Below, in pieces: positions 1 to 64,000 of a DNA stretch of 64,000 bases (its first letter is position 1; the number at the start of each line of letters is the position of its first letter). The stretch is from the NCBI GenBank assembly GCA_934045905.1, contig OW203764.1:24044954-24108953 (forward strand), read 5' to 3'. The stretch comes from Leuctra nigra (taxonomy: Eukaryota; Arthropoda; Insecta; Plecoptera; Leuctridae). The notes below the pieces were generated by a model, which was given only the letters and a program-made list of their open reading frames with translations, was not told the DNA's origin and made no database searches. The position numbers were made by a program, and so were the translations under genes.

Positions 1-183
1 GTAAATGTCGACAATGTTTGCCACGGAAACGTCATCCCTGTCAAATCTCAGCTGTATTACCACCATTAGATTGGTCGATGGAATATTGCGATGAGGCTGT
101 AATTGCTTATGGTATTATAGTATTTACCGACAATTATCAAATTATCTTACCCGTTTTTGTGGCAGTTTCGTGCAGGTTTCTGC

Positions 184-324
184 CAGTGGCGTATTCAAAG
201 GACAGAATTGCTAAAAGATGATTGATTTTTTAACTTCAAAAGCACTAATCGAAAATCCCCATTCCAAGTGTTAATTAAAAAATCTTTGCTTTTTACCCAC
301 TCTGAAAGCTCTGATACGCCACTT
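184..324. mobile_element. Small hAT-like MITE with CAGTGGCGTAT ends
   Basis: The left terminus is CAGTGGCGTATTCAAAG at 184; the right terminus is CTCTGATACGCCACTT at 309-324, whose complement is AAGTGGCGTATCAGAG. The flanking octamers GTTTCTGC (176-183) and GTTATTGG (325-332) agree at five of eight positions, compatible with a decayed 8-bp duplication. The 141-bp interior is non-coding. The same CAGTGGCGT end recurs at 9619 and 28869 and in near form at 41247, suggesting a family. Confidence 0.45.
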
Positions 325-1055
325 GTTATTGGGCCTCTGTTTTGGTCACGACTTGCATCGGGTTCCATGGCGAAACACCGGTGTTTTGTCCCCGGGACCA
401 AACCGATTGCGTGCGAGGATTGCCGATGTCTCGACGTCTTCATGTCATGATTCGATTAGCTCGCTCGGTTCAACTTTGTCCACATTCTCGTCCCTCCTCG
501 ACAAAGAAGGCCTCCCCCCTCTATGCATGTCCACAACGAACCCCTGTTTCCTCGAGAAGTACTAATAGAACGTGACGCGGCATCGGGATGCCAATGCCCG
601 AGCACAATGCCGCGCGACGGGGGACACTGTAAAACCTTTAAAACCAGCTACTGTACGATAATAATGGTAGATTTCCTTTACCTTTATTCAGAAATAAAAA
701 CATCATAAATCCGTAGGACTTCTTATTATTCTCGTTCATGAATGAGAATCCGGAAGGTCGCTGAGTGACTCGTGAGAGCGTGATGATTTGGGGTAGTTAC
801 CATGGAGGGTCGAGTTTGACTTTAGAGGGAAACTATTCTACGTATTATGATTTTTCTAGTTTTGTGAATAGCTTGCTCAAATTGGTTCCCCCGCGTTCGA
901 CGCGGCGTAGAGTAATAAATCTTGGATGTCACGTGACAGGTTCTGTCGGCCACGTGGTCACCACCCAGCGGCGTCATGCTGCCAATCAAGAGTAAATCTC
1001 CTCCTCGGTTCAGTGGAGAGAACAAGACTCCAGATATTTCTGCCACTCCGTCAAA

Positions 1056-1093
1056 CCATAGAGATGTATAAGTACAGTTATATATCTCTATGG
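1056..1093. repeat. Near-perfect 15-bp hairpin
   Basis: CCATAGAGATGTATA and TATATATCTCTATGG pair over 15 bases with a single G-T, separated by an 8-base loop. It could be a miniature palindromic repeat or the stem of a small RNA precursor; the stem is shorter than a usual microRNA precursor. Confidence 0.6.
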
Positions 1094-1353
1094 TCAAACT
1101 GAGCCCTCTGCAGCCGTTTCAAAAGAGGAGAAAATAGAATTTTTACAACACGACGTTCTGAAAGGATTTTCACTTCGACGTAATGCACTAACATAAGTCA
1201 ATTGGAGAACCCGATTCTAAAACTAGCTTTAATCCGGTATTATAAATTTGAAAGCGACCGAGGTGGCGTCTTTTATTGAACCAATGAGAGGAGGATTCAT
1301 TAAATGATTGCTGACGCAGACGTTTTCGCACGGATCGAATTGAAGAGTTTATT

Positions 1354-1384
1354 TCTCTCTCTCTCTCTCTCTCTCTCGCTCTCT
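1354..1384. repeat. (TC)n microsatellite
   Basis: A run of alternating T and C with one CG interruption near 1378. Confidence 0.95.
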
Positions 1385-4300
1385 GATTTGATTCACGAGT
1401 GTGTGGTCTCAGTTTTGTCGTCAGTCTGTCACCAATTACTGGTTATTGTGAGCTCGGCCGAGCGATCGAAGAGTTTGAATCCCGGGGACATCATGGAGTG
1501 AAGCAAATTGACGCTATTTCATAATACACGACCCAGCGGGACGCCGTGGTGAATGTCATTTTTATAGTTTGCGTTCTAAGACCCGGAAACTTTCTTATTC
1601 ATCTCTGCTATTCTAAGGTAATAGCATTCTTTTCTGTGGCGTGTCTCCGACCAATGTTCACCTGCATGACCGTCTTATTGCCTCATTGTGATGTCATCTC
1701 TCGATTTCCGGTCGCCATCTTGGGATTCAAATGGAAATTGCTTATCTGGAACCAATTCCAAAGACATTAATCTTACAAGCTGAAACGTCACAGTTTGTCA
1801 TTTTCAATTTTATAGTTGCAGTACTTTTCATATCCCATCGAAAGTTTCGTGATCTCGATCGAAATGGCTTCTCGATTTACAATTCTTATGCCCATTTCCA
1901 CGATATGAAATATCAAAGAATGGGCGATGTTCCACGCATCAATGAGCTGGAAACTTGAATTATAGTCAGCCACGTCGTGTGAAAACTGCATTACTGAAAC
2001 CGTCTTTTAGGAATAAAACTTCTTCACAGAGTTTCATATTTCTTGTTAGCTTGAATTACAGTCGAGTAAGATTGCACCGGTAAACTTTCTTCCTGAAAGT
2101 TAATTTCGTGTACTTGGACGTGGGAGTTGTGGGAAGGAGGGTGTCGATGTCATTGCAAGTGCCGTACAGTTCCAATACTTCACGTCGCTGGCCGGTTTCT
2201 AATCATCGAGGCCGATCAGATATCAATTCCCAGCATCCCACTGGTCTCGGCGCGGAGAGCTCGAATTGAGACGAGGTTTCTCACTCGCCGATGTCCCACT
2301 GGTAATTAAAGTCTTGGAGGTTTGATTTAAAAGAAACATCTTGCAATCCGGTAGATGAGAAGCGGCGAGAGGAAAGAGGAAGTGGAAGATGAGAAATAGT
2401 ACGCGATGGAAATAATAACGTATAATACAGTTTGAAGAAATTGGCTTATAGAAAGCGTTGCAATCGAATAACATTCGATATAAATCTGTTATCAGTAGCG
2501 ACATAGATATCAGAAATAAATTCTGACGCCGATATTTGTTATATTCTGGGAAAAATTAGTGTTGTGCAACGTATTCAAGAAAATTTTGTATGAAAATCGT
2601 TCGTGGTTGGTGTACTTTTGAAAAATATTCCAATTAGGTGCCTATACTTTCATTTCAAAATTGCACAGATAGGTATTTAGATTTTATGAATCATTTTAAT
2701 ATTTTAATTTGTTTAAGGAAATCAACAAAGATCTCCTGACTCTCGATTAATTTAAAACATTATTTTGTTGTCTAATTTGTAATTTCGGTTGGAAATGGAG
2801 GTAGTACAAATAGATTGCGCACTAATGACACTATACTCGCCATGTAATGCTCATATTTCTCGGTTTTAAAATGTACCAAGCAGCTCATTGGTGTGAAATG
2901 AATCTCGTCTAGTCAACCCCCGCTTCTTGGCGCTTCTTGGATGCTGGAGATGAGACGATAGGGAAGATGGCAGGCGAACAGCGGAGATGAGATTTCCTCA
3001 TTGCACATCCTCCGTCTGATTACATGAATACCTTATCACAGCCCGCTGTGTTATCTCCTCATAGGAGGCTGTGGCTCCATCTTGTTGTTAATTAGGGGGA
3101 GGGGGGGGGGGGGGAATGCATTCTTGAGGTAATGCTCTTCATTTAATATGGAACTTAATTTTAATTAATTAGAAAATGACTAGGCACCGTTAGTTAATTT
3201 AAGACGTGGTTATCCTTGAGTTTGGCCCACGTAGATTGAAAGGTTAATAAATGACGAGGTTGAAATTTGCAGCGAATTTACATTCATATTGCATTTCTTT
3301 GTCGAACACTTCAAAATCTAATCATTTTTAATAGTTCCAAAAATGAGATATTTGACAAGTTCACGTAGGTACACAAATAAAGACGGGTTGAAAATTCTAG
3401 TCCAGTAACAATATCATAATGGCAGATATCAATTTATATTTGTTTTGAAAATGGCTAGAAACAATTTAGGTATAATAATATAATTTCGAAATGTTGTTTA
3501 CATTTGTGATTGGGGGATTACGTTGAGTTAATTCCAAATAGTTCGAAGTATAGTAATTCTGGACGTGTTCAGTTATATTCTGTCAAAACATCACCCACTC
3601 AATTATGTAGATCCCATATCAAGATAGTTAAAAAGCTGTATAACCCAGGGCCGCATCATCCATTATATGGTCGACACAATATAACCAATAACCTCTAATT
3701 ATTCATTAACTACCACATAATTGAATAACCATGGGTCTTGTTTTACGTCCCAACTGTGGTCCATTTCTGGTCGGAACTTCTCTCGAATGGTGATGATCAC
3801 TATTATTAGCACAAAGCTAGAACGTGCCACATATAACTCCACAACTGTGCAAAAGCTTTGTTGAAGGTGTTACATCGCATCGAACGAGACCCAGCTGCAT
3901 GTATGATGCTACAAATTGTCCCCACCTCACCCCACCCCATAATCAACCCCCTCCCCACCGTTTCCAAAAGCTGGATTTGCATTTGAATCACTCCGGTCCA
4001 GCCCCTCAATCACAACTGGATGCGAAGTGTCAGACGCATATGTGTGTGTGCAAGCAATAATATGCAAGCTAGGTGAGTCCTGCATACTACATTGTTGCAA
4101 TATTGAAGTGATACACAACAGCTGTGACATTGTGGCGGCCATCTTGGATTAAGGGGGTTATTAATTGAGTATTAGTGGCTTGAATTAAGGAGTAAAACGT
4201 GCTGTAGTATCATCACCAGTGCTGCCATCAAGTAGGTAATCAAAAGCGTTTGCGAAACTTCGGTTTCCTAGTTGCAAATTAATCAATTTAAATACGTATT

Positions 4301-5921
4301 TTGTCGATTAAGAACGGAAACTCCTGATTATGTATTCAAATAACGTATTTTTTTACTTTTTTAATTTTTGTTCCAAAACTTAAATAATTTATTGATTATT
4401 ATTTTTGCTGACTTTGTGTTCAATTCAATTTTTTTTTAAATATCTTCTCACATTTGTTCCAAAATTTAAAACGATTTCTTGGGCTGAGGTTCAAGTGGTC
4501 TTGAAATAACTGGTCTTGAGTACCTATCTACGTTTTATTTTGGGTAACTCTGTTAATTTTTTTATAATCTATTCATAAATTAAAAATGTTTATTGAGTAA
4601 TGAATGCTCCTTAAAAAAATTGGAAAGTATTATCCTACCTAAAACTCCTCAGTAGCTGCATTTATTCCAGTGAGAAGCAATGATGCATTCGTCTATCAGA
4701 GTCACAGTACTTGCTCCATTTGCATCTATAATGCCGCCGGCAATATACCCATTGTGTTCCGTCCTAAGCCGGAGATATTAAAATGCAGTTTATTCTCTTC
4801 TATCTATAATTAGATCTGTAAGATGACACGGTCCATTCAATTTCCGATCCTCCGAGCTACCGTAGCGAGGATGCGCATCCCAATAATTCAAACTGCTTTT
4901 ATTACCATCACTCGCAAAGTTTTAACGCTAAAAGAAAGCGGTAAAATCTAAAACGGGGCGAAGAAAATGTATTTGATTTGGATGGAAAATATATTTTATG
5001 GAGCAATTTTAAGTATTCAAAGAAGGACTCGATCTTTTGTACCATTGTTTTAGAGGTGTGATGTGAAATTCACGCACGTATTCTAAAAGCCAAGGAATAA
5101 AGCAAAATCTCTTTCATCGTTTTCACAGTAGTGTATTTTTCTTCTTTCTACAGACTCCGTCTCCTTCTAGCTTGAAATCACGGCGTTCTATTGGATTTTC
5201 TGTTTCTTCATCTTTGTCGGGGTGGGTTTCTCTTGTTCTTCGCATTGCGTGTCAAATGATGCGTATTCCTTGGTGCGTGAACGAAGGGGGGCAGAATAAA
5301 CCCCCGACCGACCTGCGAGCAGTGAATATCGATCGATTGCCGAGAATAATAAGACTTCTCGCCGAGATAAAGAGATGAACGGTGGTAAAGAAGATGAGCG
5401 ACTGAAAGTTTTCGAGATCTTTTGATCGGACTTTTAGAAAAGTTTTCAATTGGATTTTTTGAGGTCGATAGTTCGATGTTTTATGTAGGAACAGGAGAAT
5501 TCATTATACGACTACTTTGGGGGCTATAAATGAGTATTTAAATTCGCATTTTTAACTAATGGGGAATTCGTGAGTCGATTAGCACACGACGAAATTACAC
5601 TCTCTAATTGAAGTGGCCATGTTGAAGTTGAGATGAACAAGGCCACAAATCTGCATGGAAACAAGGCGTGAAATTCTTTACTAGTTTTCTGGAGAAATTG
5701 GCGTACATTCTGAAATTCTTTAAACCGAAATAGGATTTGCTCAATTTATTTTGGGTTATTTTTGCAGAAAAGCTAAGTATACGATATTTACATGACTTTA
5801 AAGTGGAATTTTGAGAAATAACATAATAACTAAAAGAAATATAACCTTTTTGTACGACTCTTTTTCTTTCTCAGACTGCAAATTGCGAATTATGTGTCCA
5901 TAAGAACATAATCTACATTCC

Positions 5922-5959
<38 letters not shown>

Positions 5960-5960
5960 A
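5922..5960. repeat. (ATG)n microsatellite
   Basis: About 13 uninterrupted ATG/TGA trinucleotides. Confidence 0.95.
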
Positions 5961-6627
5961 GACATTCATTAGCCATTCGGTCCCGAAACAAATTTTGATA
6001 CATTTATTTTCCAATTTGCGAACTGGGAATCTTGAACAGCCTTTCTTTTTGTAACCATCTGAAATTCTTCTAAAAACTTGAGTAAAAAAAAGTGAAATTG
6101 CCTATCAGAATGTCCCCCCCCCCCCTCACGCAGGTGAGCTGTGGAAATATGAGGGTGCCTTCCCGCACTGTGTTTCATTCACGTGAGGAAATTGAAGACT
6201 CCAGGGAGGGTGAATGAGAGAAGGAGGGGTGGTGGGGGAGGGGGGATCGCGTGACCGCCGCAACGGCCGTCGAGCACGTGGCCAGAATCCCACCAATCAC
6301 AAAGCTTCCCTCTTACAAGAGAGGAGCTCTTTCATTCGGATAATACGTCTATAATAATTCGTGAATAATGAAGTTACTTTATCCTCTGCATCCTGCTTCC
6401 TACCATCGTTTTAGGATTTTTACTTGGGGATACACGAACACCGTAAGCACAGCACCAACTAAAAAGCAGAGATCACGTTTTTCGTCAATGTTAACCATTT
6501 GTGAGTCTGATTATTACCTCGTTTGTCTGAAATAACAAGAAAATAAACTTTGTTTCTGTTTCATAATTGGAAACAAATAACAACCTAAATCCTTGAAAAT
6601 CTAAAAATATGTCTCGAACGTCCGTTC

Positions 6628-6660
6628 ATTAGCCGGATAGTTCAGTTGGTAAAGCGATAT
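6628..6660 (+). mobile_element. tRNA/SINE-like A-box fragment
   Basis: GGATAGTTCAGTTGGTAAAG matches the D-arm/A-box region of tRNAs and tRNA-derived SINEs. No B box follows in the correct orientation: the only B-box-like sequence (rc GGTTTGAATCC near 6788) is on the other strand and far away. I read it as a truncated SINE 5' end. Confidence 0.35.
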
Positions 6661-6754
6661 TTTTCTTCTTGACTACTCTTTTTTTCTCCACAAAACCCAG
6701 ATATCTCAATTATTTATGTTTACAAGTCCATCATATTCTTTCTCTAAAACCGAC

Positions 6755-6810
6755 GGTGGAGGTGCCACGTTTGCCACAATGTAGCGTTGGATTCAAACCG
6801 ACAAGTATCC
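6755..6810 (-). repeat. Dispersed repeat with GGCACCTCCACC core (copy 1)
   Basis: Core at 6755-6766 with, on the minus strand, GGTTTGAATCC (B-box-like) and a TTGTGGCAAACG block before it. It is more diverged from the other copies than 34195 is from 49608. It lies about 100 bp from the A-box fragment at 6628. Confidence 0.38.
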
Positions 6811-9162
6811 TTCAAACATCCCCGCGTTGCTGTCTAATGATTAGCTTTCATCTCACAGTCTTCTTCATACAGTCTTCATTGAGCAGGAATTCGCACACCG
6901 CCGGTACTCAGCCGATCACTGAGTACACATTAATCCACGATCATTACGTCTTTGTTCGCGTACAAAGAGCTAAGAAAATATGATGCCGAACAAATGAATG
7001 AATGAACTGAATCGGTGGGGAAGAATGCGAAAAATGTACAAAAGGAAATGTCTCGTGGGGCAGATGGGCGTCTGAGGGTGGCCGGGTGGGGGGGGGGGGG
7101 GAGACGTCGAGTAACAGAATGTCTTGTAGCGTCGGAATCAAGACGCTTATAGGAGCAGAAGAAATCAGGGATGAAAAGAAAGCGAGACGTAATGGACCTG
7201 TTCCGTGTACTCAATAAGACATCTCTCTCAGCTCGGTAGCTACTCTCATAGTCATCGCGTACATGGGGGCGTTCATTTGAATATAATGGCGACGCGTATT
7301 GTTATTTCAGACGTTATTGTTCTTGGGAAAATATTCACAGCTCTATAAGCAACTCGTCGTTTCGTATCGATCGTCTTCGTAAGTAATCGAAAACAAAATG
7401 ACAGAAGTGGAAATTTTAGTTCACTTACCTCATTCACTATAGTACCTTATCTATAGTTATGCTAATTTTACTCAGATATTAATGAAGCTCATATCTCTTC
7501 ACATTTCAGCAAGTTTCAAGACACTAAACAGTGAGTTGATAAATCTCTTCCATCTCACACATCCCTTGAATACGCCCAGAAGATAAGTTTTCACGCCGGA
7601 ATTAAAGAGACGTGTGGCAAATTGCCGTCACAAACGCGTAGCGTTTTTCCTTCAACTATCAATGACGTCGACAAAAATAAATCATGGAAAAAAGTATCTT
7701 AGCCTTTTTTATTTGTGTCAGAACTGTGCACATCTTGTTATTTTCTTGGTCGTCATGGATGCTGACAAGTAATTTTTCTTCTATAAAATATCTTGGCACT
7801 GTTCATCCAAACTTCCTTTATTACGCGAAGCAGCAGCAACTTATTCATTTTGCATGTTTAACTTTATATTTCCATATTTTACATAAGATTAGTTGTATCG
7901 GTTTGTTCGTTGCTTTCTGCGTGGATGCGGGTGGGTTTCCCTCTATAAAGACTATGGGGAAATGGGGGGGGGGGGGGGGGGCGCCCGTCATTTGGTTTAC
8001 CGATTATGCAAATAGTATTGTGGCTCTGGCAAAGTGTTGGTCTTGGTGGCAACGCCTGCACAGTTTTCCGACTCGTACGTTGCAACAGATGTAGATAATG
8101 ATGTCTTCTGCAGCCTCCCTCGCCTCCTTCAACGTTCGCTCACTCTGCCAGTGGAAATTAATGGCTTCCTTGACCGCGGGATATTGCCAGGAAGCAATTT
8201 CTTGTAGATTTAAAGAATTATTTACATAAAAAATATGTTTTTGTATAATCGTGCGTTTTTTTACGCCAGGTGCAAGATTCACATTAAAATGCGTTTAGTG
8301 TAATTGTAGAGAGCAAAGAAATTGTTTATGACATTCGGGAATAAAATTGTACATCGTTAGTTTCCGACGAAATTTGTCACGTGATAAAAAATGTTTAATT
8401 TTTTTTGTATACGAATACTATATTGATAATTTATAAAGAACGAGATAATTGCTCGAAATATCACAATTTTAATTAGAGTTGAAATCGAGACAACAAAAAC
8501 TTTTTAATAATGAGGATCGGCAAACTTTTAAACATCCCTTTTCGGACGCGTATCAAAAATAATTGACTTCATATTCGTCACGGTTTTCCATTCTACTCTC
8601 CATCTTTTTGATGTTTTTGACAAAACAAAATATTCGCCGGCCGCCTAAAAAGCGCGCTCCCAGCCCTCGTTATTCTCGCCCCCGCATCCTTGGTCTCAAT
8701 CAGCGCAATGGTACAAAGTTGATTCCTGATCCGAGTAAAACGGGTCGTCATGACAACACAAAGTGTTTGTTGGACCATGCGGTAATGAGAAACATCCCCC
8801 ACCCCTTGTCACCCCCTTCGCACACAGGAGATAATTAGTTACAAGTTTTGTGCGCCGCGCTTTTGAGCTATATGGAATTATTAGTCCTCGGTCATTAGTG
8901 GTTTGCGTTCTGATAGTATTCTCCCGAATAGTTCATCTCTCACCCCCGCAGCATCTCTTGTGTAATCTTCCTTCTCATTTCTCATCTCGAGATACCCTCC
9001 ACTGGAGAGGCTAATGACTTGGCGAGCTTCTAATCAGCTTTCACCCTTAATTATTTTAAACGGAGGCTGCGTGGAATGGAGTACTACTAAAACCGTTCAT
9101 TGATGAAATTTCTTAACCTTCGAGAATACGAAATTAATTCTTGTTTTCTTTATCTTTTACAG

Positions 9163-9209
9163 GAGTTTGCTGTGTGGGTGTTCACTCAATCGCTCAAATC
9201 TCTTAAGCT
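9163..9209 (+). other. Possible 47-nt mini-exon between consensus splice sites
   Basis: TTCTTTATCTTTTACAG is followed 47 nt later by GTAAGTGA. Both sites match consensus well, and the segment is open in one frame (EFAVWVFTQSLKSLK). With no homology and such a short length this could be a leader exon of the downstream discoidin gene or a chance pair. Confidence 0.15.
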
Positions 9210-9493
9210 GTAAGTGATCTACATTCCATTTAAAGAGTTGTCGTTGAGAGAGTTTTTGAAACGGTTTTGTCTACTTTCCGCTGACAAGCTTCAGCAAGAG
9301 TTCTTGCAAACTAGAAACTTCGTAAAGTGAAACAATGCAATTCAACTTGGAGTTTCCTCGAGAGAAACTTATTACTACTTGGACAAACGCTTCGGCACTT
9401 CTTATAGAAATAATAGTAATTGTTTGCTGCAAGTTCGCCAACTATCTGTGACGTTCTAGTAAGTCCTCGGCAACTTTTAAGTGCAGTATTGTC

Positions 9494-9505
9494 GGTGGAG
9501 GTGCC
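9494..9505 (-). repeat. Dispersed repeat core GGCACCTCCACC (copy 2, core only)
   Basis: The exact 12-base core is present; the flanks share little with the other copies, so this may be a truncated copy or chance. Confidence 0.25.
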
Positions 9506-9618
9506 GTATTTAAAAGTATAACAATACGTAAGATTAAAAAGTTGAACTGCATTATAACAAATTGAAACTTTCTAAACTGTTTATGTTAAATTATGATCTA
9601 AAAAATACTACGCTGCAG

Positions 9619-9656
9619 CAGTGGCGTATTTAGACAGGGAGACCCCCCCCCCCCCC
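9619..9656 (+). mobile_element. Solitary CAGTGGCGTA terminus followed by a C run
   Basis: CAGTGGCGTATTTAGACAGG followed closely by 14 cytosines resembles the 5' end of hAT-type elements whose subterminal region carries a homopolymer. No inverted partner terminus was found within about 1 kb, so only one end is called. It may be a truncated copy. Confidence 0.35.
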
Positions 9657-12600
9657 GAGCTAACAGCTTCTTCAATAAAATATAGGAATTCATAAAATCC
9701 ACTTGCACTCCAATAATTTTCCTCAATATACAGTTTGCAAAGTGTACAGGATTGTGAAGTGTTCGACGACTGATAAAATCATGTAATGTGCAAGACCAAG
9801 CGATAGTCTTCATATTCTTCACTCACACCCCCTCAACCATGAATGCATCTCCTTTATAAATATGAGATTCGTTCCATATGGAGACTGTCGTTGGTTTTTA
9901 AACCGGAAGATCATCAAGGGATGCTGGGCTCCAGTGGCTGTGTAGTCATGGCTACATCGGGTTGTTGCATTCCCACGACGACGACGTCGAACAACAGTGT
10001 TGAGGTGGTGTTAGCGGGCTGGTCTACCCCGCAGGGGGCGGCGGGGGACCAAATGACTGCGGTCACGTGTCACTCGGGGTTGATACATCCGGGGAAGAAG
10101 AAGTAACCTTCTATCTTGGAATAATATTTGGATGATGGCTGACCTCCCAAGAGGGGTGATTTTTGAGGGGAAGTGTCTAATGGTGAAAGAAAAAAACCTT
10201 GCTGCACCAAAGAGTCTGTTAAATTGAATGTACACATTTTATTACCCTCTATCCTGTTGGAGGGTGACTGTGAGGGTGTGTGTTCGAGGCCCGGCACTGG
10301 CCAACGCCCTTTATCTCCGATCCACTTATTACATCGACGGTGACATGATTTTGTTGTTGTATGAAAATACTCCTGAGAAAAAAAACGTGTTCCAATTCGG
10401 ATCATGTGGTTGGATTGTGACAGGCGAGCAGTCACGTGTTTCTAGTTATAAGATCTAATCCTCGTGGGTCTTTAGGAGATGACAAATCTTCTCTTGTCTC
10501 GTCATGTGACGTCGAGGTCAGGTCACGTGTCAAATGATTTGACTTTTGTCAAGCGGCGTTTGCAAGAGCAACTCGAGGCTTCATGGAATCAATGCAATTG
10601 TTGTCAATTATGTGAGTTTACGATAATTGATTTGCTGTTGATTGAGGTGCTGTGACCATTTAGTATCTAAATGCTTTCCGCAAATCACTTGACTTCACGA
10701 CTTTTGGTTCCATGAATATCCATAATTAGTTTTTAAATAATACAAAGACCTGCTTAGAAATCTAAAATGATGCTGTGTTACGAATTGTTTTTGCTAATTT
10801 AAACTGATGACTTGGTATCTTCTCACACTTTCGTAATTAACTTTCAAGACTTCCATTACAAGTTGAAAAGCAAGACACTAATTCCCCATAACACACCTAA
10901 CAATTAGATTTCATTTTAGATAACAAACAAAACTATCAAGTATCGTTTTAATTGAACATCAACGCCAGTTAATTACGTTTAGATACTTTTGTTAATTATA
11001 TATTACGTAAATAATTCTCTTCCGAAGTACAATAAGCTAATGTTGAAAGAAAATAAAAAGTTTTTAATTGAAATTTTCATCCCTTGGTGAACTGAATGCA
11101 TAATGCAGTTCGCCCGAAGATGAAACACATTTGTGTTCGAAAACCGCGGAGTGATTCGTGACAAAGCTCGACGAGCTCGGCCCGATTTACATAGCGAATT
11201 AACATAACCAATGACTTTACCCATGTTTTGTGGTGATTTCAATCGACTTGACAAGAGAGGAGCAACCAGATCGGATCAGCAGAGCACACAGATGGGTTAT
11301 CTACCGCGGATTATCGTCATGCTACATCTTCGTTACGTAACACAGTGGTTTCTGATGTAGATATGTCCTTATTTACAAAGTTCACTTGTTGATCGTGATC
11401 GAACGATTTCTGTCGTTGCCCATTTACTTAAGTCTACCTTTACAATTGTTAGCGATCGACTTCCTGGATCGGTTTAGAGATGCACAAGAGAGTTAACGAT
11501 GGTAATGTGTTTCTTTTTTCGAGGTCTGGTCTTTAAAATAGATCCGTACTTGTTGATTAAGTCCTGAATAAGACCGATACAGTACATTGTCAAACTGAAA
11601 AGTTGAGGTTTTTGACAAATAATCTCAGCATTACATTTTGTGACTCCAATTTTTGAAAGATGTTTGCAGAAAATTTACTGAAAGTGTGTAAACTTTGTAC
11701 AATTAGCGATAAATGTTTATATATCCGTAATCATTTGGAAATGAGTGGTACTCCGGAAATATGTCATTATTAACACTTTAACTTATTTTTTACCGTTCAT
11801 TCTTTACCTTGTGTTTAACTTTACACTCATGTTTGGTGTTCAAAAGGACTCGTTCTTTGGACCACATTTGTCTTCCCACCGCCTCGATCTTCTCAAGTTG
11901 TGCGAGGAAAATGTCCCGCTGCTCTCCAGCACCCCCCCCCCCCCCCCAGCCTCCTCCCTGGACCGCGAGTGATGAGGAGAAGGGTCGACGATGATTGCAC
12001 TGACAGACGGTGATAGATGGATCGCCCTGAAGAAGGGTCTCCATTTCTTCCTTTCTGATTGCCCAAAAGTAGATATTCATACAGTTTTTTTCCCTCAGCT
12101 CTTTGACGTTTGAAAAGAATTTAGATTCATGCGAATATGACAGATGGAAGGCAAAAAATACAACATAAAATACACCCCTTGTTAGACGAAACACTATCAA
12201 AGTTGTACCCCTTGTTTGGATTAAGTCGGATTTTCCGTAGACTTTTAAATCTGTTGGGGGTTAACTTGTGAAAATATTTGCATTTGTTTAAATATCCGTG
12301 TAGCGTTTATGCCACATGAGAGGAGCGCGGTATCACCTCAGCATCCCGCTGCATCATTAATCATCTCTTGTTACGTACGAGCAGCGTCAGAAGATGTTGC
12401 AATATAGCGGGAGCAAGGAATACGTCCATCATCCGGCTTAATCCTACAGGGGTGGCCAACCAAGAGGGCTAATTCTTCATCCCTATTTGTGAGGATCTCG
12501 TCTATGGAAGAATTTGACGCATGGAAGAATGTTTGGTTTGGGATTCGACCCATATCAAGTTATGATCGAAAGTGAAGTAATTTGACTAGAAATATGAAGA

Positions 12601-15600
12601 TTGCGATTGCCTGATCACAAATCTGCTTTCTCTTAGTTTCCCCCTTTCATTGTTTCGTTTCTTAATTCTTAGGGACGTTCTAAAATTCCAAGAAAAAACA
12701 AACCTAATTGTCAAAGAACTTAGAGCTTATTAATATTCCTTTGTCGAAGTGTCTTAATTAATCAAGTACTGGTTTCTTCCTCTATTATTATGCTTTTGTG
12801 TGTATTCAAGATGAAACGCTAAGAAGAAACGTCGTCGCATGGAGAAACTTCAAAGTCGCAACATGCGAAATATTCCTTTGAAACCTGCAGATTAAAGTCG
12901 CATGAATATTTAATTTTCCGCGTCCCAACTTTTAGGCCGCTGGGAAACCGTTTTCCTACTTACCTTGCCATTCTATAATTCTATATTTAGTACTGCATAT
13001 GCCAGAAGGGGAATCCCATTTTTTGCATTAAAGGTTTATATTTTAATCTAAACGTTATAATGAAATTTTGTTTTCGCTTTTTTTCATCTTCATAGCTTAT
13101 GTTATCCTCTACTGTGTGGGGGTAGCATTCTATTAAGCACACCCCTGGCCTAACAAGGCGTCATCTCTAGGCGTAGGGGAGGCATAGGCGGAGGCGGAGG
13201 CACAGCTGCTAGATCACCTCCAGCCTCTTTGTAATGGGCTCAATGCATAGGCCTCAATGCGGGCTACGGCAATTTGTACAACAGTCAAACTTTTTATACA
13301 CGAGAAAAAAAATACGAGAATACAGGAAAAAAGGGCCGATTTTTAGACACGAATTTTTTGATAAAAATTATGGGGTTCAGCTTCATCTTGTTATATACGT
13401 CCCTTAAAGAGCTGCGGCTCAAGCTGGCGTTTCCTATTAGAAAGGAACCCCTAACGTGTAATAAAGGTGAGGGTGGTTTCCAAGATATTGCTATTGATTT
13501 TTATAACTTCTTTGGGTGAGTCCAAGAAGCTCTCCCGCTTCATTCAACCCTCCTTCTGTAATGAATGCAAATCCGGGTTCCATTTCTGTGAGAGCTAAGG
13601 GTAGGCAAAACAGGGGAGGCGATGACAAAAACGGAATAACAATGTTGCCCCGGTATGGAGTCTGAACCTGTAGCAGTGTATACACAGGACAAGGTGGCGG
13701 GCATGAATAATTTCAACAACGCACGCTTCGAATCACACTATAATTTCATTTGTCCGTTTATCAATTAACAAACACCGACCAGATTTGATTGCTTTCAAAT
13801 TATATTCATGCAATATTGATCAGACATTTAAATTAATTTCAGGAACAAACTATGTTGGAACACACAACTATCCAGTTGTAGTTTCAATAACTTCCATTCC
13901 GCGGTCAATAAACAATTACGATCATTCAAATAACGCAATTTCGCTGTTACGTTTAAAATTAACTTTTCTTGTTGAATTATGGGTAAGAAGCGATTATTTT
14001 CAATATACTTATAATGCGAAAGAAATATCAGTAAATGCTCACTAATCAACGCGTTATTGCACGCGTATTCCTAGTATAAATTAACTGTCTCTTCAACCTC
14101 ACGCTTCATAAATATCCTATTGATATTTCAATCAATAATCCAAATGTCCACCCCGAATTCAGGAACATCACACCTCTCGTGTTCCGAACTCCTTTTTGTG
14201 CCCTAGTTTCATTTGAATTCTTGCCGCCGTGACGTGACACATGACGTCTAAAGATAGTAATTACTGACGTGCATGTTGGCTTCGAGATGGCTGTCAGTAA
14301 ACTGTCTGCGTTCATGTCTGCATGGGTCAGAGGTCAGAACACTTGTGAGCGTGCGCACAATAGTCGCGCCTTTTCAAATGATCATATGGAACTTGGAACA
14401 ATTTAGAGACAAGACAATGCGAGACAAACGACTTTTTTAAAACATTCAACAAACGTTTTCATGGTTCGTTTTGTGATTTATAAAGTAAGACCTCACAAAT
14501 TGTTAGGTAGAAGAAAAAAAAACGTAAACGATGTAAAAATGCGTCTCTTGGGGCAATTGTTTAAGACATTTGTTTTTTTTACGGTTCTTTCAACTCCCTA
14601 CAAAATTTACATTTTGTATAACATTATTTGTTGTAATTTTGGGTTAATTGGGCATTATTATCACATTTATTTCTGGAAAATTACATATAATTTTACTATT
14701 ATACGACATTTTCAATAATTTTGAGTATTTAATAGATGAAAAAAAAATAGATTTGACAGTTGGTTGGGCCTTGATTATAAATTGCGTAACTTTTCATTTA
14801 CAGCAAATTCATGTCAATTATAATCACCGTTTTGTAAGATTTATTTCAATTAAATCTGAATGCAGCCTCCGATTGCGTCTTCTTCAACAATGTAGAAGCG
14901 TGGGAGAGTAAAACTCTTATTGATAACCTTCCAGGTAGAAAATAAAACTAAAATAACACTCATCTTTTGATCGCATACAAGAGTCATCTTTATGAAATCT
15001 TCACTTGACATCAATGGGCAATATCTTCTCTTCAAAAAGTACATCACGCAAATAAGTGACACTTCTGACAATAGACATTTTACCTCAACCAAAAACGAGC
15101 AAGTGAGTATAGTGTATGTATTCCCGTGCATAATTCATATACGTTCTTTTCAATTCGTAGATAGTTAGAGGTCGGGTTCACGGCTGAAGAAAAGTGTGCA
15201 TGAAATAAGATTTCAGGTCACGAAACATCGTGATGAGGTGTATTGTTATCTCACTGTGGTTTACGGTACGTTTGTTCAGCATTCGTGTAAAACGTCACTC
15301 AGGGGTTGCTGCAGAGAAACCGGTACTTAGTGGTATTTTTGCTACTATAGATGGTGTGTGAGTAAATCAGGTTCTCTCTTCAAGAACACAATGATGCTTT
15401 TCAATTAAGATTCATTTTGTTCTATGTTTCAATCGAACTATGCATTTTCACTGAATTTTCTTCACCAATTCAATTAATTTTCTTTATAAATAGGTCGAAA
15501 TTGATGATGCAAATAATTATAATTTATCATTATAAATGTAATATAGCAAAACACATTTCAAATTCCAACGTATGCGTATTTCTGGATATTTTTTGTAACT

Positions 15601-18600
15601 TAATATTCCCGAAATTACGTTTTAAAATTAAAAAATTACGTGATTTTGAAGTAATATGCGTAGAGCATACTTTGATGAAGATTGACAGAAATTTAAAAGC
15701 TAATTATGTACCTATACGTTTTTTGTCTGGGGAACGTATTATAATTCCTAATTCTTTTATTACCCGGCAGTTGTAATAAACTGTATTACCTGGCGGATAT
15801 TTAATTAAAAATGTGAAATCACATCTTTCCTTCCTCTCTTCATTATTAATACCTCCGTTGCCGTTGGTAACCAATAATTCCTTCCCGCCCCTACAGTTTA
15901 TTAACGGTGTATATATAGAACTACGGAACTCGATTCACAATCATATTACGATTTTAAAATTGAATTTCTCCAGCATTCTAAGTCAGTGGTTTCACGACAC
16001 TCCGATATCTTACACGAATGTGACTTCATTCTTGGCACCCCTTACCTTTTTCTCCAAACAGTAAAACTGTATATTTGAAGAGGTTTATGAATTTTCACCC
16101 CCCTCTAGCGGAGTGTCATTTTCAAAGGATAAGTCAATATTTCACTTTTCGTAATATATATTTTTTTCTCTCGCTCTCTCTCTCTCTTTGGAGCGGTCTT
16201 ATATTTGTAGATTGGGAGTCAGCCAGTTCGGATTATATTCGATGAAGGAGGGACTGTTAGAAATGTCTACGCTGCTATTCTGGGGCTCAATAGATATAAG
16301 TTAGATAACTATTGTACTAAGTAAAATCCTTATTCCTCTTTGTCTGTGGAAAGTAGGACTATAACTCGTTGGCATATATTATTCTCATCTAATATATTGG
16401 CACAAGAACTTCTTCTTATATAAGACTGAGTAGCGGGAATCGAAACAGTGAAGACGAACAAAACAAAGTGTTTTTCTTCAACAATAGTAAATATCTTGAG
16501 ATGAATATTGGACTTTTTGTTCACATATAAAATGTACCCCAGTGACGTTTGTACAAGTAATATCTTGAGTCCACACTTGACTGAGCTTCTGTTTACCGAT
16601 GACACGATTCCCAGGCCGGACAGCCTCAAAACATCTTCACATGAGTATTGTTTTCGAAATGTAGACGTTTTTGAGTGGTTCTTTTGGAGAGTCATCCTGT
16701 TTTCAGTTTCCTTTTCGCACTCTAACAATAAGAAATTTGCACAGCTGCACTGTCTGTCCACTCAGTAGTCAAGAACTTCGAATCGTTTCTTTTCATGTCA
16801 AATCATCATCAATGCTTTATAGGAAATAACGACTGTTAAAGAAATAATATGGTCTTTTAGGACTAGCATAATTTTGTCGATAACTAAAATCCATTCAAAA
16901 TCAAACCTTTGTCATGTTTTTCACGAAAAATGTATATCTTGACCTCACCAAAATATAAAAAATTCTCAACCCTCTTCCTCTTCCCTGTGAAATACCGCAC
17001 ATTCCGTGCTTAATTAGAAGCACCGTCGCCAGGGACGCCGGCGTCGCGACGCATGGTGATTGCGTGCGGTCCGGGATGGGGGGGGGGCTCAAATCTCATT
17101 CACGCTCCTTCAATCGGAAAGTGTTTTCCCCTTTTCTTCCTTGACGCGTGAAAATGCATCCCAAATACTCGGCCAAGAGATGTGATAGGATTTCAAGAGA
17201 AGCCGACACAACACTGAGGATGGTTCAGTGACTTTTCTCTTCAACACTCCATTTTCAGGACTCATTCGGATGAACAGTTTTCAACTTGTACAGGATGCTG
17301 TGATCACGGAAAATATGACAATCGTTACAGAAGAACGAAAACGACTACAATGGAAATTAGTTGTTTTGGCTCAGATTCTAGAAGCTTTGCGGACAAAATG
17401 CTCAAAACAACTCAGTCAAATAAGGCATCAATAATACATCAAGCTTTGACTTGAAGATCTCTTACGTTCGAAGTGTTGTTTTCTTGTACCTTTCTTCTTC
17501 AAGCAGACGTGAACTAAAGGAAGACGATAAGCAAAAGCCGATGTGCCTATTCTTGAGTTTAGTGCTCTGTACTTATAGATTACTTCCATCGTATCATATT
17601 TGAAATCTCTACTATAAAATGCCGACTGGTTTGTAGATCTTAAATTCACGTACAACGTTTTGGTTTTAACATTAATGTCCATTTTTATTAACCCTCTTCA
17701 AGTACATTTAAAATTTAGTTATTACCCTTCTGCATACTGAGATTTTATCCTACTTTAAAGTTGTAATATAAGCTTTAAACTACTTGAGATAACGTGTCCA
17801 GCAGATAGTTTATTATGTGTTTTCCTTCCTGCACGAGTCCCATTATCAATTATCTTCGTACTAAAGTATAGTCAGATAATGATTTTATTGGCATCGTTAC
17901 AAGTTTAATTCTTTTGAGATAACATTCTTGGGGGGAGGGGGGGGGGGATGCATTTTGTATCTCTATATCACCCTACAACAAAATGCATTCAAAAAGCACT
18001 CATTATTCGAGTTGCGTTGTTTTCTTTAAAAACTATTAACAATCTAATTTCGGATAAGTTATAGTTCATACTTTTAGAGTGCCTTATTCCAGTGTGTAGT
18101 CATCAAAGTTACGATTATACGACTGTCCGAAAGATTTACAAGTCGGAAACGAAACCCATTAAGTCCGCACAATTGAAAATCTAATTAAACATAGAATTTC
18201 GTTTCACTTCTGGAGCAAAACGTCTTGGCCACTGCGATGTCATCTAACGGCAGATGAAATGATTTTCGTCGCTCTTGCGGGCGTATGTTAGACACCCTCA
18301 CATATCACACACCAGAATAACACCTCGTCGTAACCAACAGCGCTTTTATTACGGCGGGAGAACATGGAAGTTATGCGAGAAGTATTCTTTTCACGATGGC
18401 GTTAATTGCGTTTATATTGTCGTCTCGCACGAAACGAAATGAATTTCACACGCTTTATGCAACCATTCACCTATAATGGGAAGGTTTATGACACGTGGTG
18501 CGAATTGTTATGCTTCTACTAACAATTTTATTCTATTAAAGGGCGTTTTTTTGCGGATCCATGAGTAAAATCGAACTTCGTAAGGAGAAAACAAGTTTAG

Positions 18601-19925
18601 TGTCTACTTTCTGAGAATATAAGAAGAGAATTACCCAGATGTGTGATACTTTTTTATTATTCACTAGGGAATAAAACACCTTCATTACTCCAAAGCTTAT
18701 AAAAAGTAGCCATAATATTACTTCCAAAGGCATTGTGCGCAAGATAAAAATATTTTAGTAGAAGTGACACTTGTATGAAACCGTTCATCAGCAACTTAGG
18801 ACATGAATGCGTATTCAACTACATGTAAATACCCAGACTCCAAGTGTTCTTAACTAGGAATGCATAACGCCCTCGCCTTTGATTCTTTAGGTCAATTGAT
18901 TACAGTCCTTCCTACTTGGAATACTGTTTATTTGTTTGGTTGGTTAGAGGAGATTCAAATCAGCAGGTTAATAGAACATTCATGAGGTTGTAGTATTCAG
19001 TAATAATAGCTCCTGGATCGTTTTGGATTGATAAAAGTCGATCTATTTTATTACTGGCGTGGGTGCAACGAATGAGAAAACCTTGATCGGACATGTATGA
19101 TAAGTTGTGTGCAGCTGCTTTCTATAGTATTAAACGAAGATGAATCGGTAGAGTACGTTGTCTGATTAAAGAGTTACTTCATTTCGTGCCGTATACTCTG
19201 TGGAAAATAGAACGTTTGTTCGAGAGTGATTTTCAAGTAGTGATCGTTGTGCAACTTGGATTTCAATTGTTGACCGCGCTAGAGCGATGCCGATCAAGTT
19301 GGTAGATTTCGGACAAACAAATCGAGAGCGATTCGTTAGTGGAAGTGAGCTATAAATTGAAAAGATAAATCGTATGTCGACGCCTACGAAATCTTAAAAT
19401 CAACATTTTTCTCATTGTCATTTCATTTGAAGTCGCAATACTCTTATATATTTAGTAACTCCATTCAATTTGAGAAGCAAATTTGAATGTATGAAGAATG
19501 GAAGGACCACTCAAAAGATAACCATAAATCATATATTCAAATGACAATGATTAGATTGTAAACTTCTAGCGAATCAAAAGTTTGGATGTGAAGTTTGAAA
19601 TGGATTTTGAATTACATAGAAATTGCGAGAGTTTTCTAGTGTTCGTGATGCTTATTTTGTAATGCAGTTGGATTATAGCATCGAACTGCAGGGCATTTCA
19701 CTGCATGCGCACTGTTTCATGAACGAGGAAATCGTTGAAACTACGAGAACTCTTCTATTGAATTGCGTTGTCAGTTGAACTCAGTCTTCGAGTTCCGAGT
19801 TGTCTTTAGGATCGAGATGATTGCGTCAAGTTTAAACCTCTCACTTGATTCAACTGAGCAAAACTTTCTTTCTGATAAGAAGTGAAGAAAATGTAGCGCC
19901 GAGATGACGAATTGCACTCTCTTTG

Positions 19926-19980
19926 GCTTGAGTTCTTTGCTCGTCACTTTGTAGCTGAGTTCTTTGCTACTCACTTTGTA
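19926..19980. repeat. Two-copy 28-bp tandem duplication
   Basis: GAGTTCTTTGCT(C/A)(G/C)TCACTTTGTA occurs twice head to tail (about 19926-19953 and 19954-19980), with small differences. Non-coding. Confidence 0.6.
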
Positions 19981-21234
19981 AGCGATCGCGATTCTCGGCC
20001 TGGAAAACGACTTTATTTTGCAGTCTGATGCATCTTTATTATAATTATTCCGCTATAACATCAATGTACTTTTAAGAAAATTATTGTTATATTTGGTTAT
20101 ACGATTCATATAAATTTATATAAACGACGGCTTCATGCACATTCGAAGTTACAAGTGTGTATACTCTGATTTTCTTTTTGTTAAACGTCCATTTTATGTA
20201 CTCGTAATGTTTCCTATTCGAATATCCTATATAACTATAAATAGCTGTCGTAGAAGATGATACATTTTTAAACGTATTTTATATGATTCTCTGCCAATCA
20301 TATCAAATATCTGTTTTAGACGTGTAAACATTTTCAATGGCAGCTGTCAAATCAGCTGATTGACATGCGCTTGCGCAGACATTCACTCGCGATCTTGGCA
20401 GAGTAAGGAAATGACCGGTCATTTATTTGATAAATGTGCGCTTTTAGAAACTCTTTGAATGCATGTTGGACGATGGAACACTTAAGATAAAACAAGATGA
20501 AAGCAAACTTGCGGTTCTCTATTTAATGCGTTCCACAGAGCCGGTGGATGTGCAGCTTTTCAAACGTCATGTTCTGTGAATTGACTGAATTTCGTCTTGC
20601 TTTCATCTTTGAAATTAATATCTGAAATTGTCTAAATTAGTTGATTTCTGAGAACTAAAAACTACTTAATTAGAGTAAAATAAAGTTGTTTCTAAACTTG
20701 GATGGGGTTGAAGAGGTTATCATAACTTTGATTAATAGGACATATCTCGCAGTGGATTGTGACTAATTTCACACTTAAGAGGAAGTGCCAGATTTTCTGA
20801 GCGAGTTCAAAATTTATCTAGCGCTCAAGTATAGTTCGCAAAACATGATAGAGAACTATGAAGAAAACTGACAGAAATATATGTTCTCCTATGGCGGAGG
20901 TTGACTGAGTTATTTCGGACGCAAAGAAACATAACTGATAATATTATTAGAACGTCACCATTATAGCGTCATCTCAAAAATTGGGTAGGTACTGCCTCCA
21001 GACAATTTTTACCTAGTAGGTACAATTGACAGATATTTTGAAAAGTAAGTAATAGGACGTTAGATTTGATCAAACATATTAAAATATCTCCGAAATGGCA
21101 CAATAATACAATTTCGGAAAATATCTTGCATGTTGCCAGAATATGAAAGTTTAAAAACGTGCTGTTTTATGTCTACTACGGTATTTCCAACGAAAACCTC
21201 TCCTATCTCTCTCTCTCTACTTGACTTTCTCTCT

Positions 21235-21420
21235 CCGTGACGACGTCCCTCATACACCTCGCCACATGATTCGCCGTCGCGACGCTCCTGGGAGTTGCAG
21301 CGACGTCGACGAATGTCGTCACGGACTTATGACGTCGCATCAACCGTCTCGACCCTCTGACTCGAGATCGTCGTCATCATGACGAGAGAGAGAGAGAGAA
21401 GAGTTTGAAGAGGGCCAGAC
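21235..21420. promoter_or_regulatory. CpG- and GACGTC-rich island
   Basis: Within about 190 bp there are repeated GACG/CGTC motifs, including GCGACGTCGACG and TGACGTCGCATCA (CRE-like), plus GA and CT microsatellites at the edges, in an AT-rich background. Candidate regulatory element or old CpG-rich repeat; no transcript evidence. Confidence 0.25.
21384..21399. repeat. (GA)n microsatellite
   Basis: A short GA run; CT-rich runs also occur nearby (about 21206-21235) and at 16168-16189. Confidence 0.9.
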
Positions 21421-24400
21421 TGACCGCGGAGTTGGTATTGATTTCTGTATGTGAGGTGTCGGAGTAATGTCGTAGAGAATGTATTAAAAGATGAAGTATG
21501 GCTGCAAAGTATCGTTGTAAGAACATCGTCAAGGAACGAGTAAGTTCTCATTGGAATTGTTCTTCTTCTTCTTGGTTCTTTTCTCTGGTGATTTTACGCC
21601 GCTCTTTCAACCGTCCCCAAATGGATCAAATAAATATTCCTCGTTCTCTTTAAAAATGTAACTATATTTTAAAAATACTATAAAAACTATACACTATAAC
21701 ACACTCTAAAAACTACACTCTACACTATAAAAATGCGCTGATAATTCCACCATAAAAAATGCTTAATTTTTTTTAGTGTGTAAATAAGAAATGTGTAGTA
21801 GTTATGTAGTTCTACAATTATTTTTAGTTACGATTATTTTGATATATCTTATGAAAATTAAAATTATAACTACTAAGATAAATATTGTTTAATTATTTTA
21901 AAGTAATTTCTTCGTTTCTCATTTGTTTTCGTACGTTACAATTTATACATAATAAATCTGAGAAACTACTTAAATTGTTTTTCATGTTGGTATTCTATAA
22001 AGTTTCATGAATATGAAAAACTCGTTGATTTTTCCTTCCAATTTGTAACCGAACTTATTTACAATTGTATACTCGTTTTCATTTTCGATTTATTGACTTC
22101 ATTATTGTGAAACCTTTTGATTCATATCTAGCTTATGCAAACAATCGAAGTTTATTACTTCTGAAACTAACTTTGAAATTCATTTTCAATTTTAATTGGA
22201 TGGAAATATTGTTTACGCATATATCAATACGAATATGAATAATTGCAAAATATTCCGAGTCTCCGTTGATATTTTGCTAAACGATTGAATCGACAACACA
22301 TGTGTATACACTTGAAGTCTCTGCTAAAGTCAAGATGATGCCGATGAAAAATGCCTGCAAATCTTGGGAGGTCTAAAGCTTGCAATATCACGTGTTAATA
22401 AAAAGCAGGAAACAGTCTTGCCACGAGTTTATTACTGGACTTAGATTATGATTAAAATTGTAAAACATGTCTGCGTCATTTTTCGGCGTCGTTTGATGAT
22501 TTTGATGACGTAAGCGAGCCAGACCGACGCCCTCGTTTATAATGAGTATTCCTTTCAGGAGGATTTTCTTCCTGACCTGGACCGGTGTCTCTAAAGGATG
22601 TCACTGCCTACACCTTAACTTTTGAAATCGTAGAAATAATCCTTCTTCATTTCCTTCTTCAAGTATTTTATCTCGTGTAGATCAAAGGATTCTCCACTTT
22701 CAGTTCTTTCCATTAAAAAACTTTTCACCGTTACGTTTTGACTCTTGGAATACATAAAATACTCACTTCAGGACCGTTTTCATCTTGTTTTCATCTCGTG
22801 ATTTTTTTTCCTGTATCGCAGTAAGACGATATCTTTAGGTTCAAACTTGCTCTCTTGGCTATGATGATCCTTTTCACATTTTCTATCTGGTTACGATATT
22901 GTCTCAAGATATCAGTACAAAAAGGTCAACATATTATTTACTCAACTTCATTTTTAACCATCGAGTTTTCCTTTTAATTTTGACATTATGTGAGGGTAGT
23001 ACAAAGGGATTTTGGAAAAACAATTTCCAATAGTTACGAAAAACAAAAAATTAAAGCCATTCACAAACCTACACACCAAAACGTCAAGATTTTTTTTTTG
23101 TATTCGCTCTCGTTTTGTATGAAATGGATTCTAAACTGTAAGCTAAAAAGTATTTTTTTCGTTCTTCATTAGCTATTCATTATGCGTTCCGCTTACCTTT
23201 TTCTATTTATTATGTTTCTAAAATAATTCATATCTGGAGGTACAAAATCGCCCATTATAAACAAAATGTTTTCGGCAGTACGGTAACCGTCAGTACAAAC
23301 TTGCTTCTGGAGGATTTGCTGACTCCGTCATCGGTGTCATGGCGGCGATGCGACGCCCCACGACGCCAGGCGTCTCTTCACGTTGGATCCCATTAAAAGT
23401 GACGTCCAACCGGCCCTCTGACAGCGAACACCTTACGCGTTCCGTCGCAGGAGGTGATTTATGACGATTATGACACTTTCTTATGAGACATATTCGAGTC
23501 CGGCAAAGCCTCTGTTAAGAGCTATGAATGGGGACTAATAATTCTGTCGGTTGGGTGTACAATTACATACCTGTCACTTTAGCTGTCATTGACAATATTA
23601 TTAGATGTTGTATTTATAAATATTAATTATACTGTTGGAGCGATTTTGTAAAAAAAAATATATAGAATCGCAGACATATTGGGAGACAACACTTGGGCAA
23701 AAAATTTTACGTTTTGCCTCTTCTACCTTATGCGAAATGCATACCTAATTATTTATGTCATTGTGTGCATAAAATATGTATTTTATAAAAGTATTTTATG
23801 GGAATGAAGTATAATTAAAACTGGCTCTTTACGACGAATGAAGAAAAGTTACAAAATTACATATCATTTATATATATTTTTTTTAACAATAGTAAAATTG
23901 TATGATAGTAAAGGATAACTGATTATATACGTAACTATTCGTGACTGATTTCAAATGAATATTCGTACTAATGGAAATAGTAATTTCTCTTTCTCCATGA
24001 TCACGTTATGATAATTTTACTCATAGCATGTCATAGTACATTCCATAAACTAGCATGTGAGCAAGAAAGTCATTGTCCTGTTTATTTATCTAACTTCCTT
24101 CAGTCCCAGACACCACGAACATTACTGCCCTAATTATTGTCACGATTACAAAATAACGCCCTGGTAGATCTCGACACGAAACAAGCGACTTCCTTCTTAA
24201 AAAGAGATTCCAGTAAAGCCTCCGGATTACAATGAAACCCGACTTTTTCATCACAACGCGTAGGTGAAGTCGGTTGAACGAAGCGTACAAATCCCTTCGC
24301 GGCCGGAAGGATTAATATTTTACAACCCCGATTCCATGCGACTGAACACTATAAGCTCTTGGTTTAATTAATTCATTTGTAACATTGAATTCTGATTGCT

Positions 24401-27295
24401 GTTCAATAATCACACTGAAATTGCTGCTGCAATTGAATAATTAATAGCTGGGCTGCAGCTGAAGGGATTCGATTGAATCATATTCAGAATAGGAGATTGA
24501 ATTTTGTTACTGTATAGGTAAATACTCGGTTATGATTTAATCACAAATCAATTATGTTTAGTCCTCAAATCTATAATTCTAAACAATCGATATATCTTGT
24601 GGCGGGGATGACATTTAAACCGAATAAAATCTAGAAAGCTTTAAAAAATGTAATTGTATTTTAAGTTGAGTTCGAATATAAATCAACTCACACCACCTAT
24701 AACCCGTTTATAATGTGGTTTAAGAATAAAACTTATTTTAAACGTGTGAAGGAATTTACGCACCAGCAACTGACAGCTGAGTTCCAAAGGTAAAAAGTAA
24801 AGTCTGTAATTAAGGATGCTGTTGGCAGTTGTTTAAATATAAAACTAGTTAAGTGTGGATTCCTCCCCCCTGGTAAATAGATTGGTGTTCAACCCTTAAA
24901 ACTCATCCCTACCTCTAATCTACCCTTTTATATTACTCGACGATTATCTTATTTGTCCAAACTCACCCCTTTTATTTTACACTTAAATCGAATGCATTTA
25001 AATACAGGAAACGAGTTTAAAAAAACATCATTAAACTGTTAACGTTTTTGTTCACCACGTTAACATTTTACGTTGCTTATTATTGTTACGCCATTGACTA
25101 ATAGTTATTTTACCTATTATTATACAAGCCTCTGAATTTCTATTTTGTAAGATAAAATGGTGTATAAATAATACTGTTAAATTCTTGAGGGATGATAAAA
25201 AAATTTCTCTAATTAGTGAAACCTTTCTATCACGTGAACGGTTTGTTAAACATTATTTTAATATCGGATTCCGCGCACAACGAAGTTCTTGCCTAGTTGA
25301 ATCGCTGGCGAGAGACGTGTATTATTATATTGTCTAAACGATGCTCTGTTAATTAAACGTTACTTGCAGGCCAATTTGTAATTAGCCCTCCGGTTCGATC
25401 AGGGCGTCTGAGTTAGACACAGGCGTCGCGACGGTGGGTCAAGCACGGCGCCGGGGTTAGAAATACCGCCCTCGCGTTGTGCGGTGCCCAAGAATAATCG
25501 TATCATTCCACCAAGACGCAGCCACCCGTGAATCTCTTTGAAATATAGGAGAGGAAATGCAGCTTCTGCCTGTTCGGTACCGCTGTTCTCTCGACCTACC
25601 TACAGCTATTTGCAACTTCAACTAACTCCCAATGTAATAACTCTTCTACTAACTATGCGTATAACAAAAGACGGTTCCTTCTTCGCTAACTTTCTTGCTA
25701 ATTTTGTTCCGCTTTCTTAGTTACTCTGTACCCGGCTCTTCCACCAAAACAGTTGGGAAGTCATTAAAATTTCAATTTAATTTTCTGTCACACAATATTG
25801 TTCCTTTGAAACAGCGTACTACATCTAATCAACAAGAAGGAAGACTGCTATTTAAGATTGTTATACTCAACGCCACACAAAATATATTTTGCTGGAATTT
25901 TGTCAGTTTTCTTTCATGCCAATGTAAAAACCATAAAAACAGAAATTTATGAATGAAAATTGTCAGCATAAACAACTTATACGATTTGGTTGAAGTTTTG
26001 AAAATATGAAAATAAGATTTTCACATGGTGGCAGAAGTGGGACTTTTTATTCCAAATATTAAGTCATCCTTTTAATGGCATTTTGTACTAGCATCGTCAT
26101 CTTTATTTTATCGTATGCAATGACCTATCGGTGAGATGTACTTTTGTCCAGTCCTCAATATTTGTTTATACATACAAAATCGACTTATTGCATTACGTAA
26201 CTTTACGTTGTCTCCGCGTTTTATTACAGTAGCAAAACCCGGCGCCTCCACTGTTTACACTTCTAATCACAACTTTCCGAAAACTTTTCTAATAAATTCA
26301 CCTACTTTCACCAATGAAAGTGTAGTATCCTTCTTTAGCGACCTCGAGCCCCTCTGATCACACGCTTGAAGGAAAGGGTGAAACGGCTCCATATGAGATT
26401 GCGGTCACGGAAATGTCTCAGATCTCGTCGGCTTTGGTCCAGTTAGGAGAAATCTCGGAAAGAATATAATAATGGAATGAATCCCCTGGGAGATCTGTTC
26501 GAGTGAAAAAAAACAAACAAGACATAAAATCACGACACTACGTCATGATTTCTTTCCTTTCTTTTATATACCCTCCATATTCTTTTCTTCTTTATTGAAA
26601 AAAGCTGGGGCATATATATACACCAATCCTAGTCGCGAAATTTATGTGTTTGCAGCCGCCTTCTTCGAGACTTCTTTTCTTTCTTACACTTTTCTTTGGT
26701 CGTATATTTTGCCAGCTCTTGTGTCTTATTTCCGACTACACCGCAATGACGGCGGTTTACTACACAAGGCTCAGCGCTGGCTGGGGATATTGTGGACTTA
26801 TTTTTCCGGTTTTCTTGTCTTGTAACTCTTTCTCATTTGGAAGTTGGCGGAATCTTCAGAGCAGTCCTTGGGGAGATTCAGGTGATCCTTAGCCACAGTT
26901 TCAGGATCAGCATCTCTTGTACAGGATACATTCAATGCAGGGGTGAACAAATACACTCGGTATCTTTTTACACATTGTTCACTTTTTGAGGACTATAGGC
27001 TGTTCAAATTTAGATATCTCTAATGCGTTCTGTCGTCGAAAATAAATACACCAATAATACGTAACCCATAAATAATAATGTATTTTTATGCTAGATCAAC
27101 TAATAGTTTTTGTATGCTCTGAGAACAAATAGAAACATTTTAAAAATTTATTACTATCTCATATTTTATTACGACTATTACAATAGCTGTGTTTCAAATT
27201 GAATTTCATATTATTTGGCCAAACATATTTGTGCATTTCCATTTGTCTTCACAACATTTTCTTGAACTTGAAAACTTACATTTTCCCTGGAAAAG

Positions 27296-27557
27296 TATAT
27301 AAAGAAAGCGGAACATATTCCTCTCCGTTAGTTTTACGGTCCACTGAGGCACGACACGACTGAGGCTCACAGATGTGCGCGCGCGACTGAGGCAAGGTGT
27401 CCAAAACACGAGCGTCTGCTTCCGGATTTCGCGACTAGGCCCACGCCCTCCCCCACAGAGGCGGTATAAATCTGAGCCCAGGTCGTTAGGGCGCAAGAAA
27501 ACTTCCATGAAGCACGCTGTGGAAACAATTGTAATAAGGAAATACTGTTCCCCGCAA
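27296..27557 (+). promoter_or_regulatory. Speculative TATA promoter and non-coding leader exon
   Basis: TATATAAAG at 27296 in otherwise AT-rich DNA is followed by a GC- and CpG-rich stretch with three copies of ACTGAGGC (27343, 27359, 27386) and, at 27558, a GTAAGA donor-like site. This is the arrangement of a core promoter plus a first non-coding exon. The discoidin-gene exon at 48979 needs such an upstream leader exon, but nothing ties the two together beyond orientation and order. Chance TATA boxes are common in AT-rich genomes. Confidence 0.2.
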
Positions 27558-28144
27558 GTAAGAATTATTATCTCGAGACATTTATTGCGGGAGTTGTTAA
27601 AAAGTAAACAGCCGAACAGTGGCTAAAGACGTGAAAAGAATCCCGAAAGTATTTTTCTTCCACCGAGAAAAAGTTGACCCATCTATCTTGATCCTGCCAG
27701 ATAATTGGGTTTAATTGTTGAAGGTAAAAGGTTTAATTTACTAGTTCTCTTGAGTCGAAAGCCTTTATCCACGTTGCTATATAACAAACTATTATGATAA
27801 TTAACTTCTTCTGTTATCTATTTCAACTATCAGATCGATATATCACTACCACGAACAGCGACCGAAATGGATTTTCACAGCTCGTGAAATCCTACTAATG
27901 ATCCGACAAACATTCACTCTTAATCTTGGCATCTGCTGTGATTGGCTTCGTAGTTGATATTTGCGGGCTTGTTAGTAGATTCATTAAGGGGCAGTAGCTA
28001 GCTAGACTAGTTTCATCAGTGTTTAATGATGCATACATTGCAGATGTATGTGGGCTGAGTTGGAGAGGAAATTGTATTTGTTGGAGCAAGTTAGTAACGA
28101 GATTTCACGTTGGGTTGCTGTGGATTTTGTGCAATCCCGCACGT

Positions 28145-28162
28145 GGGGGGGGGGGGGGGGGG
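28145..28162. repeat. 18-base G homopolymer
   Basis: Follows CGCACGT; other runs of this class are at 3101-3114, 6114-6125, 7088-7101, 7964-7981, 9643-9656, 11932-11947, 17078-17087, 17930-17947 (one interruption) and 51109-51125. Confidence 0.9.
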
Positions 28163-28868
28163 CAGATAAAACTCAGGATTTGTCTACTTTCGACGTGATC
28201 TCCTAGACGTTTTGACAACTCCGAGTGGGTTTGGTAAATTTCTGTCATGAACAACATTTCCATGAAATGTATAAAACTAAAACCCTCCATGTGTTTACCA
28301 ATGGGATCGGCGCGTCGGCTATGTTCACAATCATGTAAATAAACACGTTTTCATGTTCATTGTATTGTTCATTGTGTGAAAGTTACCAAAGCAGTATGTT
28401 CCGCCAAAGTGAACTGACGTTTCGGTCGACATTGATTTACGTTCGAAATTCTATTCTCGTTATCATTGTGTTCATCTTGTACACTCATGATTCTTTTTCG
28501 ACAGCCTCTCTGTTTTAATATCAATTTTAACAATGTGCAAAAGTAGTATTCGAGCGATGTTTCGATGCAACCACCTGAAGGTGTCTCGAACCTTCAACGA
28601 GCCGGCTTTACTGACGCGAAAAGACACGAAAATAAAACAATGTCCATCTTATCTTGAAATATAAAACCTGTTTTGAGTTCGGATCTTGTTATCGCATCAG
28701 GATGACCGAATTGTCGAGCCCCTTTTGGTTCTCAGAGTTGTCAGGACCAATCCTTGTCGTTCTTCAGACAGTCGAGAGAACAAACTTGGGGTCGAGTGCG
28801 TGAACAAGACAACTTAGGAGGGAAACTTTTAAACAAGGATGTTAGGGAAGTCGAACGAGACTTTTATG

Positions 28869-29220
28869 CAGTGGCGTTTTCACACAAGGGGTTAGAATGG
28901 ATTAAATATTCATTCAATTAGTGACACGTGGTTTTAAATACAGCTCATCGGAATATTTTAGAAAAAAAATCATGGTAAGGTGTGATAGTTACACGAAATT
29001 TCAGCTAATTTAAGACTTGAAGGAGAAATCAAGAATACCTTTTCAACAGCACATGCTCATTTTTTAAATATATGTATTTATACAAGTTAGTTTTTAAAAT
29101 TCCTTAATTTGTCCTTATTGCCATTATATTTTATCTTCATAAGTACATTTACTCATATACTTCCATTGTTTTTCTTCAATGTATTTCTTTTCTACTTAAA
29201 TTATCCGCTGCACGCCACTG
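28869..29220. mobile_element. Candidate hAT-like MITE with CAGTGGCGT ends
   Basis: CAGTGGCGT at 28869 and its inverse ACGCCACTG ending at 29220 bracket 352 bp of AT-rich non-coding sequence. The terminal repeat is only nine bases and the flanking octamers (CTTTTATG and GTTGATTT) do not match, so this could be two unrelated or rearranged ends. The shared terminus with the elements at 184 and 9619 is the main support. Confidence 0.35.
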
Positions 29221-32200
29221 GTTGATTTGCTCCCCCGGAGATATTTACCCCTCAAGTGCGTTCATCAACTTATGGCGCTCGCGGTGGTCGCCGTCTTGGT
29301 TATTTCCATCAACACCTTCGGTAATCGTTTTGTCACTTCCTTTGCAGTAGGTCTCCTCCAGGAAATAAACAAACTTCGCTTACTCAATCCCTTTCAAGTA
29401 CTGGATAATTACTTTTCACTGGCAAATATTTATCTTAAGTCTCTCGTAATTTACCCCCCTGCACGCTTCTGTAAACTTTACTCCTTTTTTGTACCTTTGA
29501 GTCGGGAGATCTTCGCCGTGTTATGTATAACGCGAATGAGACAAAAACGTGTTTTGGAAGTTTATTTTCCCACTCGCACACCTCTTTCCATCTCTCGCGC
29601 TACATGTGTAAAGACTTTTGGGTCCTCGGGCTCAAGATTTAGTATGGTCTAGATAGCATAGGAATGTCTCCTAAATGAAATCTGGTCGTTTGTCAACTAC
29701 TTGAGTTTTCAGTGAATTCCAGTTTGTTTTTTTCTACGGAGCTCCTTTTATATCATTATAATATATTTTATTTTTTACTTATGGAGAAGACTATTTCTTG
29801 TTCTGGATCCGCAACACGTGTTAGCTCGTGTTTAACCTATGTTCCTCTTGAATTATCAATATCTTATCTTCCATCATTTCGCGTCACCCAAGGCGGCTTC
29901 TTTTTATTGCCCGTTTCTCGCGAAGAAATATCTTCACGTTGGATTGTATTTCTACTCTCGGTAGCTGATCGGGTTGATGTCTGATAGCTTCTTCTAATGA
30001 TCAGCAGCCGCCAGTTCTCTGACAGTTGGTTTATCGCTGGCTGGCGAGCAAAAGCTCTTTTGTTCAGGACCTGCCACCATTTTGTTGAATTCATCTTTAG
30101 TTAGTGTCTGATTGAATGGAAGCGCATTGTATTTAGACGATTTCGTTTGCAGTCACGCCGAATGCTCAAGATAAAAAAAAATCAGTTAGAATTTGTAGAG
30201 AGATATCGTTAGTAAATCGAAAATGAGGGAAACATAAGATCATTAAAAAAACGAAAGCTTGCACGGAGTACAAAATGAAGAAAAAGTGTATAAATTGGAC
30301 ATGAATGATTCAAAGCTGATTGGGATATTTCAAAGCTTACTTTCCTTCTTTCTAGAAACATAATTATTCTATCGGTACCTATTAAATTACCTATCCCAAT
30401 CTAATCCTAACCCACACTATTATCTTTATAATTCATTGTGTCTGAGCTGCCAGAAGATGACATGTCTCCCATCTGTTCCCCACATCACTCCAGAGCCTCC
30501 TGTGTGTATAATTACTGCTGAACGGCGGCTCAGTCGGTGTTCTTGAAAAACAAAAGCTTCTTCACTTTGCTATTCCCCGCCAGGATCGCGCCCATCATCT
30601 ACATGTCAGCGACTTCGTGATGCCTCACAGACAGATCCTAGCATCCCAGGATATTAGATTGCATCCACAACCAATGTTTCATATATCAAAAAACCGGGGG
30701 CGGTAAACTTGGAGGTTTGTGTATGAAATCAATTCGAATCTTCTACATCTCTTCCGTTTCAGAAATTAGTTTGATATTGGATCGGCTGTTTATGACAGTT
30801 TGGAAAATACTCATTTAAAATATACGGCATCTTTGGAGCGTGGAGTTGATATATAAAACTTATTATTGTTGAAACTTGAAAGCTAAGCTGTCGAGATGTG
30901 TTTTAGATGATGAAAGCTGAAGAAACCGCTTTCGGAGACAAAAATGTTAGAATTGAGTCAGACGTGACTAATTAATTTGCAAATTGTTATTCGAAGTCGA
31001 TTTTTGCACTCATTATTGCAACATGAGTAATGCCGTGTAATTACATTCAGAATCATTGCAATGTGTTATTGCTTGACCTATAACCATTTCTTCTAATGTA
31101 ATCCAATAAACGACAAAACAATTGTAATAAAATCGAGGTACCTATCAATTAGCATTGTTAAACTTTTCTCAGGTTATAATCATCTCCAGCAGACTAAACG
31201 TACGATTAATACCAGCTCAAACTTTCAGATTTACAGATACTTTTTATACCAAAATCTGTTAAAATAATTCCCTAAATGGAGCCCATTTATGTAGATGTAT
31301 TCCCTCTGTCGTGAGACCGTATACACAAAGATGTTCCTCCTAGCTTGTAATGGCTGCATCATGACTGATTGATCGGGCGAACCACCCCACCAAGTCAACC
31401 CCCGAGCCGGCGCAATGTGTTCCGCACACTCCGCAGCGGAATGCCGCCGCGGATAATGAGGCTACAGCCCACGTCGCACGTGCCAGCGTACCCTCATAAA
31501 CCTGTTGGCTGCGTCGCACTCTTTCCCCGTCATAACTTCCTTCGCCCATCTCGTTATAAAATGTTTCATTGGCGCGTTGAAACGACAGCTGGGAATATGC
31601 CGAATGTCATATTAATAATCGGGAGCCACGTATTTTCGTGTGTCAACCAATGATCATACATATCAGACCAATTAAAACATTATCTTTTCGAGTACTTCGT
31701 AAATAAATTTTTAAGGCGAGGATGAGTGAGGATTTTTATTAGCTTCTTCGTGAAACATATATTTTCATGTGGAAAAGTCAGAAATAAATAACTCAAGTTA
31801 ATCGTGTTTTCTAACATCTGGATCGGGGATATGCTAAAGCTGGCTTGAAAGTGGCCAGCTTAAATCTATCGTCGGCTACATCTGTTATTTCATTTATTAC
31901 ATTAATTGGCGACATGTTATAAAATGTATAAGTTAGAAATTAATGAATGCCTGATGGAATGGAAGGAACTTGTGATTTGTGAGAGGTCTCCTGTTGTAAG
32001 ATAGAGAATAAGAATTGTTTACACCACGTGATGATATATTATGCCAACTTTCATTTGTTTTCTTCACTATGACTCCTTGTCCCAGATCGCAGTTCATCAT
32101 CCTGTTCATTTCCAAGCCTATAGCAATGGCGTGGCAGCCATTTTATACTGTCAACCATTTTGATGTGTGTCCAGAGACACATTCTAGCTTATGAATAAGT

Positions 32201-32730
32201 GATTTGAAATGCTGATGAATATTTGAGGAGAGCCTGGCAATTGGCCGTAGAATCGTAATGGTGGAACATACATCCACGTAGGGTTTTTCATGCGTCCGGC
32301 CGGGCACTATCGTTGATTATCTATCGATCTATTTAGCCCGAATTGTCACTCGACCGACACCTCGCTAGAGCAAACATAACTAAGTAGAAGAGACAAGAAT
32401 AAAATCAAATAACGTATGGTGGAGATAAACCAGAGAAATGTGTGAAAAGCAAGACGAAAAAAACAGATCCTTTTGGCGTGATATTTCTTTTACGTTTGTC
32501 CCTCTCCCCAGGGAAATTTCTCTATGTATTAGTTTTTTCGGACTAAAAGCTCTTTGGTCCAGTAATGTTCACAGAGCACAGAATCTCTAAGCTAGAATGC
32601 ACGGTTGAAACATGATGGAGCATCGGATGTGGAATCCCAGGATTTCGTCGCGAAAGATGCTGAGGGATGAGACGAGTCCCCACACAAATATCTTGCCGTC
32701 TCCCCTCGATGAGGAAATTACATACGGTTG

Positions 32731-33017
32731 GATTCCAATGTCGGAGCTCTCCTCTGGGAGCTGCGCGGTTGACCATCCCTGCCACAAGCATCTTGGGTTT
32801 CACAAGATTTCGGCTGGATATTTAAAGAAAACAGTGAAATCTGTTTAAGTCCAGATGGAGGACTATGTTCCGGGAATGTGAAGTAGCAGGGCAATGATAA
32901 TTGGTAAGGGCAGCTGACTGGCAGGGTGGGTTTACTGGATTCATCAGAGCGCTTTTGTCCATCCGGAGGGCGTCCCTTGAGAGCCTGGACCATTCTCGAC
33001 CAGAGTGGAGATTCTTG
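32731..33017 (-). CDS. Possible minus-strand exon, unrecognised
   Basis: On the minus strand a strong acceptor-like tract (CTGTTTTTTCTCCAG, at about 33018-33032) precedes a GC-balanced segment that stays open for about 290 bp and meets a GTATGT donor-like site near 32730. The open frame begins QQESPLWSRMVQALKGRPPD and is rich in Ser, Pro and Arg. Other minus-strand frames in the same stretch are also open, which weakens the coding case. No domain is recognised. It could be an exon of an antisense or nested gene, a non-coding RNA exon, or chance. Confidence 0.2.
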
Positions 33018-34014
33018 TTGAGCTGGAGAAAAAACAGTCACGGTGTATTAGTGAACTGCCAATAACGAGAAACATTTGTCACTAAAGAGAAGCCAACGAC
33101 AGAGTCAGTTCGACGCTAACAGAAGGGGACAAAAAGGTTTCGGACGTGGAAAAGTGTTATTTGTCTTATGGGCAGAGACATGAATTGTGAATTGAAGCGT
33201 AAAGTTAGATAGTGGTTGATTCTGCTTAGAGAGCAGATAAAAATAGTTGAACTTTTCGTTTTAAAAAAATATACGGAATTCCGTCTCGACTTTAATATTT
33301 TCTAAATGATGGCCCCGACAAACTAAGCTAACACTTACAAATTGCATAGTCTTTTTCTATCAGCTATGTGGGGAGTTTGCCAGAATTCAAAATGTATATA
33401 TTAACGCAAAGACAACAAACAATTGCAGACAGAAGTTTAGGCAAACATCAATCTTCAGAAATCACTTTCTAAAATAAAACTAAGTACGAGTGCGTGACGA
33501 TTTCTTCTGTGACGGGATTGCCTTGTAAAACTCTCATGAAATACCAGCTGTTTTTCTCATACTTCAACCAGAGCGTCGCGGCGCTTCAAATAACCAATCC
33601 TTTTCCGCGACGTCGTCCGCATATTAATGCGCCTTAAAGTAGAAATAAGTTATTTTAAGAAGATTAATTCGTGTTGACGCTTCTTTCTTTATGATTCATA
33701 ACGCAAGAACCATGGAGCTTGCCACAAAAAATTCAAATTCTTCTGGAGGTCTTTGCTAAAAAGTTTCAATTTGAGAATCAGATAAGCCCCTGGAGACAGC
33801 TGTTCGAGTACATTCATCACAGATTCTAGCAAGTCGCTTTACATCTCAAGGAATTATAGATAACTTTGTTTGGAGGCTGACATCTTGGTATATTGGTAGA
33901 GGAATTTCTGTACTAGAAGTAAGAAGAAAACAGATTTTTGGCACTATGATCATTCGAGCATTACTAAAAATAACTGGTATTGTGATTTACAAACTTAAAT
34001 ATGTGTAGTGAAAA

Positions 34015-34162
34015 ATTACATAATATTTTAATAAACTATAATGTAAACTACATAATTTAGATAAACTATAAATTTGTATGTAATTTTTGTAAAAATTTTA
34101 CATAATTTTTACAAAATGTTGACATAATTTTTACATTTTTTTATTTTATGTAAAAATTGTAC
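34015..34162. repeat. AT-rich degenerate repeat with TACATAATTTTTACA motif
   Basis: Within about 150 bp the motifs ACATAATTTTTACA, TGTAATTTTTGTAAAAATTT and AAACTATAA recur several times in both orientations. A low-complexity tract rather than a definable element. Confidence 0.6.
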
Positions 34163-34194
34163 CTACATCAAAGTTGTTGCCGTAGAAAATTATT

Positions 34195-34245
34195 GGTGGA
34201 GGTGCCAGGTTTCAACCAGAAAGGCTCGCAACAAGTTTGGATGTG
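34195..34245 (-). repeat. Dispersed repeat with GGCACCTCCACC core (copy 3)
   Basis: On the minus strand this reads TTGTTGCGAGC...GGTTGAAACCTGGCACCTCCACCAA. It aligns, allowing small gaps, with the copy at 49608 (TTGTTGAGTGC...GGTTCAAGGCACCTCCACCAA). The B-box-like GGTT.(A)A next to the core suggests a decayed SINE, but no full element can be delimited. Confidence 0.45.
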
Positions 34246-35760
34246 TAGGTAAGTCTCACGTGTGGCTGAATCACTGGTACAGAGGCGCCACCCACCTCGA
34301 CGGAGAAACAATGCACCGCATCTGATGTCTTATCTCGCTACATGTGTGTGAAATGTGTGTGTTCCTCCCAGCCTCCTTGATTAGCCATCATCTCTACAAC
34401 TTATCTCCGCGGCGTCATCGGCAGGGGCTAATGGCGGAGTCGGAATTGACAGAAAGATTATCTAAAAGACATAAAGAAGTATTGTACAGAGCCGAACCGT
34501 GTCGAGCTGAGGCTGAGGAGTAAGGGTTGGTTGGAATCTGCTATTCTCGGAACTTGAAGATTAGTGATAAGGTGAACACGAACAATATCCCCTGTTGATT
34601 CCAACTCCGGGATTCAAAAATAGTGTCTTGGACTCGGGACGTTTCCGAATGCTTCTATTGTTAAGATTCTCACTTTCGTTCTTGTTTTGATGTCGCGGTT
34701 TCTGATAAATTAAGTATGCAGTTATCTTCAAAACTTTCGTACTGCATTACGTCGAAATAAGGACGAAAATAAAAATCAGAAAGATAAATGGATCCTTCTT
34801 TTGAAAATTAATTAATTTTAAATTCCATTCAAGAACTTGGTTTGCTCTTGAAATTACTAAAAGTTTAAAGCTACTTGCAGTACTAACTATTATTACGTTT
34901 ATTTGGAGAATGTAAACACATACGTCGGTTAAAAAAACTGGGAATGAATTTAGAATAAAAATCCATAGAGCGCTTGCCAATTTTTTTTTATAAAGTAAAG
35001 AGTATGAATGGCGAACGTGGAGGGATCTTCTTCGATCTGTAAAGAACTCCTAACATCGTTCTCCAAAGAAAGGCGAGCTTTTTATTCCTGAATAGTAAAG
35101 CAGTTCTCTCTTTTCTATCGGGGTCTGGAGTCCTCGTTCTGAGCGTCCATATCCTTTTAAAACATCTCCTTTTCCTCTTTCCCGCGATGAAAATAAACTG
35201 CATCTCGGCGAATACAACAAGTGAGCTGAGAGAGGAGAGGGTTGTTTGCGGAGAAACTCGCTAACGTGCCGCTTGATCCCACATAATCCAGATCTTTGAG
35301 ATGCTTGTTCGCATAGTTAGTCTTGAAAATAGAAGTCGGAGGGCTCATGAAACGGAATTGAAATGTAGTGAAACCATCGGATCGCATCAACATGGCTGTT
35401 AGCGGCTAGTAAATGTCGAAACGCCACGATGTTCTGACACCTCATTGCGGAGAACCGTGGAACTTCATTGAACTATTTAGGAAGCAGCTTCCTTAGCTCT
35501 GCATCTGTTAGAGTAATAACATGGATCTGACAGTAAACGACTCTTGGTCTTGACTAAATGTCTTCCCACAATTTCCAAAAAAGAAATTTAAGGACTGAAT
35601 TTCGATCATTACACTAATTTGCACTCATCTTGTCGGATTTCTGAATTTTTTAGATAAAAGTGCCTGGTAATTTTTTTAGATCACAGTCTATTAAAGCCGT
35701 ACTACTGTTCTTATAATTTGGATATAATTTTGATTAGTAACATTTTTAAAATGTTACTAA

Positions 35761-35921
35761 GGGCCATGTCTTTCAATACTCTGCTAAAGTCCATGGCTAA
35801 AGTCTCAATTAGCTGTTAACAGTTAGTTAGTACAAAACTATGTCTTTCAATTGGTTGTTGCCATGACCATACAGTCCTAATCAACCGTTTAAAAGTTAGC
35901 AGTGTATTGAAAGACTTGCCC
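35761..35921. mobile_element. PIF/Harbinger-type MITE (161 bp, TAA duplications)
   Basis: The left end GGGCCATGTCTTTCAATACT and the inverted right end GGGCAAGTCTTTCAATACAC match closely, and the similarity continues through CTGCTAA and a TTAG block for 30-45 bp. The element is flanked by TAA on both sides (35758-35760 and 35922-35924), the trinucleotide duplication typical of PIF/Harbinger elements. An internal TGTCTTTCAAT (35840) repeats part of the terminal motif. There is no coding capacity. A separate short palindrome (GTAACATTTTTAAAATGTTAC) adjoins its left flank. Confidence 0.8.
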
Positions 35922-36119
35922 TAACAGTAAGATATAATTATTTTATTGTTTTCTGTCATGGCCAATTGAAATCTTAAACAAATATTAATTTATAAAAAAA
36001 ATTACCAAATAGGTAGCATCCAAGTACGAGCTAGTAATAACTTGTTACTTTTCTCTCTCGGATGTAACTGCTTTCTACACCTCCTCTCGGCTGCATTTCA
36101 TCGAACGCCTTCCTTCTTC

Positions 36120-36262
36120 TTGTCTAGCATGTGAGAGCAGAGAAGTGTGAGAGTGTGAATCACGAAGTGTTCTGCTTTAGGTTCGATTCCCACAACGTTT
36201 ATTGCTGAGGCCAGGAACTCGGCCTGCTGCAGTTAAGTGCGTATTCGGTTCGTCGAGGTTAT
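36120..36262 (+). mobile_element. Candidate tRNA-derived SINE head with perfect B box
   Basis: TAGCATGTGAGAGC (36125-36138) resembles a degenerate A box, and GGTTCGATTCC (36180-36190) is a perfect RNA polymerase III B box about 45 bp downstream, the spacing expected of a tRNA-like promoter. The sequence does not fold into a convincing tRNA by eye. A GC-richer body continues to about 36260 with no obvious tail or duplication. It could be a tRNA pseudogene rather than a SINE. Confidence 0.42.
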
Positions 36263-37667
36263 ATAGATAAAAGGAAATCAGACGTTTTTCACGCCATCAA
36301 TGATCAACGCTTCCGGGTGCGAGCACCCAGAACCGAATCATCAAAGATATGAAAAAGAATCGAAGAACAAAAAGACATAATTGAATTTATCCAGCTACGA
36401 TATATTTTTTAAATGATTGTGTTTTGGTTCATTTGTCGTGTTGATCGAGTTACATGGACGTATAAAGCCAATACTTGTTGCGCGGAGTTGGGATGGTTGA
36501 GAGTGAGTCTCGTATAAAATCTATTGTTTGAATTTTGGGACGCTGCCCATTCATTATCTGACCATCAGGCGATTCTTCTCCCGCAACGGATTTGTCTGGA
36601 GCATTATCGCCTCTCTAGGTCACTGCGTTTTTCCGTCACAGCAAGCTTCTATTTCTCGATTTTTCATTTTTTCTACCAATCATTTATACTGGGAAATGAC
36701 AGTTGAAAACTTATACTATTTCTTAAATGTGCTATTTTTTCTCCAGATAAAAATGTATCTAATACATTTTAGGTACACCTGAATATTACATTAGTTTGCA
36801 TTTTAAATGTTCAATTAATTTCGTCAAGTATAGGTAGGCACCTGTATTTCTTGTTTGAGTTACTACAACTTGGTGTTTAAGTTTTGAATATACCGTACCA
36901 TGAAAGTTTTCGAAGTGTAACTGATTTGGAATCTAGAGATTTTCAGATTAAAAACTAGTCGATTACTTTATAGCCCCTGTTAATTATGCTGCCCTTGCTT
37001 CTATCATGCTGTGAGCTAAGAACGTAGAACATAATGTGTTAGTAATGAGTGTGTTTGTGTAAATGCCATGCGGCTGGGGAACATTTAAAACAACACAACC
37101 ACCCCGATGTTCTTAAACGGCACTCTCCAGGGAAGAATAATACACACAGAACGGCAAAACTGTTCGGGGATATTTCACAGTGAAACCCCGAAGACGTGTG
37201 TTTATGAATAATGGGCCATTTAACCCCGACGTAATCATGGTAATTCTGGCGTTAATAATTTCAGATTGTGAATAGCTTTTAGGGCGAATCGCGGGTGGAT
37301 AGTATAGGGGTTCGGAGGAAATTAGGAGTGTTTTCTGCGATTTCGAGATGAAAATAACCCGTGTAGGGTGGATTTTGTAATTTCGTTTCTTCGTTGAACA
37401 TTTCGACTTATCAGCGTTATTGGTGGGAGTAGATTTATCTACTAATTTACTCAATCGGGTTGAATGGATTACATTTTACAAACAAACCTGGCTGATAAAA
37501 CAATGGCAATTTATGAAACGAATCGAAATTTAATTCTAATGAGCTTGTGGTTTGCAATTAAATTAAATTTTAATCAGCCACAATGTTTTCTGTTTTTACT
37601 AATTAGTCATTATCATCAATAGGGATAAAACTATGACAATTATAAAGTTCACAGTGATTGAATTGCA

Positions 37668-40600
37668 TATTATTATTATTTATTATTATTAATCCTTTAT
37701 TTGTAACGGGCAAGCCCACAAGTACAAATATAATAAAAACACATATTACATACAAAATTGCACATAGTCATAGGAATACATAAAAAGAACATAGGGTATA
37801 TCACAGAAGGAATTAAACATTTAAAGCAAGTAAAAATTATCACAGATGTCGTAAAATTAATGCTTTAAACTCAGTCAAGGAATTAAAATTAACATCTAAT
37901 TCACTACACAAGTTATAAAAATGATTAAAAGTGGCTTGCAGTCTATTTATAGTAGAAAATTTAAAAACATCTATTCTGACAGGTGACACTCTAAAAAATT
38001 GGCGAGACCTTGACAATCGTACAGGAACATACACATTTAAAAGTTGCACAAGGTCAGTATCCAATAGCCCATTCATTAATTTGTAAAGAAATACCATGTC
38101 AGCCATTTTACGCCTATCGTGTAGTGGTATCAGATTCATATTTTTACAAAACGAGTCATACTCCAAACCATTATATACTACACCAGAATGAAAACACATT
38201 GACTTGACGAAACGTCTCTGAACACTCTCTATAGACTTAATTTTAGTTACATGGTAGGGATTCCATACAGTGCTGGCGTACTCTATCTGAGGTCTGACAA
38301 TTGCAGAAAACAACAGTCTATTAGTTGATTTGCTGAAAGGAGTAAAGCAATTCCTTCCCAACAGACCAAGTAATTTCAGGGCCTTGGATTTCATAAAGTC
38401 AATGTGTAAGTTGTAAGTTAAGTCAGAAGAAATAAAAACGCCAAGGTCCTTGACTGATTTAACCCTTACAAGGGCTACAGCACCCATAGTATAATTAAAA
38501 CCAACAACATGTTTAATTTTATTTGTGAAAGTTATAACATTACACTTTGATATATTAAGCTTTAGGTTCCACTGAGAACACCAGTTCACGAGGCTGTCAA
38601 TGTCTTTTTGGAGTCGAGAACAATCTCTCACATTATTCACTGGCATATAAATCTTTAAGTCATCTGCATACAGCAAACACCTAGACTTGATTTTCCTCGG
38701 GATGTCATTCACAAAAAGGGTAAAAAATAAGGGTCCAAGTATGGACCCTTGCGGGACACCCGACGTAACTTGAACCGGCCTGGAGCTCGCAGAATCGATG
38801 ACCACTGACTGCGTCCGTCCAGAAAGGTAGTTTGTAATCAAGTCGATAAGATTCCCATCAATACCGAAGCCTCGGAGTTTGTGAACCAACAGTTGATGAT
38901 CTACCGAATCAAATGCCTTAGAAAAGTCCGTGTAGATTGCGTCTACTTGTATTTTTTCATTAATATGAAAGGCAACGTCGGTAGTATATTTCACCAAATT
39001 AGTCACAGTCGACCGGCCCTTCACGAAGCCGTGCTGTTCAACCACAATGTGCTTGGCGACATGCGAATAAATATTCTTGTGGATAATCTTCTCAAAAATT
39101 TTTGAGAACACCGATAACAGCGAAATAGGTCGATAGTTGGACACATGGAACCGACTTCCCTTTTTGAGGATCGGCGTGACGTTTGAGTGCTTCCATCGTG
39201 TAGGAAACTTTCCAGCTTGCAGCGAGTGGTTAAACAACTTTGTAAGCGGGATAGAAAGGGGCTCACGACAGTGTTTGAGTACTTTGTTTGGGATACCATC
39301 CGGTCCCGGCGATTTCCCATTTACTAAACTAGACAAGTAGAATTCTACTTCCCTCTTACTAACAATAAATGTCGAAAGAGATTCCACATTATCATAGAGT
39401 GGAGTCTCAGGCAGACAGTTTGCAGCAACTGGTGCGTGCGAACTAAGAAAGGTTGAAGCGAAGAAATTTGAGAAGAGTTGACAAGAGGTCTGAGTCTCCG
39501 TAGATTTGACGCCATCAAACTCAACCTCAACGGGAATCCGTCTTGCCCTTGACTTCCCTCGAATATATTTCCATAACAAATTCGGATTTTCCATTACCTT
39601 TGCATCAATTTTCTTTAGGTAGGCTGAATAAGTATCACTTCTAAGCGTTTTGAAGAAACTACGTTTAACTTGAAATTCAACATAATGTGATCGAAAACCT
39701 GTCCTCTTCCATTCTTTATGAGAGCGTGTCTTATCCTTAAGGGCAGCTATGAGTTCCCTATCAAACCATGTGGGATATCTAGAAGGATTGACCTTTACAT
39801 ACGGAACAGACTCTGTTAATACTCCATTTAGCAGGGAGTAAAAGATGTCACACTTCTCATCCACTTCACCTGCAGCGTCCATTTCATTCCAATTTGTATC
39901 TAAAAGATTTATTTTAAGAAGATTCAAGTCGGCTTTGTTCCAGTTAAATCTTGGCAGGGACTTAGACTTAGGCCTCTCCAACGCTGGAAGAAAAACCGTT
40001 GCCTCAAATGCCAAATGATCCGTCCGAACGATGGACTCCACTTGATCCACAACTATCTGTACATCCTGGGTGTTACAGAATAACAGGTCTAAAAAGTTAC
40101 TTACTCTAGTAGCAAAAGGAACGACTTGGTGAAAGTTCAACTCATTAACCATATCAACAAACTCAAGTGCAACACCGGCATTGGAATTTCCAATTACCAA
40201 AGGTTGCAACCCGTCCGAAGACGGCAGCCATCGGATGTCAGGCAAGTTGAGGTCTCCACAGAGCAGTACGACATCTTGCGGTCGAGAACGAGCGAGTATA
40301 CGTGATATAGAGTCCTGCAGATTGCCAACAAGAGATGAAGTGGGCAATGGTGGGAGGTATACACATCCGATGAAAAGGCTACTACTCGGCGACCGCAACA
40401 CCTCCGCCCAAACCACCTCACATTCACCGTCTTCTTCATCCACGTGACGAGACGCAAGGGCACTGCTGATGGCTATCAACACACCGCCTCCAGCGCGCTC
40501 GTTTCTGTCTCTTCTGAACACCGTATATTGACTAGAGTCAAGAACTTCACCCTCCAGTATGCTAGCACTCAACCAAGTTTCAGTCACACAGACAATATCA

Positions 40601-40690
40601 GCTTGACTATTGTCAGAAAAATTAATGTTAAAGTCACTCAGCCTTTCCGTCAATCGCGTTCCAATAGTTGTTCAAACATTATTAATTATG
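37668..40690 (-). mobile_element. Non-LTR retrotransposon (LINE, Jockey/CR1-type), 5'-truncated
   Basis: A minus-strand element consists of a long endonuclease-reverse transcriptase frame (37840-40671 open), about 150 bp of 3' UTR and a TAA/TTA-rich microsatellite-like 3' tail at 37668-37691 (AATAATAAT-type on the minus strand). The 5' boundary is approximate: the frame is closed by a TGA at 40672-40674, just where the endonuclease domain should begin, and no ORF1 is visible, so the copy is 5'-truncated as expected from incomplete target-primed reverse transcription. A microsatellite tail rather than plain poly(A) leans toward the CR1/L2 side of the Jockey-CR1 group. I could not identify a target-site duplication because both flanks are rich in ATT repeats. 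Confidence 0.9.
37840..40653 (-). CDS. LINE ORF2: endonuclease-reverse transcriptase (EEP + RT), open but lacking its N terminus
   Basis: The frame of 937 codons has no internal stop. Residues 1-230 are an exonuclease-endonuclease-phosphatase domain with ETW at 25-27, GDLN at 133-136 and TDH at 211-213 (the usual SDH has Thr for Ser). Residues ~430-700 are the reverse transcriptase: NYRPISLL at 506-513, TDFSKAFDSVDH at 575-586, GVPQGSILGP at 632-641 and the catalytic YADD at 662-665. A C-terminal region of ~240 residues follows, and no RNase H is visible. The protein would nick target DNA and copy LINE RNA in the nucleus. The listed first codon (40651-40653) is TTG; the open frame runs only six codons further upstream, and the first in-frame Met codon appears near residue 168, inside the endonuclease. 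The copy therefore probably cannot make a full enzyme, although the lack of stops shows it inserted recently. Confidence 0.92.
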   Translation of the reverse strand: MTERLSDFNINFSDNSQADIVCVTETWLSASILEGEVLDSSQYTVFRRDRNERAGGGVLIAISSALASRHVDEEDGECEVVWAEVLRSPSSSLFIGCVYLPPLPTSSLVGNLQDSISRILARSRPQDVVLLCGDLNLPDIRWLPSSDGLQPLVIGNSNAGVALEFVDMVNELNFHQVVPFATRVSNFLDLLFCNTQDVQIVVDQVESIVRTDHLAFEATVFLPALERPKSKSLPRFNWNKADLNLLKINLLDTNWNEMDAAGEVDEKCDIFYSLLNGVLTESVPYVKVNPSRYPTWFDRELIAALKDKTRSHKEWKRTGFRSHYVEFQVKRSFFKTLRSDTYSAYLKKIDAKVMENPNLLWKYIRGKSRARRIPVEVEFDGVKSTETQTSCQLFSNFFASTFLSSHAPVAANCLPETPLYDNVESLSTFIVSKREVEFYLSSLVNGKSPGPDGIPNKVLKHCREPLSIPLTKLFNHSLQAGKFPTRWKHSNVTPILKKGSRFHVSNYRPISLLSVFSKIFEKIIHKNIYSHVAKHIVVEQHGFVKGRSTVTNLVKYTTDVAFHINEKIQVDAIYTDFSKAFDSVDHQLLVHKLRGFGIDGNLIDLITNYLSGRTQSVVIDSASSRPVQVTSGVPQGSILGPLFFTLFVNDIPRKIKSRCLLYADDLKIYMPVNNVRDCSRLQKDIDSLVNWCSQWNLKLNISKCNVITFTNKIKHVVGFNYTMGAVALVRVKSVKDLGVFISSDLTYNLHIDFMKSKALKLLGLLGRNCFTPFSKSTNRLLFSAIVRPQIEYASTVWNPYHVTKIKSIESVQRRFVKSMCFHSGVVYNGLEYDSFCKNMNLIPLHDRRKMADMVFLYKLMNGLLDTDLVQLLNVYVPVRLSRSRQFFRVSPVRIDVFKFSTINRLQATFNHFYNLCSELDVNFNSLTEFKALILRHL

Positions 40691-43600
40691 TGTGTCCTGA
40701 TTGGCTTATAAAAAAGAATAGAGGAACCAAAATGTATACTGACAAAAGTTAAATTTTAATCTGCATTTGTTCTCTCCCATTATGATGTAAAGAGCTGTCT
40801 TGCCCCGTGACGAGGAGGTGGGTGGGGGTGGGGGGCTGAGCGAGTGATTGAAGCATCTCGACGTCGCGTGACCAAGACGCCCGACGCCGACGCCGACGCT
40901 ACTCGAAGACGACGCCCAACAGCGTCGGACCATGTGTTCGACGAGCGTCTAATAAATAAGGGTCTGGTGCGAGGGGTGCATCATCATTAGGGGTGGTTCG
41001 CCGAGTCGTTATGCCCCGTGATAAGACGCTGGTTCTAACCCTGCGTGGACTTGCACACAGATCTTACGAATGTGAAACACGGAGATTATGTTCTCGCTTG
41101 GTTGATGGGATGGGAGTGGAGGCGCCGTTTTAGAACCTCGGCGTCCCGATTGCGCTCGTTTTCTCTCGTGTAATCACCTCGGATGAGGATAAGGTTGGAT
41201 TTTGTGGGTAGAATCTTTGCACGGGGAGCAGGATTTAGAGATGTACTAGTGGCGTATAAACTTGAAAAATGCCAATAATATATATTTTTAAAAGGACTCA
41301 TAAATTAATGTATAATGTGAAACACGTATACAGGTATACATTTTGTAGGAACCCCAATAATAATCCTAAATTTACGTATGGTTCCTAAATTCCGCTCTTG
41401 ATCTTGAAATAAAAATAATATTATTTAATATTTTCTAAAAAATTACCTCTTTTAGTCACCAAAAGCAATCACGAAGGACATTTGTACTCCTTAGAATATT
41501 GTCCAGTCCAACCTTATCTACAACAATTTGAGACCAGAAGCCAATCAAGGTAATATGATTTCTTTCCAAGATCCCATGTCACCTTTTTAATCTCCGAGCC
41601 ACAACATAATCCACTCCTGAACCGCAGAACACCCGGCGAATGCCTCATCTTCATCCCACTAAATCAGCGCGCAACCTGAGTATAGAACACCGACACAATC
41701 ATGATAACTCCTGCCTTCTCTCTCTTGCAAGGCTTCCGTAGTTGCCTACTTGCTATCCAGTTACAATATACGATTCTTACCTCGCATGATGCATGGGTGT
41801 ATCACATTACTGCTCCCTACCAGACCGACGGACGTGCGTACACATATGCTGTGTTTTATTGCATAAAAGTGTGCACATGTTTGGCTGAAACCGATGCACA
41901 TGTCATGGTAAGCAAATGCCATGGCAATTATAATATTGCCATCTGTTTTTTAGCTGCTTTAAAATCTACTTTCTATAGTTATGATCAATTGACTGGATAG
42001 AAAATTAATAGAGCAGTTATTGTAACTAACATGTGTATGACAGCTATGTTTTTCGCTTTCGGGAATGGTTTTTAGGATGATTAGAGGATGATACGTATAA
42101 TGGGAAAGGGTATTGGTAGGGTCGTGGCATGTATTATGACTAAGAAAAATAAGTCAGATCGGTTGGTTGTAACTCTATATATTATCAGTTTAATTCATGG
42201 TTTATAGGCAGCTTGTCAGCTAGGTAATATATCGTCTATGGGAGGTTATGATGATAATGAGCTTGTTGAGAAGGAGGTGGTATCTTTCCAGGAAGAACTC
42301 TATGTCAGAGAACTCATCTTATTTGTACATGTAGCTGTGTAAATGTCTAAATATCTCTGAATTCCTAACTCCCTCCCGCTGACCACATGTATCCTGATTA
42401 AGAGTGTGACTCGTCCACACGTGAAATCTCGCCCTCGAGTCTTCGCCGCCATGTGGCATGTCTGTCAGAATCGCCTTCTCGTGATGTGATAACCATTCTC
42501 ATCCACATGCGTGTAATAAGTAATTACAAGCCGCTCGATCCGAAGATATCCGAACTGTCAGACGCACGCAACGCAACTGATCTGTAGACTGGTTTATATA
42601 GACACCACACCGCGGGCCTCGCAACTACCCACATAGCGATTGAAGTGTGGGTTTGTGTAACCTGAATAGTGCGCGAAATTTCTATGAAAACGGCTTTCAA
42701 ACTTTCATATATGCGCACCGGCGTGCGTTCGTTCCAATAATTAATTACCTCCCCAAGAGAAAATTGTTGTTTGGAAATTGGATAGTAAATTTGCGTACTT
42801 TAGGAACTTGAAACTACCTTGAAGATTCTCTCTTGAATTCCTTAGCGGAATCCAAAAGGCTCGTTAAAGGATGTTCGTTAGTATAGCGTGTGACATTTAC
42901 ATTCAATAAATTAACGATCAAGAAAGGAACCTTCCGTTGGAATTTTCATTCTCGTATATAGCACCGCACTTTCATTTTCCACCCGTAGTAGTGATTTCTG
43001 GTGATTTTCCAGCCAAATTGAAATACGTAAAATGGTTCACCACACGCTACGCAATATGTACACTTCAGTTTAGAAGACGGGTGTGTTTTATGTACTCTTT
43101 CAATGTTAGCTACATGAAGTCATTGCACGAGATTGTTACTTTTATATCAACCGCAGATGGCACAAAGGGAGGACTCGAGCCGCGTTACCGGGGTGACCAG
43201 AGCGAAAACAGTGCACATGAATTATGCAAAACTTTGACTTACGCACACACATACACCGTGGAACACCCTCCTGCATAGGCTGACTCGCCTCATTGTTGTG
43301 AATAGCTTTGGTGGTTCCATCTGAATAGGCCTATATAATCTCACAGGGCATGGTTTAAATATTTCATATGGTTTTATACGGGCTGTTCAAACAGTTATAC
43401 GTTGTACTCTCTGGTATAATAGTGTACACGGGAAAATTAACCTTTTTGTTTGACGCCCCGCTCTAACAGCGAGCTTGATTAATATTTAGGAGCATTTTGC
43501 ACGCCAGGGTTTTGTGTAGTTAGGTATAAAGTTCGAAGTATTTGTGGATTACGCAAAATCACACCATCATTTCACAAAAGATTAAAATAATACATCATTA

Positions 43601-43792
43601 TGTTATACTCAATACCCAAGTGAAGTGAATTTCCAAATAGAATACTTCGATTTTTTTCCAAAAAAAAAAATCCAGATTTTCGTGCGTATATAGTACAGTA
43701 CTAACCAACATTTCTAAATATTATGTTCAATGTCTTGTTATTGAGCGAGCGAAGCGAGCGTCTCCTTTTGGCTCATTTGGCACGGACCTCTG
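40691..43792. other. Non-coding region between the LINE and the tandem array
   Basis: It begins with a strikingly CpG-rich block (40855-40960) built on GACGCC/GCGTCG repeats. After that it is AT-rich, with frames of at most 113 residues and no motif. A tag-like AGTGGCGTATA at 41248 resembles the CAGTGGCGT transposon terminus. Confidence 0.5.
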
Positions 43793-43845
43793 TTTTTTGT
43801 TTTTTTTTGTTTTTTTGTTTTTGTTTTTTTCTGTTACTGACGATA

Positions 43846-44224
43846 TACAGGTCAGAGTTTTTCTTCGATCGAGCTGAAATTTTGCACACGTGTTTGGACA
43901 TTCTCTGGGCGTTGCAGACCCTAATTTTTTTGATATCTACTGATTGGTTAAAATTTAAATAAACATCTCCTGATAGGTTGAACAGTGAAAATGGTCTTCG
44001 ACAAATCTGATCAAACTCATATTTTGGCTATACATGTCTAGAGTTTTTCCTCGATCGAGCTGAAATTTTGCACACATGTAGAGACAAACTTTTCTGTTTG
44101 CAGACCCCAAATTTTTTTGAAATTTATTAATTGACTAAAATTTAAATAAACATCTCCTGATGGTAGGTTGAAAAATGAAACTGGTCTTCGATAAATCTGA
44201 TCAAAATCATATTTTGGCTATATA
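43846..44224. repeat. Tandem ~190-bp repeat, units 1 and 2
   Basis: Two head-to-tail copies (43846-44030 and 44031-44224) share GAGCTGAAATTTTGCACAC, a TTTGATAT/TTTGAAAT region, AAAATTTAAATAAACATCTC, and a conserved end reading ATCAAA..CATATTTTGGCTATA. A T/TTTG-rich tract (43793-43831) and a GAGCGAGCGAAGCGAGCG motif at 43743 precede the array. A third copy lies at 47713-47896, displaced by an inserted element. The family is unnamed here; it could be a minisatellite or the subterminal repeat block of a larger transposon. Confidence 0.85.
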
Positions 44225-47200
44225 GTCAGGGAACAGAATTAAAAAAATGACAACTTTGCGGGCAGGTCTGTTAAAAGTTGCCAACGTCGATATTCTTATG
44301 TATTTTGATGCGCTGAATTCGAAAAAAAACGTTGGCATCCTGTCATTTGACTCCTTCACCCTTAAATTCAACAAAAACGGGGTGAACTACCCTTAATCAT
44401 AAAATCAGCCCTATTTTCGTAACTAGACGAGATAAAACAAATGTTAAAAAATCGTAATATAGCTGAACATGTAATGAACATATTTGTCGCTGCATGTATG
44501 GGCAAAATGTAAACAATTAATGTACTAAATAATATTTGAACAATTGACTTCAATAAAATTTAGCCAAATTGGAAAACATATCACGTAATTCTAAAAAAAG
44601 TATAAGAGTTAAACACTTGACAATTGTTAATAACATACCCAACATCCTGACTGCCGTAACGAAATCAACCGTATTACAAAATGTTGAATAGTTTGGTCTA
44701 CAGAAATGTTCAAATGCATTGACCTCAGATTGCATCCAGCTCATCTCGCCTCACGCGGGATCGAGTGGGCCACCTTTTAGTCTAGAGTCTAAAGGGTTTG
44801 ACCCCCCACTAATTGCAACATTAGAGTATTTTATATCATTGGATTCAGAAAAAATAACTGTATAACATACCAAAAGTCTACCAAAATTAAAATAAGATGG
44901 CTTCCTCTGATTGGTCAATTAGTGAAAAACAATTGAATGCGATTATTAATTTACAGTGTAATGTAAATACATCGAATATGGTATCGAATGAAAGCTCTTT
45001 TCAAGTAGAGTTCAGAAAAAAATATTAAAAAATTCAAAATTTTTACCAAGGTCAAATATGCTCTAAAGTACCCAGAATGGCCTCTATAGAGGCACGCGAC
45101 TTAAAATGTCTGCCGTAGTCGCATCCGAAGAGCTACAGACATGCTTTTGGTGTCATTCGATTAAGAATACAATTTTCTGTAACATATCAAAAGTATACTA
45201 AAATCAAAATAGTGCTAATGATAATCATTTGTTAATTAGTAAATTAGAAAATTAAACAAAATTATATAGTGCAGTAGCAAAGCAATTAAACTATGGATTT
45301 TAAGATTAAATGTTTAGTTCTTTCAAATATCTCAATTGTACCCTCCTGAACATTTTTGGATGAGGAGACATTTGATTCGAACTTGCATTTTCAAGATGGC
45401 GGCCAATGATCAATGCGGCACTGCAGTTTCAATATCTCAGCTCCCGTTGATCCGATTTTAATTTATTTTCTTTGAAATTGAAGCTGAATAATGTCTTCAT
45501 CTTTTTTGTAATAAGTATTATTATCATATCTCGAACAGTTTAAAAGTAACATTAAAAATTACTGATACCTAATTTGACTTTTGGGTTTTCGTTCAATATG
45601 GTTATAAGCCTATTTACATTGTTGTGTGTATGTCCACGCGAAACATTTTTAATTATTATACTCTGGACATATTATTAGCTTTCATATGATGTATAATTTG
45701 TGGGGTATAAAGTCAATAGGAGCTGAGAAAATGGGTTTAGAACATAAACCTTAATCATTGAGATAGCAAAATTCCAGTATTCAGATTTCTGAATATTAAA
45801 AACCTATTTTCTCATCTCCCGTTGACTTTAAAACCCATCATTTATATATCACAGGACAGCTAATGACATTTTCAGATTATTTTATTTGAAAAATGTTTTC
45901 CGTGGACATACACACAACAATATACATAGGCTTAAACAGTTTAAAACGAAAATCCAAAAGTCAAATTATCAGTAATTTTAAATAAAACTTTTGAACTGTT
46001 CGAGATATAATAATATTACTTATTACAAAAAAGATGAAGACATTATTCAGCTTCATTATAAAAGAAATATAATTAAAATCGTATCAACGGGAGCTGATAT
46101 ATTGTAATTGCAGCGGCCGCATTGATCTTTGGCCGCCATCTTGAAAATGCAAGTTCGAATCAAATGTCTCCTCTTCCAAAAATGTTCAGAAGATAACAAT
46201 TGAGATATTTGCAAGTACTGAACATTTAATCTAAAAATCCACAGTTCAATTGCTTTGCAACTGCACTATATAATTTTGTTTAATTTTCTTATTCACTAAT
46301 TCACAAATTATTATCATTAGCACTATTTGGAATTTTGTAGACTTTTGACATGTTACAGAAGATTGTATGATTGTTGATTGCTAAAATGACACAAAAAGCA
46401 AGTCTGTAGCTCTTCGGATGCGACTACGGCAGCCATTTTAAGTCGCGTGCCTCTATAGAGGCCATTCTGGGTACTTTAGAGCATATTTGACCTTGGTAAA
46501 AATTTTGAATTTTGTAATATTTTTTTCTGAACTCTACTTGAAAAGAATTTTCGTTCGATACCATATTCGAGTAAATTAATAATACCTTATTTTAATTTTG
46601 GTAGACTTATGGTATGTTATAAAGTAATTTTTTCTGAATCCAACGATATCAAAATACTCTGATGTTGCAATTAGTGGGGAGTCAAACCCTTTAGACTCTG
46701 GACTATAATGTGGTCTATCTATTCAATGAATTAATTGGGGCAAAACACGACAAACCTTGAGCCGTGGCCACTTCTACATTATAGTGAAAAGTGCGGAGGC
46801 ATTATTTTAATTTGTGTTTCTACATAGTGATGCGTCGTCCAGAGTAGGGTTTTTACTTTTTATCATATACATTCCCGGTACATTAACTTCTTCGTTTTAT
46901 TACTTTATCTTGGTATATTGATTAATCTATATGTGATCAATTGATTGATAACTTGCCAAAAGGAAGGATTAAATCTCCCACACCTACAGAATGACAACAA
47001 ACCTCTGCTAACTGACATAGTGTACATTAAAATTGACAATTTCACAGTGAATAATTAGTTTTGAATAGCTGCATGGTGAACACACAGTTTCGCGCTATAA
47101 ATACCTAGCACGCATTGGCTGTTCCCCGTCACATCATCCCCCCTCCACCGCAATACCGTTGGGCCAAGCTGTGGGACGCTAGGGCGATGCAGCGGGCCCG

Positions 47201-47710
47201 TGGAGTTGCCTTATTCAAATGACTATATTTAAGTAACCCGGCAATCTACCGAAATGCGGTAAACTGCATTATCTTCCTTATTGTATTGGGCAGTTTTTTG
47301 TAAAGTATGAGCTTTATGACTTTCTTAGTTAAGCAGCACCGACAAGTTATATTTTTTTGTGAAAAATTAGCAAGTGCGTTTTTTGAGATAATGGGCCCAA
47401 TCAGCAAGTTTGAAGGGTCATTATCAAAATTTTGAAGATGCCATTTTATTAATCAGTATTTAAACTTGACATGAGTTTTTTTTCGTAATTTTATCGTAAG
47501 TTTTGACAAATTTGGTACGGTTTTTAGCTTTAAACCCCTAGAACAGGGTTTTTTAAGTTTAAGGGTAGAAGGAGTCGGATTTCGAATTGCCAACGTCACT
47601 TTTTGGATTCAGCGGGGTCGAGTTAGTGGGAATCACTATTCAGTTTGCTTTTAACACGATTTACTTGTACTCATGAGAAGGAGACGTCTTTTCAGATTCT
47701 GTTCCCTGAC
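44225..47710. mobile_element. Non-autonomous TA-flanked DNA transposon (Tc1/mariner-like) with palindromic interior
   Basis: The left end GTCAGGGAACAGAATT and the right end AGATTCTGTTCCCTGAC are inverted complements, each flanked directly by TA (44223-44224 and 47711-47712), as expected for Tc1/mariner-type target duplications. Similarity between the ends continues, patchily, for roughly 170 bp; both sides share CGTTGGCA..., GACTCCTTC and ACCCTTAAA blocks in inverted orientation. The 3.5-kb interior has no long open frame and no transposase motif, so any movement would need an enzyme in trans. The central 1.9 kb is itself a large inverted repeat (separate entry). It lies between units 2 and 3 of the ~190-bp tandem array. 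The superfamily is inferred from the TA duplication only. Confidence 0.75.
44770..46713. repeat. Giant inverted repeat (arms 44770-45738 and 45798-46713, ~60-bp loop)
   Basis: The left arm starts CCACCTTTTAGTCTAGAGTC; the right arm ends with the inverse GACTCTGGACTATAATGTGG. Matching inverted blocks run the whole length: AAAGGGTTTGACC/TCCCCAC, CCTCTATAGAGGCACGCGAC, CGCATCCGAAGAGCTACAGA, CAAGATGGCGGCCAATGATC (one mismatch in the partner), CGGGAG/ATAGGAGCTGAGAAAAT. By eye the arms are about 90% alike; the left has an extra ~50 bp near 44905-44955. The loop is about 45739-45797. A transcript would fold into a ~900-bp hairpin. No coding sequence is visible. Confidence 0.85.
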
Positions 47711-47712
47711 TA

Positions 47713-47896
47713 ATACAGGTCAGAGTTTTTCTTTGATCGAGCTGAAATTTTGCACACATGTAAAACCAACCTTCTCTGTTTGCACACCATAATTTTTTTT
47801 GAAATCCATTCATTGGTTAAAATTTAAATAAATATCTCCTGATAGGCTGAAAAATGAAAACGGTCTTCGATAATTCTGATCAAACTCATATTTTGC
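47713..47896. repeat. Tandem ~190-bp repeat, unit 3 (separated by insertion)
   Basis: This copy has the same order of motifs as units 1 and 2: ACAGGTCAGAGTTTTTCTTT, GAGCTGAAATTTTGCACACA, AAAATTTAAATAAATATCTC and a CTGATCAAACTCATATTTTG end. It starts directly after the TA that flanks the 3486-bp insertion, so the three units were probably contiguous before the insertion. Confidence 0.85.
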
Positions 47897-48127
47897 ATGA
47901 TCATTAAGACCAATATTGTCTCTTATTTTACAAAATTCCATCCCAATCAGTTAAGAACGTATGAACTTATTGACATTTTTAATATCTGTCAGTAATGAAG
48001 TATCGAAATGAATGTTTTCCAGTGCCAATTGAATTGATTCTGATTTGCTTTATGAACCAGGTGCTTAGATGCTATTTTAAAGTTTCGATGAAAAGCATAA
48101 TACCTACTTTTAAGTTGATATCATAAT

Positions 48128-48548
48128 CAGTGCTCGAAGAAGGCCGGTATGGGACGGTATGATATACCGGTACTTCTTTACACATTTGATTTCATATCGT
48201 TACTTATCAGAAAAAACGGAATGCTTAAAATCAGATATTCTTGGAAATTTACGTAATTTTAGATTCTAATTTACTCGTATTTCATGGTTATCTTTTGACT
48301 GCATATTTCAAGCATAACTGTGAACTATGAACATCCACTACAAGATAAAGTAAAATTCATTATTTAATTTAGTTGTTTCATCAAGGTAAAAGACTAATCT
48401 AACTAATGACATGACAATGGTTGTCAGTGTAATTCTGGAATCTGGACCCTCATCTAATATCGTACCTCCCCCCCCCCCCCCCCCCCCACCGCACGTGGTA
48501 TTCTTATGTTACCATACCGCCACTATTTAATTCCTACTTCGAGCACTG
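48128..48548. mobile_element. hAT-type MITE with perfect 8-bp target-site duplication
   Basis: The 421-bp element begins CAGTGCTCGAAG and ends CTTCGAGCACTG, exact 12-bp terminal inverted repeats, with further inverted similarity just inside (CGGTATGG on both sides). It is flanked on each side by the identical octamer ATCATAAT (48120-48127 and 48549-48556). CA..TG ends, short inverted repeats and an 8-bp duplication are hallmarks of the hAT superfamily. It has no transposase frame and carries a 20-base C run (48468-48487). It sits about 430 bp upstream of the signal-peptide exon. Confidence 0.88.
48468..48487. repeat. 20-base C homopolymer inside the hAT MITE
   Basis: The run lies within the 48128-48548 element, so at least some G/C runs of the window travel with transposable elements. 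Confidence 0.9.
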
Positions 48549-48978
48549 ATCATAATCAATTCATTATGGTTGTATATGTTTTCTGTGCGTTGTGTACGCA
48601 TTTCCGGTTCGAGAATTTGCACGTACCCGTGCTCGCTCATCAACGCGTTACACTGAGCGTTTTCCTAGTATTAGACTTCATTGTAGTAATCAATTTTTTA
48701 ATTCAACTCTAATTAATGCAATGTGCAGACATTACTAAATTGTCTTTAATAAAAAATAATTACACGTTGTCCTGACATTTCAGACACCCTCTTCAGACCT
48801 TGACTTCACGCCATTGTGCATCTCCAACAACTGTCAAGAGCTCCTCCGTTATTTTCACTCCCAGATTCGCCATCTCGTGAAATCCCGCTCACAAAATGTC
48901 CGCCGCGTTGATTTAACAATTAACCCGAGCGTCCAACTTCCTCATTAAGTTAATTGGTTGTTTTTGTTTGTGTTTCAG

Positions 48979-49123
48979 AGAAGTGGCGGCGATGTCTGTC
49001 GGACGAAGTTGCTTCTGAAACCCCCGGTCGTCCAATGCGTCAAGATGGCCGCCACTATCAAGATCGCTCTAGCCGCCATTTGCTGTTGCTGTGTGATTGC
49101 CAAGGCGCGCGCCTTTGACACAT
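48979..49123 (+). CDS. Signal-peptide exon of a discoidin-domain gene (probable discoidin domain receptor); coding part 49045-49123
   Basis: Seen: a T-rich tract ending TGTTTCAG (48978) is followed by 66 nt of GC-richer leader, an ATG at 49045 in strong context (A at -3, G at +4), and 26 codons reading MAATIKIALAAICCCCVIAK then ARAFDT. The exon closes at 49123 on a GTGAGT donor in phase 1. The peptide has a short charged start (K6), a hydrophobic core (I7-I18) with four consecutive cysteines, and a plausible signal-peptidase site in the AKARA stretch, so the product should enter the secretory pathway. The frame stays open upstream through the acceptor, but the signal peptide and the Kozak context favour 49045 as the start. 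The terminal T joins CA of the exon at 57118 to give Ser, just before the discoidin cysteine. Inference: this is the first coding exon of a secreted or type I membrane protein. The acceptor in front of it implies a further 5' non-coding exon. A lone exon would be weak evidence; the phase match makes it convincing. Confidence 0.68.
48992..49018 (+). promoter_or_regulatory. Upstream ATG / 8-codon uORF in the 5' leader of the discoidin gene
   Basis: Within the leader of exon 48979-49123 an ATG at 48992 opens an eight-codon frame that stops at 49016-49018, 26 nt before the main start. A second upstream ATG at 49035 lies in a different frame, overlaps the main start and runs past it; its context is weak. 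Short uORFs can lower initiation at the main ATG, so this may be a translational control. The effect here is inference. It matters only if this leader is in the mature mRNA, which the splice acceptor at 48978 suggests. Confidence 0.4.
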
Positions 49124-49607
49124 GTGAGTGTTGCTTTTGTTTCGTGGAGAGTGGAAGTTTGAGTCCGTGGGATTGTTGACAGGTGACAGCTTGATTGTTT
49201 CCGTGCGAGGTGTGATATTGACACTTGACAGGGGATCGGGCGAGTGACAAGAAAATCAAACTTTTCTGAGCGAAAGAAATCGTCGAAATAATAACCATTT
49301 TATTCACCAACAACTCACAGGAAAATAAAACTTACTTTTAATGAGCTTTTATCTATAGTTTGAAATAAGCACCATTGTCCATTATAAGTCATACTTGAGT
49401 TTGGTATGAAAACTTGATATTATGAAAATTCATCTACTCTTCGACAAACTCTTTAGACAGAAAGTACATTTCTTTAGTATTCACTAGGGGGTATTCACTT
49501 CACCAAACGTCAAACTTATATGATATCTATTCAAAATATTGTTTTCCCATCTAATACAAAGTTTATCGAAAACTTTAAATTAATTTTAATGTTTTTCCAA
49601 ACTTTTT

Positions 49608-49660
49608 GGTGGAGGTGCCTTGAACCAAAGCACTCAACAATGTTAAGATGATGCGCAGCT
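49608..49660 (-). repeat. Dispersed repeat with GGCACCTCCACC core (copy 4)
   Basis: The core at 49608-49619 is preceded on the minus strand by TTGTTGAGTGCTTTGGTTCAA, closely similar to the 34195 copy. It lies in the discoidin-gene intron about 480 bp after the signal-peptide exon. Family unknown. Confidence 0.45.
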
Positions 49661-52600
49661 ACCTATAGTCAAAGGTTATATAAATTTTGCTGGGAGATGT
49701 GTCATGTTTCAAAGTTGTTTTTTTGGTGCTACCTCACATCTCACACTTTTTTAATCCAAATTTGAATTCAAAATTAACTTTTTTCGTTACTAAGTGGTAC
49801 GCTACCACATGAAGTCAGCTCCGTGCAAAACATTGCGTGCATTTGCAACGCACCCAAGGGCTATCGAGGGCGAACGCCTTTATCCCGTCCGATCGGCATC
49901 TGCCATCTTGTTTATCACATCGAAAAACACAATAAAAAAAATATCACGTGCCTACAGGTTGTAGAGAAACCCATGTTGTTGACTATTTCACCATCGGTTA
50001 AAGGTAAAGGGGGGCAAATCGATTCACTCCACTGGCAGGAGTCAAGCTCGGGGCTTAGCAAACGAAAAGATAAAACGCGCAGCTACTAAATTTACATGCA
50101 GGGCTGACTTCCATGAGAGAGTCAACAGAAATTCGGCGTAGTGCAGGGGGTTGGTTGGAGAGGCCATTTTAACCAGTTATTTGCCTGGGGGTAGGTGTTA
50201 GAAGGAATATATAACGAGGTGTGAATGCGAAATAGGCTTTATGATAATCACTACCGTTATCTTGTCAATTTGGATGATGGAGAATCGCATGTTTCTCAGC
50301 ATGGGGAAAGAGAGAAGCAGCGAGGTAGAAATTTAGCGTGTCTTTGGATGAGAAAGGATTTTATCAGATTTGTTTGAAGCGACTATTTTCGGTCCCTTTT
50401 GATATTTAGTTTCGTGAAACAAAGGGCTTCGGATCTCTAATCAGTGGGGCCATTAACAATTTAGATTCACTTTTCGGAAACTGCTTGATTAAAAGTAATC
50501 TAGGGTTAAACCTGCAAACGATTTTGTTTTCTGTAAATACGTAACGCAATAGGCATAGTACGTCTGATAAGAGAATCTTATAGTCATTGCATTTGAAAAT
50601 CTGAAAATAACACGACCGGTAATTTAATTTACTTTTTCTTTCGTCTCACTACTTTCGTTGGATTGCACGACGTGCTTGAAAATGGAATACCTATTAAGGT
50701 ACACTAAATATTTTGAGTATTTTGAAGCTCGCATGTGACATACTTGATCTTTGAACACTGCGTGAATGGTCTCCTATACCATAAATAGAACTGATAGTGA
50801 AACTTTGTGTTTTTAGTTTTCACCCCCATTTATTTCCACGCGAGTTTTCCCAACAGAAGTTTGAATAATTCGAACGTTGCACTGCATTGTTAGCTGTCGA
50901 ATGACTGCGCGCAGGGGTTGCCGGGAAAGTTTCTAATTTTCGTGGTGGTTTTAAATTTCACACGCAAATAACACCCGTGGAATTAATTATTCAAAACGTG
51001 GGGTTTTGCGAAGGGAAAGTTTGTTTTTCCACGAAGACATGAAAACGGGCGGCCAAGCGTGTCGGATAAATCTCCACTTGTAATTCTCCTTGTTTTAACA
51101 CGTGACATGGGGGGGGGGGGGGGGGATACAGCACTGCATACGGGGATAGTTTGGATTTCTATTATAATCTGGAAAATGCAAGAATTAGATAATGAAGAAA
51201 ATGCAACTGTACTGCAGCGAAATTCACTGAATATTACAGAAAAACTTTGTAATACGATTTGATAGAGAGCAAATTGTCATGCACAAATATACCTATGCGT
51301 TTGAGTTTTTGTAATAATTACCTATAAATATATTATTAAATAGAAACTACAGCATGCTGGAAGTTTTTTTTAAATTCTCAATCATTGAGAGGATATTATT
51401 TATAATGGGAATTGATAATCTTATATCAATTGGTAATTTTATGGTATCAAATTTCATCTTGGTCATAGACACGTCTAAACTGTATATTAAAAAACGTATT
51501 TGTCTGATTTGTTTACCCAATATGGCATAATATTAGCATTAATTTCCTCACCGTATTTTCTCTTTCTTCGCTGCATCTCCCACCTCTCTTCGAAAACAAG
51601 TATCTTATTTGCATATCGCGAGTTCTCGTTGGAGTTCTCCGACGAAGTCATTTGACAGGCGTCGTTACTCTCCGTCGTCGCTCACATGCCGGCGATGTGA
51701 AACTGAAAACAAGACTCCAATCACGTGACTTCTGCGTCAAACACACACGATTATCTTAATGCGAATCAATCGTGTGTTCTTTTCAGATTTCTGCCTCGAA
51801 TCAGAAACTAGGTTCTAATGAGAGGCCGAGGTTCTGAGGAGGTGTGGTGATACAAAGTGATATTGTACAGTAGAACGTGTTACACTAGCACTTGGGCAAT
51901 CAAATGATAAGTGTTATCGAATAGTTATACATTATATTTGTATGGTAAATTGGTAATTGAATCCTTTGGAATCTGTTGACATTGATAATTTAACTACTTT
52001 TTTGACTAGGTATTAAATATTTTTTTTACAAATATATATTACGTGTAAATAAAAGCTTTGTTGGAAATTTAAATGTCTATTCACACCGTAATCGAGCAAA
52101 TTGAAACAAAGATTCTACAGACATTAGATACCTACACAAAGTTTAGTTTCTGAATTTTGTACCTTCGCCGATGATAGCAGAGGAGAATGAGATGCATAAA
52201 ATTATTCGTTTTCCTAAGCTTCATGCTTCAAAATAAATGCAATATTTCGTTATTCCTGAATGAACAATCCTGTTTTTATTTTCTCTTGTATTGTGAGGAA
52301 TAAACATAGCAATTGAATTGAGAAGTGTAATTTTGTCTTGATGAACACAGATCTTCTCGCAGCTATCTAACATGCGAAGTTCGAGGGGATCGACAAGCCA
52401 TTATGCAAAACAGATCGATCAGGAGAAGGCGTTTATAGAAAAGAAAAAACATTGTCGAATCTAACAGCATGGGAGGAGGATATTTTCAATGTGGTTTGTT
52501 TCCGTAAACACTGGCTTTTCTCGACGCGATGTGGTTTTATCTCAGCTTCGGTCCGAGTTCGAAAACATCACTTTGATTCTGCTTTGAATTTATTTCACAA

Positions 52601-54486
52601 ACGAATTGGTTTACCCATTTTACCACTAAAGTTTTTTTTGTTTTCATTTAAAACGGAGGGAGGAATCCCAGTAGTGTAATATATAACACCGTGTTGGTTT
52701 TACTGCATTATCGCCGCAGAAAGTTCGTTGCAACTTTTAACATTTCATCTCATCAAAGCAAAATAATATAATTAAAATATTTCTGATATTTTAATATGAA
52801 TGAACAACAATATTATTTGAAACGGGCCAATTTTCGTTCCGTATTTAATAACCTTGTTCGGAATTTGACCTCGACGTCTAATTGGTGAAATTAAAATTCA
52901 ATTTCAAAGCTATGTCGTGCAACGTTTCGAATTAAATTAAAAATTAATTATATAATACTTCACAATTAATTATAAATACATGCTATTACTTAAATTATAG
53001 CTATTATTATTGCCCACAATTTCGGGGTTGAAAGGGAGTCCTCAGTGGTACATAAGATCCAGCTTGTGCATTGACAAACAATTCCCAAAGTAATTTAACG
53101 AACCCCTCTTCGAGTCCGATGCACCTTATGGGGTAGTTAGTGTAAGTGACCCTCTCGGGGTTATCTAAGACGACATTGAATCCCCTCTTAGCGTTTTGTC
53201 ACTAAGGGGTGAAATGCTGATACATCCTTTCAGCGAGATAGTTCGGGGTAAAAACCGACCGCCCGCCTTGAAACTCTAGGGGGCATTTAAATGTTGTCAA
53301 ATAAGGAAGCCATTTGCCAAGAGATCGTAAGTAGACAATAAAACATCGAGTTTGTGGGATAGATGCAAGTGGAATTGAATAAATGATATTGAATAAATAA
53401 TACGGACGAAACTTTGTTGCCTTCCTATTTTTCTGCACAATTGAAAACCAATTCATCAACAAGCGAAATGTATCAATGTGGAAGTTATAGTGTTTGCATT
53501 TGATGATGGAAACTTTGACCTTATCTCAAAACCTTATTTTGTAACCTCCTTCATCCACCCATGTCTTCATTTCGTAATAATTATTTTTTTGTAATTTTAG
53601 GAAGTAAAATCCTGAATGCCAGAGGAAGTGAATCTTGTTGTATAGGAAGTAAATCACATTTTTGATTATTTAATCAGGAAGATTGCATTACCAATTATAA
53701 TAAAAGCTGAAGGATCTATAGTTACTTATAATAAGAGGGTATTATTTACCTGCTAGCTCAAATTTCAAACACAAAGAGAAGAGAATTTGTTACTTATCGC
53801 AACGCTATCAGTTATATTGGCAATAAAAAGTAGTTCGCTGAACGCTCGAAACTGTTTGCCAGTCAAAATGTTTCAAATGGCTACTTTCCAAGAAAAAAAC
53901 TACAACCCTCCTCCCGACAAAAAAACCCACCAAGAGTGGAGTGACTTTTAAAACGGAAGGGTGTGTTTTCGAGACCGGGAAGATTGAAATCCTCTTTTTT
54001 TACCCTCTCTTCCCGTGGCTCCTGGAAACAAACTGTGATCGATCTTCGGAGGAAAGTGAACCAGATGGGATCTCATTCATTGTGCCCTGGTTCTCTCCGT
54101 TCCTTATACTGCACTATACAGTATATATTCGACGCTGAGTCAATGCCAAGCTGCTTTTTGCCACGATTAAGAAGCCATTCCACGACTTTCTTCCAAAGAC
54201 TTATTGACTTTGAAGATGGTATTGGCAATTTTCTTTGGAGAGAGAAAACTAAATGTTAGTTAATTTGTTATGTCTTTGGAGTTGTCTACCTTTTGATTTC
54301 AGTCTCGAGAAATGTTTGAATGAGAATAACTGGTTTTCTCAATGATGATCGGCATGACATACAAATGTGCAATGTACATGTTAATTTCAATAAACACTTT
54401 ATCTTATTACTTCATAAGAGTCATGAATCTAGAATTGGGTAATACATGCAAAATAAGTAGAATATAATAATATTGATTTAAGGTCA

Positions 54487-55091
54487 ATAAGGTATCTTAG
54501 AATCTATTGTGTCTATTGTGTAGATTTATTTCATTATTACTATAGTCATGTTCCAAAGTGGTTCGTGGATTGTAAGTTATTTTTTAATTTTCTTGTTATC
54601 ATCTCAACTGTAGAAACTTACGATACGTATTTTGTTCCTCACAGGGTTATTTTATTTATTTATTTATTTTAGTAGAAAATAAGTTGAATTATCATATTTG
54701 GGAAAATATTTTTCAAAAAGTAATGACATTACTACTTTGTAAACATTTCAAGGATATCATTTTTTTACATCTTTATTTTCTATGTTTTCATTATTTGTCA
54801 AGTCATTTTCTGTATAGATTGCATATATTAAGCAATGTTTCCTTCATTAAATCTATTATCCTAAAGTGCTATCAAAATTCTTGCCAACTCCGTTGAGCAC
54901 ATACAAGTAACTGCTTATCATGTTGACGAAGTAATAATCATAAGATAGGCCCATTTGGCGACGTTATCCCTTCTAACTACCCTATATAAACATGCCCTCG
55001 TTATCTCCATTGTTCTGTTTAATAGAAATCCCCACAGTTGCGCCCATCGGCAGGGCTGCGTTTACATAAGGTATCTTAGAATCTATTGTGT
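54487..55091. repeat. 26-bp exact direct repeat bracketing 553 bp
   Basis: ATAAGGTATCTTAGAATCTA TTGTGT occurs at 54487-54512 and again at 55066-55091. The intervening 553 bp is AT-rich and contains a short TTTA-type microsatellite (about 54647-54672). The pair could be a long target-site duplication around an insertion, or a segmental duplication remnant; no terminal structure was recognised between the copies. Confidence 0.55.
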
Positions 55092-56660
55092 AAGTGCATA
55101 CTGAGTCAGCACGCGAACTACCTTCTTATGGATTGGTTATGTAAATAAGTTTACTTTGCGTGGTGATAGGTGATCAATTCAAACTGTGATTACCTACTGA
55201 TTTTTCAAATTTCTTCGTAACAGGTGTATTAAATTCTACCATCTCTAATTTGTTGAGTTCTACTGCTTGAGTTTTCTCGACTTGAATGTTTAGGGACATG
55301 TTTTGATTCTGATATTCCACAAATGACGACCTCCACCATTGTTTATATTTTTTATCATTGAAAATACAGTGTTGAAGCGGTTTTTTGGGCATCATTGACC
55401 ACTTCTTTTGAACATTTTGTTCTAAATGTTTTGAGCGATTTTTACATGAAATTTGCTGAATTTTAAACTCAAATGAGATCAATGTTAAAAATTCGTCAAT
55501 GAGCACAAATATCAATTTATTGTCTACAATATGTAGCTCTAACATACGTACCTATGCTGAACGATACATCCACAATCTGAACTCTGGCGGTTTAGTGGTT
55601 GATCCTTCCCCTTAAATCTAAAGAAAGAAGAAAGTCTTAGCATTTTGTGTGCTCAGCTATAAAAACACACATCCTTAATTTGCTTTTTGTCATTTTTATC
55701 TCATTATCTACTGAAATGGCTACACAAGTTACAGATTTCAGTAGAAACTGTTGCGTTGTTTTTACACTCGCTGAATTCTTCCCCGTCTCCAAAAGTTAAT
55801 TTGCATACGCCTGTATATGCAGATATTGGAAAAGGAAGTACGCGAAGTTTACAGACGGAAGTTCCCGCCTCGCATCACAATACAATATATTACGTATTAT
55901 ATGACTTCGTTGTGTTTTTCCTCGTAGCTTTCGACGAACGACAAAAGAGAAGGAAACATTACAAACATCTTCGGTAACGCTTCATTTCATCTATAGGGAT
56001 TCGAAATAGCAATATCAGTGGCTGAGTTTGCTCTCAAGTAGTTCGACACGGACACGGGAAGATATATTCCTGCCTGTGTTTCGCGAAGACACAAAGCAAA
56101 TGTAGTGGGCTTTTGGGCGTATCAAAGATACACGATATGAATTCCACGAGCGGGTGATATGAAATATAGTACGCGAGAGACACAATTTCAACACAATATA
56201 TTCATCGACAATGGAATCCTCTGCCTCCGACTCGAGTTATTGGTTCAACTCGTGACATTTTTTTGTGACTTTCAACGCAGGGAATCTAACGGTTTCAGAT
56301 ATTAATTCTTGGAGTCGTGTCTTTTAATATAATTCTTTAAACTATGCCTGCAGTAAATTCTTGCATTTTAATTATAACAGGGGAAATCAATTTCAAACTG
56401 TGAAGCTTAACTCAATCCATCACATTGTTAATTGCCACTTTGAGAGCATTGCTTTAGTGACTTGCAATCAATGGACATAGGTTTTTTTTCTTACTGTTAA
56501 AAAAGATATGAATTTTCATGCACTTTTCCCTTGGAATTGTGTATGCACGCGTAACTGATAAGTATTTGAAGTACTTTGTCATAAAATGGATATAAAAATT
56601 ACATTGATATTTACAAAATAACGCAAATGTACCTTAGATTTCGAGCACATAGAGCACTGA

Positions 56661-56950
56661 TTTTTTTTTAAAATTGGGGTTTAACGTCGCACTGTTCTGC
56701 AGCGAGGCTAATGGCGACGGATGAATGATTATGATGACGATTGAGAGATGATGGTGAAGAGTAGGTAAGGATGGAAGGTGGGAAGAAGGCGGTCGTGGCC
56801 TATTAGTAGGGTACCTTCCCAGCATGTGCCTCTCGTCTGAGGGAATACCACGAAAAAAATTCAGTCAGGAAGGACAGCCACGGAAATCGAACCCGGGCCT
56901 CCGGAATACAAGTTCAGAGCGTTGGTTGTACCATAGTACCATGCTATACA
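56661..56950 (-). mobile_element. tRNA-derived SINE in the intron, about 170 bp before the discoidin exon
   Basis: Read on the minus strand, a tRNA-like head contains an A-box-like TAGCATGGTACTATGG (56931-56946) and a B box GGTTCGATTTC (56883-56893), spaced as in a tRNA gene and preceded by GGAGGCCCG. A tRNA-unrelated body follows, and then the end ACGTTAAACCCCAATTTT with an A tail (56661-56669). Such a head-body-tail order is the standard SINE structure, transcribed by RNA polymerase III and mobilised by LINE enzymes. No clear target-site duplication was identified. A CCATAG...CTATGG inverted repeat overlaps its 5' end. Confidence 0.72.
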
Positions 56951-57117
56951 ATGTCTATGGTTGTACACAAGTTGTACCTACCTCAAAATGTGGTTAGTGA
57001 CTTTCTGCGATGGGTAAGATGTAAAACCCCAACGGTATTCATTCGTGTCGTGACATTCTCGCGAGTGTTTTAATTGTTGAATCAATGGTTGAATAACGTG
57101 ATTGTGTTTGTCTGCAG

Positions 57118-57223
57118 CACGATGCATCGGGCCTCTGGGAATGGAATCGGGCGCGATTCCCAACGAAGACATCTCGGCGAGTTCTTCTTTCGACAGCAGT
57201 AACGTGGGACCAAAACATGGAAG
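57118..57223 (+). CDS. Discoidin (F5/8 type C) domain exon, N-terminal part; probable discoidin domain receptor (Ddr/DDR2-like)
   Basis: Seen: acceptor TTTGTCTGCAG ends at 57117; donor GTAAGAG starts at 57224; the exon is 106 nt. Read from 57120 it encodes RCIGPLGMESGAIPNEDISA followed by SSSFDSSNVGPKHG, ending with two bases of the next codon (AG). Known: the pattern C-x-x-P-L-G-M-E-x-G-x-I-P-x-x-x-I-x-A-S-S-S is the N-terminal signature of discoidin/F5/8C domains. The first Cys is half of the domain's closing disulfide, and the GP-x-x-x-R end resembles the region before the Gly-Ala-Trp-Cys-Pro stretch in discoidin domain receptors, which are collagen-binding receptor tyrosine kinases. Phase is compatible with the signal-peptide exon at 48979-49123 across a 7994-bp intron. 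No GAWCP-like continuation was seen up to 64000, so the remaining exons lie outside. Alternatives: another discoidin-domain protein (hemocytin, neuropilin-like, coagulation-factor-like). Caspr/neurexin IV fits less well. The family call is strong; the exact gene is moderate. Confidence 0.72.
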
Positions 57224-59129
57224 GTAAGAGAACATTTTTAAATAGCTCTCATCTGCACGGAGCAAAACTTTTTCAAAGAATATTTGAGTAGTAATCCCGG
57301 TTAGAAAAGTAGGAAGTTTTGAGGGTATTGAATTGAAAAGTTACTCACAGGATGCAATGAAGCAAACTTATAAAATAATGTCTTGATTTTGATTGTATTT
57401 TGCGTCAAAGAAATTCTAGTTTGCAAACATGATCCATATGTTTGAACGCGTTACTTTTTTGTGTAATATAGTTTGAAATGAAACTTCCATGTTTACCTCC
57501 GCCCAAGCGTGTGGGTGTCAATATTACAATCTGCTATATTGGACCTTTCTTCAGCAATATTATTGATTCTGAGAGCGCCTCTGACATCCGGTGTCGAGAA
57601 TACAAACTGATTGATTACTAATTGAATCATCAAGAACCTGGCATATTCGAGGTGTTTTTGAAGGCCAAAAGTACGTTGACTTACTGCTTTTACATACTTC
57701 TATGGACATAACAAATTCTTCAATAAATTTACGAACATGTGCAATTTGCAGTCAGAAGTCAACGAACGATTTTACAACTTTCATTGTTGCCACTATGAAA
57801 ATTACATATCAGTTTTAATTTTAAATTTTTCGTAGGTATAAAAACTGAATTAAAGTTTTCTAAAATAATATCGATACATTGTTGGTTTAAATTAATAAAA
57901 TACAACATTTAAGTTGGTTCCTGAACGGTTTGACCTGTAACACTTTATATCATTAAATCATCTTTGGAGCTCCTCTCTCAATAATACTCCCTCATCACGA
58001 GACGAAACTAAATCCGCAGTAATCAAACCTGGGCTTAACGTCCATCATATCGACGCCTTCAACCCCTTGCCTATGTTTTACTCGACGCCCTCCTGTGCAC
58101 GTCGACGCCCGACCACAATGCGAGGAAACTTTTAGGAGGAGGGTGGCGATGTTTCTTGCCCTACGTCTTGCCCACAAGAAGCGGACTACTCAACTACCCC
58201 TAGCACTGCGAGGTGCCGGGACGACTGTGGGGGTGGCGAGAATTATAGTTGCATGGAGGGATGGAGAGAATCTATTTATTGACCTTCTTTTCCCCTCAGC
58301 ATATTTCTTTGCCTGTTTTTCCTCGAGGCATAGGTTTTGAGATATCTAAGACGATGATGTCCAGTTTTAGTTAACAGTGAACGTTTTATCCACTTCTACA
58401 TCAAGTATATATTTTTTGAAATATATGAAAGTTCACAATCGAAGTATCTGTAACGTCTATACCTGATTTTACATGCAATTTCTTTTTTAATTCCTGTCTA
58501 TGAAATTAATAATAGAAAATATAATTATTAAACCTAAAAGTGTCCTCATTTAAATTTAATTGGCTACATTTTCACTGTAAACAATCTGTAACTTGCTAAA
58601 TAATATGAAGGAAATATCGTTGTATGTTTATTTTTGTGAGCAGAAATATATTAGTAAAGTAACTTTTTTGATTATAGTACATAAAAAGAAACAGTTAGTA
58701 ACTTGCTAAGAAAATGTTTGTCCATTTACCAAAAGAAAATATAGGCAACGGAATGTCCTATTTATATTATTTAGTAAAGTAATAACAGTGTTTACATAGT
58801 TTTTGCATACTATTGTTGTGGTTTAATCAATTCAAATTACTTATTTTAAATTTTTGCTCATGAAAGTATAGGCTCTGTAAACACATTTAAATTGTGACTG
58901 TTCCTTCCCTACCCCCTGACTCAATGGCTTCCCTCAAGTTGACTGCACAGGGCGTATGGATCCACCAAGAAGTTCGGATCTCTATAGAAACAGAATAAAT
59001 ATGAAAGATCTCGCAGCGCAGCGGCCATCCATCGTCTTTATGGAAAATTAATAGGATTTATTGCGCTGGTTGCGATGTGGTCCGGTACGAGGCACCATTA
59101 GGACTCCGTCGAGGATACAATTTCCATGC

Positions 59130-59151
59130 GGGGGGGGGGGGGGGGGGGGGG
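59130..59151. repeat. 22-base G homopolymer
   Basis: The longest of about a dozen G or C runs of 10 or more in the window. Runs this long can form quadruplex DNA and are prone to sequencing length error. Confidence 0.9.
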
Positions 59152-60583
59152 CGCCCTGAAGTGAATACCGCAGACAAAGCATTCAAGAGGGGTTCTCGTT
59201 TTACAACTTCTGATGTGAGTGTATTTTCAATGAACGTAGATCAGCTGCAATTTTCATATTTCAATATTAATTTCGTTTAAAAATCTCAGAATTATTGCTA
59301 AGGGGAAGATTTATTTTGTTTAAAATCAAAATATTTGTATTGTATAATATTATGTAATAAATACATAATTTTCATAATTTTTCTTGAACTCCATAAGCTT
59401 CCTTCAGTAATTCTTTTAAACTTTAACGTACACACAGCTATATTCCTCATATTGTACACCCCTAAGCAAGGCTCTATACACGACAGACGAAATATTACAC
59501 CTTCCACTTGCCATATAAAGGCACTCTGCTCCTCATGAGGAGTGCAAATGGAAACTCACAATAATACCACCGCAAACTAAAATATGAAATAGCTCTTGCA
59601 TAACCATACGAACGGGAGGGGAGGGTTGGATTTATTTCATGGTTGAAATCCGCTGATGATAAACTTTGCCCTGGTGTGAGTTGTTTTGAAGATTAGGACA
59701 TGTTTCGCCCCCTGCAACCCTCCGGCTCTTTACTGGAGGTGATTTCGGTTGTGTACTTAGCAATGTCACCTCCCCCCCTCCCCCGCGCCCTCTGAAGGGA
59801 TGGCGATAAACTCGCGAGATAAGAAGCGCATGATTATATGTGAACGGGGGTGTTTATTGTGAGGTGTAGCTTCGAGATGTGACGTTATCGGTATTTATCT
59901 CTCATCGAAATAGGGACTCTTGATTTGGTTGTACAGTATAGTGCGTTTTCACGATACCTGTATGTAAAACCAAAAATTGTCCCATTGTCAAGATATTTTT
60001 TGTTGTTAGAAGATCTACAAAGGCAGCACTAAATTCATATTAAATCTTGAAAGAAATAAAATCAGAATATCGAAAACAATATCGATGTTTTCTTTATCAT
60101 ACACAAAAAATAAAATAAACAAAATAAAAATTGTATGGCACTTGTAAGCAGTAAATCAAGAATTTTTAAAACCATTTTGGTCGTTTTTCGCACGAAATTC
60201 GAAATACAGCAAGAGAAGAATACCCAAGATAAGTTGATGGACCCACCCCTTTCCCGACATTTTGATAGAATATTCAATAAAATAAATGTTAGCAAGGAAA
60301 TCAGAATTATTTCATTCAAGATGACAGTTGTCAAATAGGTACAACTTTAAAATGTCATACGATAATTTTTGAAATCAATAAGTCTGCTATTTGTATCACC
60401 CTCAGTAACCGTCGCCTTTACAAATATTCCCCATTAAAAATGAACAGCTTCTGATTGCTTTGCTTCGGTTTGAGAATAACATGACGCCACCACCATGATA
60501 TGTTTGTAACTAGGTGAATTATTGACTGCAGCGTCAATGTTTAGTTTATATCAGCATTAATTAGCATAGTTTCACGCTCGGGG

Positions 60584-60608
60584 GTGTGTGTGTGTGTGTG
60601 TGTGTGTG
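60584..60608. repeat. (GT)n microsatellite
   Basis: Uninterrupted GT dinucleotides following a G-rich stretch. Confidence 0.95.
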
Positions 60609-62898
60609 CAGGGGAGCAGATAAGGCGCTAGGTGTTCAATCCTTGACGTTTACAATAACACTGCGACGGAGACGGCTGAGATTTATATCTCCTTGACACA
60701 GAGAAGCGAATTATAGAGCGGAGTGTGAAATACAGGAGGGGTTGTTCTTGAGATGGGGATGCTGCATACGAAATCAGTGTATACCTTTAATAATACGCAC
60801 CAAACTAAGAGTTGTTGGATTTTATCAACCCTATCCGAGTTGGATCAGAACAGTGGTGAGAATTTGAAAGTTGTTGATGACCCAAGGGACTTCTTCAAAC
60901 ACCTCAAGAAATTGTTTTAAAAAATTATTAATTTTAATGGTTCAGAATTCAGATAGTAGAAATAACTGAAACAATTATCTTGTTAATGTGATCGTTTTCA
61001 AGTGTAATTTGTGTGTAATTTTCCATAAAATGTTTTAGAGGAAATAGTTTGAATATCAATTATTTCACGTTCTTAAAAAATCAGAACAAATTCTTAAAAC
61101 ATGCGTAATACAAATTTTAGTATCTGGTCTGAGGGAAAACACAATAAAATCGTATCGAACGGTATCGAATTGAATGGTAAACTACACTTATAATAAAGCT
61201 CTTAGTTTTATTTTTATTTTTTTTCTGAAACTACTGCTCCTCTAATTGAAGCAATCTATTTCTTGATCTTGTGGTTAGTTTTTTGTTTACCACAGATCAG
61301 TACTTTCACACACACACGATTTGCACGATTTTGTTGGAAAAGTTGACTATAAAACAGTTGACTAGTAACACTCGCTTCGCTCTACTGCGACAGTGACGCG
61401 TGAGTTAAGAGATGTGATTTCCCTCAACGTGTCACAAATATGGAATTATAGCGATCGCGATATCTGCGCGGATGCGATCTTGAGAGCATATATATTATTC
61501 TTGTTCCACTCCGATGGACCGTGGCTCCGAGATCGACTTTCCAGACGCGAGATGCCGAGAGAGAATCCGAGGAAATGGATCTCTGAATTTTGGCAAGAGA
61601 ATCGTGGATATGCAATTCTCTTTTCGTATCACTGGGCATGCGTAATGCTTAGTTCACACCCCGTGCTGTCAGCTTTATGAAAATTTAAAACCTCTTTTCC
61701 GGGAGCGTCGTGACACGCGTGCCGTTTTCCCGACGCTCGCTTTTAGAGCGTTTCGTATCAAAAAAGTAGAAAGTAAAAATATCACATTTTCTCTGAGTTA
61801 AGCCCGGCTGTGTGTCAGGGGAGAAGGGAAAGACAACATCCCCGAGTGATGCATGGATTTATCAAATATTCCACACAAGGAAATGGGGATCCTGACGTGA
61901 CACGGCTCAAGCTCAAAGTTTCGTTACGGGAATCGCAGAGTTTCAAGCTGAAAAGGGATCATTAAAAACCTGGAGCTGGGAAGAGGAATATATATTATTT
62001 TCTATGTCGTGTCTCCGATCTCTTGTGTCAGTGATAAACTGGTGAGTAATTGTCACCAATGTTACAATTATTTGTGATTACATTTAGTCCGATAATTGTT
62101 GAGGGATTTGAAAATAACGATGATATGGAAATAACAATGTGGGGTACAAGACGCTTCAAATTAAATTATTTATAAGGCGCGTTCGATTATCTCCGCAGAA
62201 ATATACGCGTTTTCATTACTTTCAGGGTGATGTCCACCAATTAAATGTAGTGAGTTTTGTCATGGGTTTGGCGCAGACATTCAGAAAGTACGATGAGCAA
62301 TCACAACAATCTGTCATTTTCACGATTCTGTACCGTTACTTTATTAATACTGCCGATTCTGTTTCTTGTTTTGATTTTTTAATAATATTTTGAAATAGTT
62401 CTCTGCATGCTCCGGAACTAAAGATCCTGCACAGCATCTGGATTCGTTTTGTAAATCTGTTTGTACCAATTATACGGTCTGTCACAAGTGCCATTATGGC
62501 GGCATCCACTGAACAACCCTTTTCAATCTATTTTAAATAACACTTGGCTTCAAGAATGACTGAATTGTAAATACACGTCCCAGCCCACATGATTTTCTCG
62601 TTCCTTCTGAGTCTGAGTTGTAGATGTACTGTCATCTGACAAAAAAGTGAGAAGGAATATATAAAAAGTGGATATCTCATCTTCATAATGATAGCAGAAA
62701 AATCTTCTGAGCCAAAGTAAAAATAATATGATGTGACGGAGACAGATTCTACCCATCTTCAAAACCTGTACGTCGCTAAGATCATCATAAGACATTTGTA
62801 GGAATCTTTTGTGGACATTTGAGAGGAGAAGATTGGAGCAGCAAATTGGTTAGATGAAGATATCATAAAGATATATTACTTTTACCTATTTATTTTTA

Positions 62899-62928
62899 AG
62901 AACTTCTCTTACAAGAACTTCTCTTACA
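62899..62928. repeat. 15-bp tandem duplication
   Basis: AAGAACTTCTCTTAC is repeated exactly twice in tandem; a recent slippage or duplication product. Confidence 0.7.
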
Positions 62929-64000
62929 TTGGGATCTATTTTCTTATCCATTTTCTTATATCAGAAGTCAGTCCGCAAAACACAAGTTTTTCCACTTTAT
63001 TTGTGTTTATGTGAAGTAGCTTCACCATAGATGAACCCGATGAACCTTTAGTGAACTAGGTAGTACTAAATAAATTTACCAATTTTACAAAGCAAAGGTA
63101 TAAAGCCAAAGTTGTTTTATACTAATAAAATTGTGTATGTAGAGGCAACAAAGTTTGCTGTTTTTATTTTAGTAGTACATTTTTGTGAAAAAGGTTGTGG
63201 GTTCTCTAAATTCGACTTAAAATTAGAAACTATGTTTGCACTTTTCACAACGAACACAGAAAATAGCAGAGGGAAACAATTCTCATTTCTCGCACAATCA
63301 ACGAGTATGTAAAAATAGAATAAGCTTAGACACATCTCGAGCAAAGAGCTTCGAACGAAAACGTAACACCTCAATTGCACCAAAGTACTCAAGAACTTTG
63401 AAAGTCTGTCGCAATTTAGGATAATCATTCATGAGTGAACAAACATTCTATTCGGTTCAGTGAACAGGAGTGGAACGCAACGCATGCGTCTGAGATCTCT
63501 CGACAAGTTTACGCCGTTCTCTTTACTTTACCACCAACGCCCACCGTGTAATATATTCCTAATTCTTCTCGGCTTCTTCTTTATTGAACCTGACAGCCGC
63601 ACTCCGCTCGAGAGAAGAGACTGACATGTTTGTATCATCCTGCAGGCTGCATCACGGAAAGAAAGAACACCTCTAAGACAGACACTTTATACGCCTCTTT
63701 CCAAAGATTCGTATTTGGATGTGTGTTGAAAAAAATTCAGCTGCAGGTATCTTTATAAATAATGTGTATGCAATTCAGTTGCCAAATTAAACACTAAACA
63801 CATCTATTTGGTATTCATCTCATTTGAGATGAAATGGCTTCTGATTTTTGCCAAAACAGCTCATTTCCTCTGCGTGCAATTTTGGTTTGGCTGACGATCT
63901 AATAATTCCACTGATTTTGATTTTGATTTTACTATGAGCACAAGATTCCGTGACCGTATATTTTTTTTGAGTAAAAGCACATAAAAGGGTTTTACATTAG

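Follow-up and report, generated by a model that had tools for sequence, protein, structure and literature searches.

The first coding exons of a predicted discoidin domain receptor gene in the stonefly Leuctra nigra, and tandem arrays on its splice borders

Two small exons on the plus strand of the window (the whole 64-kb stretch of Leuctra nigra DNA that was analysed) very probably represent, as judged from sequence, the first two of 15 coding exons in a discoidin domain receptor (DDR) gene that extends over approximately 76 kb. The gene was traced for 61 kb beyond the window in an assembly of 536,196,549 bases, and positions above 64000 are given in extended window coordinates. The features are:

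48979-49123, plus strand: exon 1 of the DDR gene, with the ATG at 49045
48979..49044, plus strand: 5' untranslated part of exon 1, with an acceptor-like opening (tgtttcag/AGAAG) and two upstream ATGs
48992..49018, plus strand: upstream ORF 1, MSVGRSCF, 8 codons and a stop
49035..49118, plus strand: upstream ORF 2, 27 codons and a stop; runs across the main start codon in a different frame
49045..49123, plus strand: coding part of exon 1, signal-peptide-like N terminus MAATIKIALAAICCCCVIAKARAFDT and the first base of Ser27
49124..57117, plus strand: intron 1, 7,994 bases, GTGAGT...CTGCAG, phase 1
57118..57223, plus strand: exon 2, encoding the beginning of the discoidin (F5/8 type C) domain, CIGPLGMESGAIPNEDISASSSFDSSNVGPKHG and two bases of Arg62
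57224..64000, plus strand: part of intron 2 within the window; the full intron has 17,942 bases and ends at 75165
75166-125051, plus strand: exons 3-15, beyond the window
75166-75397, plus strand: exon 3, the GAWCP exon
92698-102671, plus strand: DS-like domain, specific to DDRs
111041-111589, plus strand: transmembrane exon, read by eye
117161-125051, plus strand: tyrosine-kinase domain

Exon 1 ends at 49123 (...GACACA T/gtgagt) and exon 2 is bordered by ctgcag/CACGATGC at 57118 and by GGAAG/gtaaga at 57223, with a Ser codon divided by intron 1 (T+CA) and a joined translation of MAATIKIALAAICCCCVIAKARAFDTSRCIGPLGMESGAIPNEDISASSSFDSSNVGPKHG(R). The coordinates, splice sites and phases of these two phase-matched exons are as the earlier note had claimed. 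The exon 2 region alone matched the swallowtail butterfly protein P0002 (E 3e-6, tblastn over 264 kb), exon 3 lies on the same strand and starts in the matching phase, and exons 1-3 joined (139 aa) found human DDR2 as the best PDB match (E 3e-26; neuropilin-2, 2.4e-19). In an alignment of 49 sequences, made of the L. nigra protein and 48 of 120 listed homologues, Asp25, encoded by exon 1, is kept in 41 and the junction residue Ser27 in 39, which directly supports the exon 1-exon 2 junction. By taking into account the tblastn match, the phase of the GAWCP exon, the DDR2 match and the conservation of Asp25 and Ser27, exons 1 and 2 are judged not to be a chance pair.

The 15 coding exons join in phase to give 926 aa with no internal stop, and GT-AG borders are found at 14 of the 14 introns. 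An alternative exon 9 acceptor, six bases from the AG at 115428 and leading to 928 aa, was rejected as it ends in TG; the AG at 115428 gives 926 aa. Pfam matches of the 926-aa protein are PF00754 (2.9e-18), PF21114 (DDR1-2_DS-like, 8.8e-73, residues 190-361, profile positions 1-177 of 177) and PF07714 (1.3e-73). The order is that of a receptor tyrosine kinase, with a hydrophobic N-terminal leader, the discoidin and DS-like domains, one hydrophobic and putatively membrane-spanning stretch, tyrosine-containing juxtamembrane sequence and the kinase. The membrane-spanning stretch, YTAIIIAVLTALLLTVILYVIIS, is followed by the basic RYRQRK and was placed by eye about 200 residues ahead of the Pfam kinase start at 629. 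The earlier proposal that the window holds the 5' end of a DDR locus was supported, the GAWCP exon, the putative transmembrane exon and the kinase domain all being found past 64000, on the same strand and in phase, as was the DS-like domain. The case illustrates that very small exons at the 5' end of a gene, separated by 8 and 18 kb, can be picked out in raw sequence and afterwards confirmed through the downstream exons.

Kinase residues and collagen pocket

The kinase domain contains the VAVK lysine, HRDLATRN and DFG, and the active-site residues are nearly invariant in the alignment (K667, N779 and D792 in 49 of 49; D774 in 48, with one gap). Asp684 takes the place of the alpha-C glutamate, and in the nucleotide loop the first glycine is replaced by Ser635, in a column with G in 20, A in 15 and S in 14 sequences, L. 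nigra being among the last, so that kinase strength is not transferable from vertebrate DDRs. These two replacements, along with an activation loop that reads DFGTNNELY rather than the DFGMSRNLY of human DDR2, would fit a catalytically weak receptor, or a pseudokinase acting as a scaffold. This reading is considered unlikely, since VAVK, HRDLATRN and DFG are all retained and Asp at the alpha-C position is common to 47 of the 49 sequences, which makes it a lineage feature rather than a sign of decay.

The collagen pocket of DDR2 has been described as comprising Trp52, Thr56, Asp69, Cys73-Cys177, Arg105 and Glu113 (in the pocket description of PMC2807035). In L. nigra DDR, Trp52, Thr56 and Asp69 are replaced by Phe51, Val56 and Gly69, with Cys73, Arg105 and Glu113 unchanged. 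The alignment has Phe51 in 48 of its 49 sequences (one has Tyr) and Val56 and Gly69 in all, and Cys177 is also Cys in all 49, its equivalence to Cys177 of DDR2 being taken from the motif. Of the earlier designation as a collagen-receptor kinase, the assignment to the receptor tyrosine kinases of the DDR family stands, while the collagen part is taken from family membership, since the three pocket residues differ from those of human DDR2.

By analogy with the family, the leader would direct the receptor to the cell surface, and the discoidin domain would bind triple-helical collagen or another matrix ligand, with basement-membrane collagens as candidate ligands in insects. Ligand binding would then activate the kinase, with signals to adhesion and to the wrapping of cells, for example glia. 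Loss of Drosophila Ddr has been reported to impair axon ensheathment, with a genetic interaction with the collagen Multiplexin (findings stated in PMC10112903). As the changed pocket is common to the aligned insect DDRs, ligand choice becomes testable.

The start of the gene

The earlier note had regarded the start of the gene as fixed. This holds for the start codon, the ATG at 49045, and not for the start of transcription, since the first base of exon 1 follows what looks like a consensus acceptor and one or more further non-coding exons are likely upstream. Transcription probably starts there, to judge from this border. The leader, read by eye, contains the hydrophobic IALAAICCCCVIAKARA, where the homologues carry an N-terminal extension.

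That 48979-49123 is a chance leader, with the true first coding exon elsewhere, appears very doubtful. Signal peptides offer little sequence for comparison, the intron spans 8 kb and exon 1 has two upstream ATGs, but phase and donor both fit and the end of exon 1, ..AFDT/S, follows the family pattern ..A.DTSQC, in which the residues corresponding to Asp25 and Ser27 are those conserved in the alignment.

Tandem arrays on splice borders outside the window

As a separate observation, several splice borders of the DDR gene and of its neighbours were found copied into tandem repeats, with 18 copies of the exon 7 acceptor of the DDR gene. The border lies inside the array for exons 7, 11 and 12 of this gene (gene C) and for one exon of gene D; further arrays overlap an exon match with the border placed by eye or not located, namely in gene B (L030, L051), L004, L006 and L044. 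Splice-border arrays occur in three DDR genes of L. nigra, and probably also in others.

Whether arrays lie preferentially on exons was tested with the arrays already known, and on overlapping data sets. In the unbroken 264-kb stretch, 4 of 11 arrays span a splice border, where 0.54 were expected (p 0.0016); for gene C by itself the count is 3 of 4 (p 0.009). When the short loci and the gene C and D stretches were pooled, 7 of 15 arrays overlapped an exon out of the 47 known, which is not significant (null mean, 4.7; p 0.12), an outcome ascribed to most loci being short and exon-centred; this test left out the exon match L004:2344-2481, which is covered by the L004 array.

The arrays raise the possibility that splicing is broken at exons 7, 11 and 12, or that the gene is a pseudogene, given that the genuine exon 7 acceptor comes after 17 copies of itself and that array copies read beyond their exonic part soon reach TAA. 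Such a state is highly improbable: every border is intact, and similar arrays in amphioxus are reported as harmless to regular splicing (in passages of PMC3087553 and PMC3902484). A pseudogene was ruled out because the 926-aa frame is open along its full length.

In amphioxus, the repeats known as 'mirages' likewise consist of units of approximately 50-150 bp with an exon part, a splice site and an intron part, at either border (as described in a section of PMC3087553), whereas the L. nigra arrays are found in an insect and contain as many as 18 copies, all exactly equal in length. Among the matches listed in a literature search, splice-border tandem arrays were reported only from amphioxus. 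The analysis lends itself to the proposal, which we regard as evenly balanced, that splice borders of L. nigra are hot spots of tandem-repeat birth, where minisatellites with a 3' or 5' splice site and some exon sequence in each unit would have arisen repeatedly, and partly recently, in the manner of 'mirages'. If true, L. nigra would represent a second animal lineage, independent of the first, in which repeats are born at splice borders, and would offer a natural test bed for two questions: how introns are gained through tandem duplication, and how the spliceosome chooses among as many as 18 identical acceptors. The arrays, like the changed collagen pocket, may matter more than the DDR gene itself.

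Relation to known discoidin domain receptors

A homologue search found at least 809 proteins, and the 120 listed include many named insect DDRs, others that are unnamed or hypothetical and one called Ror. The kinase part gave human DDR2 as its best PDB match (2e-89), and the best 11 of the 60 listed matches are DDR2, DDR1 or a DDR2/DDR1 chimera. Another discoidin-domain protein, neuropilin-like or coagulation-factor-like, as the source of exon 2 is scarcely credible: the leader and exon 2 do match neuropilin-2 best (7e-7, with DDR2 at just 4e-4), but adding exon 3 puts DDR2 ahead, the remaining exons bring in PF21114, a domain specific to DDRs, as well as a kinase of DDR type, and this origin was ruled out once they had all been joined.

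The DDR gene, as predicted, is an ordinary and intact insect gene, through which a well-known receptor family gains a representative from stoneflies. Four DDR loci, this one included, lie within 0.74 Mb; a literature search for insect DDR duplicates brought up no report of a clustered insect set by title among the 40 matches listed, and a passage of PMC3863949 mentions a Drosophila paralogue, CG34380, without the kinase domain used for alignment.

The closest of the listed matches are insect DDRs, with 70% identity for a protein without a name and 66% over 98% for Hetaerina americana P0123; Homalodisca vitripennis P0126 has 62% over 97%, and both P0123 and P0126 are discoidin domain-containing receptor 2-like proteins. 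P0123 and P0126 have the same domain order as the L. nigra protein and a similar length, and the insect DDR2-like proteins of the alignment carry the same collagen-pocket replacements, the differences being those of ordinary sequence divergence. Asn796 is unique to L. nigra DDR among the 49 sequences, 37 of which have Asp. With human DDR2 and DDR1 the protein shares the discoidin and kinase domains, Cys73, Arg105, Glu113, the catalytic Lys, HRD and DFG, and, by Pfam, the DS-like domain, and it differs from them in the alpha-C Glu, which is Asp, and in the way the activation loop starts.

Gene C and its product

Two phase-matched exons 8 kb apart, taken in the earlier note for the 5' end of a probable discoidin domain receptor (DDR) locus, belong to a gene (gene C) that encodes an intact receptor-tyrosine-kinase frame. 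The window sequence agrees exactly with the exon positions, splice sites and phase that had been claimed: Ser27 is formed by T from exon 1 and CA from exon 2, and the joined exons read open (MAATIKIALAAICCCCVIAKARAFDTSRCIGPLGMESGAIPNEDISASSSFDSSNVGPKHG). A search of the genome revealed a discoidin match 11 kb beyond the window on the same strand; the window and the following 200 kb were read in a single coordinate system, with exon borders set by sequence and homology reading.

Coding exons of gene C (window numbering carried on past 64,000)
48979-49123, +, exon 1; consensus-like acceptor before 48979, ATG 49045, GTGAGT donor after 49123
57118-57223, +, exon 2; CTGCAG before 57118, GTAAGA after 57223
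75166-75397, +, exon 3; completes Arg62 in phase, encodes GAWCP
91619-91766, +, exon 4
92698-92874, +, exon 5
94554-94687, +, exon 6
102464-102671, +, exon 7
111041-111589, +, exon 8; holds putative membrane stretch YTAIIIAVLTALLLTVILYVIIS
115429-115595, +, exon 9
117161-117283, +, exon 10
119175-119284, +, exon 11
121557-121763, +, exon 12
122502-122594, +, exon 13
124088-124229, +, exon 14
124746-125051, +, exon 15

All 14 introns start with GT and end with AG, and the predicted product has 926 residues. Of the gene C junctions, only that between exons 1 and 2 has little sequence to speak for it; here the family gives support, keeping Asp25, encoded by exon 1, and Ser27 (41 and 39, respectively, of 49 aligned sequences, namely the gene C protein and 48 hand-picked from 120 listed matches).

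The GAWCP motif and tyrosine kinase domain that had been expected downstream were found in exon 3 and as a Pfam match (1.3e-73), respectively, and a candidate for the expected membrane helix, read by eye, in exon 8. Pfam also recognized the F5/8 type C domain (2.9e-18) anticipated in the joined protein and, over its full profile, the DS-like domain specific to DDRs (8.8e-73). Human DDR2 is the top solved relative of both the discoidin part (3e-26) and the kinase part (2e-89). In the protein search the top matches among those listed were two unnamed proteins (70% and 66%) together with a DDR2-like protein from a damselfly (66%), and the 120 listed included many named insect DDRs as well as unnamed or hypothetical proteins. 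With these domains and relatives the proposed DDR locus is borne out, and gene C is an ordinary member of the known DDR family.

Exon 1 also carries two upstream ORFs (window 48992-49018 and 49035-49118, both +), the second overlapping the receptor start codon in another frame; a role in translation control is possible. Of the 10 window ORFs scanned, just one matched a Pfam family: a LINE-type retrotransposon frame at 37840-40671 (-), 943 codons with no stop, that encodes endonuclease and reverse transcriptase (RVT_1, 3.1e-36).

Collagen pocket, kinase and neighbouring loci

The receptor would be exported, bind collagen or matrix and signal through its kinase. In Drosophila, axon ensheathment depends on Ddr, which shows a genetic interaction with the collagen Multiplexin (PMC10112903). 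The collagen pocket of DDR2 includes Trp52, Thr56, Asp69, Cys73, Arg105 and Glu113, and the W52A substitution is reported to abolish collagen binding (PMC2807035). Arg105, Glu113 and Cys73 are conserved in the gene C protein, whereas Trp52, Thr56 and Asp69 are replaced by Phe51, Val56 and Gly69, which are found in 48, 49 and 49, respectively, of the 49 aligned sequences. As judged from the alignment, these replacements argue against a simple transfer of function from vertebrate DDRs; since DDR2 W52A loses collagen binding and Trp52 is replaced, insect DDRs may recognize a different collagen motif. In the kinase, Lys667, HRD and DFG are retained and the alpha-C Glu is replaced by Asp684 (Asp in 47/49), a pattern read as that of a putatively working but lineage-modified kinase.

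A genome search with PF21114 yielded 11 matches in four groups, all on C3, the contig that holds the window at 24044954-24108953 on the + strand. Including discoidin and kinase matches, the four DDR loci span 0.74 Mb (G000:C3:23588915-24325364).

DDR loci on C3, each with PF21114 matches
23.60 Mb, -, locus A; partial reading
23.78-23.79 Mb, -, locus B; partial reading
gene C, +, locus C
24.32 Mb, -, locus D

Gene D has DHA instead of DFG, together with HRDLSAR (L027:92-238 and L027:3399-3494, both -; L-numbers denote individual genome stretches), and from these motifs is likely a pseudokinase; gene B combines DLG (L051:2235-2372) with HRDLATR.

Contig C144 codes for a COX1 with 100% identity, over 99% of the query, to the COX1 of Leuctra nigra, that of L. 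fusca and a cluster labelled Neoptera, in line with Leuctra nigra as the very probable source. Elsewhere in the genome, COX1 copies or fragments were seen outside C144, at G000:C13:51651552-51652892 and eleven other places, one covering 436/436 profile positions; they are probably mitochondrial DNA that has inserted into the nuclear genome. At G000:C1:19366964-19370357, seven successive matches all cover about positions 376-436 of the myosin head profile, which we take to be, probably, mutually exclusive exons of the muscle myosin gene, as in Drosophila Mhc.

Tandem arrays and exon borders

In the window and the following 200 kb, TRF detected 11 merged arrays with a period of at least 50, four of which contain a known exon border (random placement expects 0.54, p 0.0016); this and the pooled test below are post hoc, performed after the arrays had been noticed, and count only exons of known genes.

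Arrays at or overlapping exons
100291-102556 (L012), exon 7 acceptor, 126 bp x 18
118798-119235 (L014), exon 11 acceptor, 130 bp x 3.4
121712-122166 (L014), exon 12 donor, 90 bp x 4.9
L027:167-1012, at a gene D exon, 106 bp x 8
L030:2317-2873, overlaps gene B exon match, 73 bp x 7.6
L051:2366-2514, overlaps gene B exon match, 51 bp x 2.9, 82% match
L004:2423-3168, overlaps exon match
L006:486-1618, overlaps exon match
L044:710-1112, overlaps exon match

Across the exon 7 acceptor, 21 bases recur in 18 identical copies spaced exactly 126 bp apart; in the exon 11 array only 2 copies keep the acceptor core unaltered. For the last five arrays, whose borders were placed by eye or not located, exon overlap is what is established; L004 and L006 (C11, 5 kb apart) are perhaps one gene. 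Two results speak against a link between arrays and exon borders. Among 13 kinase-exon loci picked regardless of repeats, only one (L044) has an array over the exon match, three have arrays elsewhere and nine have none. The pooled test of arrays favouring exons, on the short loci and the gene C and gene D stretches, was not significant (7/15 arrays, null mean 4.7, p 0.12).

Titles and abstract openings contained no report of insect exon-border tandem repeats, in a literature search thin on subscription journals. The exon-border arrays, along with the common pocket changes, add some interest to an otherwise ordinary gene. The exon-overlapping arrays of Leuctra resemble the 'mirages' of amphioxus, tandem repeats located at exon-intron borders (PMC3087553, PMC3902484).
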